The translations under genes and the position numbers were made by a program. A stretch of DNA of 55,392 nt, from NCBI GenBank assembly GCA_903926465.1, contig CAIYJE010000159.1:1-55392 (forward strand). Direction: 5' to 3'. Below, piece by piece: positions 1 to 55,392 of the stretch. The notes under the pieces are model-generated. The model was not told the origin of the DNA. It searched no databases and was given only the letters and a program-made list of their open reading frames with translations. The first letter of the stretch is position 1; every line of letters starts with the position of its first letter. This DNA is from an uncultured Planctomycetales bacterium (lineage in GTDB: Bacteria; Planctomycetota; Planctomycetia; Isosphaerales; Isosphaeraceae).

Positions 1-138
1 CCGCGCCGCACTCGGCTTGCTGAAGAACGAGACCACGCTGAAGGTCGGCATAAAAAACAAACGGCTCACGGCCGGTTGGGACGAGAGCTATCTCGAAAAA
101 GTGCTGCTCGGATAATGACTTATGGTGCAATCGCCCTG
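1..138 (+). mobile_element. Right end of an ISAs1-family insertion sequence (partial)
   Basis: The first 115 bases encode a transposase C-terminus. About 20 bases after its stop the sequence ends in GCAATCGCCCTG (about 127-138). From family knowledge, ISAs1-type elements typically end in an inverted repeat that reads CAGGGC inward, so this is the probable right terminus. The left end lies outside the window, so the target duplication cannot be checked. The boundary at 138 is inferred. Confidence 0.6.
2..115 (+). CDS. ISAs1-family transposase, C-terminal fragment
   Basis: An open frame runs from the window edge to TAA at 113-115 and encodes about 37 residues containing NETTLKVGIKNKR and AGWDESYLEKVLLG. 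This matches the extreme C-terminus of ISAs1/YhhI (H-repeat) transposases, where a short Leu-rich helix is followed by a basic G-[IL]-[KR]-x-K-R segment and a final YL-x-x-[LV]L. The catalytic DDE residues would be upstream, outside the window. The gene is cut by the window edge, so it cannot be said whether it is intact. Confidence 0.7.
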   Translation, partial: RAALGLLKNETTLKVGIKNKRLTAGWDESYLEKVLLG

Positions 139-204
139 GGTGAGATAGGCGGAAATCCGGTGAGGTTCCCAGAGGAATTCGACCTACGGCGAGCACGGTA
201 AAAC

Positions 205-2286
205 ATGAATCCGATCGACACCCATCCCGAGCGACTGCACCACTTCGCCGTGATTGTTTGCACACGTGACCGCCCTCAGATGGCGAGAGCGGCCGTCGAT
301 TCCATTCTCGAGGGTCGACCATGTCCTGGCATCTTGGTGATTGTGGATCAGGCCGATCCCGAGTCGAACGACCCGTTCCGCGATCTGGACGAGCGGCCCG
401 ATGTCATTCGCATTCGTCACCAGGCGCACGGGCTGTCTCGTGCACGAAATGTCGGTGCGGAGGCTGCGGCCGCGGCGGGTGCTTCGTTTGTTGCCTACAC
501 CGATGATGACTGCACGGTATCGCCCGCTTGGCTTTCCGGCTTTGCCGCCACATTTGCAATGGCCGGAGATGTTGCCCTGGTGTTTGGAACGACTCGTGCG
601 GCCGGACATGATGCGGAATCGGGCATGATTCCTGCTTACGTTGTGCCCAGAGATGCCATCCTCCGAGGATTGGGGGCCAAGCATCATGCCGAGGGGATGG
701 GCGCTTGCATGGCGGTGCGCAACAAGGCTTTGTTGGACGTGGGAGGATTCGACGATCGGCTTGGCGCAGGAACGCCCCTGGCGGCCGCCGAAGAGAACGA
801 CCTGTCGGTTCGAATGCTGCTGGCCGGATACGCAGTCGCCGAAACACCGGACGCTGAAGTGATCCATCACGGTTTTCGTGACCGATCTGCTGCGGTCTCA
901 CTTCAAGCGGGATACATGCGGGGGACAGGCGCTGCCACCGCGAAGATGGTCCGGCTTGGAGGCGTTTCTGCGCTTCGTCCCCTTGCGGCCATGGGCAGGC
1001 GCTGGCTCGCAGGCCGGCCGGCCGTGACAATTGGACACATGCCGTCACGCCGAGCCCGCCTTCGAAGCTTTCTCGAAGGAGCGGTCGACGGGTGGAGTTC
1101 GGCACTCGATCGCCGCTCGGGAAGGTTCCTACCGTTCAACGGCCCCAACGATCTGCTGCCTGTGGAGCCGTCCATCCGCCATAGTTTGAATCACGCGGAG
1201 TCTGGTCCGAGCACCACACCCAGGACGATGCGTGCCCAGGCTCCACCACCACCAACACCACCAGGTCTCATCAGGGGGATAGCTGGGGCAATCCGCAGGC
1301 ACCAGATGGTCTGGCTGTTTGACCGCCGGCTTGCAGGTTGGATGCGTGATCGGTCGCTGCGTTGCCAGCTTCCCGCGCTCCACCAGCTTTTTGCCTTGTA
1401 CTGTGTGACGTGGATGACACTGTTGAAATCGCGGTGGATCATTGGCGGCAAACAGGCGTTTTTCCTGCTGTCTTCGCTCCATCGCCTGCTTGGCGGACCA
1501 CGCGAGTTCTTCCTGAAAATCAGCGGTGGAGAGGTTGGAATCGACCTCGCCGATCCTCGATACATCAAGGTCGTTCACGAAGTACTGCCGGGCTCCACGG
1601 AGACGGCTGTGCTTGGTTCGCTCCTCGCGGAGGGCGACACGTTTATCGATATCGGAGCGAACCACGGCGCCTATTCGCTGGTCGCGGCACGCATTGTTGG
1701 ATCCACCGGTGCCATTGTGGCGTTTGAGGCCCAACCGCGACTGGCGGGTCTCCTTCGTCGCGCACTGACCACGTCCGTCGATTGCCGATGCCAGGTTCAT
1801 GCCGTTGCGCTGGGCGACTGCAGTGGACAGGTGCCGTTCTATCTGCTGCGTCGCAACTCGGGGCAGAGTGGACTGTTTCGGGGCTCAAGCACAGAGGGTG
1901 TCCATTCCGTCACAGAAGTGCCGCTGGTGCGGCTGGACGATGTGCTTGACTGGCGAGATCTTCCCGGAAGGATCGTTGTGAAGCTGGACGTTGAGGGGGC
2001 CGAAGATCGTGTTCTCGCCGGCGCAAGTGCGTTCATCTCGGCCCGCCGTCCCGTCTTTTTGATGGAGGTTAACCCCGGCTGCATGGCCGCGGCCGGCGTG
2101 ACCTGGGAGATGCTGGAAGCGCGGCTCCAGAGTCTCGGTTACAACTCTTGTAGCGAGGCCGATTGGCCCCGCCGCATGGTGTCACTCAAGACGCTCGACC
2201 CCACGGTGCAGCGAGATATCATCGTCTGGCCGGCCGATCCTACGGAGAGCGGTTCTATTGTGACCGCAGGAGAGGCCTACGCATGA
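205..2286 (+). CDS. Fusion of a GT2 glycosyltransferase and an FkbM-type methyltransferase
   Basis: This 693-residue protein has two enzymatic halves. Residues about 12-230 are a GT-A fold family 2 glycosyltransferase: VIVCTRDRP at the N-terminus and TDDD at 99-102 as the nucleotide-sugar/metal motif. Residues about 440-660 are an FkbM-family SAM methyltransferase: GDTFIDIGANHG at 477 (SAM-binding glycine loop) and KLDVEGAE at 593. A basic, Pro-rich linker (about 330-350) joins them. The likely role is to transfer a sugar and O-methylate a glycan. The stop overlaps the next start (ATGA, 2283-2286), so the two are probably translationally coupled, and a sulfotransferase follows. The ATG at 205 has only a weak ribosome site. 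The fold assignments are firm; the substrate is unknown. Confidence 0.9.
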   Translation: MNPIDTHPERLHHFAVIVCTRDRPQMARAAVDSILEGRPCPGILVIVDQADPESNDPFRDLDERPDVIRIRHQAHGLSRARNVGAEAAAAAGASFVAYTDDDCTVSPAWLSGFAATFAMAGDVALVFGTTRAAGHDAESGMIPAYVVPRDAILRGLGAKHHAEGMGACMAVRNKALLDVGGFDDRLGAGTPLAAAEENDLSVRMLLAGYAVAETPDAEVIHHGFRDRSAAVSLQAGYMRGTGAATAKMVRLGGVSALRPLAAMGRRWLAGRPAVTIGHMPSRRARLRSFLEGAVDGWSSALDRRSGRFLPFNGPNDLLPVEPSIRHSLNHAESGPSTTPRTMRAQAPPPPTPPGLIRGIAGAIRRHQMVWLFDRRLAGWMRDRSLRCQLPALHQLFALYCVTWMTLLKSRWIIGGKQAFFLLSSLHRLLGGPREFFLKISGGEVGIDLADPRYIKVVHEVLPGSTETAVLGSLLAEGDTFIDIGANHGAYSLVAARIVGSTGAIVAFEAQPRLAGLLRRALTTSVDCRCQVHAVALGDCSGQVPFYLLRRNSGQSGLFRGSSTEGVHSVTEVPLVRLDDVLDWRDLPGRIVVKLDVEGAEDRVLAGASAFISARRPVFLMEVNPGCMAAAGVTWEMLEARLQSLGYNSCSEADWPRRMVSLKTLDPTVQRDIIVWPADPTESGSIVTAGEAYA

Positions 2287-2984
2287 TTCCCAAGCTTGTC
2301 CATTACTGCAGGTTCGGTAATCGACCGATCACGCCGCTCGTTGCCCGTTGCCTGGACAGTTGGCGGCGTTTCCTTCCAGAGTATGAACTCAAGGAATGGA
2401 ACGATCAGACGATCCCACGGGAGGTGCCCTACTGCCAGGCCGCGATCGATGCGCGACGGTGGTCTCGATTGGCCAACTACGTGCGGCTCTACTCGCTGCA
2501 TGAGGAGGGCGGCATCTACCTTGACACCGACATGGAAATTGTCCGCAGCCTCGATCCCCTTCTTGGTGAAGGCTGTTTTCTGGCGTTCCAGCAAGAGCAG
2601 AGATGCGAGGATTGGGTAAATAATGCGGTACTCGGCGCTGAGGCCGGTCACGCATTCCTGTCCCATTGCATAAATTACACCGTAGAGGCCTTTGAACGAG
2701 ACGGGGTGTTCCTCCGTTCGCCGACGGTCACCACGGCGGTTCTTGAACAGATGGGGCTTCGTCAATACGGACGGCAGCGATGTGAAAACGTCACCGTGCT
2801 GCCGTTCGAGACCTTTTATCCCTACCCATGGTATTCGCGGTTCTCGCCAACGTGCGTCACGGAGCAGACGTACGGCATTCATCACTGGGAGGCATCGTGG
2901 TACTCCAACCCGTTCTCCAGGCTTGGCCATTTCGCCAATCGGGTGCGTCATGCGACGATGGCCCGGCTGAGACATTTCCGCTGA
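2283..2984 (+). CDS. GT32-family glycosyltransferase (Gly_transf_sug, DXD)
   Basis: 233 residues. The start MIPKLVHYCRFG is the usual opening of GT32 (OCH1/capsular) sugar transferases (IPKxIHxxWxG). RLANYVRLYSLHEEGGIYLD at about residues 62-81 is the family hallmark and leads into the DTD metal/nucleotide-sugar motif. The ATG at 2283 is preferred over in-frame codons further upstream because the family motif begins there and it overlaps the previous stop by 4 nt. With the upstream GT2-FkbM fusion and the downstream sulfotransferase it probably builds or decorates a surface polysaccharide. The donor and acceptor sugars cannot be told from sequence. Confidence 0.92.
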   Translation: MIPKLVHYCRFGNRPITPLVARCLDSWRRFLPEYELKEWNDQTIPREVPYCQAAIDARRWSRLANYVRLYSLHEEGGIYLDTDMEIVRSLDPLLGEGCFLAFQQEQRCEDWVNNAVLGAEAGHAFLSHCINYTVEAFERDGVFLRSPTVTTAVLEQMGLRQYGRQRCENVTVLPFETFYPYPWYSRFSPTCVTEQTYGIHHWEASWYSNPFSRLGHFANRVRHATMARLRHFR

Positions 2985-3012
2985 ACCGCCCGCCAGGGCA
3001 AACGGTGGCATC

Positions 3013-3879
3013 ATGCTCCCCAACCTCGTGATCATCGGCGCAATGAAGTGTGCCACAACAAGTCTGCACGCCTATCTCGGACTTCATCCCGAGATCGCGA
3101 TGTCAGGGCGTAAGGAGCTAGACTTCTTCGTTGAGAACCAGAACTGGCAGCGTGGGGTGGCGTGGTACGCCTCTCAATTTAGCGCAGATGCCACCGTTCG
3201 TGGTGAAGCATCGCCGCGGTATACTATCCGTTCGCTTGATGCCGGCGTGGCCGACCGAATGCACGTTGTTATTCCCGATGCGTCGCTGATCTATCTTGTC
3301 CGCGATCCAATCGATAGGATCGTCTCGCAGTACATGCACTCGGTCGCCTCGGGAACTGAGACTCGGCCCGTGGATCTCGCCGTCGAGCCACGGTTGGAAA
3401 ACGACTATGTCTCTCGTGGTCGCTACCACTGGCAGCTTGAGCCCTATCTCGATCGCTTTGATGTGCGTCGGATCTTGGTGGTCAAGCAAGACGACCTTCG
3501 CCGTAACCGAGACGAGACCCTGCGACGCGTGTTCCAATTCGTGGGTGTGGCGGAAGATGTTCCAGCAGATCGTTTCGCATTTGAGGTGCATACCTCAAGC
3601 GGAAAGGTTCAGGGGAATTCCATGACCCGAGCCATCGAGTCGCTCGCGATGACATCGCACTTTGGCTGGGTGCCGCGGCGGGTACAGCAACAACTCCGGC
3701 GCATCATTCTTCCGGCGCTGTCGCGATCAATCCAGCCGCCAATCCTCAGCATTGATCTTCGACGACGACTCGCGGACCTGTTTCGGCCAGATCTCGAACG
3801 ACTCCACTCCCTCACCGGACTTTCTTTCGACAACTGGTGCGTGACAGACCTGAATCCCGAAGTACCTGCGCCATCTTGA
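3013..3879 (+). CDS. Sulfotransferase (PAPS-dependent)
   Basis: 288 residues. The N-terminus IIGAMKCATTSLHAYL (residues 7-22) is the 5'-phosphosulfate-binding loop of PAPS sulfotransferases. YLVRDPIDRIVSQYMH near residues 95-110 is the 3'-phosphate-binding segment with the RDP-x4-S-x-Y pattern seen in carbohydrate sulfotransferases. It lies 28 nt after the GT32 gene on the same strand, so it probably belongs to that transcription unit and sulfates the glycan made there. Sulfated polysaccharides are common in planctomycetes, and a secreted sulfatase is encoded elsewhere in this window. The substrate is inferred. Confidence 0.9.
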   Translation: MLPNLVIIGAMKCATTSLHAYLGLHPEIAMSGRKELDFFVENQNWQRGVAWYASQFSADATVRGEASPRYTIRSLDAGVADRMHVVIPDASLIYLVRDPIDRIVSQYMHSVASGTETRPVDLAVEPRLENDYVSRGRYHWQLEPYLDRFDVRRILVVKQDDLRRNRDETLRRVFQFVGVAEDVPADRFAFEVHTSSGKVQGNSMTRAIESLAMTSHFGWVPRRVQQQLRRIILPALSRSIQPPILSIDLRRRLADLFRPDLERLHSLTGLSFDNWCVTDLNPEVPAPS

Positions 3880-3914
3880 TCGTTTCCCAGGGGAAATCGA
3901 CAGCGCCGAGGCGA

Positions 3915-4820
3915 TCATGATGCTTGGCTTCTCCGCCGGACAGCCGTGAGGATCGTGTCCCAAGGAATGAAGACGAGATACATTGCCACGAAGTCGGTAA
4001 AATAGTTGACTCGCATGGAATCCCAGATGGAAAGGTGCATGAAGGCCAACCCCAGCAAGCATGGCGTTAGCAGACGGTTGGTGAAAACTGCCACCAAAAG
4101 TCCTAACTCCAGTGTCAACGTACCCCAGCCAAGTCCCCCAAGCAAAAATGGATGGGAAACGAGCCACTGACTAAGCGGGGAGAGGATTTCCCCACGCGTG
4201 TAAGCACGCCGTTCGAGCATTCTTGTCATGTTCAGAGATGAAGCCCACTCAACTTTCCAACCCCCCTCATTCAGCTTGTGTAGGCCGGTAAAGAAATAAA
4301 TAACTGCAATCGTGACCAGAAACCACTTGAGAGCATTGAGCTGAACTCCATCGGTTTTTGCAGGTTCTGGCTCCCTAGAAAAACGGGAACCGTCTGGAGA
4401 CTTCTTGGGCCAGAACACAAGGTGATCATCATGTCGGTAAAGTCCGTAAAGTAGCAGGAAGTAAATCGCTAGTAGCCAGGTTTTTTCGAAGCTAATCGGC
4501 CAGACAAGTGCCGTAAGGTGAGAAAGCAAAAAGGCTGAGAGGAAGGCAGTGATTCCAGGCGCAACTCCAATGGCACAAGCCCCAAGACAGCACGTAACCA
4601 GTGTCTGTTCCCAGCCGATCCACTGCCCATGCTGCATCGTTTGAGGCCAAAACACTTGTGCATGTGCTGGGAACAATTCAGGCGGAAATGCTGAAACTCC
4701 CGCAAACGGATAGGCCATGACCTTCAAGGCGGCAAGTGAACAAACCCAGAACCTTGCGATGGCAAGATTCAGACTGGTGGAGCGCGAAGGGGAGTGCCAG
4801 TAGTTCACGAACCAGTCCAT
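3915..4820 (-). CDS. HTTM-domain integral membrane protein
   Basis: 301 residues with about seven hydrophobic segments. The pattern fits the HTTM domain (the membrane part of vitamin-K-dependent gamma-carboxylase-like proteins): FFTGLHKLNEGGWKVEW is followed by a LELGLLV helix, AFMHLSIWDSMRVNYF and a final VFIPWD helix. It lacks the large lumenal C-terminal domain of true carboxylases, so carboxylase activity is doubtful. The start MDWFVNYW at 4820 was chosen because it overlaps the upstream gene by 16 nt and removes a low-complexity extension. It is cotranscribed with that gene. Confidence 0.8.
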   Translation of the reverse strand: MDWFVNYWHSPSRSTSLNLAIARFWVCSLAALKVMAYPFAGVSAFPPELFPAHAQVFWPQTMQHGQWIGWEQTLVTCCLGACAIGVAPGITAFLSAFLLSHLTALVWPISFEKTWLLAIYFLLLYGLYRHDDHLVFWPKKSPDGSRFSREPEPAKTDGVQLNALKWFLVTIAVIYFFTGLHKLNEGGWKVEWASSLNMTRMLERRAYTRGEILSPLSQWLVSHPFLLGGLGWGTLTLELGLLVAVFTNRLLTPCLLGLAFMHLSIWDSMRVNYFTDFVAMYLVFIPWDTILTAVRRRSQAS

Positions 4821-5497
4821 GCAAACCTTCGTTCGTTGAGAGTTTCGATGTGAACGGGCACCCCAGGCGTTGAGAAATGAATGCGTTGTTTGCGAACCAG
4901 AAGCTCCATGAATTCCGCCGGTCTTCGCTTCCCAACCGACCAACTTGCAACCGACTCTCGAGGGGCGGGACCCACCGGCAGAAAACCGAGCACGGACGAC
5001 CACCACTGAGGATAAATTTCACGGGGATTGTCACGCAACATTCTGGCACGGACCAGAAGCCAGTTTGCGAGCCCGGGGGCCAAGTCCGGTCGCTCCAAAA
5101 GCATTTTGCCGCACTCATCTTCAAGAGCGGGTGCGTTGCCGGGTGGAACCGCCGCATAATCGTAGCGCCATTCATTGCCTTCGGAATCTACCAGCCACAC
5201 CTCAGGGTAATCACGACTGGGCGCCTCGACCCGATGCCACATGTCCCAGCAATAGAACGGCCACAAAACCCTGTGCGAGAACCCAATAGGTATCAGCAGG
5301 CCAAAAAAGACAACAAGGAACGCAATGCGCTTCCGTGGAGTTGGCTTCAGAAATGCAGCGGCGGTGACCAGCCAAAAGCCAACAAGTATGAGAGCTTTAA
5401 GGATGGGTCTTCTCCCGCGTCTCAAGTGTGAAGTCGAAGAGAGTGAAAAGAAATTGAGGCGATCCGTTGAACGGTCGCGAAAAGTGCGACCCACCAC
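4805..5497 (-). CDS. Membrane-anchored hypothetical protein paired with an HTTM gene
   Basis: About 230 residues from a GTG at 5497. The start is uncertain because no good in-frame ATG precedes the first helix. Two hydrophobic segments (about residues 34-50 and 58-76) are followed by a soluble region containing RVEAPSRDYPEVWLVDSEGNEW without a cofactor motif I recognise. The gene overlaps the downstream HTTM gene by 16 nt. From my knowledge of such loci, HTTM genes often sit next to a short membrane protein of this kind, so they probably form a complex. The function is unknown. Confidence 0.7.
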   Translation of the reverse strand: MVGRTFRDRSTDRLNFFSLSSTSHLRRGRRPILKALILVGFWLVTAAAFLKPTPRKRIAFLVVFFGLLIPIGFSHRVLWPFYCWDMWHRVEAPSRDYPEVWLVDSEGNEWRYDYAAVPPGNAPALEDECGKMLLERPDLAPGLANWLLVRARMLRDNPREIYPQWWSSVLGFLPVGPAPRESVASWSVGKRRPAEFMELLVRKQRIHFSTPGVPVHIETLNERRFAWTGS

Positions 5498-5555
5498 CGT
5501 CCAGAGGTCAAGACTATCGTTTAGCCGTCATGGCGAACCAGGTCTGGACGAGTGC

Positions 5556-6224
5556 TCAATACGATGGCCAGTCGCCCGGTATTGGCGCGGTCACCTCAAT
5601 CGACTGCTGGGTGATGGGGTGCTTGAAAACCAGCGAATAGGCATGAAGCGCAATCCGGGGACCGCCATCCGTGGCGAAGAATGAACGGCTGGCACCATAC
5701 TTCTTGTCTCCTACAATCGGCCAGCCCCGGCTGGCAAGCTGAACGCGCAACTGATGACTTCGACCAGTATGCGGCTTGAGTTCCACCAGTGACGTTCGAC
5801 TTGCCTGGGCAATCAAACGAACGTGCAATCGGGCTTCTTTGCCACCTTCATCAGCCTCAACCGTTTCAACAACATTCCGGCCGGCATCCTTGAGCAGATG
5901 GTCGACCCATTCCCCCTCCGCCTCGTTAAATTTTCCTTCAACCCAGGCCCAGTAGGTTTTCTGAATCGTGCCCGAGCGAAATTGCGCAGACAGACGATCG
6001 GCGGCCTTACTGGTACGCGCCAGCAAAACCACGCCAGAGACAGGCCGATCTAGCCGGTGAATCAGGCCCAGATAAACATTGCCTGGCTTGTTGAAACGAT
6101 CTTTCAGATCTTGCTTGACGAGATCGACCAGCGACAGGTCGCCCGTCACGTCGGCCTGGCTCAGCAGTCCGGCCGGCTTGCAAACCACCAGGCAGTGGTT
6201 GTCTTCGTAAAGAACATCAAGCAT
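5556..6224 (-). CDS. RluA-family pseudouridine synthase
   Basis: 222 residues. LGLIHRLDRPVSG (residues 52-64) carries the catalytic Asp59 of the HRLDRxxSG motif. KPAGLLSQ near residue 16 and LKPHTGRSHQLRVQLAS near 165-181 are the other RluA landmarks. There is no N-terminal S4 domain, so it resembles the short RluA/TruC-like type and not RluD; rRNA or tRNA uridine is the expected substrate. The ATG at 6224 (MLDVLYEDNHCLVV) is chosen because the family homology begins there; a frame 61 codons longer exists but looks non-coding. A second pseudouridine synthase (TruD) lies about 350 nt upstream on the same strand. Confidence 0.93.
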   Translation of the reverse strand: MLDVLYEDNHCLVVCKPAGLLSQADVTGDLSLVDLVKQDLKDRFNKPGNVYLGLIHRLDRPVSGVVLLARTSKAADRLSAQFRSGTIQKTYWAWVEGKFNEAEGEWVDHLLKDAGRNVVETVEADEGGKEARLHVRLIAQASRTSLVELKPHTGRSHQLRVQLASRGWPIVGDKKYGASRSFFATDGGPRIALHAYSLVFKHPITQQSIEVTAPIPGDWPSY

Positions 6225-6232
6225 CGCTCTGG

Positions 6233-6379
6233 CTAGGCCCCCAGCTCCAGGAAGTAGAATCCCTCGCTTATGCTTCGGGCGATCTGGAGCATTGCCACCC
6301 AGGCATCGCCTGTGGTTATTGTGCTCAAAAGCGTGAAGAGACCATAACAAATTGAGTCCAAGAATTTCAGGAGAAGCAT
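6233..6379 (-). CDS. Possible 48-residue hydrophobic small protein
   Basis: A short frame ends 8 nt before the pseudouridine synthase start. From the ATG at 6379 it encodes MLLLKFLDSICYGLFTLL and continues to FYFLELGA, with one or two hydrophobic helices. The ribosome site is poor. Composition and position suggest a possible real small membrane protein cotranscribed with the downstream gene, but there is no family match I can name. The surrounding 6380-6490 holds nothing else I can recognise. Confidence 0.3.
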   Translation of the reverse strand: MLLLKFLDSICYGLFTLLSTITTGDAWVAMLQIARSISEGFYFLELGA

Positions 6380-6492
6380 GAACCCGAGGAACGGAATGGA
6401 CTGACATGATGGATTAGACAACGCGAGTCGGGCTTCATCCCTGTCTCTCTCGCGTGTACTGTCCACTTCTCTCTTGGGTTCATGAGAAGCTG

Positions 6493-6547
6493 TTTCAAAA
6501 CCGAGACTAGCTCCGAGTTCGCGCGGTGCCTGTCCCAGGTTTTGAAA
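6493..6547. repeat. Dispersed 55-nt palindromic repeat, copy A
   Basis: TTTCAAAACC at 6493-6502 pairs perfectly with GGTTTTGAAA at 6538-6547, enclosing 35 nt that include CGCGGTGCCTGTCCCA. It begins 26 nt after the truD stop on the minus strand. The same layout recurs at 42988-43042 and, more diverged, at 54174-54226, each time just after a stop codon. It could be a REP-like element, a terminator or an RNA-stabilising hairpin. Confidence 0.75.
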
Positions 6548-6573
6548 TCGACACTACGTCAAAAAGCTCAACG

Positions 6574-7800
6574 TCAGGCAGCCGGTTCACCCTGAAGCAA
6601 GGTTAACCGTTTAACAAGCAAGGTGGCATAAGCACCTCGGGGCAGCTCAAACGCCAGCGTGAGGCAGATCTTGCCTTTGTAAAGCTCATCGTCTCCCCGG
6701 GTCACTTCCAGACGACCAGGCTGCATGACGCCGGCCCGGCTCCCCTTGGAAAAGAAGAGATCTTTCAGGCCTCGTACGCGGATCGCTTCCCAGGTCAGTC
6801 CGCGCTCGGCCAGAAGCGCCACCACAATTTCACCCAGTGGGCCGGTGGGCAGGGGATCGCGGGCAGAGGGGAGCGGGATTGGCTCGGCCGTGAGCCGCTT
6901 GATCTGTTCAGGCTCCAGGTGCCTGAACAGCGGTAGACGGGCCGCCGCGAAGTCAATCTCCACAATCTGCTCGGGGCGTGCGATTGTGTGGATCCATCGG
7001 GCCAAAAGCAAGTTCCAGAGATGGCTCTGATAGGCCGAAAAATAGAGCGACCGCAGCGGCTTGTTGAGCCTGGCAAAGGCCCCTTTGAAGTCGGTGGGGT
7101 GGTCCACCAGATAGGTGACCAGGCTCCGCGCATGCGACCTTTGCAACTGCGCCTTGGCTTCCACCCACTGGCCCCAGGTTGCCCTGAGAATGTCTTTCTC
7201 TGCGCGGGCATCGGGCCGGTCATGGTCATTGGGTTCCGCCAAGGCCAGGTACAGGGCCCGCTCCTGATCCCCCTTCACCCAGGCCTCGGCAATGAAGTCT
7301 CCACTCTTGCCCAGCGAGCCGAACCGCTGATCATCAAAGTAATTGGGGATTCCCTCCTTCAGGGAGATCGCCTCTTTCTCTGCGCTCGTGGCTGCGGTGG
7401 GGGTCAGGTCACGCATCACAATGGTGAACCGGTTCCCGCGGAACCCCTGCGGCCCGTACGGCCGGTCCATCCGACCCAGCGGCTCTAGTTCAAGGTTCGA
7501 CTGGTGCAGCGAGCGTTCAGGCCCACCCAGAATGGTCAGGTACTGAATGGTTGTGGCGTGCTTATCTTTCAGGCCGCCGTGGGCAATCTGCCCCGTAGAC
7601 AGGTTCCAGCGATGGCGGATCGCTTCAAGAGCCTCCAGCGTTCCAATACCGGTTTTGGACAACCGATAGAACGTGAACCGACCATCACGGCCAGGCTCGA
7701 TTACGGGCAGTTCTTCGACCAGAAAGTCTTCGGGCTGGCATTTGAGCTTCATGCCCAAGAGTTTAGCATCCACCCGACCGATCGGACAAAGGGGCTGCAT
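6574..7800 (-). CDS. truD: tRNA pseudouridine(13) synthase TruD
   Basis: 408 residues, or 392 from a second in-frame ATG at 7752. It isomerises uridine 13 in tRNAs. AHGGLKDKHATT (about residues 73-84) carries the catalytic Asp79. FDDQRFGS and FRGNRFTIVMR are further TruD motifs, and the length fits the family. The second ATG begins directly at LKCQPEDFLVEE, where homology normally starts, so the 16 extra residues may not be translated. It follows the NAD kinase-like gene by 5 nt, and SPFH precedes that, so the three are probably one transcript. Copy A of the palindromic repeat follows its stop. Confidence 0.95.
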   Translation of the reverse strand: MQPLCPIGRVDAKLLGMKLKCQPEDFLVEELPVIEPGRDGRFTFYRLSKTGIGTLEALEAIRHRWNLSTGQIAHGGLKDKHATTIQYLTILGGPERSLHQSNLELEPLGRMDRPYGPQGFRGNRFTIVMRDLTPTAATSAEKEAISLKEGIPNYFDDQRFGSLGKSGDFIAEAWVKGDQERALYLALAEPNDHDRPDARAEKDILRATWGQWVEAKAQLQRSHARSLVTYLVDHPTDFKGAFARLNKPLRSLYFSAYQSHLWNLLLARWIHTIARPEQIVEIDFAAARLPLFRHLEPEQIKRLTAEPIPLPSARDPLPTGPLGEIVVALLAERGLTWEAIRVRGLKDLFFSKGSRAGVMQPGRLEVTRGDDELYKGKICLTLAFELPRGAYATLLVKRLTLLQGEPAA

Positions 7801-7805
7801 GGTTC

Positions 7806-8750
7806 TTAGCCGGGGATCACCAATCGTAAGACCCGGGCAGAGGCCTTGATGCTTGCAATCGACCCGCTGTTGAACTGAAGGGCATCGTCTTCAATCCCAT
7901 CACTGAAGATCACCCCGTTGCTGGGCATCAGTGACTCCATTCGCAGCTCTGCACCCGGCTCAACCCAGCCGAAGACCAGCGTGGCCGCCGAGGTTCGGCT
8001 GGCAAACGGCTCACGCACGCTGAACGCAAGCTTCTTGGAGGTCCAAGGGAAGCGGTAATCGGTTCGCAGGCTGCCAAGGTCCACGGCCTCGGTAAACCCC
8101 TCGGTTACACCGGCCGCGCCGGCCAAAATCGAACGAAACCAGCCGGTGGAACCGGCCCCGGTCGAGACAATGACTCCGCTCGAAGATTGAATTTCTTCAC
8201 GTTCGCCGCTGCGGATCATGTACCGGGCGGAACCATGCGTTTTGGGGCCAATGAACAGATCATTCACCGCCAGCAGGTACTGGCCGTCATTCAAACGGGC
8301 CTCGGCCATGGTCACCTCTTCACACGTCAACCGGCCCGCAACCGCCCGCTCAATCACCGCACGCGCCTGGGGCACCGTGAAGGGGAGCAAGACGCCGTCA
8401 ATCCGTGCGGGATCTGGATTCAAGGCAATTAACGGCTGAGCTTCCAGATACTTGGCCGTATTCACCACCAGGCCGTCTTGGCCCAGCGTAATCACAAGAT
8501 CTCCAGGGCCAAACACAAACGTGGGCAGAAACCCCCGGTCAATCCACTGCGCACGAATGCCCGGCGGAATGGCCGCCTTGAGGCCGCTCTCGGCCTGTTC
8601 GTACGCCAGATGGGCTTGCTCATAGGCTCCGTAATCGCCACTTGAGCGTTCGATATAAAACCGGGCCCGGTCACGCGTACCGAACCGGAGCACCAGTTCT
8701 TCAAGCGCAGACTTGCGGGTTACAATCACCAGCTTGGGTGCCAGCGCCAT
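7806..8750 (-). CDS. NAD kinase-like protein with altered GGDG motif
   Basis: 314 residues with the ATP-NAD kinase fold. DLVITLGQDGLVVNTAKYL (84-102) aligns with the GGDGT nucleotide loop but reads GQDGL. The later motifs are present: ALNPDPARIDGVL, the NAD-binding AVNDLFIG and STGAGSTGWF. Aspartate in the first motif, thought to be catalytic, is kept. The N-terminal 75 residues are longer and more helical than in short NadK. The gene sits 6 nt after the SPFH gene and 5 nt before truD. It may be a real NAD kinase with relaxed sequence or a related diacylglycerol/sphingosine-type or regulatory kinase; the fold call is firmer than the activity. Confidence 0.82.
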   Translation of the reverse strand: MALAPKLVIVTRKSALEELVLRFGTRDRARFYIERSSGDYGAYEQAHLAYEQAESGLKAAIPPGIRAQWIDRGFLPTFVFGPGDLVITLGQDGLVVNTAKYLEAQPLIALNPDPARIDGVLLPFTVPQARAVIERAVAGRLTCEEVTMAEARLNDGQYLLAVNDLFIGPKTHGSARYMIRSGEREEIQSSSGVIVSTGAGSTGWFRSILAGAAGVTEGFTEAVDLGSLRTDYRFPWTSKKLAFSVREPFASRTSAATLVFGWVEPGAELRMESLMPSNGVIFSDGIEDDALQFNSGSIASIKASARVLRLVIPG

Positions 8751-8756
8751 GGCCGC

Positions 8757-9692
8757 TTACTCCCGGTAGGAAGGAGCAGGGGGGCCGCCGCCTGCCGGAC
8801 CGTTGAGCAGCGAGGCCAGGATCTCGCTGGTAATCGTGAGATTGCCCACCTTTCCGGCGTTCTGGCCCATTTCATTGAGCGCAAGTGCCAACAGGGCCCG
8901 GGAATCAAACGACTTGTAAACCGCAAGCTGGGCTTCTCGAGCCCGGGCCTGATAGGCCGACTCTTTCTCAAGCGCCTGGCCCCGGCTCTCCGCCTCTTGC
9001 AAGGCGTTCTGACCCTGCAAATCGATCAACGCCCGGCGCTGCTGCTCCAGGGCCACCTCGGTGCTCAGTTCGTTTTCCCGGATCTTCCGCTCGTCTTCCA
9101 CGGCGGCGGCCCGCCGCGCCGAGGTGGCCTCATCGGCCTTCCTGAGCAGCTCTTCTCGATAGCTCGCCTCAAGCGCCCGGGCCACTTCAGGCGTGGGTCG
9201 GGCCGAGGTCACGAACACGCTCATCAGCTCCACGCCCAGCGGCTCCAGCAGGGCGGCGTCACGCACCCGCCGCTCAACCTCGCCGGCAATTTGCTCGTAC
9301 TCGTCCAGCACCCCTTCCAGCGAGCGGGTCCGGAGGCAGTTCCGGGTCTCCATCTGGATGATGTTGGTGATGCGCTGGGCCAGTTTGTCCAGATCGTCGG
9401 AAATCGGTTGTCGGCTGCGGGGATCAATCGTCAGGTTCAGAAGTTCGGCCGTGCGTTTGGGCTCTTTGATCCGGTACGTGAACTGCCCCTGGATGACCAT
9501 TGCCTGGAAATTGCTGGTGACCTCATTGAAAACGAAGTTCACGTCTACGCTGGAGGTAGGCACAGCCACGATTTGGGTTCGATGCTTGAGGTAGAAGAAA
9601 GCCTGGCCAAGCCCTTCAGAAACCACCTTGCCGCCAGAGAACTTGATGATGTACTCGGTGGGAAGACCCTTGAAATAGCCAATGTCGAGCAT
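8757..9692 (-). CDS. SPFH/Band 7 domain protein
   Basis: 311 residues. The N-terminal 180 residues form an SPFH (prohibitin/flotillin-like) domain: IVAVPTSSVDVNF, FTYRIKEP and the helix leading to LGVELMSVFVTS. Residues about 185-260 are a charged Ala/Glu/Arg-rich coiled coil (DEATSARRAAAVEDERKI), the oligomerisation region of this family. No N-terminal transmembrane helix is evident, so it probably binds membranes peripherally or through a partner. It is first in a compact minus-strand run with the NAD kinase-like gene and truD. The role is unknown; membrane microdomain scaffolding is the family theme. Confidence 0.88.
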   Translation of the reverse strand: MLDIGYFKGLPTEYIIKFSGGKVVSEGLGQAFFYLKHRTQIVAVPTSSVDVNFVFNEVTSNFQAMVIQGQFTYRIKEPKRTAELLNLTIDPRSRQPISDDLDKLAQRITNIIQMETRNCLRTRSLEGVLDEYEQIAGEVERRVRDAALLEPLGVELMSVFVTSARPTPEVARALEASYREELLRKADEATSARRAAAVEDERKIRENELSTEVALEQQRRALIDLQGQNALQEAESRGQALEKESAYQARAREAQLAVYKSFDSRALLALALNEMGQNAGKVGNLTITSEILASLLNGPAGGGPPAPSYRE

Positions 9693-9874
9693 GGCATGAT
9701 CGACCTGGGTCGACTCCTGAATGGGAAGTCCGGGCCATCCCGAGGGCCCTGAAACGTGGATCTTGATTCACCTTATTCTACCCAACCTGGCCCATCCGTC
9801 ACGCACGCGGTTCAAGCCGTGCTCGCGAAAAGCGACGCCATTCCCTAGAATTCAACAATGCCAGGAGCACATTC

Positions 9875-10636
9875 ATGAATCAACGGTTCCCAGACCTCCC
9901 GATCTTGTCTCGCGAAGAGGTCCAGCGCTCGGAACAAGCGGCTCGCCTGACCCAGACCGAGAAATACGGCGGGCTTTACTACCTGGGCATTGGCGGCCTG
10001 TTTGTGGTGCTGGGCCTGCTGGGCTGGTTCGGCTGGAGCGTATGGTCGCTAAGACCAGTCTGGTCGGCCGTGTATGCGCTAAACGACCCCCAGCGGCCTG
10101 ACCAAGAGCGAATTGAGGCCGCCAACCGCCTGGCGGAAAACCCGGACGTTACGCCCCGGCAACTCTGGGACCTGGCCCTGAACCGGTCGGTGCCACCGCT
10201 GGCCCGGTACCGGCTGGCGACCACGCTTGATGAACGGGCCCTTGACCCAGACGCCAGTGCCTACGCGCTGGCCGTGGCCCGGAGCGAAGGCTGGCCAGAC
10301 TGGCTTCGCCTGGCCCTGGTCCGACCGCTGGCCTATGGCGCAGAGCGCTGGGCTCTGCCGCAAGCACCGCTGGCAGAACTCCGCACACATGCTGAACCGG
10401 CCATCCAGGCCTGGGCCGCATACTGCCAGGCCGTCAGCCGCAAGGATGAGGAAGCGGGCCCCGCCCTGACCGAACTGGCCAGGGCCCCCAGCGCGGCCGG
10501 CGCAGTGGCATTGGCTCTGGAAAAGGCACTCCACTTACCGGCCAGTTCGCCTGAGCGAAGGAACGCCTTGGACGAAGCCACAGCTCTGGGGAGAAAATTG
10601 CCCACGGTGGAAGCGCTGGGCCCATTGCAGGAATAA
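9875..10636 (+). CDS. Single-pass membrane protein with an alpha-helical repeat region
   Basis: 253 residues from an ATG preceded by AGGAG seven bases upstream. A single transmembrane helix at about residues 36-60 (YYLGIGGLFVVLGLLGWFGW) follows a short cytoplasmic N-terminus. The rest is an Ala/Leu/Arg-rich helical region with repeated patterns such as RIEAANRLAENPDVTPRQLWDL, resembling HEAT- or TPR-like hairpins without a clean consensus. It is divergently oriented from the SPFH operon with a 182-nt shared upstream region. I recognise no family. Confidence 0.75.
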   Translation: MNQRFPDLPILSREEVQRSEQAARLTQTEKYGGLYYLGIGGLFVVLGLLGWFGWSVWSLRPVWSAVYALNDPQRPDQERIEAANRLAENPDVTPRQLWDLALNRSVPPLARYRLATTLDERALDPDASAYALAVARSEGWPDWLRLALVRPLAYGAERWALPQAPLAELRTHAEPAIQAWAAYCQAVSRKDEEAGPALTELARAPSAAGAVALALEKALHLPASSPERRNALDEATALGRKLPTVEALGPLQE

Positions 10637-10640
10637 GACT

Positions 10641-10720
10641 CGTTCGGAATCACCACAGGCCGCGCAACTCATCTGGAACTCGTGAGTTGCACAGCGGGTT
10701 ACCCGGGTTCCACCCGAACG
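10641..10720. other. Multi-stem structured element
   Basis: An outer stem CGTTCGG (10641-10647) / CCGAACG (10714-10720) encloses a perfect 7-bp hairpin GCAACTC (10664-10670) / GAGTTGC (10684-10690) and a CGGG-tta-CCCG hairpin (10695-10705). It starts 5 nt after a stop codon. It does not fold as a tRNA, because no 5-bp T-stem can be formed. It may be a 3'-UTR structure, a small RNA or a palindromic mobile remnant. The rest of the gap to 10829 shows nothing clear. Confidence 0.5.
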
Positions 10721-10829
10721 AATAGCGGCTTACGATGGGATTGCCCAGGCCCCCAAAGAGACAGCCAATTGCGGCCGTCCCACGTGTCCAACTCAATTGT
10801 GAACCGCTCAAGAAAACGTGAGCTGAACC

Positions 10830-11285
10830 ATGCTGAACCGCCGCCAATACCTGATGACCGTTGCACTGCTCGCTGGCATGTCTGGTAATTCACAGTCACT
10901 CATGCTGGATGATTCGCGTGATCTCCAGGGGAGCTGGGAAATTATCAGCCTGGAAACCAACGGAGAAAAAAAGGCAGCCGCTGAGCAAGATCTGATCTCG
11001 CTCATCGTCGAAGGTGACCAGATGTGGGGAGTGAAGGCCGGCGGACCGGACCCCAAAGTCAAATTTCGGCTCGATCCCAGCAAGACACCCAAAGGGCTCG
11101 ATCTCACAATTCAGGAAGGACAAGACCAAGGGAAGGTGGTGCTTGGTATCTATGACCTTCAAGGAGACGACCTCCGACTTTGCATCAATATCTTTGGTGA
11201 AGCCTCACGTCGGCCCAGCGAGTTCAAGACTCAAGAGCGTGATGGCATTGGCTTTGTCACACTCAAACGTATGAAGGCGAAGTGA
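10830..11285 (+). CDS. TIGR03067-family exported protein
   Basis: 151 residues. An N-terminal export-like segment (RRQYLMTVALLAGMSG) is followed by DLQGSWEIISLETNGEK, the characteristic opening of the planctomycete TIGR03067 (lipocalin-like) domain. The domain continues with FRLDPSKTPKGLDLTI, GIYDLQGDDLRLCIN and a final FVTLKR strand. The domain is of unknown function and is greatly expanded in planctomycetes. Length is normal for a single-domain member. It stands alone between a structured element and a DUF4058 gene. Confidence 0.92.
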   Translation: MLNRRQYLMTVALLAGMSGNSQSLMLDDSRDLQGSWEIISLETNGEKKAAAEQDLISLIVEGDQMWGVKAGGPDPKVKFRLDPSKTPKGLDLTIQEGQDQGKVVLGIYDLQGDDLRLCINIFGEASRRPSEFKTQERDGIGFVTLKRMKAK

Positions 11286-11431
11286 GCAACCGCCAGCCAA
11301 TCAGCCAGGCTGAACCTGCGGAACAGAAAAGTTGAACTGGACCGCGAGTGCGAATCTCAGGCGATCCCAGGCTCAACGACTTTAGAAACGGCGGGCGAAC
11401 TTCTTCAATTTCTTGCTCAGGAGGCGGCTTG

Positions 11432-12247
11432 GTGCCCTCACCTTTCCCCGGAATGGACCCGTTCCTGGAGCATCCAGCCGTCTTCCTTGGTCTCCATAAT
11501 TGGTTCATCGCCATCCTTGGCGAGGTTTTACAGGCAGCGCTGCCGGCTCCTTACTTCGCTGAGATTGGCGAGCGGGTCTGGATCGAAGTTTCACAACGGT
11601 TCATTGAGCCAGACACAAGCATTCTGCAACGCGAGCCAGACCAAGGTGGGGCGGGGAGATTGGTTACAACAACGACCACGGCGAATACCCGTTCCCGGCC
11701 GGTCGTGGTCACCGTCCCGCACGACGAGCGTCACGAACCGTTTCTGGAGATTCGAGTGGCAGGCGAGAATGCCGATCGCCTGGTGACCGCCATCGAATTG
11801 CTCAGCCCAAGCCACAAAACTCCCGGTGAACGGGGACGAGAACTCTATTTGCGGAAACAGCGTGAGTTGCTCGGGAGCGTCACGGATCTGGTTGAAATTG
11901 ACCTGCTTCGAGGCGGGATTCATACCACCGAGGTTCCGCTCGATCGACTATCGTTACAGGTTCACGCTTTTGACTACTACGTCTCAATCCACCGTGCTGA
12001 CCGGTTTGAAGATTTCTTGGTCTACCCTGTTCGCCTCGCAGAACAACTGCCGGAGATCACAATCCCCTTACTATCGAAAGATGCAGATGCTCTGATCGAT
12101 CTCCAGGCCGTTTTTGACCGGGCCTATGACACTGGCCCTTATCGCAAACGCATCCGCTATCAAGAAACCAGCCCGGTTCCGCCCCTCAGCCCCGAACAAC
12201 GGCAATGGGCCGAACAAATCCTCCACGCAGAGGCTCGGAACGGCTGA
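11432..12247 (+). CDS. DUF4058 family protein
   Basis: 271 residues from a GTG at 11432. This start is preferred because AGGAGG lies seven bases upstream and the protein then begins with PSPFPGMDPFLE, the exact N-terminal signature of DUF4058. Other family features are HNWFIAILGEVLQAALP, the ERVWIEVS segment and IELLSPSHKTPGERG. The fold and function are not known; related domains sometimes resemble nucleases, but no catalytic set is obvious here. There is no signal peptide, so it is probably cytosolic. Confidence 0.92.
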   Translation: MPSPFPGMDPFLEHPAVFLGLHNWFIAILGEVLQAALPAPYFAEIGERVWIEVSQRFIEPDTSILQREPDQGGAGRLVTTTTTANTRSRPVVVTVPHDERHEPFLEIRVAGENADRLVTAIELLSPSHKTPGERGRELYLRKQRELLGSVTDLVEIDLLRGGIHTTEVPLDRLSLQVHAFDYYVSIHRADRFEDFLVYPVRLAEQLPEITIPLLSKDADALIDLQAVFDRAYDTGPYRKRIRYQETSPVPPLSPEQRQWAEQILHAEARNG

Positions 12248-12311
12248 TCATCCCTACTCGCTGCCGCCACAGCGTCCGCCGCAGGACCTGACGGTAACCT
12301 TGGATCCAGCC

Positions 12312-13061
12312 ATGCAAACAACGGCTTCCGCCGGTTTTCCTGTTCGCCTGAGCACGCTGGCCTTTTGGGTAGCTGCCTGCGCGGTGGGTTTTGCATTTTA
12401 TGCGCGGTTGACTCCACGGTTACAGCCTGAATTTCGCGTCTTGGGCATGGTCTATAACCTCGTCATGGCGCTGGCGATGGGAACCACGCTGACTGGTCTG
12501 GCGGCGCTGCAACGCAGGAACGCGCAAGGCGATCTCTTGGCTTTCACTGCTCCAGGCCATTGGCTACTGGCTCTGGGCGGTGCAGCGGTATTTATTGATG
12601 TTTTGTTCGCCACGGTTCTACCATCTGGGGACTTGAGCCGGGGCAGCGAAGCCTACTGGCTGATCTTCAGTGTCGCGCACGCACCGTTTCTGGACGCCCT
12701 GACCCATCAGGCCACCACCTGGGGCCTGGGAATGGTGGCTGCCGCCGTATTTCTCTATCTCGCCTGGAATTCCCTCTCCTGGCTCTGGCGCGGGGTGTTC
12801 GCTAGCTTCATTCTGGGGGCGGCAATCTTCCCGATCACGGCAACCACGGCGCTCCTGGGCGGTTCAACAGCCCAAATCGCCTGGTGCCACCGGCTGCCAC
12901 ATTTATACGCCGGCTTGATGCTTGCCTGGCTGATTTTGTTACTGGTAACGGCGGCTTTGAGCCACCGCCGCCAGCCAGGAGATATTTTCCACTGGCTGGG
13001 GGTGGTGGCGTGTGTGGTGGTTGCAGCGATGCAGCTTGCAACCTACAAGGCGTTTTTCTGA
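12312..13061 (+). CDS. Polytopic membrane protein, unknown function
   Basis: 249 residues from the ATG at 12312, with seven or so hydrophobic helices (for example LAFWVAACAVGFAFYARL, WLLALGGAAVFIDVLF and LYAGLMLAWLILLLVTAAL). Codons before this ATG read as non-coding and overlap the DUF4058 end. There are no cofactor ligands in a conserved pattern beyond scattered His near the helix ends. It sits 64 nt downstream of DUF4058 on the same strand and converges with cinA. No family recognised. Confidence 0.7.
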   Translation: MQTTASAGFPVRLSTLAFWVAACAVGFAFYARLTPRLQPEFRVLGMVYNLVMALAMGTTLTGLAALQRRNAQGDLLAFTAPGHWLLALGGAAVFIDVLFATVLPSGDLSRGSEAYWLIFSVAHAPFLDALTHQATTWGLGMVAAAVFLYLAWNSLSWLWRGVFASFILGAAIFPITATTALLGGSTAQIAWCHRLPHLYAGLMLAWLILLLVTAALSHRRQPGDIFHWLGVVACVVVAAMQLATYKAFF

Positions 13062-13111
13062 AGCGGCCAACCCAGGTCCGTTGGCCCAGCCGCAATCCCT
13101 GGATCGGGGGC

Positions 13112-14365
13112 TTATACCCCATCCGACTTCAGGATCAGCCGCGCCCAGTTCATGGCATGCTTGGCTGCCCGGCTACGAATGATTTTGCGCGGCTGTTCCT
13201 GGCCGAGCAAGAGCCGGCGATGCGCGACCAGTTTCTGGTTGGCCAGAGCCACGTAAACCAGGCCCACCGGTTTCTCGGGCGTGCCGCCATCGGGGCCGGC
13301 GATCCCGGTAATCCCAATGCCCAGGCTGGCGCCAAAGCGATCGCGAGCCCCCACGGCCAGCGCCTCGGCCACTTCCGCGGAAACCGCGCCATGCTGCTCA
13401 ATCAATTGCGACGGCACCCCCACCAGATCGATCTTCGCCTGGTTGCCGTAACAGACCACTCCGCCCAGAAAAACCTGGCTCACGCCCGGGTAATCGGTCA
13501 AGCGCTGGGCGACCAGGCCGCCGGTGCAGCTTTCGGCCACGGCCAGGGTGGCCTGGTGCTTCTGGAGTTCCAGGATCAGGGCCTGAACCACATCCACGTC
13601 CCCTTCGCCCAGAATCAGGTCGCCAAACCGCTCGTAGATCAGGCGGGCGGTGGGCTCGGTGGCGGCCCAGGCGTCGGCTTCGGTGGCCCCTTCAGCGGAA
13701 ATCCTGAAGCTGATGGTGGCGTCACTGGCGGTAATGCCAACCTCGGGCTCGCGGCCCCTCGCCGTGAGGTCGAGCGCATCAGCCTCAATCTCGGATTCAC
13801 CCCGGCCAAACATGTTGATTACCCGGTAGCAACGAACCGATCCCAGCTTGCCAGACTCGCGCAAGCGAGGAATCAACTGTTCCTCGACCATCACCTTCAT
13901 CTCACTGGGAACGCCGGGCATCGCGGCGAACAGCACCCCCTCAAACTCAAACCACACGCCAGGGGCCGTGCCGGTCCGGTTCGGAAGCGGCCGGGCCCCG
14001 TCAGGCAACAGGGCCTGCACCCGGTTGCGGGGCGCCATTTCACGGTTCCGACGCTCAAAGAAAGCGGTCAGAGCCTGCAGGCACTCCTCGTTCTCAATCA
14101 ACGGCACGCCCGCCATGGTTGCCAGGGCCTCACGCGTGAGGTCGTCCTGGGTGGGGCCCAGGCCACCACTGATGATCACAAGCTGGGCTCGCGATCTGGC
14201 CATCCGGAGCGCATCGACGTTCTCACCCATGTCATCGGCCAGGGTCGTATGAAACCGGACCTCCACCCCCACCTCGCCCAGCCGCTGGCTGAGCCACTGG
14301 CTGTTGGTGTCCAGTTTCTGGCCGCTCGTCAATTCGCTGCCAATTGCAATCACTTCAGCTTTCAT
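13112..14365 (-). CDS. cinA: CinA-like protein (competence/damage-inducible, NMN deamidase)
   Basis: 417 residues with the two-domain CinA layout. Residues 1-170 are a MoCF/MogA-like domain: EVIAIGSELTSGQKLDTNS, IISGGLGPTQDDLTREA and MPGVPSEMK (ADP-ribose pyrophosphatase half). Residues about 255-417 are the C-terminal nicotinamide-nucleotide amidase: TLAVAESCTGGLVAQRLTD with its catalytic serine region, and GITGIAGPDGGTPEKPVG. The family recycles pyridine nucleotides. The ATG at 14365 starts exactly at the family N-terminus (MKAEVIAIG), so the 108 codons upstream are not used. The gene is divergent from the HNH nuclease. Confidence 0.96.
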   Translation of the reverse strand: MKAEVIAIGSELTSGQKLDTNSQWLSQRLGEVGVEVRFHTTLADDMGENVDALRMARSRAQLVIISGGLGPTQDDLTREALATMAGVPLIENEECLQALTAFFERRNREMAPRNRVQALLPDGARPLPNRTGTAPGVWFEFEGVLFAAMPGVPSEMKVMVEEQLIPRLRESGKLGSVRCYRVINMFGRGESEIEADALDLTARGREPEVGITASDATISFRISAEGATEADAWAATEPTARLIYERFGDLILGEGDVDVVQALILELQKHQATLAVAESCTGGLVAQRLTDYPGVSQVFLGGVVCYGNQAKIDLVGVPSQLIEQHGAVSAEVAEALAVGARDRFGASLGIGITGIAGPDGGTPEKPVGLVYVALANQKLVAHRRLLLGQEQPRKIIRSRAAKHAMNWARLILKSDGV

Positions 14366-14624
14366 CGTGCGAACCCTACCCCCCGCCAGCGGTGTCTGCT
14401 TGCCTACAGTGCCACCATGGTAACCAGAGTGGTCACTCTCGGCGAACCTGAACCCGCTCCAAGCTCGCCCAGCGTGCCTCTGGCCGGGTTCACGCCTGGC
14501 AACCCGAACCCACCAAACCAACTCCCTTTTGTACAGCAATGTTTCGCCAAGCCGGACGCTTGTGGTGTAATGGGGAGCCAGGAAGAGCTCACGCCCGAGT
14601 TTCTCAACGGGAGGTTTCGTCCTG

Positions 14625-15224
14625 ATGTCAGCCGCATCTGTCCTGGAACGTCCGACTCTTGTTTTGAACAGGAACTGGCAGCCAGTCAACGTGGCACCTG
14701 TCGCCCGAGCACTTGTTATGCTCTGGAACGAGGCCGCCCGAGTTGTTGACCCCGACGATTTCCGCCTCTACACCTGGAACGACTGGTCGCAACTGCGGCC
14801 CAGAGAAGGAGAGCTCTTTCTCCAGGCCGTCACCTTCCGGATGCGGGTTCCCGAGGTGCTGACCCTTAACCACTATGAGCGGCCCCGGGAAACGGCGGTC
14901 ACCTTCAGCCGGCGCAACATCTACAAGCGTGACCATGCCACGTGTCAGTACTGCGGCAAGCGCCCCGGCAGCCCAGAACTGACCATAGACCACGTTCTTC
15001 CCAGAGCCCAGGGCGGACTTTCTCGGTGGGATAACTGCGTGCTTGCCTGCGTGACCTGCAATTCCAGGAAGGCGAACCGAACCCCGGAACAGGCCGGCAT
15101 GAAGCTGGCACGCAAACCGTTCAGGCCAAGCTGGAAGCCGCTTTACGCCGCCAGCGGACTGCGGATTGAAAGCTGGTCCAAGTTCCTCAGTGAGGCTTAC
15201 TGGAACGTAACCCTGGAAGAGTGA
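14625..15224 (+). CDS. HNH endonuclease family protein
   Basis: 199 residues from an ATG with GGGAGG ten bases upstream. The core is NIYKRDHATCQYCGKRP followed by TIDHVLPRAQGGL and DNCVLACVTCNSRKANRTP: two Cys pairs that bind structural zinc, the DHV histidine as catalytic base, and the asparagine and later residues of the HNH fold. The N-terminal half (LVLNRNWQPVNV) is the conserved extension of a widespread chromosomal HNH group of unknown role. There is no toxin, phage or intron context. It is probably a housekeeping DNA-processing enzyme. Confidence 0.93.
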   Translation: MSAASVLERPTLVLNRNWQPVNVAPVARALVMLWNEAARVVDPDDFRLYTWNDWSQLRPREGELFLQAVTFRMRVPEVLTLNHYERPRETAVTFSRRNIYKRDHATCQYCGKRPGSPELTIDHVLPRAQGGLSRWDNCVLACVTCNSRKANRTPEQAGMKLARKPFRPSWKPLYAASGLRIESWSKFLSEAYWNVTLEE

Positions 15225-15239
15225 GCCACGGCAGAGACA

Positions 15240-15266
15240 AAGCACGGCCAGGCGCGGGCCGTGCTT
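15240..15266 (+). terminator. Hairpin terminator after the HNH gene
   Basis: AAGCACGGCC (15240-15249) pairs with GGCCGTGCTT (15257-15266) over ten base pairs with a 7-nt loop, followed by TCCCCTGTTT. The T-tract is weak. Confidence 0.6.
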
Positions 15267-15345
15267 CCCCTGTTTCCGCCGGCCGAATTCCAAGGTTTCC
15301 TGACCGTTTCTTCAAATCTTCATAGATTGCAGCGATCCTCTTCCC

Positions 15346-16317
15346 ATGCGTTACCTTGTGACTGGCGGTGCGGGCTTTATTGGTAGTCACCTGTGCGAAC
15401 GGCTGCTCGATGACGGCCACAGCGTGGTGGCGCTCGACGACCTGAGTACCGGTCGGTTCGAGAACGTGGCACACCTTGAACAGCGCACCGGCTTCGACCT
15501 GATTGTGGCCAGCGTGTGCGATACCAGCGTGGTCGAAAAGTGCGTGATTGATTCCCAGGCCGTCTACCACCTTGCCAGCGCGGTTGGCGTTCGCCTGGTG
15601 GTTGAACAACCGGTTCGCACCATTGAGACCATTGTCAACGGCACCGACACCGTCCTGAAATCGTGCGCACGGTACCGGCGGCCAATCCTGCTGACCTCCA
15701 CCAGCGAGGTCTACGGCAAGGGAACGCGCATTCCATTTGCCGAGGGGGATGACTGCCTGATGGGCCCCACCACCACCAGGCGGTGGGCCTACGCCTGCGC
15801 CAAGGCGCTCGATGAGTTTCTGGCGCTGGCCCACTGGCACGAATCTCGGTTGCCCATTGTGGTGGCCCGCCTGTTCAATACCGTGGGGCCACGCCAGACC
15901 GGGCGGTACGGCATGGTGATCCCCCGGTTCGTCCAGCAGGGGCTGGCCGGCGAACCGATCACGGTTTACGGAGACGGTAGCCAGAGCCGCTGCTTCACCC
16001 ATGTGGCCGATGTGGTGGGGGCCCTGGTGGCGCTGATGCAACATCCGGAAGCACGCGGCCAGGTGTTCAACATCGGCAACGATGAAGAGATCTCCATGCT
16101 TCAACTGGCCGAACGGGTCCAGGCCGTGACCGGCAACAAAAGCGAGATCCGCATGGTCCCCTTCAGCGAAGCGTACACCGCCGGGTTTGAAGACATGCAA
16201 CGCCGGGTTCCAGACCTGACCAAAATTCACAAGCTGATCGGCTATACCCCCAAATACCGGCTCGAACAGATTCTTGCCGACGTCATCACCGAGCAAGCCG
16301 CCAGCCTGACCGGCTAA
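15346..16317 (+). CDS. NAD-dependent nucleotide-sugar epimerase/dehydratase (extended SDR)
   Basis: 323 residues. VTGGAGFIGSHLCERLL (5-21) is the NAD-binding GxxGxxG loop, TSTSEVYG holds the catalytic Ser/Thr region, and YACAK near residue 144 is the YxxxK active site. FNTVGPRQ and YGDGSQSRCFTHVADVV are typical of sugar-nucleotide epimerases and UDP-glucuronate decarboxylases. The substrate is not decidable from sequence. No sugar genes are adjacent, so it may serve glycan synthesis elsewhere, such as the cluster at 0.2-3.9 kb. It converges with selD (18 nt between stops). Confidence 0.93.
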   Translation: MRYLVTGGAGFIGSHLCERLLDDGHSVVALDDLSTGRFENVAHLEQRTGFDLIVASVCDTSVVEKCVIDSQAVYHLASAVGVRLVVEQPVRTIETIVNGTDTVLKSCARYRRPILLTSTSEVYGKGTRIPFAEGDDCLMGPTTTRRWAYACAKALDEFLALAHWHESRLPIVVARLFNTVGPRQTGRYGMVIPRFVQQGLAGEPITVYGDGSQSRCFTHVADVVGALVALMQHPEARGQVFNIGNDEEISMLQLAERVQAVTGNKSEIRMVPFSEAYTAGFEDMQRRVPDLTKIHKLIGYTPKYRLEQILADVITEQAASLTG

Positions 16318-16335
16318 GGCAGCCGGCCTTGGGAA

Positions 16336-17391
16336 TTACCTCAGCACAATCGCCAGTCCGTCCATACGCTCACACACCTCACCCACCACGGCGCAGGCTT
16401 GGGCCTTCCTGAACTTCAGCTCGGCCACCAACCGATCCACATGCGCTGGTGCCACGGCAATGAGCAAGCCGCCTGAGGTCTGGGCGTCAAACGCATATTC
16501 CACCCCCAGGGGATCGGCCGATGGCTCGATCCGCAGCCGGCCTTCAAGCACCGCGCGGTTGCCGGCACTGGCTCGCGTATGAAATGCAGGGACTGCCAGC
16601 GGCTCTGAGCCCTGGATCAAGGGCAGGGCACGGCTATCGAGGCAAATTGTCAGGCCCGAACCGTCGGCCATTTCGGCGGCATGGCCCGCCAGACCAAAGC
16701 CGGTCACGTCGGTTAACGCGTGCGCACCGCCGGCGGCCCGTAACGCATCGCGTCCAACCACATTCAGTTCAATCATGCTGGCCACCGCACTGGCCAGAAC
16801 CTCGGGCGGGCATTGATCTTTTTTGTTGGCCGTGGCCACAAACCCCGTACCCAGCGGCTTGGTTAGCACCAGCAGATCGCCAGGCTGGGCGGTGGCGTTG
16901 GTCAAGAGTTCGGCAGGATCCACCAACCCTGTCACGCTCAGGCCGTACTTCACCTCGGCGTCTCGCACCGAGTGCCCGCCCAGCACCACGGCCCCGGCGG
17001 CCGTCACCCGTTCTGCGCCCCCGCGAAGAATCTCGGCCAGGATCGAAAGATCCAGCTCTTTATCAGGAAACCCAACCAGATTCATGGCCGTGATTGGCCG
17101 GCCGTTCATGGCGTACACGTCTGACAGGGCGTTGGCCGCAGCAATTTGGCCGTAAACGTATGGATCATCCACCAGCGGCGGGAAAAAATCGACCGTTTGC
17201 ACCAGTGCCAAATTGGGCGCAAGGCGATACACCCCGGCGTCGTCCGACGTTTCGGTCGCAACGAGCAGGTTCGGATCGGTGGAACGGGGTGGCAGGCTGC
17301 GCAAAACTTGCGCAATTCCCAAGGGGGAAAGCTTGCCCGCTCAGCCGGCACACGACGCAAAACTGGTCAACCGCCGCTCTCGCCCAGTCAT
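16336..17391 (-). CDS. selD: Selenide, water dikinase SelD, a selenocysteine-containing form
   Basis: SelD makes selenophosphate from selenide and ATP, the selenium donor for selenocysteine and selenouridine. From TTG 17322 the frame encodes 328 residues (TETSDDAGVY, QTVDFFPPLVDDP, GGHSVRD, DVTGFGLAGHAAEMA, AQTSGGLL). Upstream the same frame runs through one TGA (17341-17343) to an ATG at 17391, giving about 351 residues: RLTSFASCAG-U-AGKLSP. The Sec is residue 17 and Lys 20, matching catalytic Cys17 and Lys20 of E. coli SelD; the second Cys of that motif is Gly here. A hairpin follows the TGA by 26 nt (17298-17314). Programs that stop at TGA will call a truncated start at 17322. AGGAG lies about 12 nt before the ATG, which is a long spacing. 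Confidence 0.92.
17298..17314 (-). promoter_or_regulatory. Bacterial SECIS hairpin of selD
   Basis: On the coding strand TGCGCAA pairs perfectly with TTGCGCA around a GTT loop. The loop begins 33 nt after the TGA. This fits the published bacterial SECIS model: a short stem with G among the first two loop bases and loop-to-UGA distance of about 16-37 nt. It would recruit SelB. Basis: stem and spacing seen; role inferred. Confidence 0.75.
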
Positions 17392-17420
17392 CGAATCATG
17401 CTGCTCCTGAAACACAGAAA

Positions 17421-17467
17421 TCCGAGAGCGTTCCACGATCACCGATGATCGCGGCCCAACTCTCGGA
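17421..17467 (-). terminator. Hairpin between the SelW-like gene and selD
   Basis: TCCGAGAG (17421-17428) pairs with CTCTCGGA (17460-17467), and inside it CGATCA (17436-17441) pairs with TGATCG (17446-17451). On the minus strand the outer stem is followed by ATTTCTGTGTTT, so it could be an imperfect rho-independent terminator after the SelW-like gene. It was examined as a tRNA-Sec candidate and rejected: too short, and no T-arm. Confidence 0.5.
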
Positions 17468-17516
17468 CTTCAAGAGTAACCAGATCGGCCAGGCAGGCGA
17501 AACCTGCTGGTTCAAA

Positions 17517-17783
17517 CTACTTGTGCGGGGTGCGCGTGAATGGATCAACCCCCAGGGCCTTTTCGACCTCGGCAATCAGTGCGGCTTCATCAGGAAACTT
17601 GCCGGTTTTGAGTTTGGAGTAAAGCAGCGTGCCGCCCACCGTTAGCTCAAAACAGCCCCCGCGTGAAGGGACCAGGGTGTAATTCTTGATCGCTTGTTTG
17701 AAGCGAGGGAGCAACTTGGCCGTCAAACTGACGGCCTGTGGCTCGTAGTTTCACATGGCGCAGTATTCAAGGCGAACGTCCAT
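17517..17783 (-). CDS. SelW-like selenoprotein (Rdx family) with Cys-x-x-Sec
   Basis: 88 residues including one TGA-encoded Sec. From TTG 17726 the protein is MTAKLLPRFKQAIKNYTLV, then PSRGGCFELTVGG, LLYSK and GKFPDEAALI, which are SelW/SelT/SelH (Rdx) landmarks. The N-terminal redox motif is missing in that reading. Upstream in frame the codons give MDVRLEYCAM-U-NYEP from an ATG at 17783, with TGA at 17751-17753 as residue 11 and Cys at residue 8: the CxxU thioredoxin-like motif of the family. GGAG lies about 8 nt before the ATG. A perfect hairpin (17718-17736) follows the TGA. It is expected to be a cytosolic thiol-redox protein. It precedes selD on the same strand, 125 nt apart. Confidence 0.88.
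17718..17736 (-). promoter_or_regulatory. Bacterial SECIS hairpin of the SelW-like gene
   Basis: On the coding strand GGCCGTCA pairs perfectly with TGACGGCC around a GTT loop. The first stem base is 14 nt after the TGA, so the loop starts 22 nt after it, inside the 16-37 nt window reported for bacterial SECIS. Its loop is identical to that of the selD hairpin at 17298-17314. Confidence 0.8.
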
Positions 17784-18106
17784 GGCGTAGCTCCAGGCGT
17801 TGACGAGTGGTTGCAATTTCTTCAAACAACACGAGTAGAAAATTCCTATACGAACGATCTTAAGCAACTCGCTACCGTTCTCAAGCACCTTCTTACAATT
17901 GAGGGGTTTCCGTAGTCACAACGCAGGGGAACGCACGTTCTTGAGAGGCAGGAGAACGCGAGCGTAGCTGGTGGGGACCGGAAAACAATCCAAGAACCAA
18001 GTGCCCTGCCAGAACGTAACCCAGATGGTCACGATGAACCTCAAAATCATCGCGATCCGACGAACCCGCAGAACCTGCGACAAGAAATCAAGGAATTCGT
18101 TCAGTT
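17784..18106. other. Intergenic stretch, mostly unexplained
   Basis: About 320 nt between the SelW-like start and the promoter of the next gene. On the plus strand a frame ending at 17915 encodes VDEWLQFLQTTRVENS and QLATVLKHLLTIEGF, which reads protein-like but has no usable start outside the antisense of the SelW-like gene; it may be a remnant. No tRNA-Sec or other RNA gene was found. Confidence 0.4.
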
Positions 18107-18135
18107 TTCACTTCCCAGGCCTTCTACGATAGAAT
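18107..18135 (+). promoter_or_regulatory. Candidate sigma-70 promoter
   Basis: TTCACT (18107-18112), a 17-nt spacer and TAGAAT (18130-18135) resemble -35 and -10 boxes. It is about 40 nt upstream of the ATG at 18177, which has GGGAGGA six bases before it. Confidence 0.45.
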
Positions 18136-18176
18136 GCAAGGGATGCTAGAGTGAGCGAATATTGGGAGGATGGGTC

Positions 18177-19361
18177 ATGAACGGCATGAACAGGAGCATT
18201 GGAATGACGCGGGGGTTTGTGGCGGTTTTTCTGGCAGTTGCCACCAGTGCTGCAACCACGGCGGGGGCTTTCGGCCAGGCTGGCTGTGGAGATTGTGGCG
18301 GGTTGCCACCCAAGATTCAGGCCCAGATCAACCGAATGCGTTCTGCCCCAATCTCATTCACCCGCGATGCCGCCGCCCATGACCTTCGGGTGTATGACTG
18401 GCGGCAGTACCCCCAGATCCTGGACGCCCTGTGTGCGACCCTACTCTCTGACCCCATCGCCCACGTTCGGTCCGAGGCCGCCCAAACGCTGCTCGCCATG
18501 CAGCCTACCCCCTGCGTTCCCGAGGTCCGGAGCGCACTGGCCAAGGCAGCCGCCGTGGAACGCAACCCGATGGCCCGTTCCTGGATGCGAAAGGCCGTTA
18601 TTCACCTTGAGAAAAGCTGCGGACCACTCAGCAACGGGACCTGTGCCCCCTGCGATGCCTGCCAAGGCGGGTCCACCATCGTTCCCCTGAATGGTGGTGG
18701 CGAACCGGAGTTCCTGAACCCGCTGCCTCTGGAAACTGGAGCCCGCGAACCCGAGGTCCAGCGAGCCCAGGCAATTCAGGTTCAGCCACAACCTCAGCCT
18801 CAACCACGACCAAGGCCACGGTCTTCTGAGATCCCCCTCGAAGCCCCGCTTGACCAGTCGTCGGAATTCCCGCCCACCCGGGGTCCCGCACCCGAGGCCG
18901 AGCCAGCCCTTTCGCCAGCCGCCCGAGGAACACAGCCGATCAACGAACCTGAACTTTCGCCCACCGTGCGTCGGGCTCCTGCCAAGGAGGCGGCCCCCAC
19001 TGACCTGTTCGGAACCCTGCCGCCAATCAGCGATACTCCAGCCGACAGTGGAGATGCACTGCCCGAGAAGCTGCCCCGCCTGAGTGAGCCGGACCTGGTT
19101 CCACCCGCCCCGCCAGCCGAAGCAGCAAACCCATTCGGCCGGGCCGCCTCCCAGACTGACCGCACTCAGGCTGGCCAGAAGCGTGACCGGTTCGCCAGCA
19201 ACTCAACAGCCCTCAAAACCACGGCCGCTCAACCCACCGGCTACAAAGCGCCCGCCCAGAACACTAACCTGCCGATCATCGGCGACGTGGAGATCTCCGA
19301 GCCCGCCCCTGAACGACGACGCGTGCAACCGCTGAGAATCTTCAACCGCCAGGGTCGTTGA
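18177..19361 (+). CDS. Secreted protein with HEAT-like repeats and a Pro-rich tail
   Basis: 394 residues. A signal peptide (TRGFVAVFLAVATSAATTAG, about 10-30) precedes a Cys-containing start of the mature protein (AGCGDCGG). Residues about 55-145 contain HEAT-like helices (LSDPIAHVRSEAAQTLLAM). From about residue 195 the chain is low complexity and rich in Pro, Gln, Glu and Ala, with a QPQPQPQPRPRPRS run near 200-215. The ATG at 18177 fits GGGAGGA better than the upstream TTG. Two Cys clusters (GCGDCGG, CAPCDAC) suggest disulphides. Function unknown; probably an exported scaffold protein. Confidence 0.82.
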   Translation: MNGMNRSIGMTRGFVAVFLAVATSAATTAGAFGQAGCGDCGGLPPKIQAQINRMRSAPISFTRDAAAHDLRVYDWRQYPQILDALCATLLSDPIAHVRSEAAQTLLAMQPTPCVPEVRSALAKAAAVERNPMARSWMRKAVIHLEKSCGPLSNGTCAPCDACQGGSTIVPLNGGGEPEFLNPLPLETGAREPEVQRAQAIQVQPQPQPQPRPRPRSSEIPLEAPLDQSSEFPPTRGPAPEAEPALSPAARGTQPINEPELSPTVRRAPAKEAAPTDLFGTLPPISDTPADSGDALPEKLPRLSEPDLVPPAPPAEAANPFGRAASQTDRTQAGQKRDRFASNSTALKTTAAQPTGYKAPAQNTNLPIIGDVEISEPAPERRRVQPLRIFNRQGR

Positions 19362-19389
19362 GCCTCTGGGAAAAATACGAAGATGTCAG

Positions 19390-19417
19390 CAGAGGCGACT
19401 GGAAACAGTCGCCTCTG
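19390..19417 (+). terminator. Strong hairpin with GAAA tetraloop
   Basis: CAGAGGCGACTG (19390-19401) pairs perfectly with CAGTCGCCTCTG (19406-19417) around a GAAA tetraloop, 29 nt after the stop at 19361. A short T-containing stretch (TTCGTT) follows. Likely a terminator or mRNA-stabilising structure. The rest of the gap to 19561 shows nothing else. Confidence 0.7.
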
Positions 19418-19561
19418 TTCGTTGGTAGCTCCCCTGGATTCAGAATTCCCATAAAGCCCATAACCCCTACAACCGATACATATCAATTGAGGAGCCGATT
19501 TGTTCCGATGACCGGTACGTTGAAGCCTGGGATACCGGTCGGCTGATTTTGAGGATCAGGG

Positions 19562-20722
19562 ATGCAGGATGGTCTTCGTCAAGAGGCCAGGGTCTCGGAA
19601 CCCACGCGGGCCGTTAGACCCTCACGCCGATTCACCGCAAGCTCCTCTGCATCAGGGAGTTCGGTTCCGCCAGGCTCTGGCTTGGCCACCGGCCGAGTTC
19701 TGGAAGTTGACGCCTTGCGGGGGATCGCTTGCCTGGTGATCCTGTTCCACCATTTGAAACCGCACCTGTTGCCCATGGGCTGGGCGGCTGTGGATCTGTT
19801 CTTCCTACTTTCTGGCTACCTGATCACCTCGATCATCCTCAAGAATGCCGGTGAGCCTCGATTCCTGTGGAATTTTTACGTGCGCCGCGGGCTGCGAATC
19901 TGGCCAATCTATTACCTGACCATCTTGGTACTGGTGCTCGCCTCGCCCATCTTGCCGCAAGCGTCTCACTTGGGTGGCCTGGCCAACCTGTTAACCTACA
20001 CGCAATACATCCAGCTTTACTGGTCAGATCGAGCCCCTTCGTTCTCGCCCTACCTGCAGCACGTCTGGTCGCTTGCCCTTGAAGAGCAGTTCTACCTGAT
20101 CTGGCCAGCGCTGGTGTGCCTGGTGGGTCAACGTGGGGTTGTCCCCTTATCACTAGGGCTGGCAGTCGCCTCGGTCTGGGCGAGGTCCAGCGGCTTTCAC
20201 TGGTGGCTGCTGCTAGGCAGGGCCGACGGCCTGGCGCTTGGAGCCTTGCTGGCGGCAATCATTCACAGGCACTCGCTTACGGTCCTGCAAACCAAAACCA
20301 GCACGCGAGTTCTTACTGGGATCGGCCTGGTGGCGCTGCTTTATCTGGTCGCCCAAACTGCTACCGGGGGAATGGCAACCCTGGACCCTCCACGCTGGCC
20401 CGGCCTGTCTGTGCTGGCGGTCAACCTGGCCGGCTGTAGCCTGGTTGGCCTGGTGCTCGCCAACCAGGGAACCGCCAGGCTCCAGTTCCTGCGCAATCCC
20501 CGTCTGGTGAAGATTGGCCAGCTCAGTTATGGCCTCTACCTCTACCATTACATCTGCTTGCTGCTGAGCGACGATCTGGCGAAACTGGCCGGCCTGGGCG
20601 GACGCCCGGTCTGGCGAGAGGCGCTGACCATGGCCCTGGTTTTCGTACTCGCCAAACTCTCTTGGCGGTGCGTGGAACAGCCGCTGCTCAACCTCAAGAA
20701 TCGGTTCGAGTACCGATCCTGA
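19562..20722 (+). CDS. Acyltransferase 3 family membrane protein
   Basis: 386 residues. After a polar N-terminus of about 45 residues the sequence enters the family signature VDALRGIACLVILFHHL (catalytic His in the HH pair), then FFLLSGYLITSIIL, NFYVRRGLRIWPIYYL and HVWSLALEEQFYLIWP, all typical of acyltransferase 3/OafA-like enzymes. About ten transmembrane helices are visible. The family transfers acetyl or other acyl groups to sugars of surface polysaccharides or lipids. The N-terminal extension is Ser-rich and does not align with the family. It converges with mlaD. Confidence 0.93.
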   Translation: MQDGLRQEARVSEPTRAVRPSRRFTASSSASGSSVPPGSGLATGRVLEVDALRGIACLVILFHHLKPHLLPMGWAAVDLFFLLSGYLITSIILKNAGEPRFLWNFYVRRGLRIWPIYYLTILVLVLASPILPQASHLGGLANLLTYTQYIQLYWSDRAPSFSPYLQHVWSLALEEQFYLIWPALVCLVGQRGVVPLSLGLAVASVWARSSGFHWWLLLGRADGLALGALLAAIIHRHSLTVLQTKTSTRVLTGIGLVALLYLVAQTATGGMATLDPPRWPGLSVLAVNLAGCSLVGLVLANQGTARLQFLRNPRLVKIGQLSYGLYLYHYICLLLSDDLAKLAGLGGRPVWREALTMALVFVLAKLSWRCVEQPLLNLKNRFEYRS

Positions 20723-20742
20723 AGCCGCTTCAAAGGCTGAGA

Positions 20743-21831
20743 TTATCGGCTCAGGGCACCCCGGCCAATGGCCGCAGGATCGTTGGCAACCCGCTCGGCA
20801 AACCGATTGAAATTGCTCAGAACACGTTCGGTCAGTGCCAGGGCCCGGTTCGCGCCGGTGGCCACCGAGTTGATGTTGTTATAGAGTTCGGCCGAGGTGA
20901 GCAACTTCTGGATCGAGCCATTGGGATTCAGCTTCCCCTTGGGGTCTTGAAGCGGTTCGCTTAGAAGTTGAAGGCTGTAAACAATGCGGCCTGCACGGGC
21001 GAGGGTTTGCCCGAGTGACGTAACTGGGACCTCGCTAGGGCCAAGGCCAAGATCAGCAGCCATCGGGGCAACATCGTTCAGGATCTTGTCGAGTCTTGCG
21101 GTGCTGGTGGAAAGCTGCTTGATCGATTCGCGCAGGTTCATCTGGGTGTCTGCGTCAAACGTGCCCCCAAGCGCCTCGGCCGCGGTACTGAAGTTCTTAA
21201 GCGTGGGACCAATCTCAGAGCCGCCAATCACCCCGCGCACATCGTCAGACAGGTTACCAATCTTGGTCAGAAACGTGTCGATCTTGTCTGCCTTCTTGGT
21301 AATCTCATTCAGGCCAAGGGCGGCAACCTCAATCGCCTTGAGGGTTCCCTTCACATCGGCAAACGCATCGGTGGCCGCCTCAAGCGCATGGGCTGGGTCT
21401 GGCGTGATCGTCCCCTCAACAATGTACTTCATGGCCGATTCCGGCGTCCGGCTGGTGATCAGCGTTTCCTGGCTATCGCCCGGGAGCATGTCGACCCAAA
21501 CATCGCCGATCAACCCACGCGTGATCCTGGGCGTGCTTCCCGCCCGAAGCCGGTAACGATTATCAATCGAAAGGGTCACCAGCACGCCGTCAGGCTGATC
21601 AGGCCGTTCGTCGAACTGAATTGCGGCGACCTCGCCAACCCGGATACCACTTTTGCGTACTGGAATTCCCTCGCTCACGCCTGGCGCCTGGGCATAATGC
21701 ACAACCAGGTAACGGTGATCTCGAAACAGGGCAGGGCTCTCACCAAACCAGATGATTAACATGGCGAGAACGAGCCCGGCGACAATCACAAACATGCCGA
21801 TGCGAAATTGGAGAACCCGCTCGTTGGTCAT
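20743..21831 (-). CDS. mlaD: MlaD-like MCE-domain lipid transport protein
   Basis: 362 residues from the ATG at 21831. One N-terminal transmembrane helix (IGMFVIVAGLVLAMLIIWFG, about 9-28) anchors it in the inner membrane. The MCE domain follows (about 38-118: VHYAQAPGVSEGIPVRKSG and VGEVAAIQF). The remaining 240 residues are helical with Leu/Ala heptads, longer than E. coli MlaD. In the periplasm MCE proteins form hexamers that carry phospholipids between membranes. Last gene of the mlaE-mlaF-mlaD run; 82 nt separate it from mlaF. Upstream codons to 21906 were not used because the family pattern starts at this ATG. Confidence 0.92.
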   Translation of the reverse strand: MTNERVLQFRIGMFVIVAGLVLAMLIIWFGESPALFRDHRYLVVHYAQAPGVSEGIPVRKSGIRVGEVAAIQFDERPDQPDGVLVTLSIDNRYRLRAGSTPRITRGLIGDVWVDMLPGDSQETLITSRTPESAMKYIVEGTITPDPAHALEAATDAFADVKGTLKAIEVAALGLNEITKKADKIDTFLTKIGNLSDDVRGVIGGSEIGPTLKNFSTAAEALGGTFDADTQMNLRESIKQLSTSTARLDKILNDVAPMAADLGLGPSEVPVTSLGQTLARAGRIVYSLQLLSEPLQDPKGKLNPNGSIQKLLTSAELYNNINSVATGANRALALTERVLSNFNRFAERVANDPAAIGRGALSR

Positions 21832-21913
21832 GTCCGGCCTCGCCTGGTGCGATCTTAAATCCAAAGGTGCACATTCATGAATTTGGTTGCGGATGCGAAC
21901 CGACAAGGCCCGA

Positions 21914-22747
21914 TCACTCGCCCCAGCCGCTACTCAGCTCTCGCAACCGCTCGCCCGCCTCGCCCCGCACGAACTGGCGAACCCGCGAGTCTGGGTCATC
22001 CTCAAGCCCCTCGGGCGGGCCGTCGTACAGAATCTGGCTCTCGCCTGGCTCCAGGCGCGAAAGCGGATAAAGCATGATCACCCGGTCTGCCACCTTCTGC
22101 ACGGTCCTCATATCATGGGTCACCACCACGCCGGTGGTCTTCATCGTATGCTGGGTTTGCAGAATCAGTTCGTTGATCACATCGCTCATAATCGGGTCCA
22201 GGCCCGTCGTCGGCTCATCGTACAGCATCACCTTGGGACTCAAAGCCAGTGCCCGGGCCAACCCCACCCGTTTCCGCTGCCCCCCCGAAAGCTCGGCAGG
22301 CTTCTTGTTTTCCAGACCAGGTGGCAGCCCCACCTCCTGAAGCCGTTCGGCAACCACCCGAGCTATCATGGCCTCATCGCAAAGCTGATGCTCACGCAAC
22401 CCAAACGCCACGTTATCGTAAATGGACATGCTGTCAAACAACGCAGCCATTTGGAACAGAAAACCAAAATCAAGCCGCGTCCGGTTCAACTCGGGATCAC
22501 TGAGCGTGGCCAGGTCTCGGCCTGCGTAATAAACCTGGCCCGCCGTCGGTTGCAGCAGGGCAATAATCAGCTTCAAGGTCACCGTTTTGCCGCAACCGCT
22601 TTCGCCAATAATGCACAGGGTCTCACCCGGTTCAATCCGAATTGTTACATCATGTAACACGGTCTGATGGCGGAAGCGCATGGTGACGCGCTCCATGGCC
22701 ACAATGGGCTCGCCTGCCCCTGGTTCGTTCCCGTGGTGGGGCGTCAT
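21914..22747 (-). CDS. mlaF: MlaF-like ABC transporter ATPase
   Basis: 277 residues from the ATG at 22747. Walker [16 protein letters not shown] signature [17 protein letters not shown] and Walker [14 protein letters not shown] are all intact. The H-loop is in [11 protein letters not shown]. It powers lipid movement with MlaE in the inner membrane. Its start overlaps the stop of mlaE by 4 nt (ATGA, 22744-22747), so translation is probably coupled. The 17 codons upstream of this ATG were rejected because they only extend into mlaE. Confidence 0.95.
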
Positions 22748-23736
22748 AGAAACGAACTCTCCACCGGCCAGATCGAGAAATAAATGATATTCCAGCACCA
22801 GCCGATTACAAAATCGATCAGCAGGATGGCAATAAATGAGAAAACGAACGACTCTGTGGCGGCCTTGCCCACCCCTTCGGCGCCGGCCGTGGAATGAAAT
22901 CCGCGCTGACAGCCAGTCAACGCAATGGCCGCTCCAAAAAACACGCTCTTGAAAATCCCCAGAAACAGGTCCAATAGCCCAACCGCGTTCCGCGAGTGAG
23001 TCCAGTAATGGAACGAATCTACCCCCAGCAACTGGGTACAGATGGTGGCGCCACCAATAATGCCCATGAAGTCGGCCATCAGCGTGAGCAACGGAATTAG
23101 CAGCACGCAGGCCAGGAACCGCGGCACCACCAGGTGACGGATCGGGTTCGTACCAAGCGCAATCAAGGCATCAATTTGCTCGGTCACACGCATGGTGCCC
23201 AGTTCCGCGGCCATCGACGAACCCACTCGGCCGGCCAGCATGGTGGCCGCCAGTACCGGCCCAAGTTCCTTCACCAGCGAGAGGTTGATCACCGCCCCCA
23301 GTTTTGTCTCCATCTGCATGGCTTCAAACTGGTTATAGGTCTGAATTGCCAGCACCATACCAATGAACGTACCTGTCAGGGCAACCACTGGTACGCTTGA
23401 GACCCCAATTGCGTACATGCTCGGCATGATCACCGACCATCGTGGCGGCTTCCGCAGCAGCCAGCCAAAGGTCTGCAAAGTGAACAGGGCCATGGCACCA
23501 ACGCTGACCACCTTATCAAAGACGTACTCGCCCACGCGCTGCACCGGCGATGCCGGCGGCTCTGGGGGCAACGAACGGGGCACATCGGAAGATGAACCCA
23601 GGTGGTTGGTTGGGGCTGATACAATGGCCATATCGAGGTGGCTCTCCGAGATCCATCCCCGGCGGAGTAAGCGACGAAACAGCCACTCAATCCGAATCCC
23701 TTCAACGATCACTCGTTCAAGGTCGTACGGGTGCAC
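22744..23736 (-). CDS. mlaE: MlaE-like ABC transporter permease
   Basis: About 330 residues from a GTG at 23736. MlaE family motifs: [49 protein letters not shown] and [21 protein letters not shown], with five or six helices. The start is uncertain: AGGAGG directly abuts the GTG with no spacer, and an in-frame ATG (23631, MAIVSAP) is the alternative and gives a length nearer the usual family size. Together with MlaF and MlaD it forms the inner-membrane complex that moves phospholipid to or from the outer membrane, supporting a diderm cell. Confidence 0.9.
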
Positions 23737-23964
23737 CCTCCTAGCAAGTTTACCTATTGTCCCAGAATACCGGGAAAAGACAAGGGTGTCTCCGGTCGCA
23801 GCCGCGATTCAGCATGAAACCTTGGCTTATTGCCATCTTGCAAACCATGACCGTCAATTGCAATTGAAATCAATTTACCAATAGACCTGCGAGTACAGGC
23901 ATGCTGGTTTGTGGTGCTGTTCTGGCACGCAGGCCATAGAAATGAAGTGCCCACTCCATCAGAT

Positions 23965-23982
23965 GGGCTGGGCTGGGCTGGG
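23965..23982 (+). other. G-quadruplex-forming motif in a non-coding region
   Basis: Four GGG runs separated by CT, GGGCTGGGCTGGGCTGGG, at 23965-23982, with another GGG six bases later. The gap from 23737 to 24043 contains no recognisable gene; this motif and a small AGGGTA/TACCCT palindrome nearby are its only features. Confidence 0.5.
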
Positions 23983-24043
23983 TTGAAAGGGTAGTTACCC
24001 TAGAGAACCAGTTGACCACGAGCAGGGCTTGGTGCTTTGTCAG

Positions 24044-24262
24044 TTACTTCACAACGATCTCATTACCACCACGGGGGCCAACCCAGGCCACCAGGTCATC
24101 TGTGGATTTCACCACCTTGGGCTGCTGACCGTCGGGAATCCGATACATCACCGGTTGCATGGGGTACCGCCCAGCCGCAAGCGGCAGCTCCACGAGATCT
24201 GTGAAGCTGAAGGACAACTTTTCGCCTACGGGAGCCTGGAACGCTTGGTGGTCATCTCGTTC
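24044..24262 (-). pseudogene. C-terminal fragment of a protein, probable gene remnant
   Basis: A minus-strand frame ends in TAA at 24044-24046 and encodes about 72 residues with plausible protein composition: APVGEKLSFSFTDLVELP, MYRIPDGQQPKVV and LVAWVGPRGGNEIVVK. It has no good start; the frame is closed upstream by TGA at 24263-24265 and TAG shortly before. No hairpin like the SECIS elements follows that TGA. It looks like the degraded end of a gene. I do not recognise the family. Confidence 0.4.
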
Positions 24263-24575
24263 TCACTCAAACCGCCCTGGCAGGAGCATAGGCTACAGTC
24301 TTGGGCTCGCTGAAAATGCACCCTCTGTATAGGTCATCGAATGATTGGCGGATTCGGAATGAGTGCGTGGATAGGGATTCTGCTGCGGAGCTTTCAAACC
24401 TGAAATTCACGGTGAACACAAGAAAGCTGATACGCGTTGCCGCCAGCTCAAAATGATGAGGCGCTTTATTCTGGTCCAGCCGATGTACCTGGGCCATGGG
24501 GCGGTTTAGGCTGTTGACTATGGGATATGCCACTGCGTTCTGCTCTCTCTCCCTGAACCAAGGAGATGGATAACC
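24263..24575. other. Non-coding gap before the cyclase-family gene
   Basis: About 310 nt. An 88-residue minus-strand frame here has no protein-like pattern. TTGACT at 24514 might be part of a promoter for the next gene, but no good -10 follows at 17 nt. Nothing else is supported. Confidence 0.35.
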
Positions 24576-26312
24576 ATGCCAGGGGTTTCGTGCCTTCAGA
24601 TCGCACGCGGGCTGGGGATCGCCAGCCTGTTATTCATGCTTGAGTTCGCATCTGGTCAGCCGCAACAATCGTCGGATCAACAGTTGACCCGGTTTCACGA
24701 TCACTCGTTGCTGGTGGCCCCAGAGTATCCCTGCACCTGGCCGTCGTATCCGTTCCCCAGGTTCCAGATCACCCATCAGCGCGAGATCGGACCGCATTCC
24801 GCCTACAACGTGGATGTGCTGCTGATCGATGGCAACACCGGTACCCAAATGGACGTGCCGCCCCACTCGGTGGCCCGGCCCGAGCTGAAGCGAGAAAAGT
24901 CTGGCCCGTTTGGCCTGGCTTATACCGACAAGATCGAACCGTGGCAGTTCGGTGGCGAAGCCTGCGTGGTGGATGTGCGAGACCTGCTGGACAAGGCCCC
25001 CAACGGTGTCAGCCCGCTGGTCACCAGCGAGCACGTTCTGAGATTCGAGCGTGCTCACCGAAAGGTCCGGTATGGTGACGCCGTCCTCTTCCGCAGTGAC
25101 TACTCAGACACCTATTACAAGCCGCTCCCAGCAGGTAGCCGGTACATTGCCGATGTGCTTGACCTGAAGGCGCCTGGATACCCAGACCCAGATCCCGATT
25201 GCATGGAGTTTCTGGGCCAACGCGGCGTGCGTGTGCTGGGCACCGACAGCGCGAGTATGGGGCCGCTGCCCGACCTCGCCGAGTCAAGCCATTACGCCGG
25301 TCTCAAATACGGAATGATCTGGACCGAATCGGCCACAAACCTGAAAGCCTTGCCACCCACGGGTGCGTTCTACTGCCTGCTCAGTCCAAAGTTTGAGAAT
25401 GGGCCCTACAGTGAAGCACGGGCGTTCTCGGTGACTGGGGGAGAACTGCCCGCCCGCCTGATTGAAGCCTGCAAGCAGAAGCGGGCAATCGATCTCTCTC
25501 CCACCCTTTCCCAAGGGGCACCGTTAACCTCACCTGGCCATACCACGGGCGACCATCGCCAGGTCTATCTGAAGGTGGATTTCCTTTACTCGGCGTACCT
25601 GGATATGTGGCACCACGCCCACATGATGGACGCCGCGGCCGGCACCCATCTGGTGCCCCCTTCGTACGCGCTTCCTGCACCAGGGAAGCCGGACTCTTAC
25701 TCACCCGAGGTCCAAAGCTGGCTGATGGAATATGAGAACCAGTTCGGCCCGCGCGGAACCAGTGCCATGACCACCGAGCAGGTTCCGATCGATTGGACCT
25801 GTGGCATACTCAGAGTCATTGATGTGAAATCGCTGGTGGGTAGCACCCGGTCAGAAGCCTGGCCCGCCTCACCCGAAATCACCAAGACATTCATCCAGGC
25901 CGATGAGCAGGCCCATGGCGCAATCCAGCCCGGCCAGATTGTGGTCTTCCAGACCGGCCATATCGACATACACCTTTGTCTGCAACCCAACGATACCGGG
26001 GTCTGGGCCGATCCGCTCAAGGGAAAGAGCGAAGGCTGGCCGGCCCCCGGGCCAGAGGCAATCTCTTACCTGAAAAGCAAGGGAATTCGTTGCGTGGCCA
26101 CCGACGCGCCTGACCTCGGCGGCGTGGACCCCAAACGAGCCCTTATGACGTACTGGGCGCTGGGGAGCCAGGAGATGGTGGGGGTTGAGTTCCTCAACAA
26201 CTTGCAGGCTGTGCCGGCAGGCAAAGCCGTTTACTTCCTGTTCGCAGCGCTCAAGGTGAAAGACTGCCACGCCGGGCCCGGCCGGGCCATCGCCCTGGTG
26301 CTGGAGCCGTGA
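24576..26312 (+). CDS. Exported protein with two tandem cyclase (kynurenine formamidase-like) domains
   Basis: 578 residues from an ATG with AAGGAGA upstream. A signal peptide covers about 1-28. Two cyclase-superfamily domains follow (about 40-310 and 315-578). Family members bind metal through a His-x-Gly-Thr-His-x-Asp-x-Pro-x-His pattern. Domain 1 reads GTQMDVPPHS (89-98): Asp and last His kept, central His is Gln. Domain 2 reads AAGTHLVPPS near 354-363: Thr-His kept, Asp and last His lost. Both carry the later RVLGTDSAS / RCVATDAPDLGG segment. Neither half has a full set, so the active site may be shared or lost. Usual activity is hydrolysis of a formamide or lactone; substrate unknown. 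Confidence 0.82.
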   Translation: MPGVSCLQIARGLGIASLLFMLEFASGQPQQSSDQQLTRFHDHSLLVAPEYPCTWPSYPFPRFQITHQREIGPHSAYNVDVLLIDGNTGTQMDVPPHSVARPELKREKSGPFGLAYTDKIEPWQFGGEACVVDVRDLLDKAPNGVSPLVTSEHVLRFERAHRKVRYGDAVLFRSDYSDTYYKPLPAGSRYIADVLDLKAPGYPDPDPDCMEFLGQRGVRVLGTDSASMGPLPDLAESSHYAGLKYGMIWTESATNLKALPPTGAFYCLLSPKFENGPYSEARAFSVTGGELPARLIEACKQKRAIDLSPTLSQGAPLTSPGHTTGDHRQVYLKVDFLYSAYLDMWHHAHMMDAAAGTHLVPPSYALPAPGKPDSYSPEVQSWLMEYENQFGPRGTSAMTTEQVPIDWTCGILRVIDVKSLVGSTRSEAWPASPEITKTFIQADEQAHGAIQPGQIVVFQTGHIDIHLCLQPNDTGVWADPLKGKSEGWPAPGPEAISYLKSKGIRCVATDAPDLGGVDPKRALMTYWALGSQEMVGVEFLNNLQAVPAGKAVYFLFAALKVKDCHAGPGRAIALVLEP

Positions 26313-26412
26313 ACCGGGCATCAACGGCGGAATCCTGACCGTCAGAACGCTTGAACTTTCCAGGTTCCGCAGTTGCCGTCTCGTTCCATTTCTTGCCTGG
26401 ATAAAAACCAGA

Positions 26413-26447
26413 AATCCCCCGGTCGTGAATGGTCACGCCGGGGGATT
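26413..26447. terminator. Strong bidirectional terminator
   Basis: AATCCCCCGG pairs with CCGGGGGATT, and inside it CGTGA pairs with TCACG, with an ATGG loop and one bulged base. On the plus strand ATTTTATG follows. It lies between the convergent cyclase-family and Gfo/Idh genes. Confidence 0.75.
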
Positions 26448-26484
26448 GGCATTTTATGAAACCAGGCAGGCCGATCCGATTCGA

Positions 26485-28113
26485 TCAGACGGCCATCTCA
26501 AAGTCACCTTCAGACTCGTCGGGGTTCGCATCGCTGGCATAGTCGAACCAGGCCGGGGCGAAGTCGATGCGTTTCTTCTGCTTCATGGCCAGATTGCTGG
26601 TGAGGGCAATCACGGCGTCGGCCAGAGCCACCTCACCGCGACAGCGTGGCAGCAGGGTGGGATCGGTCACCTCGTAGATCTTGTCTGAGGTGTTCGTGCG
26701 GATGCAGTAGGCAAAGTGCTCCAACTCTTCGCGATAGCCGCGAGATGGCGCTTCCTCATAGGCGGTGCCGGGCACGGCCGGGCCGCTTGCGCCGGCTGCA
26801 CTCGGGCTGGTTTCCACAGATGGCTTGCCCTTGCTGCTATCCACCGTCACGTAGGTAGACTTACCGCCGGCATCCCCCTTGATATTCTGGTTCCCCTCTT
26901 TGTACAGGAGCAGGTCCTTCTCGCCTTCCACCACCATGGTCCCGCGTGAGCCGTATAGCATTTCGCCATAGTTCTCCCAGCGGTTGGTGTTGATTGACGA
27001 GTAGGTCACCACCACGCGATCGTGGGTCTTGGCCTCGGCGTCATCCCGTGTGGGGAACTCGAACGTGACGAACACGTGGTCATCAACCTCGCGGCCGTCG
27101 TCGTAGAACATTGTGCCGCCCACGCCGGTCACCGAAAGTGGGTGAATCTTCCCAAGGAAGATCGAGCAGGCGTCTAGCTGGTGGCTGCCGAGTTCGGCCA
27201 TCAGGCCCGCGCCTGTTTCGTTGAAGAGCCGCCAGCGAATGAGCTGATTCACATCCTTGTACTGGAACTTCCGTTCTTTGCCCTTGGTGTTCTTGAAGAC
27301 GTACGCCCCCTGGTTCACATCAATTCCCTGGTCGTCGGCCGGAACATCGGGCTTCCAGCTATCCCAGTAAAGGACATTCCCTTGGGCGTCATGCATCAGC
27401 TCGACTTCGCCCTTATCGTTGTACTTCGGCTGCCCGTTCTCCATCACGTACTTGGGCACGGCGTTATTGCGGTGCCAGAGAGCCCGGATGAAGCGAATAT
27501 CGCCAAGGTGCCCGTTTTCCACGAGATAGTTGGCGTTGTCATAAAGCGCAGAGTAATGGCGCTGGTGGCCGATGGCCAGGAACTTGTTGGTTTCCCGGGC
27601 CACGCGGCACATGGCCTTGCACTCACTCACCGAGTGAGCCATGAGCTTCTCGCAGAAGACGTGCTTACCGGCCCGCATGGCGGCAATCGCCACGGGGGCA
27701 TGCAGCCAGAGCGGCAGTGCAATCACCACCACTTCCACTTCGGGGTCGGCCAGCACGGCTTCGATACTGGGGTAGATCTTCTTCTCGATCGCCGCCACAT
27801 CTTCGGCCGAGTAACCGGCGTGGTTCTTGAACTCCTTGATGGCCCGCTGCTGCTGGCTGGGCCGGAGGTCACAGAGCCCAATGTACTTCAGGTAAGCCGG
27901 GTTGCTGTCCCGGATCATGGCCTGACAGCCTTCGTTGCCGGTGCCAATGATGGCCGCCTTGACTGGCCGATCAATGTCTTTGTAACCAAAGTAGTACGCA
28001 CCGGCCACGGGGGCCACGGCGGCAGCCTGAAGGAATTTGCGACGAGTCACGCCCAGCACGGTGCGTGCATTCTCGCGGCCGATAGCGCGCTGCTCGGGAG
28101 TCAGTGTGGTCAT
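26485..28113 (-). CDS. Gfo/Idh/MocA-family oxidoreductase with Tat signal
   Basis: 542 residues. A twin-arginine signal (TRRKFLQAAAVAPVAGAYY, about 23-41) indicates export in folded form. The NAD(P)-binding site is AAIIGTGNEGCQAMI (53-67). GKHVFCEKLMAHS (149-161) replaces the usual EKP with EKL; the lysine is kept. HQRHYSALY and the long C-terminal domain match the planctomycete secreted Gfo/Idh expansion. Its start overlaps the stop of the upstream DoxX-like gene (28110-28113). Substrate is unknown, probably a sugar derivative. An acidic C-terminal tail ends the protein. Confidence 0.92.
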   Translation of the reverse strand: MTTLTPEQRAIGRENARTVLGVTRRKFLQAAAVAPVAGAYYFGYKDIDRPVKAAIIGTGNEGCQAMIRDSNPAYLKYIGLCDLRPSQQQRAIKEFKNHAGYSAEDVAAIEKKIYPSIEAVLADPEVEVVVIALPLWLHAPVAIAAMRAGKHVFCEKLMAHSVSECKAMCRVARETNKFLAIGHQRHYSALYDNANYLVENGHLGDIRFIRALWHRNNAVPKYVMENGQPKYNDKGEVELMHDAQGNVLYWDSWKPDVPADDQGIDVNQGAYVFKNTKGKERKFQYKDVNQLIRWRLFNETGAGLMAELGSHQLDACSIFLGKIHPLSVTGVGGTMFYDDGREVDDHVFVTFEFPTRDDAEAKTHDRVVVTYSSINTNRWENYGEMLYGSRGTMVVEGEKDLLLYKEGNQNIKGDAGGKSTYVTVDSSKGKPSVETSPSAAGASGPAVPGTAYEEAPSRGYREELEHFAYCIRTNTSDKIYEVTDPTLLPRCRGEVALADAVIALTSNLAMKQKKRIDFAPAWFDYASDANPDESEGDFEMAV

Positions 28114-29198
28114 CGTCGATCGCTCCGTGAACTGGTGACAGGAGAATAACCGGGCGGTTCGGTACCAGGAGTGGGGGCCAGGCCGGCCAGGGCCGGGGCG
28201 GTCCCCCGGTTGCGCTGACCAATCCAGCCGAAGAGCAAGGAGTCGAGGCCAACCCAGAGGCCGTTGGGTGTGCTGGCAAGCACCAGGCAGGCAACGGCCT
28301 CAACCAGGTTCTTGTTCACAATCCAGTAATGGGTCGATTCGGAATTGGGAGGGACAGGAACTCCTGGCCATGGGGGATAGGCAAAGTAGAACAGCAGCAG
28401 GAACCCGGTTCCGGCCAGCGCGGCCACCGGCGTGAACAGGCCCAAGAGCAAGCAGACCCCCACAATGGTCAGGCCCCACTTGGTGGTCATGTTCACCAGG
28501 TCGAGCTGGGTCATCGGGGTGGGAACCGGTCCGTTGGCTTTGAGCTGATCGGCCGTAACCACGTCGCTCTTGGGGTCGGTCCAGGCCTTGTGCAGAGACT
28601 CGGTCCAGCCGTCAACCACTCCCACAAGTTCCTTCCGAGTTGTTTCCAGCTCTCTTCTACGCTTCTGGGCCAGCAATCGTTCGTACTCAAGCGCCTCTGG
28701 TTTCTTTTCAACCGCCTCAACCTTGGCCAGGTCGTCGGCGTACTTCAGAACCTTCTCAGCGTTTTCGGTTTTCAAGAACCAGGAATCGGCCTGAGTGGCC
28801 GTCTCGGCCAGCAGAGCCTCGGCCTTGGCTTTTTGCTCACCAGAAAGCTTGTAGTGGCTTGCGAACTGGTCGAGTTGCTCGCGCCAGCGGCTCTTGAGCA
28901 GGGCAGGACGGCCCGAGTCATCGCGGCTGAGTCGTTCCAGACCACTGGAGTCGGCTACCATCTTGCGAAACTCAGGGGCCAGCGGACCCGCAGAGTTCCG
29001 GAGGTACCCCTCGGCCGTGAACGGCTTGCCATCGGGCGGATCAACCTTCTCAAGCCCTTCGGTCAAAAAGTGCCACCCAATGGCGGTTCTGAGCAGCACC
29101 AGAAAAAGGGCCCCGAAGAAACCCGGATAGTAACGGGAAGAGGCAAACAGAGGAGGGCTCCTTTCAATCAAACAAACATGAGTCGCAACCAGGCCCAT
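28110..29198 (-). CDS. DoxX-like membrane protein with a large coiled insert
   Basis: Up to 362 residues. An N-terminal helix with FLVLLRTAIGWHFLTEGLEK matches the first DoxX helix, and TKWGLTIVGVCLLLGLFTPVAALAG starts the later helices. Between them lies an unusually long charged insert (about 70-225; repeated QKRRRELETTRKELVG-like heptads). The ATG at 29198 has a poor ribosome site; AAGGAG (29159-29164) sits seven bases before an in-frame CTG at 29150, which could be the true start. It overlaps the Gfo/Idh gene by 4 nt, suggesting coupled function. Quinol oxidation or electron delivery is one possibility for DoxX proteins, but is not shown here. Confidence 0.82.
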   Translation of the reverse strand: MGLVATHVCLIERSPPLFASSRYYPGFFGALFLVLLRTAIGWHFLTEGLEKVDPPDGKPFTAEGYLRNSAGPLAPEFRKMVADSSGLERLSRDDSGRPALLKSRWREQLDQFASHYKLSGEQKAKAEALLAETATQADSWFLKTENAEKVLKYADDLAKVEAVEKKPEALEYERLLAQKRRRELETTRKELVGVVDGWTESLHKAWTDPKSDVVTADQLKANGPVPTPMTQLDLVNMTTKWGLTIVGVCLLLGLFTPVAALAGTGFLLLFYFAYPPWPGVPVPPNSESTHYWIVNKNLVEAVACLVLASTPNGLWVGLDSLLFGWIGQRNRGTAPALAGLAPTPGTEPPGYSPVTSSRSDRR

Positions 29199-29220
29199 GA
29201 GGTGCGGGCAAGGTTCTAGC

Positions 29221-30342
29221 CTAGCGGACTTGGGCGGTGAACTCGCCTGATGAAGGTAACGTCACAGGGCGAACCGGAATGAGCGGATCGGACTCAAAAT
29301 CCGACCCCCGCACATTGAGCGCAACAATCTCTGGAAAATGAACCTCGGATTTCGCAGGAGCTCGGTCCACCACGAACAGGGCAGAAACTTCGGGATGGCG
29401 AGCCACGTAATGAGCCGAAGCCAGCGGGCCGAGCAGGTAAAAGGCGGTGGAAAGCGCATCGGCCTCGGCGGCCGAAGGAGCCAGCACAGTCACGCTGGAG
29501 GGCCCACTGGAAGGGGGTTCTCCGGTCCGGGGGTCAATCACGTGACCGTACGTCCGCCCGCCAGCCTCAAACGATTGAAACGCGGCCCCGGAGGTGCCCA
29601 GACCACGATTCTTGAGCCAGATCGTACCGAGTGGCCGATCTGGATCAAACGGGTTCCGCAAAGAAACGGCCCAACCGCCACCCAGTTGACCGGGCGGCGA
29701 CCCAAGCCCATACACACTGGACTGGCCGGCCTGCACCAGCGCAGAAGTTGGCCAGGGATGCCGGCGAATCAGTTCAATCGCTCGATCGACCGCATACCCC
29801 TTGCCAATGCTTCCCAGGTTCAAAACCACCCCCGGGCGTGTAAAGTGGACCGTCCGAGCCTCTGGGTCGAGCCGTACCAGTTCAGAGCCGCTCTTGCTCC
29901 GAGCCTCCTGAAGCGCGGCCGCATCGGGCACCCGGCGCGGCCCGCGAATGAACCCCCAGGCAATCGACAACGCCCCAGAAGCTACATCGTAGGCGTTTTG
30001 CGTTTCTCGCCCCAGCGCCGTGGCCCACGTCAGCAACTCAAAAAGGCGAGCCTCAACCGGAACCGGCCCCTCGTACGCCTGGGCATTCACGCGGCTCAAT
30101 TCGGAATCGTCGCGATAAATGGTCAGCTGCGATTCCAAGCGGTCTACCAGATCCAGGGCTAATTCCGCCAACGCCAGTGCCCCAGGCATTGCTGCGGGTA
30201 GCTGGACCTCAAAGAACGAACCCATGGCCAGCCTGGCCGCCTTGAGACGGTCGCCCCACCCCCAGCGCCCCTCGGGTGGGGCCGGAAGCCTGGCCGGCGG
30301 TTCACCGGCGGGCAACCCGCGCAGCAACGCTCGACGATTCAT
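29221..30342 (-). CDS. apbE: ApbE-family FAD:protein FMN transferase
   Basis: 373 residues from the ATG at 30342; a GTG seven codons earlier is possible. The enzyme attaches FMN to Thr/Ser of flavoproteins such as Nqr/Rnf subunits. Motifs: LAMGSFFEVQLP, YRDDSELSRVN, LNLGSIGKGYAVDRAIEL (the conserved nucleotide-binding loop), GTSGAAFQSF and GHVIDPRTGEPP (metal site). The basic start MNRRALLRG is Tat-like but has no clear hydrophobic core or lipobox, so location is uncertain. It lies 22 nt from the DoxX-like start on the same strand. Confidence 0.93.
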   Translation of the reverse strand: MNRRALLRGLPAGEPPARLPAPPEGRWGWGDRLKAARLAMGSFFEVQLPAAMPGALALAELALDLVDRLESQLTIYRDDSELSRVNAQAYEGPVPVEARLFELLTWATALGRETQNAYDVASGALSIAWGFIRGPRRVPDAAALQEARSKSGSELVRLDPEARTVHFTRPGVVLNLGSIGKGYAVDRAIELIRRHPWPTSALVQAGQSSVYGLGSPPGQLGGGWAVSLRNPFDPDRPLGTIWLKNRGLGTSGAAFQSFEAGGRTYGHVIDPRTGEPPSSGPSSVTVLAPSAAEADALSTAFYLLGPLASAHYVARHPEVSALFVVDRAPAKSEVHFPEIVALNVRGSDFESDPLIPVRPVTLPSSGEFTAQVR

Positions 30343-30363
30343 TGTGGGACGGGGAGGACGCAC

Positions 30364-30780
30364 ACCAGGACCCCTAGAAGGTTGACCCGTGCGGAGTGAG
30401 AAACCAGGCGGGTTGCCAAAATACGCAAAGGATGAACGCTAGACCAGGTCGGCCAAGGCTTCTTTGCGTGGATGACACTCTTGAGTATATCCCAACACGC
30501 TCTGCAAAAAAGAGGACCTGCCGTTTGCGATGCCTGAAGCCGTCCTGGCAATCCAAATTCGTCCGTTAGAAAACCACCGGGAACCCTGCCAAGAGTCGCG
30601 GGCCAACGCCTGATCTTGGTGGCTAGGTGAAGTCAGGTTGGCAATTCCAGGACCCGCGTGTACTTTGCTGCCCGAAGTGGTTGGGATCTCTCCCTCAACT
30701 CCAAAGATCCCGCGTTTTTTCAGAAGCCAGGCCCTCAGCACTCGGGCTTCCTTCGAATTCGCGGACGGGTGAATTCGATC
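30364..30780. other. Divergent intergenic region, no gene seen
   Basis: About 415 nt between the divergent apbE and sulfatase genes. Open frames on both strands lack protein-like composition and cross each other. No clear terminator, tRNA or promoter pair was found. Confidence 0.4.
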
Positions 30781-32355
30781 ATGGCGCTTCCACAAGGCCC
30801 AGCCCCAGGCCACCCCTTCCATGATTGGTTGTTACCAATCACGCTTCTGCTAGTCTCGTTCGCCAGCGCCCCTGGAACCGCCCAGGAACAGCAACCGGCC
30901 AGGCCCAACCTGCTGGTTCTGATGGCCGATGACCATGCCGCCTACACTTTGGGGGCAGATGGCAACTCTCTGGGAGCGACCCCTCGCCTGGACAAGCTGG
31001 CGCAAGAGGGAACCTATTTCTCAAGGACGTTCTGCGTCTCGCCCCTTTGCACGCCCAGCCGGCAGGCTTTTCTCACCGGGCAGTACCCTCACGCGGTGGG
31101 GGTCACAGCTCTGGATACGCCTTTGAATCCCGATGCACTCACCATGGCCGCCTGGCTGCGTGCGCACGGCTACGCCACGGCCGCCGTGGGCAAAATGCAC
31201 TTTAACAATAATCATCGGCATGGTTTTGACCAGCTTGTCGATACCCCCTCCTGGCAGCACAACCTCAAGAAGCACCCTCCGGCCGATGGAGTCCATCGGC
31301 CCGCCTGGTTACCGCTCAAGCAACCACCAGCCCAGTGGCTCAACGCCGGCCGCCATTCCACTGGCCTGAGCGAGACCGATGAAGAGGCCACGTTCTTTGC
31401 CGATACTGCCAGCCGCTACCTTCATAACCACCGCAATCAACCGTTTTTCCTGATGGTCAGCCTGCACGAGCCCCACGCCCCCTTCGTCTACCCACGGGAG
31501 TGGCACGGCCGGTACCAACCCGAACAGTTCCCGGTGCGCCCGGTCAGTCCGGAAGACCAGGCCAACCTGCCCGCCATCTTCGGAACCCTTTCAAGGGATG
31601 AGAAGCAAGGAATCCAGGCCGCCTATTACACCTCGCTGGCCTATGCCGATAGCCAGCTCGGGCGTGTGCTCGATGCGCTTGAGGCCGAGGGACTTGCTGA
31701 GAATACGCTGGTCGTTTACTGGAGCGATAACGGCTATCTGCTTGGTCACCATGGCCGGTTTGAAAAGCACGCCATGTACGAGGAAGCGGTCCGAGTTCCG
31801 CTGATCGTGCGCTGGCCTGGCAAGCTACCAGCCCACCAACGCGTAGACCAGATGATCGAGACAACCGATCTCTTCCCCACGCTCATGACCTTGATCGGTC
31901 TACCAACCCCCACTACGGTTCAAGGGCGAGACATGGCTCCGCTGTTCCGAAATCAGCCTGGCGCCCTGGGACGAGCCGAGGTCTTCAGCGAATACCTGCC
32001 GAGCGAGGAAGCGATGATCCGGACCGACCGTTATAAATTGGTCGTGTGCGCGGGAATGCATGAACGCTCGGATGGCTACAGGAGCAGTAAGCCTTTGAAG
32101 GGCCCAACCATCAGGCTCTTTGATCTCCAGGCCGACCCTGGAGAGACGATCGACCTTAGTCGCGATCCAGCGCAACTGTCTCGCATTCAGGAAATGCAGC
32201 AGCTTCTGCTGGAACGATTCCGGGGCACCTGGCCCAGTAAAAAGCGAGTCCCCCAGGGGATGGGCGATGATCACGAACTAGCGTTTTACCTGACATCGAG
32301 CGAAGTGCGACTCAAGGCTCGCGGCCAGCAAAAGCCCTTGAGATTGACCCGGTAA
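30781..32355 (+). CDS. Secreted sulfatase (formylglycine type)
   Basis: 524 residues from the ATG at 30781. A signal peptide (LLPITLLLVSFASAPGTAQ, about 17-35) leads to RPNLLVLMADDH (metal-binding Asp pair) and CTPSRQAFLTG (90-100), the CxPSR sequence whose cysteine becomes formylglycine. WSDNGYLLGHHGRFEKHAMYEEAVRVP carries the later metal and catalytic residues. It removes sulfate from sugars in the periplasm or outside the cell. Planctomycetes encode many. It needs a formylglycine-generating enzyme, not present in the window. The start is placed at the signal peptide; the upstream in-frame codons read as non-coding. Confidence 0.94.
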   Translation: MALPQGPAPGHPFHDWLLPITLLLVSFASAPGTAQEQQPARPNLLVLMADDHAAYTLGADGNSLGATPRLDKLAQEGTYFSRTFCVSPLCTPSRQAFLTGQYPHAVGVTALDTPLNPDALTMAAWLRAHGYATAAVGKMHFNNNHRHGFDQLVDTPSWQHNLKKHPPADGVHRPAWLPLKQPPAQWLNAGRHSTGLSETDEEATFFADTASRYLHNHRNQPFFLMVSLHEPHAPFVYPREWHGRYQPEQFPVRPVSPEDQANLPAIFGTLSRDEKQGIQAAYYTSLAYADSQLGRVLDALEAEGLAENTLVVYWSDNGYLLGHHGRFEKHAMYEEAVRVPLIVRWPGKLPAHQRVDQMIETTDLFPTLMTLIGLPTPTTVQGRDMAPLFRNQPGALGRAEVFSEYLPSEEAMIRTDRYKLVVCAGMHERSDGYRSSKPLKGPTIRLFDLQADPGETIDLSRDPAQLSRIQEMQQLLLERFRGTWPSKKRVPQGMGDDHELAFYLTSSEVRLKARGQQKPLRLTR

Positions 32356-32488
32356 CATTCGCAAACAAGCAGGAACCCTTGGCCTAGGTGGGGAGGGTTC
32401 CTCAACTGCGCTGGTCGAAGTTGCGATTTTTGGGTCTCGGGGTTTTTCAGAGCAAAACGTCTGAAATCTGAGCCCGATGCGTGAGGCT

Positions 32489-32520
32489 TGCAGGAACGCC
32501 CTGGAGAGGGCGTCCCTGCA
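32489..32520. terminator. Hairpin between convergent genes
   Basis: TGCAGG-A-ACGCCCT pairs with AGGGCGT-C-CCTGCA around a GGAG loop (13 pairs and one mismatch). It sits between the sulfatase and the xylose-isomerase-like gene. The T-tract is poor. Confidence 0.6.
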
Positions 32521-32532
32521 TCGCATTCAGAA

Positions 32533-33582
32533 TCAGTGCTTTTGGCCGGTCAGTACATCCAGGATGTACATGTCGAGCTGCTCGTACTGACGATGGGCCC
32601 GGAAGGCTTCGACCTTCTTGAGGTCGAGCGAGCGGACCAGATCCACCATCCGCAGGAATACGGTGCGTGAGTGGGAGAGGTGGAACATGGCATCTTCTTG
32701 CTTGGTGGTGCGCATGGCCTTGATATCCAGGCCCACGCATTCACCATCTTTGCCAAAGCCGTGGGTTTCTAGCACGAGAACCTGATCAAAGGCCCGCCTC
32801 AGGTCGGCCGAGCCGAACACCTTATCCTGGTCATACTTGAGGCCGTTCTGGTCGTTCAGGTGCACGCTCCAGAGCTTCTTATGCCAGAGGGCGTAGGCCA
32901 TGTCGTCCGAGGGGTCGAGCCCGGCCAGAATGGAGTGGGCGCTTTCAATCAAGACGCCGGAGCGGCTGGGATCAACGGTGGTGTAGCAGAGGCCGATCAT
33001 GTGACCCACGGTGGGCAGGTAGGCCTGGTCCATCGGCTCGTTAGGTTTAGCCTCTCCCATGATCCGGATCTCGGGATCGTGCTCCAAGATCACGTTCCAG
33101 GCGTCTCTCAGGCGGCCGATTGCGGTGACGGCGTCTTTGGCCTCACGGATGTAGGTTCCTTCGCGGGCCAGCCAGAGCACGTAATTCTTGGTGCCGACCT
33201 CACGGGCGATATCGACGGCCCGCTTGGCCCGATCGAGTGCGTATTTTCGATCGGACGCGCTGTTGCTGGTAAACGCACCATCAATGGTCCTGGAATCTTC
33301 CCAGAGCCGGGGTGCCACGAATTCGGCGAACAGGCCCTCGCCTTCGAGCACCTTCTTGATCTCGGCAATCCCTTTCTGGGTGGCCGCCCAGTCCCAGTCG
33401 GCCGGTACCAGATCATCATCATGAAACTGAACCGCGTCAAACCCAAGCTCTTTATAAGCTTTGATCTTACGTCCGAATTCAACCTCTTTACGTACCGCTG
33501 GGCCAAAGGGATCGGCACCGGTGCTGATGTTCCAGGGACCGAACGAGAAGCGGTACGGGGTGTGCGATTTGGAATGTGTCAT
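32533..33582 (-). CDS. Xylose-isomerase-like TIM-barrel protein with one changed metal ligand
   Basis: 349 residues. It follows class I (actinobacterial-type) xylose isomerase: FSFGPWNISTGADPFG, QFHDDDLVP (His54/Asp57), AREGTYIREAKDA, GEAKPNEP (Glu177), VLIESAHS (Glu213, His216), ALWHKKLWSVHLNDQNG and YDQDKVFG (Asp251, Asp253), then VGLDIKAM. In Streptomyces XI a metal-1 ligand Asp245 falls in HIDLNGQHG; the aligned residue here is His241. Ligands for the second metal are kept. So it may isomerise another sugar or use metals differently. About 40 residues shorter than typical. AAGGAG lies 12 nt before the ATG. Stands alone. Confidence 0.85.
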   Translation of the reverse strand: MTHSKSHTPYRFSFGPWNISTGADPFGPAVRKEVEFGRKIKAYKELGFDAVQFHDDDLVPADWDWAATQKGIAEIKKVLEGEGLFAEFVAPRLWEDSRTIDGAFTSNSASDRKYALDRAKRAVDIAREVGTKNYVLWLAREGTYIREAKDAVTAIGRLRDAWNVILEHDPEIRIMGEAKPNEPMDQAYLPTVGHMIGLCYTTVDPSRSGVLIESAHSILAGLDPSDDMAYALWHKKLWSVHLNDQNGLKYDQDKVFGSADLRRAFDQVLVLETHGFGKDGECVGLDIKAMRTTKQEDAMFHLSHSRTVFLRMVDLVRSLDLKKVEAFRAHRQYEQLDMYILDVLTGQKH

Positions 33583-33673
33583 GGCAGAAACGAACTCCTT
33601 GAGAAAGGTTTTCGGTGGGATTCGGTCGTAGGCGAGACGATATCAATGGCAGTACATTAACGGGACCGGTAGA

Positions 33674-33690
33674 CGATTCCAACGGTTGAC
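33674..33690. repeat. 17-bp direct repeat, copy 1
   Basis: CGATTCCAACGGTTGAC at 33674-33690 occurs again, identical, at 34588-34604. The copies bracket the two small membrane-protein genes. TTGAC within it could act as a -35 box or operator; the copy here is 24 nt before the ATG at 33715. Confidence 0.6.
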
Positions 33691-33714
33691 CGAACTGGTG
33701 CACGGAACTTACTG

Positions 33715-34017
33715 ATGCGGCTCTGGCATGTTCTGGCCCTGATTTTTCTGATAGCCATGGTGCTATCGGTATGCCAGAACGAATATGGCCGGATTACGAT
33801 CATCTTGTTCACCATTGGCGTGGGAGAGGTGATTCTGGGTGCATTTGCGCTCATGAACCTGTTTCAGACGGTTGGGGCGTTTGGCAAAGCCCGCACCCTC
33901 ATCGCCCACGTGGAAGCGCTGGCGGCCACTGCCTTGGTTTTGGCCGTGGCCTCGTTCAGCATGACGGCCGTCCTCTGGCTCGGGGGTCTCGTCTTGCAAT
34001 CGATCGCCCCTTGGTGA
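33715..34017 (+). CDS. Small membrane protein (100 residues)
   Basis: Three hydrophobic segments: LALIFLIAMVLSV (about 7-19), ITIILFTIGVGEVILGAFALM (about 27-47) and LAATALVLAVASFSMTAVLWLGGLVL (about 69-94). The loop NLFQTVGAFGKART is hydrophilic. No family recognised. It is divergent from the xylose-isomerase-like gene and 199 nt upstream of another small membrane-protein gene. Confidence 0.7.
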   Translation: MRLWHVLALIFLIAMVLSVCQNEYGRITIILFTIGVGEVILGAFALMNLFQTVGAFGKARTLIAHVEALAATALVLAVASFSMTAVLWLGGLVLQSIAPW

Positions 34018-34215
34018 AGATACTCCCAATTTCCCATTTCCCGGTACGGGACAACCTGGCCCGCGCGGAATCCTGGCCTGTCAACGCCTGAACTCGCCCC
34101 ATTGCTTGGGCCACGCTGGCGACCTGCGATTCCGATTCAGCGCTTGATCTGCCCTGCCACGACTGGTTTCCCATCGTTTGATCTCCACCCCCCTCTGTAC
34201 CGGAAGTGTCCGCCA

Positions 34216-34566
34216 ATGAACATCGGCACACTGATGCTGATCATCGCGGGCATCGCGATCTTACTGGCCATGGTGATGAAACTGGCCATGCTCAATGGTT
34301 GGTTCTGGTACGGCTTTTTCGTGACCTTGCTAGTGGTCGGGATCTTCATGGGACTGGTGGCGGTGCAAGCCTGGGTGGTCGCTCAGCTGGTCCGGCGGAT
34401 CGAGAACCAATACCGCCCGATCCTTAGGCGAGGGGGGGCCTTTGCGACCTTGATCACGCTCTTGTTGTATTTTCTGATCCCAACCCTGGTGGCCGCCATT
34501 GCAGGTCTGGGAACGTACTTTATTGTGAACTACGCCGCAGCATTATTCCTGGGTCCAACCGCTTGA
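34216..34566 (+). CDS. Small membrane protein (116 residues)
   Basis: From the ATG at 34216: LMLIIAGIAILLAMVMKL, a second helix WYGFFVTLLVVGIFMGLVAVQAWV and a last pair around FATLITLLLYFLIPTLVAAI. It contains a hydrophilic RRIENQYRPILRRGG loop between them. Codons before 34216 in this frame include a poor start and were not used. Family not recognised. It and the preceding gene sit between two identical 17-bp direct repeats. Confidence 0.7.
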   Translation: MNIGTLMLIIAGIAILLAMVMKLAMLNGWFWYGFFVTLLVVGIFMGLVAVQAWVVAQLVRRIENQYRPILRRGGAFATLITLLLYFLIPTLVAAIAGLGTYFIVNYAAALFLGPTA

Positions 34567-34587
34567 GATCGAGATCCGATTCTGAAG

Positions 34588-34604
34588 CGATTCCAACGGT
34601 TGAC
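34588..34604. repeat. 17-bp direct repeat, copy 2
   Basis: Identical to 33674-33690. It begins 22 nt after the stop of the second small membrane-protein gene. Confidence 0.6.
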
Positions 34605-34939
34605 TTTGGCTAATCCGTGCTGCTTGACAGAGACAGGCAAGTTAGGCCATCCATAGGGCCTTCAGGGCACTCCCCATTGCCCTGGGAATGGTGAAAAACT
34701 TGAAAGAATCAGCATGGCAACCATAGATTTTGGCGGCCTTCTCGCATCCCTACCCCCTGGGTTTTGCGGGGTATAAGTCGTAGAATTCTGACCGTGTTGT
34801 TGAATTCAAATTCAAGCAACCCGATCAAGTTCGTTCTAGCCATTCCAGGGAGGGATGCGCTCTCCGACGTTTTGTAGGGCGCCCCGTGGGTCGATGGATT
34901 GGGTACGGGGTGCCAGATCTCACCAAGGGATACACATCG
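34605..34939 (+). promoter_or_regulatory. Upstream region of the fasciclin gene with a weak promoter candidate
   Basis: About 335 nt with no gene. TTGAAA (34700-34705), an 18-nt spacer and TAGATT (34724-34729) could be a promoter. A TACCCC/GGGGTA inverted repeat lies near 34750-34772. Neither is strongly supported. Confidence 0.3.
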
Positions 34940-36274
34940 ATGGCCGAGAATCTCATTGACGCTCTTAAGTCACAGCTCTCCGGTGCTGTGGTAGACCAGG
35001 TCTCAAAGCACCTTGGTCTCGATTCCGCCAAAACCGGAAGCGCCATTGGCACCACGGCCGCCACGCTGCTGGCCGCCCTCACCCAGAAAGCCACCCTGCC
35101 GGGCGGAGCAGACCAGATTCTGGGCCTGATCCGCAACCAGGCACCGGCTGCTGGCGCACCAGACATTCTGAGCCAGCTTCCCGATATCCTCAGCTCACCT
35201 GAGAAGCGCGGCAACCTTGAGAAGAAGGGTGGCGATCTCGTCAGCCAGATCCTCGGCCCCAACCTGGGTGCTGTGCTGGGTGCACTCGGTGGCGTTCTTG
35301 GCCTGGGCAAGGCTGTGATCACCCCACTGATGGGCATGATCGCTCCTCTTCTGCTCAGCGTGATCAGCAAGCAGGTTCTTTCTCGTGGGATGAATGCTCA
35401 GGGCCTGACCGACCTGCTGACCAGCCAGACCGGCTTCCTCAAGGGTGCGTTGCCAGCCGATCTCACCAAGTCGCTCGGCATCAACAGCCTGGCCGATCTT
35501 GGCTCACAGGCCGTGGGTGCTGCTCACGATGCGACCCGCAAAGCGGCTGAGTACGGCACCGGCGCTGCCAAGGCCGCTACCCACGCTGCCAGCCATACCG
35601 TGAAGACCGCCGTTGAAGAAACCTCGGGCTTCCCAGGCTGGCTGTTGCCTCTGCTCGGCCTGCTCGCTCTTGGCCTGCTGGGCTTCTTGCTGTTCCGCAG
35701 CATGGGCACGGAAGAGGTCAAGCCGGTCGAAAACGCGGCCCCTGTCGTGACCGAGACCCACAAGGCTGCCGTGAAGGCCGAAGCTCCTGTCGAAGCCGTC
35801 AAGCCTGCCATGCCAGTTGAGACCACCACGGCTGCACCTGCCGTTGTGGAAGAACTCGACATCGTTGGCACCGCCCTCAAGGCCGGTTCCTTCAAAACCC
35901 TCGCCGACCTGCTCGGCAAGGCCGGCCTGGTTGAAGCCCTCCAGGGCCCTGGTCCTTTCACCGTCTTCGCTCCCACCGACGAAGCCTTTGCAAAGATTCC
36001 AGCCGCAACTCTGGCTGACCTCACCAAGCCCGAAAACAAAGACAAGCTGATCGAAATCCTCAAGTACCACGTGATCGAGGGCGCTGTTCCAGCCGCCACC
36101 GCCGTGGGCCTGGACGGCAAAGAAGTGAAGACCCTTTCCGGTGGCTTCGCTCCGATCGTTGTTAAAGATGGCAAGGTCACCATTGGCGGCGCCACCGTGA
36201 CCGGTGCCGACGTCAAGACCAAGAATGGCATCATCCACATCATCGACAGCGTTCTGCTGCCACCCGCCAAGTAA
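34940..36274 (+). CDS. Membrane protein with DUF937-like N-terminus and a fasciclin domain
   Basis: 444 residues from the ATG at 34940 (AAGGGA nine bases before). Residues 1-180 are Ala/Leu/Gly-rich helices like DUF937 (NLIDALKSQLSGAVVDQVS). A transmembrane helix lies near 235-257 (GWLLPLLGLLALGLLGFLLF). A Pro/Ala/Val/Glu linker (about 260-310) leads to a fasciclin (FAS1) domain (about 313-444): GSFKTLADLLGKAGLV, PFTVFAPTDEAFAKIP, YHVIEGAVPA and IIHIIDSVLLPP, which contains the H1 and H2 motifs. FAS1 domains mediate adhesion. A strong terminator follows. The combination is unusual; the DUF937 call is less firm than FAS1. Confidence 0.88.
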   Translation: MAENLIDALKSQLSGAVVDQVSKHLGLDSAKTGSAIGTTAATLLAALTQKATLPGGADQILGLIRNQAPAAGAPDILSQLPDILSSPEKRGNLEKKGGDLVSQILGPNLGAVLGALGGVLGLGKAVITPLMGMIAPLLLSVISKQVLSRGMNAQGLTDLLTSQTGFLKGALPADLTKSLGINSLADLGSQAVGAAHDATRKAAEYGTGAAKAATHAASHTVKTAVEETSGFPGWLLPLLGLLALGLLGFLLFRSMGTEEVKPVENAAPVVTETHKAAVKAEAPVEAVKPAMPVETTTAAPAVVEELDIVGTALKAGSFKTLADLLGKAGLVEALQGPGPFTVFAPTDEAFAKIPAATLADLTKPENKDKLIEILKYHVIEGAVPAATAVGLDGKEVKTLSGGFAPIVVKDGKVTIGGATVTGADVKTKNGIIHIIDSVLLPPAK

Positions 36275-36318
36275 TTTTGGTGGATCGGCAATCCAGATCG
36301 GTGAGCTGGTAAATCTAA

Positions 36319-36360
36319 ACGCCGGCCATTTGCAGCAATGCGAGTGGCCGGCGTTTTTTT
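36319..36360 (+). terminator. Intrinsic terminator after the fasciclin gene
   Basis: ACGCCGGCCA (36319-36328) pairs perfectly with TGGCCGGCGT (36345-36354), followed by seven T in a row. The best canonical terminator in the window. Confidence 0.9.
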
Positions 36361-36529
36361 ACGTCAACTTCGCCCAGCAAATTGACACGACGGGTTGCGT
36401 GCGGCCACATCATTCAGGACCGGCCAGGCAGGTCTGGCCACTCTTGGCCCAGTCCGTTAGCCTGTACACCATCCAGGCCAGCCTTGTGATTGTTTCACCC
36501 AATTTCGCCTTTCCAGGGAACTCCCACGG

Positions 36530-38251
36530 ATGACTGCCACGGCTTACGTTCCTGAAGCATTTCCCCACCAATGGCTGCCGGCCTCGGTCGAGCTGAAAAC
36601 CCTGGCTCAAATCGAGCCACTCTTTCAGCAACTTATTGACCGGCCGATTGGCTCTGTGGCCGAACTGGAAACATGGCTGCGTGATGTGGGAGAGTTCACT
36701 GGGGCCGTTGGCCAGGAAGGCGAGCAGCGGCATATCGCCATGACTTGCCAGTCTGACGACCCCGCCCGAAAAGCAGCCCACCTGGAATGGATTCGCGATA
36801 TCGAGCCAGTCCTCAAGCCCTACTACAACTCAATTCGGGCCAAGTACCTGGATTGCCCGTTCCGCAAGGAACTGCCGACCGCTCGATTCATGGTCTTTGA
36901 CCGAATGATGCAAAATCAGCGAGACCTCTACCGGGAAGCCAATATCTCCAGAGAGACCGCACTGGCCGAACTCAAGCAAGAGTACCAGGAGATCCTGGGC
37001 GCGATGACGGTTGAGTTCCGGGGCCAGGAATACACCCTGGTGCAAATGGGCCGGTTCCTGGAAGAAACCGACCGACCCACCCGTCAGGAAGCCTGGGAAC
37101 TGATGGCCAGGCGCAGGCTCCTGGATCGCGAAAAACTGGACTCCATCTATAACCAGATGCTCACCTTACGCGGCGAGATTGGCCGTGAGGCCGGCTTCAG
37201 CCGCTATACCGACTTTGCCTACCGAGAACGGGAACGATTCGACTACGGTGAGACCGAGGCCGTCACCTTTCAGAACGCCATCGAACGCGTGGTGGTACCT
37301 CTGGTCAATGAGCTGAACGAAGAGCGCAGACAGCGCCTGGGCCTGACCACGCTCAGACCCTGGGATCTGGAGGTCGATGTCCTGGGCCGGCCGCCGCTCA
37401 GGCCGTTCAACTCGGCCGAGGACCTGGCCGAGCGAACTCAGACGATCTTCGAAAAGATCGACCCGGAACTGGGGGCCCAGTTCGCCTTCATGCGTCAGCG
37501 CGGCCTGCTCGATCTGGCTAACCGCAAAGGGAAAGCACCCGGCGGCTACCAGGCAACGCTTGAAGATGACCGGATGCCGTTCATCTTCATGAATGCCGTG
37601 GGTGTCGACGGAGACCTCCGCACCTTGCTGCACGAAGGCGGACACGCGTTTCATACGCTGGCAGCCCGCGCAGAACCACTGTCTGCGTATCGCAATGCCC
37701 CGATCGAGTTCTGTGAAGTCGCCTCCATGAGCATGGAACTGCTGGGCTGTAAAGACCTGGAAACCCTTTATTCCCCCGTAGATGCCCAGCGCTCGTATCG
37801 CCAGCTCCTGGAAGGGATTGTCAAGTTCCTGCCCTACATGGCCGCCGTCGATGCCTTCCAGCACTGGGTCTACGAGCATCCAGAACATACCGTTACCCAG
37901 CGTCAGGCCGCCTGGAACCAGTTGCTTGACCGCTTCGGGGCCAAGGCCGACTGGTCGGGCTACGAAGATGTGAGAACGTCATCCTGGCACCGCCAGTTGC
38001 ACGTCTTCCTATACCCATTTTATTACATCGAGTACGGCATCGCCCAGCTTGGCGCGCTTCAGGTCTGGCAAAACGCCCGCACAGATCGAGCGGCCGCCAT
38101 TACGGCCTACCGACGTGGTCTGGCCGTGGGCGGAGCCCGCCCGTTGCCCGAACTCTTCAGCGCAGCCGGTATCCGGTTCGATTTCTCGGAGCCCACACTC
38201 CGGTCCCTGATCAACGACGTGCGTGAAGAACTGGCGCGCCTGGCCGTGTGA
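36530..38251 (+). CDS. M3-family oligoendopeptidase (PepF-like)
   Basis: 573 residues, the usual size for the family. The zinc motif HEGGH is at 368-372 (TLLHEGGHAFHTLAA), and the third ligand region IEFCEVASMSMELLG follows. FVFDRMMQNQRD-like helices fill the N-terminal half. It cleaves short peptides in the cytoplasm; there is no signal peptide. The ATG has AGGGAA about ten bases upstream. A possible -35 (TTGACA, 36382-36387) lies in the upstream gap without a clear -10. Single gene, ended by a hairpin. Confidence 0.95.
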   Translation: MTATAYVPEAFPHQWLPASVELKTLAQIEPLFQQLIDRPIGSVAELETWLRDVGEFTGAVGQEGEQRHIAMTCQSDDPARKAAHLEWIRDIEPVLKPYYNSIRAKYLDCPFRKELPTARFMVFDRMMQNQRDLYREANISRETALAELKQEYQEILGAMTVEFRGQEYTLVQMGRFLEETDRPTRQEAWELMARRRLLDREKLDSIYNQMLTLRGEIGREAGFSRYTDFAYRERERFDYGETEAVTFQNAIERVVVPLVNELNEERRQRLGLTTLRPWDLEVDVLGRPPLRPFNSAEDLAERTQTIFEKIDPELGAQFAFMRQRGLLDLANRKGKAPGGYQATLEDDRMPFIFMNAVGVDGDLRTLLHEGGHAFHTLAARAEPLSAYRNAPIEFCEVASMSMELLGCKDLETLYSPVDAQRSYRQLLEGIVKFLPYMAAVDAFQHWVYEHPEHTVTQRQAAWNQLLDRFGAKADWSGYEDVRTSSWHRQLHVFLYPFYYIEYGIAQLGALQVWQNARTDRAAAITAYRRGLAVGGARPLPELFSAAGIRFDFSEPTLRSLINDVREELARLAV

Positions 38252-38291
38252 ACCACGGCCGAAGCAATGCCCTCTCAATCCAAACGCCAGT

Positions 38292-38327
38292 AAACAGGCC
38301 AGTCCCCAAAGGACTGGCCTGTTCTTC
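38292..38327. terminator. Bidirectional terminator
   Basis: AACAGGCCAGTCC (38292-38304) pairs perfectly with GGACTGGCCTGTT (38310-38322) with a CCAAA loop, then CTTCT. It separates convergent genes. Confidence 0.85.
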
Positions 38328-38442
38328 TACACGACCTCTTGTGTGATGCGGATAAGAGCCGCCAACCAATGGTGGCGAAATAACAAATGGTCAGGCTGAT
38401 CACGTGTCTGGCTGCGTTTCAGCACGGTTACCGAGCAGCTTT

Positions 38443-41400
38443 TCACTCATTCTCACTCATGGATTCCACTTCCAGCACAATCGGCACCGACGCGGCCTCG
38501 GTCCCGGCCGCTTCACACTTCGCCACCGTGAAGAACGCGCGAGCCTGAGGCTTCACCCAGGGCTCGGCATGCAAGGTAATGCTGCGCTCGCTAATCTGCT
38601 CGGTTACCAGAACGCCGTTCAAACCAATGTTCTGCACCGCCACACCGTATGGCAAATTCCGCACGTCTATCGGAACCCGGCCCGCGAATCCATTCCGACG
38701 CTCGATGGCCAGGTTCAGGGTCACATCCTGACCAGGCTTGATCCGAACCACCTCAGCCGAAGGACGTATGCCCACGTTTGGCGCTGAAAGTACAGAAATC
38801 CAGTTGGCCGATCCACCCGCTGATGAGAGATTCTCACGGACCCAGGGCGTGTCGGAAGCCTTCGTCGTATCCGCTTCAGCCACCAGGTACGAAACACCCC
38901 GACCAACCAGAGACCAGTGGCTAAGACCGGTATCAACCGGCGCATCGGCATCGGCCAGGAACAGCAGATCGGCCGTGTACTGATCTTGCTCGATCACCGT
39001 CGGAGCGGCCCGGATGCCAGCCGGCAAGCCCTGCACGTGAACCTCCACAGAACCACGGAAGCCGTCGATCCGCTCCAGGTTCACAGGCACAAACACGCCC
39101 GCACCACGTGGAATGTTGGGCGTATTGCTGGCCAGGCTCACCCGAAAGTCAGGCCGAGCCTTGCGGACCGACAGATGATAGCCAACCTCAGGCCCACCCA
39201 AACCACGCACGTCCTCAACCCGGACCACGTACGAACCATCCGCCGGTGCCTCGAACAGAATCCAGGAATCTTTATCTAGCCCCGGACCGCCGTCGTCATT
39301 GCGGTACGTCAGGGTCACGGGCCGCTGACCACCGGCCGGAAACGTTGCGCCTGGGGGATGAACCTCAACCTTGGAGATTGTCTGCCCCTGAGCATGATGC
39401 TCAGGCGTAGTCCCCAGATACGCCATGCGCTCCCCTGAATTGAACCGGGTGCCACCCGTGCCCCAGAAAACGGCGTCATCATCCGGATTACGAGGTAACT
39501 CCTGGATGCGCAAAAGCTCTTTGCCGATGAGCACATGATCACCCGGCTCAAAACCGTTCCAGGGCCAGGTCAGCCGGATCGACTTGCCACTCGAATTGTG
39601 GTCCCGGAACGCCACGGTGGTCTCTCGCACGGGGCGCAAAACGGCCCGAGGTACCGAACGCCCATCGGCATCCAGAACCTCAATCACGGAATCGAGCGGT
39701 GAACCCAGCCGCCGGCCATGCACCTCCACCACCCAGCGCTCCCCACGCTTGGCCTCAAACCGAACATGGTCCACATCACCAGGGGAATCAATCCGGCCCG
39801 AGAACCCGCCAGGGCTTGAAATCTTGACCGCCTGCTCGGGCGTGTCATTGGCTGCCGCCGTTTCAACGTCAACCGGCCCCTCAACCGCCACAATCTTGCG
39901 AGAGCCCGCTCCGGACCAAGCTTCCGTACCCGGCAAGGCCAGTGATGGGACCTCGATCAGCGTGCCCGGTTTCAATCCTGAGGCAACCTGCGCCGGAACC
40001 TTGACGGAAGGCAGGTTCTCGCCATGGCCTTGCAGTTCAGGTTGCCTGGCCGATGGCTCTTGTTGGATTTCTACCGCCAACGGCCAGACCGACCTCAGCA
40101 ACGGGTTCGATCCGGCCCGAATCCGGTAAAAGTGCCCGCCGGAACCACCGAGATCGGTATCAGCAACCGAGAGTCGCAATTCACCAGCACGCTCGACATG
40201 ATAAACCAGGACCGGCTCGCGGCCGTCGTCACTACGACGGGCAGTGGCCAGCGTGGCCCCCTGTTCATCGCGAAGTTCCAGCAGACCATTGAGCGCAGAA
40301 CCCAACCCCCGCGCAAGTAGTTGAAACACCAGGGTCTGACCCTGCTCGGCTGGGAACTGAAACTGGTCGATTTCGCCAGGCTTGTCGATGGCCCCCACGA
40401 GGGTTGAGGGCAGGGGGGCCTTGGTCGCATTCGCCAAGGTATCGTTGGGCTCAACCTCGGCGGTTTCCGGCTCTGCGGAGACCGTGAATAGCTGGGAACC
40501 AGGTGTACCAAGCGGTGTGCGTACCCAGAACCGGTGCACACCAGTTGGTGCGTTGGGGGCAATGGTCAGCACCGCGTCAATCGCATTGGGATCGGCCGGC
40601 TCGCGTGGCTTCAACGTGGCGGTCAGGCCGGGCGCAGAAAAATGGATCTGGGTGGCCTGGCCAACCCCTTGACCGTTGAGCTTGAGCACAACCGTCGACC
40701 CACGCACTCCACCACGAGGGCTGGGGGCACCCAGGCTGGCATTGCGGACCAGTTCCGGCTTCTTGACCTCGGCCGGCTTTAGCTCGTCGGCCAGGGCAGC
40801 GGTTCGGCCAACGGCCGTATCGCGTGGTGCGCTGGGGTCGAGCGGCTTGCCGGAGATTTGGAGGTGATCATTGAACCGGACCACTGAGCCGTCATACAGG
40901 CCAGCCAGGAACATCGGTCCTTCCGCCAAGCCGCACAGAGATAGCGGCCAGTCTGTGAGAACTTCTGAAACCTGTCTGGGTTCAAGGGACGCCAGATCCC
41001 AGAGCTTGATGCGGCGATCTTCGCCGGCAGAGGCCAGCAGCCCCAGCGCCGGCAGGGTGGTCAACCGGTTCACGGCCCCCTCGTGAGCGAAGACCGATTG
41101 TTCAAGCGTGGCGGTCTGGCCGTCGAGCCGCCATGCCCTGATCGACTTGTCGACTCCAGCGGCCAGGAGCCGAGTCCCATCAGGGGCGAATACCAAGGCG
41201 TAGAGTTCGGCCGTGGAGTCGGAAAGGCTGATCAACTTCTGACCGGTGGACGCATCCCAAACCTTGACCGTTCGGTCTCCCGCCGCGCTTGCCAGCCTGG
41301 AACCATCTGGGCTGAAGGCAATCGCATACACGGCATCTGTATGTTCTTTGAGTGTGTGAATTTCCGATCCGTCTTGCAGGTTCCAAAGCTTCAACAGGCG

Positions 41401-42186
41401 ATCATAACTGGCTGTTGCCAGGGTTTTGCCGTCGGGGCTAATGGCAAGCGCCAGAATGGCGTCTGCATGGCCGCGCAGGCTTCTGGTTTTTTCCATGGTC
41501 GCGAGGTCCCAGACCGAGATCGAGCCGAACTGGCCAGGGCGTCCCCCAGCGGCAATCAGGCTCTTGCCGTCGGGTGAGAATCCAATCGCTTGAACCAGGC
41601 CATCGAACTCGCCAAACGATTTCGGAATCTGCCCGGAAGCGGTATCGAGCAGCAGGCACTCTCGCCCTCGACCAATCGCGAATCGCTTACCGTCAGGCGC
41701 TACAGATAACGCAGTGATGGGCGGATGGACTGGACGCCTGGGGGCCACTTTCGGTAAATCGGCCAGCGGATCAACCAGCGAACTCAGCAGCGTCTCGGTT
41801 TCGGAAGGCCCATCAAACTTCGCCCCCTCCTTGACCCAGCGCTCCAGTAACTCAATCTCGGGCTCTTTGAGTGCGGCCTGCTGCAAAGGCATGCGTGGCG
41901 AAGCGTCGGGCTTGAGCACGGCAATCAGGTGGCTGGCCTCCGGATCGCCTGGTTCCAGAATGCCTCGACCCAGCGTGATCCCGCCCTCTCGCAACAAGCT
42001 GAACGTCTTGAGATTCAGACCGTTTTCAGGCTTCGCATCGTTATGGCAGCCAAGGCATCGGCTGACCAGCAGGGGAGCAATCTCTTTGCGAAAACTGACT
42101 GGGTCGGCACTGGCGGCCGAGACAGAACTGACGCTGGAGACCAGTGCTATCAGACTCAGAACAGGTAGCAGAAGGAGCGAATTCAT
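38443..42186 (-). CDS. Secreted giant protein: cytochrome-like CxxCH domain, WD40 repeats and pre-peptidase domains
   Basis: 1247 residues from the ATG at 42186. A signal peptide (LLLLPVLSLIALVSSVS, about 4-20) is followed by a planctomycete cytochrome C domain with CLGCH (44-48). Residues about 150-430 contain WD40-type blades (LAISPDGKTLATASYDRLLKLWNL and AIAFSPDGSRLASAAGDRTV). Then come two pre-peptidase C-terminal-type beta domains (EIDQFQFPAEQGQTLVF; DVDHVRFEAKRGERWVV) and further beta domains to the end. Such proteins are planctomycete-specific and of unknown function. It is last in a run with DUF1501, DUF1549 and a small membrane protein. The WD40 count was not fixed. Confidence 0.9.
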   Translation of the reverse strand: MNSLLLLPVLSLIALVSSVSSVSAASADPVSFRKEIAPLLVSRCLGCHNDAKPENGLNLKTFSLLREGGITLGRGILEPGDPEASHLIAVLKPDASPRMPLQQAALKEPEIELLERWVKEGAKFDGPSETETLLSSLVDPLADLPKVAPRRPVHPPITALSVAPDGKRFAIGRGRECLLLDTASGQIPKSFGEFDGLVQAIGFSPDGKSLIAAGGRPGQFGSISVWDLATMEKTRSLRGHADAILALAISPDGKTLATASYDRLLKLWNLQDGSEIHTLKEHTDAVYAIAFSPDGSRLASAAGDRTVKVWDASTGQKLISLSDSTAELYALVFAPDGTRLLAAGVDKSIRAWRLDGQTATLEQSVFAHEGAVNRLTTLPALGLLASAGEDRRIKLWDLASLEPRQVSEVLTDWPLSLCGLAEGPMFLAGLYDGSVVRFNDHLQISGKPLDPSAPRDTAVGRTAALADELKPAEVKKPELVRNASLGAPSPRGGVRGSTVVLKLNGQGVGQATQIHFSAPGLTATLKPREPADPNAIDAVLTIAPNAPTGVHRFWVRTPLGTPGSQLFTVSAEPETAEVEPNDTLANATKAPLPSTLVGAIDKPGEIDQFQFPAEQGQTLVFQLLARGLGSALNGLLELRDEQGATLATARRSDDGREPVLVYHVERAGELRLSVADTDLGGSGGHFYRIRAGSNPLLRSVWPLAVEIQQEPSARQPELQGHGENLPSVKVPAQVASGLKPGTLIEVPSLALPGTEAWSGAGSRKIVAVEGPVDVETAAANDTPEQAVKISSPGGFSGRIDSPGDVDHVRFEAKRGERWVVEVHGRRLGSPLDSVIEVLDADGRSVPRAVLRPVRETTVAFRDHNSSGKSIRLTWPWNGFEPGDHVLIGKELLRIQELPRNPDDDAVFWGTGGTRFNSGERMAYLGTTPEHHAQGQTISKVEVHPPGATFPAGGQRPVTLTYRNDDGGPGLDKDSWILFEAPADGSYVVRVEDVRGLGGPEVGYHLSVRKARPDFRVSLASNTPNIPRGAGVFVPVNLERIDGFRGSVEVHVQGLPAGIRAAPTVIEQDQYTADLLFLADADAPVDTGLSHWSLVGRGVSYLVAEADTTKASDTPWVRENLSSAGGSANWISVLSAPNVGIRPSAEVVRIKPGQDVTLNLAIERRNGFAGRVPIDVRNLPYGVAVQNIGLNGVLVTEQISERSITLHAEPWVKPQARAFFTVAKCEAAGTEAASVPIVLEVESMSENE

Positions 42187-42398
42187 GATCCCGTGCCTTT
42201 GCCCGCGTGGGACAATGAACAAGACTGACGAAGTGCAGATTTCAGGGCCGTCCGGAGGTTGCGCTTCTGGCCGGTCATTCGAGGGTATCCAGAGTGGGGC
42301 AAGCAGGCGGCGACTCATGGGAGCAGGGTCTCAAATCGCAAAATCAGCGGGATTGGATTGGAACGAGCAGGGGGGGGGAAGACTACAAAACGGCGGAA

Positions 42399-42881
42399 TC
42401 AGGAGGGCCAGTCAAAGCGTGAGGTTGGTGAATCACCGGCGGTGGGGTCGTCTTGCAATGGAGGACCGGTGGCTAACCCCATGCGCTGGAAGTGCCGATG
42501 CTTGAGGCGATGTTCATCAAAGCCGGTGGGAAGTCCCAGATTGTACCGACGCAGGGCTTCCAGATAGCGTGCCAGGACCACGTAGCCAAGGGCTCCCAAG
42601 ATGCCGGCATTCACAGACAGAATCACGAAAAGGTAACGCACATTTTCCACCCAGGGAGACCGCTTCACGCGGACGGGGATCGGACGAGAATCGGCCCGCA
42701 AGCTGCCCGGCCCCGGCTCATACACCTGCAACGAACCGGTAGTCTCTTGCCGCCTGCGGAGCTCGGCGTCATTGGCCATCCAGAGCGCAACCCCAAAGTT
42801 GACAGCAATCATCAGCAGACAAGTGATTGCCAGTTGAGTGCTATTCACACGGGGCCGTGGTCGAGGTGGGAAAAGTTCCAT
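42399..42881 (-). CDS. Two-helix membrane protein, unknown
   Basis: 160 residues from the ATG at 42881 (a GTG 15 codons earlier is less likely). Helix 1: LAITCLLMIAVNFGVALWMA (about 17-36). Helix 2: VRYLFVILSVNAGILGALGYVVLAR (about 80-104). The loop between carries a basic RPIPVRVKRSPW stretch. C-terminal tail is hydrophilic. It lies between the DUF1549 gene and the WD40 gene on the same strand; spacing of 190 and 212 nt leaves open whether they share a transcript. No family recognised. Confidence 0.65.
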   Translation of the reverse strand: MELFPPRPRPRVNSTQLAITCLLMIAVNFGVALWMANDAELRRRQETTGSLQVYEPGPGSLRADSRPIPVRVKRSPWVENVRYLFVILSVNAGILGALGYVVLARYLEALRRYNLGLPTGFDEHRLKHRHFQRMGLATGPPLQDDPTAGDSPTSRFDWPS

Positions 42882-42987
42882 GAATTCACCAGGCGGCAAG
42901 AAAACCTGGGTGGGCGGACACTCCACGAAGTTCGCGAGTGTGCAAATTTGGCCCAGGTCACTCTCCGCTCAAAAATGGATAAGGCTG

Positions 42988-43042
42988 TTTCAAAACCGGC
43001 GCTGGCTCCTCGTCTGTGCGGTGCGTGTTCCAGGTCTGGAAA
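42988..43042. repeat. Dispersed 55-nt palindromic repeat, copy B
   Basis: TTTCAAAACC (42988-42997) opposite GGTCTGGAAA (43033-43042). Same 55-nt length as copy A and similar inside (GCTCC, GCGGTGCGTGTTCCAGG versus GCTCC, GCGGTGCCTGTCCCAGG). It begins 29 nt downstream of the DUF1549/1553 stop on the minus strand. Confidence 0.75.
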
Positions 43043-43071
43043 TCACCCTTGCTCAGGCACCTCTCTCCAAA

Positions 43072-45333
43072 TCAGTGATTGAACAAGAATTCCTTGCTGG
43101 TGAGTAAACCCCAGGTCAGGTCCTCAATGGCCTCTCGACGCGCCTTCATCAAGGCGGCAGGATCGGTAAGGCCCGCATTCGCATCTGAGAGCCCTTTCAA
43201 AACCGCAGCTCGTTCTTGGGGTAGCGGCGGCCGGCCCAGCGCGGCGCGAAACAAGAAATCGGCCACCGCGTCATCGGAGGGCAACCGACCAAGCTTGGCG
43301 GCCACCGACTGCTCGTTTCGGAGCTTCTCGTTGAGGGTGGGACCATTCACAAGTTGCAAGGCCTGTGCCACCGATGGAACATCGGATCGCTCACATGAGC
43401 AGACCGACTCCCGTACAGGGCGGCCAAACGAATCCAGGAATGCGCTCTCCACCTTGGAATCGGGCAGTTGCAGGCTCTTCCAACCTCTGGGGTAGCCGGC
43501 ATAGGCGGTGGGCACCTCGGTCACCAGATCGATGGCGTCGAGCAAGACTTCCGCCGGCAAGCGACGGGGAACGTAATGGCTGAGGAACCGAGAATCCGCC
43601 GCATTTTCCGACCGAGTCGTGCTTGAACGCTGATAGGCCCCAGAGTTCATGATCTGTTTCACCAGATGTTTCACATCGCGGCCACTGGCCCGAAAGTCGG
43701 CCACCAGGGCATCAAACAAGGCCGGGTCGCTGGCCGGATTGGTGGCCCGCAGGTCGTCCTCTGGATGCACCAGGCCACGACCAAAGAACTGGGCCCAAAC
43801 CCGGTTCACAATCGCCTTGTCGAAGTAGGGATTCGCAGGGTCGGCCAGCCAGTCGGCCATCGCCTGACGCCGATCACCACGCGCCTCAATGGCCAGCGCC
43901 TGGCCTTCGAGCGGCTGCGGAGGCAGAACCGTCCCCCGCCGTGGGTGCCGAATCTCCCCCTCAGACGTGGCGGCCACCACCACGTCACCCGCCCCACCCG
44001 GACCATCTTTCAACTGCACCCGCGAAAACAGATTCGCCATGCTGTAGTACTGATCCTGCGTCCATTTTTCCAGCGGATGATCATGGCAGCGGGCACACGT
44101 GAGCGACAGACCCAAAAAGGCCACGCTCGTACTTTCGGTCAGGTCAATCGTGTCACGATGAAGCACAAAGTAATTGGCCCAGCCATTACTGAGGGTCGAC
44201 CCCTGCGCTGTCAGGACGCGGCGTGCAAACTGGTCCCAGGGCAAGTTCTCACGCACGGCGTCCCGGACCGATCGATAAAACGACCAGACCGCCGGCGCAG
44301 GCAGCTTGCTTGAAGAGACCAGCAGCAAATCCGACCACTTGTAAGACCAAAAATCGACATAAGCCTCACTCGCCAGCAACCGATCAATCAGCTTGGCTCG
44401 CTTGTCTGGGTCGGGATCGGCCAGAAACGCATTCACGTCGTCCACTTTGGGCAGCGAGCCCGTGGTATCCAGCGACGCCCTCCGCAAGAAGGCCGCATCA
44501 TCGGCTGGTGGCGAAGGGGGCACATTCAGGGCCTGGAGCTTGGCCAGGTTCAGGTTGTCAATGAAGTTCACTCGGGGGGCCTGCGCGAACAGTTTGGCAT
44601 CCACCTCGGCTGGATATCGCACCGTGACCCTGGCCAGGTCCACCCGACCGGAGAACCCCACCGAGATCGCCCCTTCACCTGGCCCCAGAACGGTCACCAG
44701 GCCCTGATCGTCGACCTTGGCCACGGAGATATCGGTGGCATCGAACCGGGCCCAGCGCGTGACGTCGACACATCGGCCATCCGCATACGTGGCCAGAACC
44801 TGGAGCGTCTGAGTCTGACCAACAGGCAACGAAATCGACCGGGGCCGAGCCTCAATCCGCGTGATCGTTGGTTCAGACTCAACCGGGGCCGGGGCACCAT
44901 CGGCAATCCACTCGCTGATAATTCGGTACTCAAGCGAGTTGGGGTCAAACCGACGACCACCCCCGTGCTCCAGTGCGCCTGTCGCCTTCAAAAGCAGCAG
45001 GCTTTCCGCCGGAGCAGAAGTGTTCACCCGCCGACCAACCGCCTGACGAGTGAGAACGGCATGGTCAATCTCTGGGGCGTAGCCACGAAGCGAAAGCTTC
45101 AATCCATTTTTGCCAGCGGCCGAGCCATGGCAGGCACCCATGTTGCAACCCGTACGGGTCAGCACTGGAACCACATGGTTCCGAAAACTCCAGCGGCCAT
45201 CAGCGGTTGGGCCAATGGGCTCAACCGAAACGTCTTCCGCCCCCACCGACAAACCAGCCGGCACTCCCCAAAGAACCAGTCCGAGGTAAAGCCAGAGCCA
45301 GAACCTGCGTTGCTGCCGATCAGAATAGTTCAT
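43072..45333 (-). CDS. DUF1549/DUF1553 protein with cytochrome-like and Big-2-like domains
   Basis: 753 residues from the ATG at 45333. Signal segment FWLWLYLGLVLWGVPAG. GCNMGACHGSAAGKNG is the planctomycete variant haem-like motif (CxxxCH). A Big-2-like beta domain (LPVGQTQTLQVLATYADGR, about 160-240) precedes DUF1549 (FIDNLNLAKLQALNVPPSP onward), which includes TCARCHDHPLEKW (a second CxxCH). DUF1553 fills the end (YFDKAIVNRVWAQFFGRG). It overlaps the DUF1501 gene by 14 nt. These pairs are abundant in planctomycetes and probably act together in the periplasm; activity is unknown. Confidence 0.94.
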   Translation of the reverse strand: MNYSDRQQRRFWLWLYLGLVLWGVPAGLSVGAEDVSVEPIGPTADGRWSFRNHVVPVLTRTGCNMGACHGSAAGKNGLKLSLRGYAPEIDHAVLTRQAVGRRVNTSAPAESLLLLKATGALEHGGGRRFDPNSLEYRIISEWIADGAPAPVESEPTITRIEARPRSISLPVGQTQTLQVLATYADGRCVDVTRWARFDATDISVAKVDDQGLVTVLGPGEGAISVGFSGRVDLARVTVRYPAEVDAKLFAQAPRVNFIDNLNLAKLQALNVPPSPPADDAAFLRRASLDTTGSLPKVDDVNAFLADPDPDKRAKLIDRLLASEAYVDFWSYKWSDLLLVSSSKLPAPAVWSFYRSVRDAVRENLPWDQFARRVLTAQGSTLSNGWANYFVLHRDTIDLTESTSVAFLGLSLTCARCHDHPLEKWTQDQYYSMANLFSRVQLKDGPGGAGDVVVAATSEGEIRHPRRGTVLPPQPLEGQALAIEARGDRRQAMADWLADPANPYFDKAIVNRVWAQFFGRGLVHPEDDLRATNPASDPALFDALVADFRASGRDVKHLVKQIMNSGAYQRSSTTRSENAADSRFLSHYVPRRLPAEVLLDAIDLVTEVPTAYAGYPRGWKSLQLPDSKVESAFLDSFGRPVRESVCSCERSDVPSVAQALQLVNGPTLNEKLRNEQSVAAKLGRLPSDDAVADFLFRAALGRPPLPQERAAVLKGLSDANAGLTDPAALMKARREAIEDLTWGLLTSKEFLFNH

Positions 45334-46681
45334 GAATTGGCTCCACACCCCGGTCGACAAGCGGGATCGGCCGCCCTTGTGGCCCAGGAAGATCGGTGTC
45401 TAGTGGTAAACCCAGGGCATGGAACGTGGTGGCGGCAATTTCGGCTGGGGTCACCGGCCGATCTTTGGGGGCAAAACCGATCTCGTCCGAGGCCCCAACC
45501 ACACGGCCGCCCTGAATTGGGCCGCCGGCCATGAGCGCGGTCCAGCAGTTGGGGTGATGGTCTCGCCCTCCGGCGGGGTTCATCTTGGGAGTTCGGCCAA
45601 ATTCACCAAACGCCAGAACCACGGTCGATTCCAGTAATCCGCGCTGGGCGAGGTCCTCCAGGAGACTGCTGTAGGCGTTGTCAAAGTTGGGTGCGATGGT
45701 GGTGGGGTAATCGGCCACGGAGGTGAACGGGGCCGAGCCGTGACTATCCCAGGTCAGTTCGTTAAAAACGGTCTCGAACTGGTTGATGGTGACAAACCTC
45801 ACCCCACGCTCGATCAAACGGCGGCCTAGCAGGCAGCTCTGTCCGAAACGGGTTCGACCGTACCGGTCGCGGACCGCATCTGGCTCTTGTTTCAGGTCGA
45901 AAGCCTCTCGAGTCCGGGCGCTGGACATGATGGAGTAGGCCTGCTGGAAGTTGGCATCCAGCAACCTGGCGTCGGCCGAGGCTTCGAAGTCTTTGATCGA
46001 GGCATCTACGGTGGCCCTGAACGAACGCCGGCGAGACTCTCGTACGGCGGAAATATAGTCAGGCGGAAGCAGATTCGGGACCTGGAAGTCTGGTGTGCTG
46101 GGGTCCGCGTTCAAGACGAATGGATCAAAGCCCTTGCCCAGATAACCGGCGTTCTGCCCGTGTGGCAGGTTGCCGCCGGTGTTTCCGATGGGCCGGGGAA
46201 TGAGCACATGCGGGGGTGCTTCACCACGGGCTCTCTGGAGATACGTGGCCACGCAACCCATGTGGGGATGCTCCAGGCCGCCGCTGAACAGGCGGCCGGT
46301 TTGCATCATCTGGTGGCCGGTATCGTGAACGGCGGTCGCGGTATGGTAGACCGACCGGACCAGAGAAACTTTGTCCATCTGGCCCGCCATCCGCGGGAAA
46401 AGTTGGCTGATCTGGATGCCCGGCACGCGTGTGGCGATGGGTGAGAAGGGCCCACGGACCTCACTGGGAGCATCTGGTTTGGGGTCCCAGGTATCAATCT
46501 GGCTCGGGCCGCCAACCAGGAACAGCAGAATACAGTTCATCTCCTTGGCGGGAACGCGCCCAACCGTGGCGGCCTGGCCCAGGCTCAGCCCGAGCAGGCT
46601 CAGTGAGCCTGCGTGCAGAAAGTCGCGTCTTGAGGCACCATCACAAAAATGCACCGAGGAGCGGGCGTCGAGTCGGATCAT
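45320..46681 (-). CDS. DUF1501 protein, Tat-exported
   Basis: 453 residues. SRRDFLHAGSLSLLGLSLG (about 18-36) is a Tat signal. NCILLFLVGGPSQIDTWDPKP is the DUF1501 opening, with alkaline-phosphatase-superfamily-like metal residues, and GEFGRTPKMNPAGGRDHHP near the C-terminus is the second site. It probably hydrolyses sulfate or phosphate esters or an unknown substrate. GAGGAAG precedes the ATG, and a good promoter lies about 57 nt upstream (46738-46766). It is the first gene of the operon with DUF1549/1553. Confidence 0.94.
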   Translation of the reverse strand: MIRLDARSSVHFCDGASRRDFLHAGSLSLLGLSLGQAATVGRVPAKEMNCILLFLVGGPSQIDTWDPKPDAPSEVRGPFSPIATRVPGIQISQLFPRMAGQMDKVSLVRSVYHTATAVHDTGHQMMQTGRLFSGGLEHPHMGCVATYLQRARGEAPPHVLIPRPIGNTGGNLPHGQNAGYLGKGFDPFVLNADPSTPDFQVPNLLPPDYISAVRESRRRSFRATVDASIKDFEASADARLLDANFQQAYSIMSSARTREAFDLKQEPDAVRDRYGRTRFGQSCLLGRRLIERGVRFVTINQFETVFNELTWDSHGSAPFTSVADYPTTIAPNFDNAYSSLLEDLAQRGLLESTVVLAFGEFGRTPKMNPAGGRDHHPNCWTALMAGGPIQGGRVVGASDEIGFAPKDRPVTPAEIAATTFHALGLPLDTDLPGPQGRPIPLVDRGVEPIHELF

Positions 46682-46737
46682 ATCTAAGTTCTACTTCCTC
46701 GGCTTGCCCTGGGCTGGCCAGTTCTGGACGATTCTGT

Positions 46738-46766
46738 ATGTTAACGCTGCTGTGGACCGTGGTCAA
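46738..46766 (-). promoter_or_regulatory. Promoter of the DUF1501 operon
   Basis: On the minus strand TTGACC, a 17-nt spacer and TAACAT. The -10 box is about 57 nt before the DUF1501 ATG. The two boxes match sigma-70 consensus at four or more positions each. Confidence 0.6.
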
Positions 46767-46908
46767 AGCGGCAGGACCGGGGATTTGGTGGAACGTTTCA
46801 GACCCGGCTGTTGCTCCGGAGCCAACCGCCGGGTAGGTTTGCCCGGAACGATTGTTTGCAAATCGCCATTGGGATCGAGCAAACACCATTCAACGAGAGG
46901 GGGCAAGC

Positions 46909-47157
46909 GTGAGCGGGGTCAGACTTCGAACAATCCTCTTGATTGTGCTGGTGGCAGCGGTCCTGACGTTTATTTTGCAAAATTTTGAGCCGACCAAGAT
47001 TAGCTTTCTGACATTCCGCCTGGAAGCACCGCTGGCCCTGATTACCCTGGGGGTTTACTTGCTGGGAATGTTGACCGGTTGGGCGGTTTTCAGCTTCATG
47101 GGTCGTTCCATTCGCGCCGTGACCGAAGGAAAGCCGGCGGACGGTTCGACTGGTTGA
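46909..47157 (+). CDS. LapA-domain small membrane protein
   Basis: 82 residues from a GTG at 46909 with GAGAGGGGG just upstream. Helix 1: ILLIVLVAAVLTFILQN; then EPTKISFLTF and helix 2: LALITLGVYLLGMLTGWAVF. This two-helix pattern with the Asn-Phe-x-Pro link is the lipopolysaccharide assembly protein A (LapA/YciS) domain. In E. coli it helps control LpxC turnover; the role here is inferred only from the family. Divergent from the DUF1501 operon. Confidence 0.85.
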   Translation: MSGVRLRTILLIVLVAAVLTFILQNFEPTKISFLTFRLEAPLALITLGVYLLGMLTGWAVFSFMGRSIRAVTEGKPADGSTG

Positions 47158-47337
47158 GTTTGTCTTGGCCTTCAGAAACGCGGTGGCAACCACTCGGATT
47201 CCAGAGGTTTTTCAAATGGATGCCCTTGGCAGGTTTTCATTCTCATTTCGTATAAGACTGTGATAGGCTAGACATGAGAGGCCAGTACTCCAGCTTTGGT
47301 GTGCTCCGTTTGCTACTCACCAACCTCAGGAAGATTC

Positions 47338-47721
47338 GTGAACTCGCTCCCGAACTTCTCCAAGATTCGGCTGCTACTGATCTGGCTCACGCTCTCTGGG
47401 GCACTGAATCTGGAGATATTGCCGGGCCTGTTTCGTACTGAAACCTTGCTGCCGCACGTATGGACATCCTTCAAGAACTCGGACGAACTCAGACTTCCGC
47501 CGCTCACAACCGACCGCCAAGCTCGACCAAATCTCCAGCCAGACAACCTGACAGCCTCCGCGGTCGAACTTGATGAATCGCTCGATGATTCCGCGTGCAC
47601 AGGCTTCCGGCTTCCGCGAATATTTGATCAGCGATGGATTGCCGGCTCCAATCGTTCTGAAAGAAAATTGCGTTCTTTGACCCAAACCCGCGCCGCCTGC
47701 GAGAACCGGTTACGCTGTTAA
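47338..47721 (+). CDS. Hypothetical protein upstream of an RND pump
   Basis: 127 residues from a GTG at 47338 with AGGAAG five bases upstream. One N-terminal hydrophobic segment (IRLLLIWLTLSGALNLEILPGLF) suggests export or anchoring; the rest is hydrophilic with many Arg, Thr and Leu, ending AACENRLRC. It lies 158 nt upstream of the CusA-like gene. Not recognised. It could be a regulator or sensor of the pump, but nothing in the sequence shows that. Confidence 0.5.
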   Translation: MNSLPNFSKIRLLLIWLTLSGALNLEILPGLFRTETLLPHVWTSFKNSDELRLPPLTTDRQARPNLQPDNLTASAVELDESLDDSACTGFRLPRIFDQRWIAGSNRSERKLRSLTQTRAACENRLRC

Positions 47722-47879
47722 GCTAGTCGAACGCCTCGGTACGGTTCGGGTCCTACAAAACTATCCAGGCGGTTGTCGACCGACCAACGCTTCAGCTTGA
47801 GCCACTCAGCCTGCGTACTGGCAGTGCAGGCAGCATTCCTACGTATCCATCTTTCCTTGAAAATACAGGGTCAAGCTCC

Positions 47880-50800
47880 ATGGTTCGAGCCATCATCGCC
47901 TGGAGTCTCCACAACCGCCTGATCGTGATCTTGGGCGTGTTGGGACTCATAGGGCTTGGGTGTTATTCCGCCCAGCATTTGAACGTGGAAGCCTATCCAG
48001 ACCCGACCCCACCACTGGTCGAGGTTATCGCACAAAATCCAGGCGCAAGTCCCGAGGAAATGGAGCGACTGGTCGCCATTCCTCTGGAAACAGCCCTGAA
48101 CGGGATGCCCGGTCTCGAAGATTTGCGTAGTATTTCGATTGCAGGCCTGACCGATATCAAGTGCCAGTTTAAATATGGCTCAGATTATTGGACGCTCCGG
48201 CAAGAGGTTCTGAATCGGATCCGAAGCGTTGATAACATTCCGGATGGGGTCAAGCCGGTACTCTCCCCCTGGAGTCCAACGGGCGAGGTGGTCCGTTATG
48301 TCCTGGAGGGACCTGGGTACACGCTCAACCAGTTGAAGGCCGTTCAAGACTGGGTACTTAACCGCGCGTTCAAGCAGGTACCAGGCGTGGTCGATGTGAC
48401 CGGCTTTGGAGGCACCGTCAAGCAATATCAGGTGCTCGTCGATACACAGAAGCTCCGCGAATACAACATCACCATCGATATGGTGGAAGATGCCATCGAC
48501 CGTTCCAACGCCAACATTGGCGCCAATAACCTGATGCTTGGCAGCCAGGTCCATAACGTTCGAGCCATCGGCCTGCTGGGCGGTGGAGTTGATCCGCTAG
48601 AGCCGAGCCGGGTTGAGAATTCTTACCTGATTGAAGCCGAGAAAATCGACGATATCAACAACGTGGTGATTACCTCTCGTGATGGCACCCCCATCCATGT
48701 ACGTCAGGTAGCCAAGGCGATCATTGGGTTTCAACCGAGGATGGGGGTTGTCGGTCGTGGGGCAGAGGACGACGTCGTCGAAGGGATCGTCCTGATGCGT
48801 AAGTATGAAAAAAGCCTTCCCACGGCTGAGGCTGTGCAACGAAAAATTGACGAGTTGAACGCTGGAGACATGCTTCCGAAGGGGATGAAGATCGTTCCCT
48901 TCAACCGGCGTACGGATCTGGTCCACGTGACAACCCATAATGTGGTTCATAACCTGGTCGTCGGAATGGGATTGGTGGTCATGATTCTGGTCATGTTCCT
49001 GGGAAATCTGGCAAGTGCGGGAATTGTGGCCACAGTCATTCCCCTGGCACTGCTGTTCTCGGTCACCATCCTCTATTTTCAGGGGAAATCCGCCAACCTG
49101 CTTTCAATTGGCGCGGTTGACTTTGGAATTATCGTTGATAGCTCCGTGATCATCGTAGAAAACATCTTTCGCCATGTGACCCATCATGATGACAAGCACC
49201 GACCGCTGGTGGACCGCATCGTCGATGCCTCTCATGAGGTCGAGCGGCCGCTCTTTTTCTCAACAATGATCATCGTTTGCGCGTTCCTGCCTCTGTTCGC
49301 GATGACTGGACCAGAGGGTGCCCTGTTCGGCCCCATGGCCAATACCTATGCCTTTGCAATTCTGGGCGCTTTGCTGCTGGCACTAACCTTCGCTCCTGTG
49401 ATGTGCTCCTTCCTTTTCAAGAACCAAATGGAGGAAAAGGAGACGATTGTCGACCGAGTGATCAAGTGGGTCTATTCTCACTTGCTGGAACTGGTCCTGG
49501 CGAATCGCCTGAAATTCCTGGCCTTGGTCTCTTTGTTGATCGTGGGGACCCTGAGCCTGATCCCCAAACTGGGCGCAGAGTTCATGCCGGTTCTGGAGGA
49601 AGGAAACCTCTGGATCCGGGCAACCTTGCCACGCACGGTGAGCCTGCAGGAGGCGGCACGCTTGGCTCCCAGACTACGCGAAGTCATGGCCTCAACGCCC
49701 GAAGTTCGCGGCGTAATGTCACACGTGGGTCGACCCGATGACGGCACAGACATTACCAGCTACTTCAACCTCGAATTCAATGTCCCACTGCGTCCCATGG
49801 AGCAATGGCGGCGGGTGCCGACGTCGATCTCAATCGGCCCTTTGAAAATCCCCACAGGGTCCCGCGCTCTGACCCGCGAGGAAATCCAGGACGAGATGAC
49901 GGAGAAGTTCCATGATTTCAAGGGGATCGACTTCAACTTCTCACAGCTCATCCGCGATAACGTGGAGGAAGCCCTGTCCGGAGTGAAGGGGGCCAACTCG
50001 GTCAAGATTTTCGGCACCGATCTGCACAAACTCGAACAGGTGGGGCGGGCCACGGCCGACCAGTTAAACCGAGTCCGTGGCATTGAGAGCGTGGGACTGT
50101 TCCACGTGGTGGGTGCCCCAAATCTAGAAATCCGGATCGATCGCAAGGCCTGCGCCCGCTACGGGATCAACGTGGCCGATGTGGAAGCTGTGATTCAGGT
50201 TGCCGTGGGCGGTAAGGCGTTCTCACAGATGGTCGAGGGGGAGAAACTTTACGACATCGTGCTACGCTTGCCAGAAGTACTTCGAAATGATCCGGAGGTT
50301 ATAGCTCGGATTCCGATCGACGTTCCCAGCAAGGACGGAGTAGGGGGCGTAAGACTGCCTCTCAGCGAACTGGCAGAGATTGATGCGCACAAGCCTGGCG
50401 CTGCTTATATTTATCGAGAAAACAATCGTCGCTACGTCCCGATCAAGTTTGGTGTTCGTGGTCGAGACCTGGCCTCAACCATTGCCGAGGCTCAGAACCT
50501 TGTGGCAGAATCCAAAATTCTCCCAGAAGGCTACAGCATTGAGTGGTCTGGAGAATTCGCCCAGATGGAGGAAGCCAATGCCAGACTTCTCTGGATGGTT
50601 CCGTTATCGATCTTGCTGATCATGGTCTTGCTCTACACCGCTTTCAGTTCGCTCAAAGATGCACTTCTGGTCATGGCCAACGTAGTCACAGCCACGATGG
50701 GTGGCATCTGGGCCTTGCTGCTGACCCAGACAACTTTCAGTATTTCGGCGGCGGTCGGCTTCGTTTCAATCTTCGGCGTCGCCGTCCAGAATGGCGTACT

Positions 50801-51083
50801 GATGATCTCGTATTTCAATCAGATGCGTCACGATGGAGCATCGGTCCATGATGCCGTCAAACGAGGGGCAATGCTCAGACTCCGCCCCGTGATGATGACC
50901 TCACTCACGGCCATTCTCGGGCTGCTGCCGGCAGCCACGGCCACCTCGATTGGTTCTCAGGCCCAACGCCCCCTGGCCATCGTTGTTGTGGGTGGAATGC
51001 TACTCTCGCTCATGCTGACCATGTACCTCATGCCAGTCCTCTACAGCTTCTTTCCGGGCAAAGATGCCCGCGAGGTGCAGTGA
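47880..51083 (+). CDS. CusA/CzcA-type heavy-metal efflux RND pump
   Basis: 1067 residues with the twelve-helix RND layout. NPGASPEEMERLVAIPLE in the first periplasmic loop and GAVDFGIIVDSSVIIVEN in helix 4 (Asp, Asp and Glu of the proton relay as in CzcA) place it in the HME-RND subgroup. FVSIFGVAVQNGVLMI and SLTAILGLLPAATATSIGS are typical of the second half. It exports Cu, Ag, Zn, Co or similar across the periplasm. The stop overlaps the adaptor start (TGATG). No outer-membrane factor gene is in the window. Confidence 0.95.
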   Translation: MVRAIIAWSLHNRLIVILGVLGLIGLGCYSAQHLNVEAYPDPTPPLVEVIAQNPGASPEEMERLVAIPLETALNGMPGLEDLRSISIAGLTDIKCQFKYGSDYWTLRQEVLNRIRSVDNIPDGVKPVLSPWSPTGEVVRYVLEGPGYTLNQLKAVQDWVLNRAFKQVPGVVDVTGFGGTVKQYQVLVDTQKLREYNITIDMVEDAIDRSNANIGANNLMLGSQVHNVRAIGLLGGGVDPLEPSRVENSYLIEAEKIDDINNVVITSRDGTPIHVRQVAKAIIGFQPRMGVVGRGAEDDVVEGIVLMRKYEKSLPTAEAVQRKIDELNAGDMLPKGMKIVPFNRRTDLVHVTTHNVVHNLVVGMGLVVMILVMFLGNLASAGIVATVIPLALLFSVTILYFQGKSANLLSIGAVDFGIIVDSSVIIVENIFRHVTHHDDKHRPLVDRIVDASHEVERPLFFSTMIIVCAFLPLFAMTGPEGALFGPMANTYAFAILGALLLALTFAPVMCSFLFKNQMEEKETIVDRVIKWVYSHLLELVLANRLKFLALVSLLIVGTLSLIPKLGAEFMPVLEEGNLWIRATLPRTVSLQEAARLAPRLREVMASTPEVRGVMSHVGRPDDGTDITSYFNLEFNVPLRPMEQWRRVPTSISIGPLKIPTGSRALTREEIQDEMTEKFHDFKGIDFNFSQLIRDNVEEALSGVKGANSVKIFGTDLHKLEQVGRATADQLNRVRGIESVGLFHVVGAPNLEIRIDRKACARYGINVADVEAVIQVAVGGKAFSQMVEGEKLYDIVLRLPEVLRNDPEVIARIPIDVPSKDGVGGVRLPLSELAEIDAHKPGAAYIYRENNRRYVPIKFGVRGRDLASTIAEAQNLVAESKILPEGYSIEWSGEFAQMEEANARLLWMVPLSILLIMVLLYTAFSSLKDALLVMANVVTATMGGIWALLLTQTTFSISAAVGFVSIFGVAVQNGVLMISYFNQMRHDGASVHDAVKRGAMLRLRPVMMTSLTAILGLLPAATATSIGSQAQRPLAIVVVGGMLLSLMLTMYLMPVLYSFFPGKDAREVQ

Positions 51084-52663
51084 TGAACGCATTGAATCCC
51101 ATTTCTGGTGAGCACGATCCATCCATGTCCAGTACACACTCTCAACCAGAACCAGGGAGCTCAGGGCCGGCTGAGAACGCGGTTCCGGCCAACTCGCACA
51201 ACGAGACCCTGACCGCTAACAAAGGTTCCGTAGGAGTTGCACCCTGGCTCAGACGTGTTCTGGGACTGCTGGTGCTCACCGCCCTGGTGGGTGGGCTCAC
51301 ACTGGCCTACCAGCAAGTGCCCCTGTTCCGAAGCATGGTACAGCCCGTGGTTGGCTTTTTTGCAGGCGGCGAAGAAGAACCGCCGACCAGCGATGCCTCG
51401 ACCGAGCCGACCGTTCCACCTGGTGCTTGGGACGGCCTGGTACGACTGACCAGTCGTCAGGCAAAGAGCCTTGGACTGGAGGTCCACGAGGTCGAACCGC
51501 TGACGGAACCTATCCACCTGGATATTAACGGAACCACCGCCTACAACCCCAACACACAGGCCCAGGTTCGTCCACGCTTCCCAAGTGTGATCAATCATGT
51601 CTATGTCTTGCTTGGACAGCGAGTCAAGGCAGGAGACAAGCTTCTCGACCTGTTCAGCGCAGACCTTGCCGCAGCCAAGTCAGATTACGAGAAGAGTCAG
51701 GCAAAATGGGAGCACGATCGCCGCGAACTGGAGCGGGCCGAGCGACTCCGCAAAAGCGAACCACCGGCGATCTCCGAGCGAGACTATCTCGCACTTCTGA
51801 ATGACGAAAAAGTCAGCCGAACCGACGCTAAAGTCGCGGCCGATAAGCTCCTGGTCTACGGGCTGAGCGAAGAAGAAGTCGAGAAAGTCCCCCAGGAATC
51901 AGGCACGGAGAAAGCACAACTCATCGCTCGCTCAACCATCGACGGCGTGGTGGTGCGTAGAGACGCCGTTCAAGGAAATTTGTACTCCACGGATGACGTG
52001 CTTTTGGTGATCGCCCCGATCGAGCGGCTCTGGGTTTATGGACAAGTCTACCCGAGCGATGCAAAATTCGTGAAAGCTGGGCAAAACTGGGTCGTCCGGC
52101 TTCAAGGTACGCAAAAGGATATCCCCACCACGGTTGAGGCCGTTGCCTCGGATATCGATCCCGACACTCGCACATTGAGGATACGTGGTCCACTGCCGAA
52201 CGATGATGGCACCGTGAAGGCCGGTTCACTTGTCGCAGGGTACCTTGAGGTACCAGCCAGCCCCGGAGACACCATTCTTCCCAGGGAAGCCATGGTGGCA
52301 ACCGATGGCAATGACTACTTGTTCGTGCTTACCTCGGCTGGAACAGGCTCCAAGCAGGAAGGTGCCAGCACTTCCGATGGCGAACTGGTATTTGAGCGAC
52401 GGGCGGTCCAGGTGGTCAGAGAGCGGTCCGACCATGTGGTGCTTCAGCCTCTCCAAATTGTGAAACGGCCAGGGGGGCTGGTTGAGACGATCGGCGTGAA
52501 ACCGGGCGAAAAAGTGGCTGGCCGGGGTGCCTTGATTCTGTCTCAACTTTATGAAGATGCGGAGTCCAGTCGGCCCGCCACGGAAAGTCACGCGGTTCTT
52601 CAGGCGACAGACTCTGCCACTGGGTATTTGACCGCGCCCAAGGCAGGGGTTACGATCCGCTGA
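51083..52663 (+). CDS. RND periplasmic adaptor (CusB/CzcB-like)
   Basis: 526 residues from the ATG at 51083 overlapping the pump stop by one base. The N-terminal tail (about 1-50) is polar, then a helix LRRVLGLLVLTALVGGLTLAYQQ anchors the protein. PRFPSVINHVYVLLGQRVKAGDKLLDLFS is the lipoyl half-motif, followed by a coiled coil (about 195-225), a second lipoyl half with STIDGVVVRRDAVQGNLY and beta-barrel strands. An unusual feature is the long acidic and Pro/Ser-rich N-terminal section before the helix. Forms the tripartite pump with the upstream RND protein. Confidence 0.93.
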   Translation: MNALNPISGEHDPSMSSTHSQPEPGSSGPAENAVPANSHNETLTANKGSVGVAPWLRRVLGLLVLTALVGGLTLAYQQVPLFRSMVQPVVGFFAGGEEEPPTSDASTEPTVPPGAWDGLVRLTSRQAKSLGLEVHEVEPLTEPIHLDINGTTAYNPNTQAQVRPRFPSVINHVYVLLGQRVKAGDKLLDLFSADLAAAKSDYEKSQAKWEHDRRELERAERLRKSEPPAISERDYLALLNDEKVSRTDAKVAADKLLVYGLSEEEVEKVPQESGTEKAQLIARSTIDGVVVRRDAVQGNLYSTDDVLLVIAPIERLWVYGQVYPSDAKFVKAGQNWVVRLQGTQKDIPTTVEAVASDIDPDTRTLRIRGPLPNDDGTVKAGSLVAGYLEVPASPGDTILPREAMVATDGNDYLFVLTSAGTGSKQEGASTSDGELVFERRAVQVVRERSDHVVLQPLQIVKRPGGLVETIGVKPGEKVAGRGALILSQLYEDAESSRPATESHAVLQATDSATGYLTAPKAGVTIR

Positions 52664-52880
52664 TCGGACAATTCCTGTCCCCCAACTTATCATTCCATCT
52701 CAAGGCCCCAGAGCGAGCCAGGATCGATCGAATCTCAGGCTGCGTTTGATCACAAGGGCAGGGCGACCAGGCCTTTGACCTGGATATGGCCGACCAGACC
52801 CACCTCCGGCTCCTGGTTTTGCTCACTGATCCGTATCTCTGGTAGATTTGCCTCGCTTCCAACCTTTTTTGAGTCGATTC

Positions 52881-54164
52881 ATGCCCAAAATGATCTGTTT
52901 AATTCTGGGTGGCGGACGAGGCTCTCGACTGTTTCCGCTCACAGGCTCCCGTAGCAAGCCTGCTGTACCGATTGCCGGCAAGTATCGCCTGATCGATATT
53001 CCGATTGCCAACTGTATCCATTCCGGCTTCAACCGAATCTTCGTTTTGACCCAATTCAATTCCGTCAGCCTACACCGCCACATCAGCAACACCTATAAAT
53101 TTGACGTTTTCGGCGGCGGATTCGTAGAAATTCTGGCGGCACAGCAAACCCAACAGCACGAGTCCTGGTACCAAGGCACGGCCGACGCCGTGCGTCGGAA
53201 TATTCCCTACTTTGCCGAGGGAGACTACGAACACGTCCTGATCCTGTCTGGAGACCAACTGTATCGCATGGATTTCCAGGAGATGCTCCAGACTCACAAA
53301 GCCAGTCAGGCCGCCGTGACCATCGCCACGCTTCCCGTCGGTGAAAAGGAAGCCACCGGCTGCGGCATCATGCGGGTGGATGAATTTGGTCGCGTCAACG
53401 ATTTTCAGGAGAAGCCCAGAACCCCAGAGGCCCTCGACCGCGTTCGTACGAGCCAGGGCTCGCTGGAACGGCTCGGATTTAGTGATCCCGATCGCCCGTT
53501 TCTCGCCAGCATGGGGATTTACCTCTTCAACCGAAACACCCTCATCGAGCTACTTGCCTCGGGTGGCGCAACCGATTTTGGCAAGGAACTCTTTCCCCAG
53601 ACCATCAAAAATCACCACGTTCAGGCCCACCTGTTTGATGGCTACTGGGAAGACATTGGTACAGTAGGCGCCTTCCACCGGGCCAACATTGAACTTGCCG
53701 GGGAAGATCCTCCATTTGACTTCATGATTGGCGATAAACCGATCTTCACGCGACCCCGCTATCTTCCTTGCTCCCGTCTCAACGGTGTTACTGTGCGCAA
53801 CAGCCTGATTGCTGATGGCTGTGTGATCGGCCCCAATACCGTTATTGAGAATTCCGTCATTGGGGTTCGCGCGTTTATAGATGACAACGTTGTCATCCGA
53901 AATTCCTATGTTATGGGGTGCGATGATTTTGAGCCAAAGCATCTACGCGAAGCCAATTCCAGGACCGGTCGGCCCAACATCGGGATTGGAGCCGGCTCTC
54001 ATATTGAAAACGCAATTATTGACAAAAATGTCCGGATAGGTCGCAATGTACGTCTGATCAACCAATCTGGAGCAACCGAGTTCGACGGTCCGCCCGCATT
54101 CGTCCGTGATGGAATTATTGTGATTCCGAAATTCACGGTACTGGAAGATGGAGTCATTATCTGA
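52881..54164 (+). CDS. glgC: Glucose-1-phosphate adenylyltransferase GlgC
   Basis: 427 residues. It makes ADP-glucose for glycogen. LGGGRGSRLFPLTGSRSKPA (9-28) is the nucleotidyltransferase loop; PIAGKYRLIDIPIANCIHSG is the ADP-glucose pyrophosphorylase signature; ILSGDQLYRMD has the catalytic Asp; FLASMGIYLF and YWEDIGTVGAFHRAN are sugar-binding. The C-terminal 140 residues are a left-handed beta-helix with hexapeptide repeats (VIGPNTVIENSVIGVRAFID), the allosteric domain. The ATG at 52881 begins MPKMICLILGGG; earlier codons were not used. Copy C of the palindromic repeat follows. Confidence 0.97.
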   Translation: MPKMICLILGGGRGSRLFPLTGSRSKPAVPIAGKYRLIDIPIANCIHSGFNRIFVLTQFNSVSLHRHISNTYKFDVFGGGFVEILAAQQTQQHESWYQGTADAVRRNIPYFAEGDYEHVLILSGDQLYRMDFQEMLQTHKASQAAVTIATLPVGEKEATGCGIMRVDEFGRVNDFQEKPRTPEALDRVRTSQGSLERLGFSDPDRPFLASMGIYLFNRNTLIELLASGGATDFGKELFPQTIKNHHVQAHLFDGYWEDIGTVGAFHRANIELAGEDPPFDFMIGDKPIFTRPRYLPCSRLNGVTVRNSLIADGCVIGPNTVIENSVIGVRAFIDDNVVIRNSYVMGCDDFEPKHLREANSRTGRPNIGIGAGSHIENAIIDKNVRIGRNVRLINQSGATEFDGPPAFVRDGIIVIPKFTVLEDGVII

Positions 54165-54173
54165 TGGAGCGGA

Positions 54174-54226
54174 TTCAAAACTGGGACCGGTTTCGTTTCT
54201 AGGTCCGGCCTGCCTCAGGGTTTGAA
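54174..54226. repeat. Dispersed palindromic repeat, copy C (diverged)
   Basis: TTCAAA (54174-54179) opposite TTTGAA (54221-54226), with CCTGCCTCAGGGTTTGAAATC resembling the right half of copy A. It starts 10 nt after the glgC stop. Length and position fit copies A and B, but the central part differs. Confidence 0.6.
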
Positions 54227-54340
54227 ATCTCCGCCGACGATTTGCCGCTCCCCCGGCATACCTGAACCCCGGCCTGAAAAATCAAGCGGCTCAATGATCG
54301 AAACAGGGATCTTTTTTTAAGCGACTCTGGGAGCAACCTC

Positions 54341-55231
54341 ATGGCAAAAGCAACAAACCCGGTCAACGACGACAAAATTGGCAATTATCGTATTGTGCGA
54401 ACCATTTTGCAGGGCCAAGGCGCCATTGTGTTGGAGGTTGTCGAGGAAGGCTCGAACCGTCGATTCGCGCTCAAGGAACTACTCCCATCCAAAGCCAAGG
54501 ATTCCGCAGAACGCAAAATCTTTGAGATGGAAGCCAAGCTGGGCATGAGTCTTCAGCACCCAAATCTGGTTCGCGTCCATGACTACGTCAAGGACAAGAA
54601 AGCTCCTTACTTTGTCATGGATTATTTTCCGTCCACCACCATGCGGTTGATCTTGGCCAAGGAATACGAGACCTACAAACCCAAGCTCCGACGAATCATC
54701 GAGCAATCCGCCGCTGGACTGGCCTACCTCCACGATAAAGGCTGGGTTCACCGGGATATCAAGCCCGAAAACGTGATCATCAACAAGTCGGCCGAGACCC
54801 GACTCATTGACTATTCTCTGGCCCTCAAAGTCCCCAAAGGACTCGCCAAGCTGTTCGCTTCCAAGCCAGCCTGTCAGGGCACACACACGTACATGTCTCC
54901 TGAACAAATCCTCAGGAAACCGCTCTGCCTCCAGGCTGACATCTACAGTTTTGGAATCTTGCTCTATGAATTCGCCTGCCGGAAACCTCCCTTCCGGGCC
55001 GACTCCAAACAGGCACTCCTCAAAAAACATATCAGTAGTCCTCCCAGCGTTCTGAGCAGCCAAGATCCCAATATCACACCCGAATACTCGGAACTCGTGA
55101 TGCGAATGCTCAGGAAAAAACCGGCCGAACGCCCGAAGAACATGCATGAAGTGATGAGCGCCTTCAACAGGATCCGAATCTTCAAGGACGACCCCGAGCC
55201 CGGAAGTTCACGCTCTAGCAGCAGCCTGTGA
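54341..55231 (+). CDS. Serine/threonine protein kinase with altered DFG motif
   Basis: 296 residues, a single kinase domain without transmembrane or sensor regions. ILQGQGAIVLEV is the glycine loop, ALKELL contains the ATP-binding Lys45, HRDIKPENVI (137-146) has catalytic Asp139, and YMSPEQ replaces APE. The magnesium motif reads IDYSLA (Asp157-Tyr-Ser) in place of DFG, so Asp is kept but Gly is not. The tail is Ser-rich (SSRSSSSL). The family phosphorylates Ser/Thr; activity is probable but might be reduced. It follows glgC by 176 nt. Confidence 0.92.
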   Translation: MAKATNPVNDDKIGNYRIVRTILQGQGAIVLEVVEEGSNRRFALKELLPSKAKDSAERKIFEMEAKLGMSLQHPNLVRVHDYVKDKKAPYFVMDYFPSTTMRLILAKEYETYKPKLRRIIEQSAAGLAYLHDKGWVHRDIKPENVIINKSAETRLIDYSLALKVPKGLAKLFASKPACQGTHTYMSPEQILRKPLCLQADIYSFGILLYEFACRKPPFRADSKQALLKKHISSPPSVLSSQDPNITPEYSELVMRMLRKKPAERPKNMHEVMSAFNRIRIFKDDPEPGSSRSSSSL

Positions 55232-55253
55232 GATCCTTGCAAAGGTGTCCACC

Positions 55254-55392
55254 CAGGGCTTTTGACTATTTCAAAATACCCAGCTTGGGCAATAGATCTT
55301 CAACGTGGTAAGCGTTGTTTCTCAGTTCAGCGCTGATGTTCTTGACGCCATTCACTCTGAAGAACGAAATCGCAGCATTTCGAAGCGCCGCC
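55254..55392 (-). mobile_element. End of an ISAs1-like insertion sequence (partial)
   Basis: On the plus strand the element begins CAGGGC (55254-55259); on the minus strand this is the GCCCTG end that follows the transposase stop by a few bases. The left element (1-138) ends in the same GCCCTG. The other end lies outside the window. Confidence 0.55.
55266..55392 (-). CDS. ISAs1-like transposase, C-terminal fragment
   Basis: An open minus-strand frame from the window edge ends in TAG at 55266-55268. It encodes about 41 residues: ALRNAAISFFRVNGVKN, then ISAELRNNAYHVEDLLPKLG. The ALRNA-x-I/L-x-x-R-x-x-G-x-x-N-I-A-A-E-L-R pattern is that of ISAs1-family transposase ends, of a different subgroup from the left element. 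The catalytic part is outside the window. Intactness cannot be judged. Confidence 0.6.
   Translation of the reverse strand, partial: AALRNAAISFFRVNGVKNISAELRNNAYHVEDLLPKLGILK

Follow-up and report, generated by a model that had tools for sequence, protein, structure and literature searches.

SelW-like (SELENOW-like) proteins carrying a CxxU motif are an already known family of bacterial selenoproteins, to which the gene described here adds a member. In the portions of the literature available to us, they are counted among the selenoproteins "predicted with high confidence", and operons of Prx and SELENOW-like selenoproteins are noted (PMC13188914). In ocean metagenomes, both from the Sargasso Sea and from the GOS, SelW-like proteins rank among the most abundant selenoprotein families (PMC1088965, PMC2398784), and organisms that contain Sec have few Cys homologs of them, or none (PMC1794560). 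The same portions of the literature give no exact function for bacterial SelW-like selenoproteins. The Sec machinery has been reported in planctomycetes, including I. pallida, in a paper whose main text, as far as available, makes no mention of SelW (PMC4807772). The main text of two further papers (PMC5322559, PMC5029168) contains no SelW, Rdx or planctomycete term.

The window, that is the whole stretch of 55,392 nucleotides analysed here, comes from an uncultured Planctomycetales bacterium and hosts a gene of this type, called selW below; the features discussed are collected in Table 1. The original prediction had placed at this site a SelW-like frame interrupted by a TGA, preceded by a GGAG ribosome site and regaining by readthrough 19 residues with a Cys-Ala-Met-Sec motif, and all this is borne out by direct reading of the minus strand. 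The frame runs from the ATG at 17783-17781 to a TAG stop ending at 17517, and is free of internal stops apart from the TGA at codon 11; with TGA translated as Sec, the product begins MDVRLEYCAMU. The first in-frame start codon past the TGA is a TTG at residue 20, hence the 19 regained residues. The assignment to the SelW/Rdx family stands as well. With Sec entered as Cys, the product scores 67.1 bits against Pfam Rdx (PF10262, cut-off 22.6) and 64.1 bits against NCBIfam TIGR02174 (cut-off 34.2), while its 72.5 bits against the narrower equivalog NF041051 SelTWH_Campy are under the cut-off of 88. At the DNA level selW is the sole Rdx match (E ≤ 0.001; 59.6 bits) in the 6.9-Mb genome, and the match spans exactly one TGA. 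By each sequence test available, selW is almost certainly a genuine SelW-like selenoprotein gene.

Table 1. Features of the selW-selD region and their coordinates in the window
Feature	Position	Strand	Remarks
selD, selenophosphate synthetase, predicted selenoprotein gene (CAG-U-AGK)	16336..17391	-	TIGR00476; start ATG 17391 chosen by the authors
SECIS-like hairpin of selD, UUGCGCAA-GUU-UUGCGCAG	17297..17315	-	loop 33 nt past UGA
In-frame TGA of selD	17341..17343	-	
Long hairpin in the selW-selD gap	17421..17467	-	single copy in genome
selW-like (Rdx/SelW family) selenoprotein gene	17517..17783	-	88 residues, Sec11, CAMU motif at residues 8-11
Bacterial-SECIS-like hairpin, GGCCGUCA-GUU-UGACGGCC	17718..17736	-	within selW coding sequence; covariation, position
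In-frame TGA read as Sec, selW codon 11	17751..17753	-	frame and relatives
GGAG ribosome-binding-like site	17791..17794	-	7 nt before selW ATG, read directly

Relatives of selW were collected in two partly overlapping sets, one from 45 genomes of the same family, the other made of 32 loci from genome contigs. An Rdx match was found in 19 of the 45 family genomes (20 matches in total), and residue 11 is encoded by TGA at 19 of these 20 loci, by TGC at the remaining one (L019). The same codon is TGA in 32/32 genome-contig loci, several of which are also in the family set; taken together, 51 of 52 loci in related planctomycetes carry the TGA, and one a TGC. The Cys-type L019 is a second copy, and resides with a Sec-type SelW relative (L037) in a genome bin with 9% contamination (G013). 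A wider sample, of 392 genomes from the phylum, yielded an Rdx match in 143; among the 150 phylum matches listed, 139 contain exactly one in-frame TGA and 11 no stop (hand count), the position of the TGA having been checked at readable loci alone. At those designated L104-L129 the TGA is at the CxxU site in 26/26, and L100-L103 have Cys there. Overall, the 82 SelW loci examined reduce to 70 distinct rows, and at residue 11 each of the 82 carries either TGA or a codon for Cys (65 TGA, 4 TGC and 1 TGT among the distinct rows), so that an in-frame TGA is aligned with Cys in homologs. Gene finders taking TGA solely as a stop would shorten or miss selW, and the same would apply, among the matches listed, in more than 100 genomes of the phylum.

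An ordinary, shorter gene might be translated from the TTG at residue 20, the TGA being the genuine end of an upstream stretch that has nothing to do with it. This is the start that a gene finder ignoring Sec would call, and the part downstream of the TGA is open by itself. Yet, a protein beginning there would be deprived of its first predicted beta-strand (residues 2-8) and of the CxxU motif which follows, and the residues ahead of the TGA are conserved among relatives. Moreover, a start codon lies exactly 30 nt upstream of the TGA in 64 of the 65 distinct TGA rows (54 ATG, 9 GTG, 1 TTG), and, as a raw count, a Shine-Dalgarno-like tetramer is found upstream in 54 of the 65. The shortened gene is accordingly very improbable. 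Even less credit can be given to the notion that selW is a decaying pseudogene, and the TGA a nonsense codon. Decay is visible in one relative, but the window gene has no other internal stop, retains each of the 23 residues on which the other 21 relatives of the protein alignment agree without exception, and shares its TGA with relatives across the phylum. The relative in question (L036, in G042) keeps the TGA and 7 of the 8 hairpin pairs and adjoins a Sec-type selD; with Cys8 changed to Arg and Cys44 to Asn, this copy is apparently decaying.

A hairpin resembling bacterial SECIS elements is located within the coding sequence, past the UGA. It has an 8-bp stem starting 14 nt, and a GUU loop lying 22 nt, past the UGA, and falls within the bSECIS model as given in the available text of PMC13188914 (loop of 3-9 nt with an early G, stem of 4-16 bp, 16-37 nt from the UGA, MFE ≤ -7.5). 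The 44-nt stretch containing the hairpin folds at -17.3 kcal/mol, a moderate value (z -3.5; 1 of 200 shuffles as good). No Rfam family was matched in the window at the gathering threshold, and the SECIS assignment therefore rests on covariation and position, rather than on an Rfam family. Covariation was assessed in 65 TGA rows (63 distinct), the same sequences in which the hairpin was first spotted; relatedness is ignored by the shuffle controls, not by the control in which partners were slid. Paired cells amount to 87.1%, against 80.9 in the shuffles, and double-changed cells to 34, against a shuffle mean of 9.7. Covariation scores 0.281, and no more than 0.093 with slid partners. Pairs showing double changes are 4 (3.0 in the shuffles); 49 of 500 shuffles give at least as many, and in 33 of 63 rows the two outermost bases do not pair. 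Compensatory changes are exemplified by GCC..ACG turned into GCU..ACA, and by the GCCAUC..GAUGGC stem of L021, which involves two amino-acid changes. Where the loop falls on a Ser codon (49 rows), that codon is AGT 44 times, whereas AGT accounts for 11 of 273 other Ser codons in the same genes. At least 6 of the 8 pairs are kept in 61 of 65 TGA rows, and 2 to 4 pairs in the five distinct Cys rows.

The four TGA rows without the usual hairpin (L064, L106, L119 and L125) can form an alternative 6-bp hairpin with a CGUGA loop, 17 nt from the UGA. The replacement of one hairpin by the other is suggestive only, because in a lenient scan the alternative scores 10-11 in these rows, and the Cys row L102 also reaches 10.

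Sec insertion demands a decoding system, and the genome has one: selA (508 bits) and selB (353 bits) are on contig 111, with about 0.6 kb between them, and the gene for tRNA-Sec is on contig 44 (64.3 bits; anticodon UCA according to ARAGORN); selW and selD are hosted by a different contig. In the family, selA exceeds the cut-off in 19/19 genomes with an Rdx match versus 11/26 without (Fisher p 2.3e-5, relatedness ignored); G021, in which selA is split into two pieces each under the cut-off, was counted as lacking it. The tRNA-Sec scores fall into two groups, and with a threshold of our own between them (62 bits or more) a clear tRNA-Sec is listed for 16 of the 19 Rdx genomes and for 12 of the 26 others. 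The three Rdx genomes lacking one (G003, G016 and G018) are assemblies of 600-1430 contigs.

The residue inserted at the UGA is not visible to a sequence-based analysis, and reassignment or leaky readthrough might place a different amino acid there, e.g. Trp or Cys. The presence of tRNA-Sec(UCA), selA, selB and selD, the occurrence in relatives of solely TGA or Cys codons at residue 11, and the hairpin which accompanies the TGA forms all speak against this, and we give such decoding hardly any credence. On the evidence set out above the shortened gene, the pseudogene and the reassigned codon were all rejected. The reading preferred, to which we assign a probability of about 0.96, is that selW encodes a planctomycete SelW-like selenoprotein. 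According to this reading, UGA codon 11 would be decoded as selenocysteine by SelA, SelB and tRNA-Sec of the same genome, under the direction of the hairpin lying inside the coding sequence just past the UGA; the small product, of predicted thioredoxin-like fold, would carry out thiol/selenol redox chemistry by its Cys8-x-x-Sec11 pair, and its gene is placed upstream of selD.

selD lies directly downstream of selW on the same strand, and is itself a predicted selenoprotein gene. Its TGA (CAG-U-AGK) corresponds to what we take to be the catalytic position of SelD, and relatives show Cys at that place, in agreement with this notion. A hairpin with a GUN loop, 33 nt from the UGA, is the top-ranking one in 15/15 distinct family selD rows with TGA, as well as in L055 and L067, and in 0/15 Cys-type selD rows. 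In five TGA rows from more distant relatives (L059, L060, L062, L063 and L069) the top rank goes to another hairpin, and the folding energy of the selD stretch of the window is not unusual (z -0.9; 32 of 200 shuffles as good).

The "small selenium island" proposed originally holds in the form of a selW-selD gene pair. Of the 19 family loci with TGA in selW, 15 have selD following on the same strand, the gaps between aligned ends ranging from 16 to 295 nt, and selD is TGA-bearing too in 13 of these 15. Among genome-contig loci L048-L069, selD adjoins selW in 9/22, and these 9 include near-identical relatives; no selD was found by tblastn with SelD in L100-L129, where the stretches are mostly about 3.2 kb long. 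In the two family pairs with a Cys-type selD, L027 (the same locus as L043, Aquisphaera insulae) and L028, selD is devoid of the hairpin described above and adjoins a selW with TGA; the exchange between Sec and Cys has apparently concerned selD alone. In the ORF listings of 16 loci lacking a linked selD no neighbour of selW was noticed as common to all; a few close relatives among them have neighbours in common.

In the window the two genes are separated by 125 nt. This gap is structured (z -5.3 for 17395-17520), and includes a strong, long hairpin that occurs once in the genome and is not listed by the terminator scan; it may be a terminator, an attenuator or a product of chance. selW and selD are probably transcribed together, but a single transcript is not assured because of the structured gap between them. 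SelD would make the selenophosphate needed for Sec insertion into both SelW and SelD.

What SelW does is a matter of inference: a redox role is plausible, perhaps in the service of SelD, and the recurring pairing of the two genes is a concrete lead in this direction. A third Cys may be part of the picture. Cys44, in the motif GGCFE, is present in 18/19 family TGA rows and in 19/20 of the distinct L048-L069 rows, making up 37 of the 39 distinct TGA rows that come from L001, L020-L037 and L048-L069. L104-L129 have it in 6 of 26 rows, and the five Cys rows lack it altogether; it could act as a resolving thiol. According to the available text of PMC13188914, it is incompletely known what donates selenium to SelD in vivo. 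A bolder hypothesis is that SelW and SelD form a working unit, in which SelW, by CxxU and Cys44, would be a dedicated reductant, or a selenium carrier handing selenide to SelD. As the Sec of each of the two proteins itself depends on selenophosphate, the unit would constitute a self-priming, selenium-sensing loop. We regard this scenario as unlikely, and mention it as a speculation.

The relationship with proteins of known structure was assessed by an AlphaFold model built from 22 sequences, in which Sec was modelled as Cys (mean pLDDT 82.6). The selW product is predicted to have the thioredoxin-like fold of SelW. The 21 best Foldseek matches in the PDB are all chains of six SelW-family entries (2fa8, 3dex, 2ojl, 2p0g, 2obk and 2oka), and the assignment is also borne out when PDB sequences are searched with a profile. 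The solved Cys-type structures related to SelW (2fa8, 3dex, 2p0g and others) share fold and family with the selW product at 26-31% identity over those 21 alignments, and have Cys at the Sec position in two alignments from the profile search. Mouse selenoprotein W (2npb; Foldseek rank 23, profile E 1.7e-5) belongs to the same family by profile and has the same fold, but is eukaryotic; in eukaryotes, SECIS elements are found in the 3' UTR and not in the coding sequence, as stated in the available text of PMC1088965.

The closest likeness is to the bacterial SelW-like selenoproteins, as described in the accessible parts of the literature: selW encodes a small Rdx protein with a CxxU motif near the N-terminus, and its coding sequence contains a SECIS-like hairpin past the UGA. 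It may differ from them in Cys44 and in the frequent pairing with selD, traits that were compared within this phylum; descriptions of a clade-specific third Cys of SelW, or of a selW-selD pair in this phylum, were not found in the available portions of the open-licence literature. The neighbouring selD conforms to Sec-containing SelD (TIGR00476), being likewise a predicted Sec-SelD gene with a hairpin of its own. The pairing reported for selD in the available text of PMC1794560 is with ybbB, while here its partner is selW.
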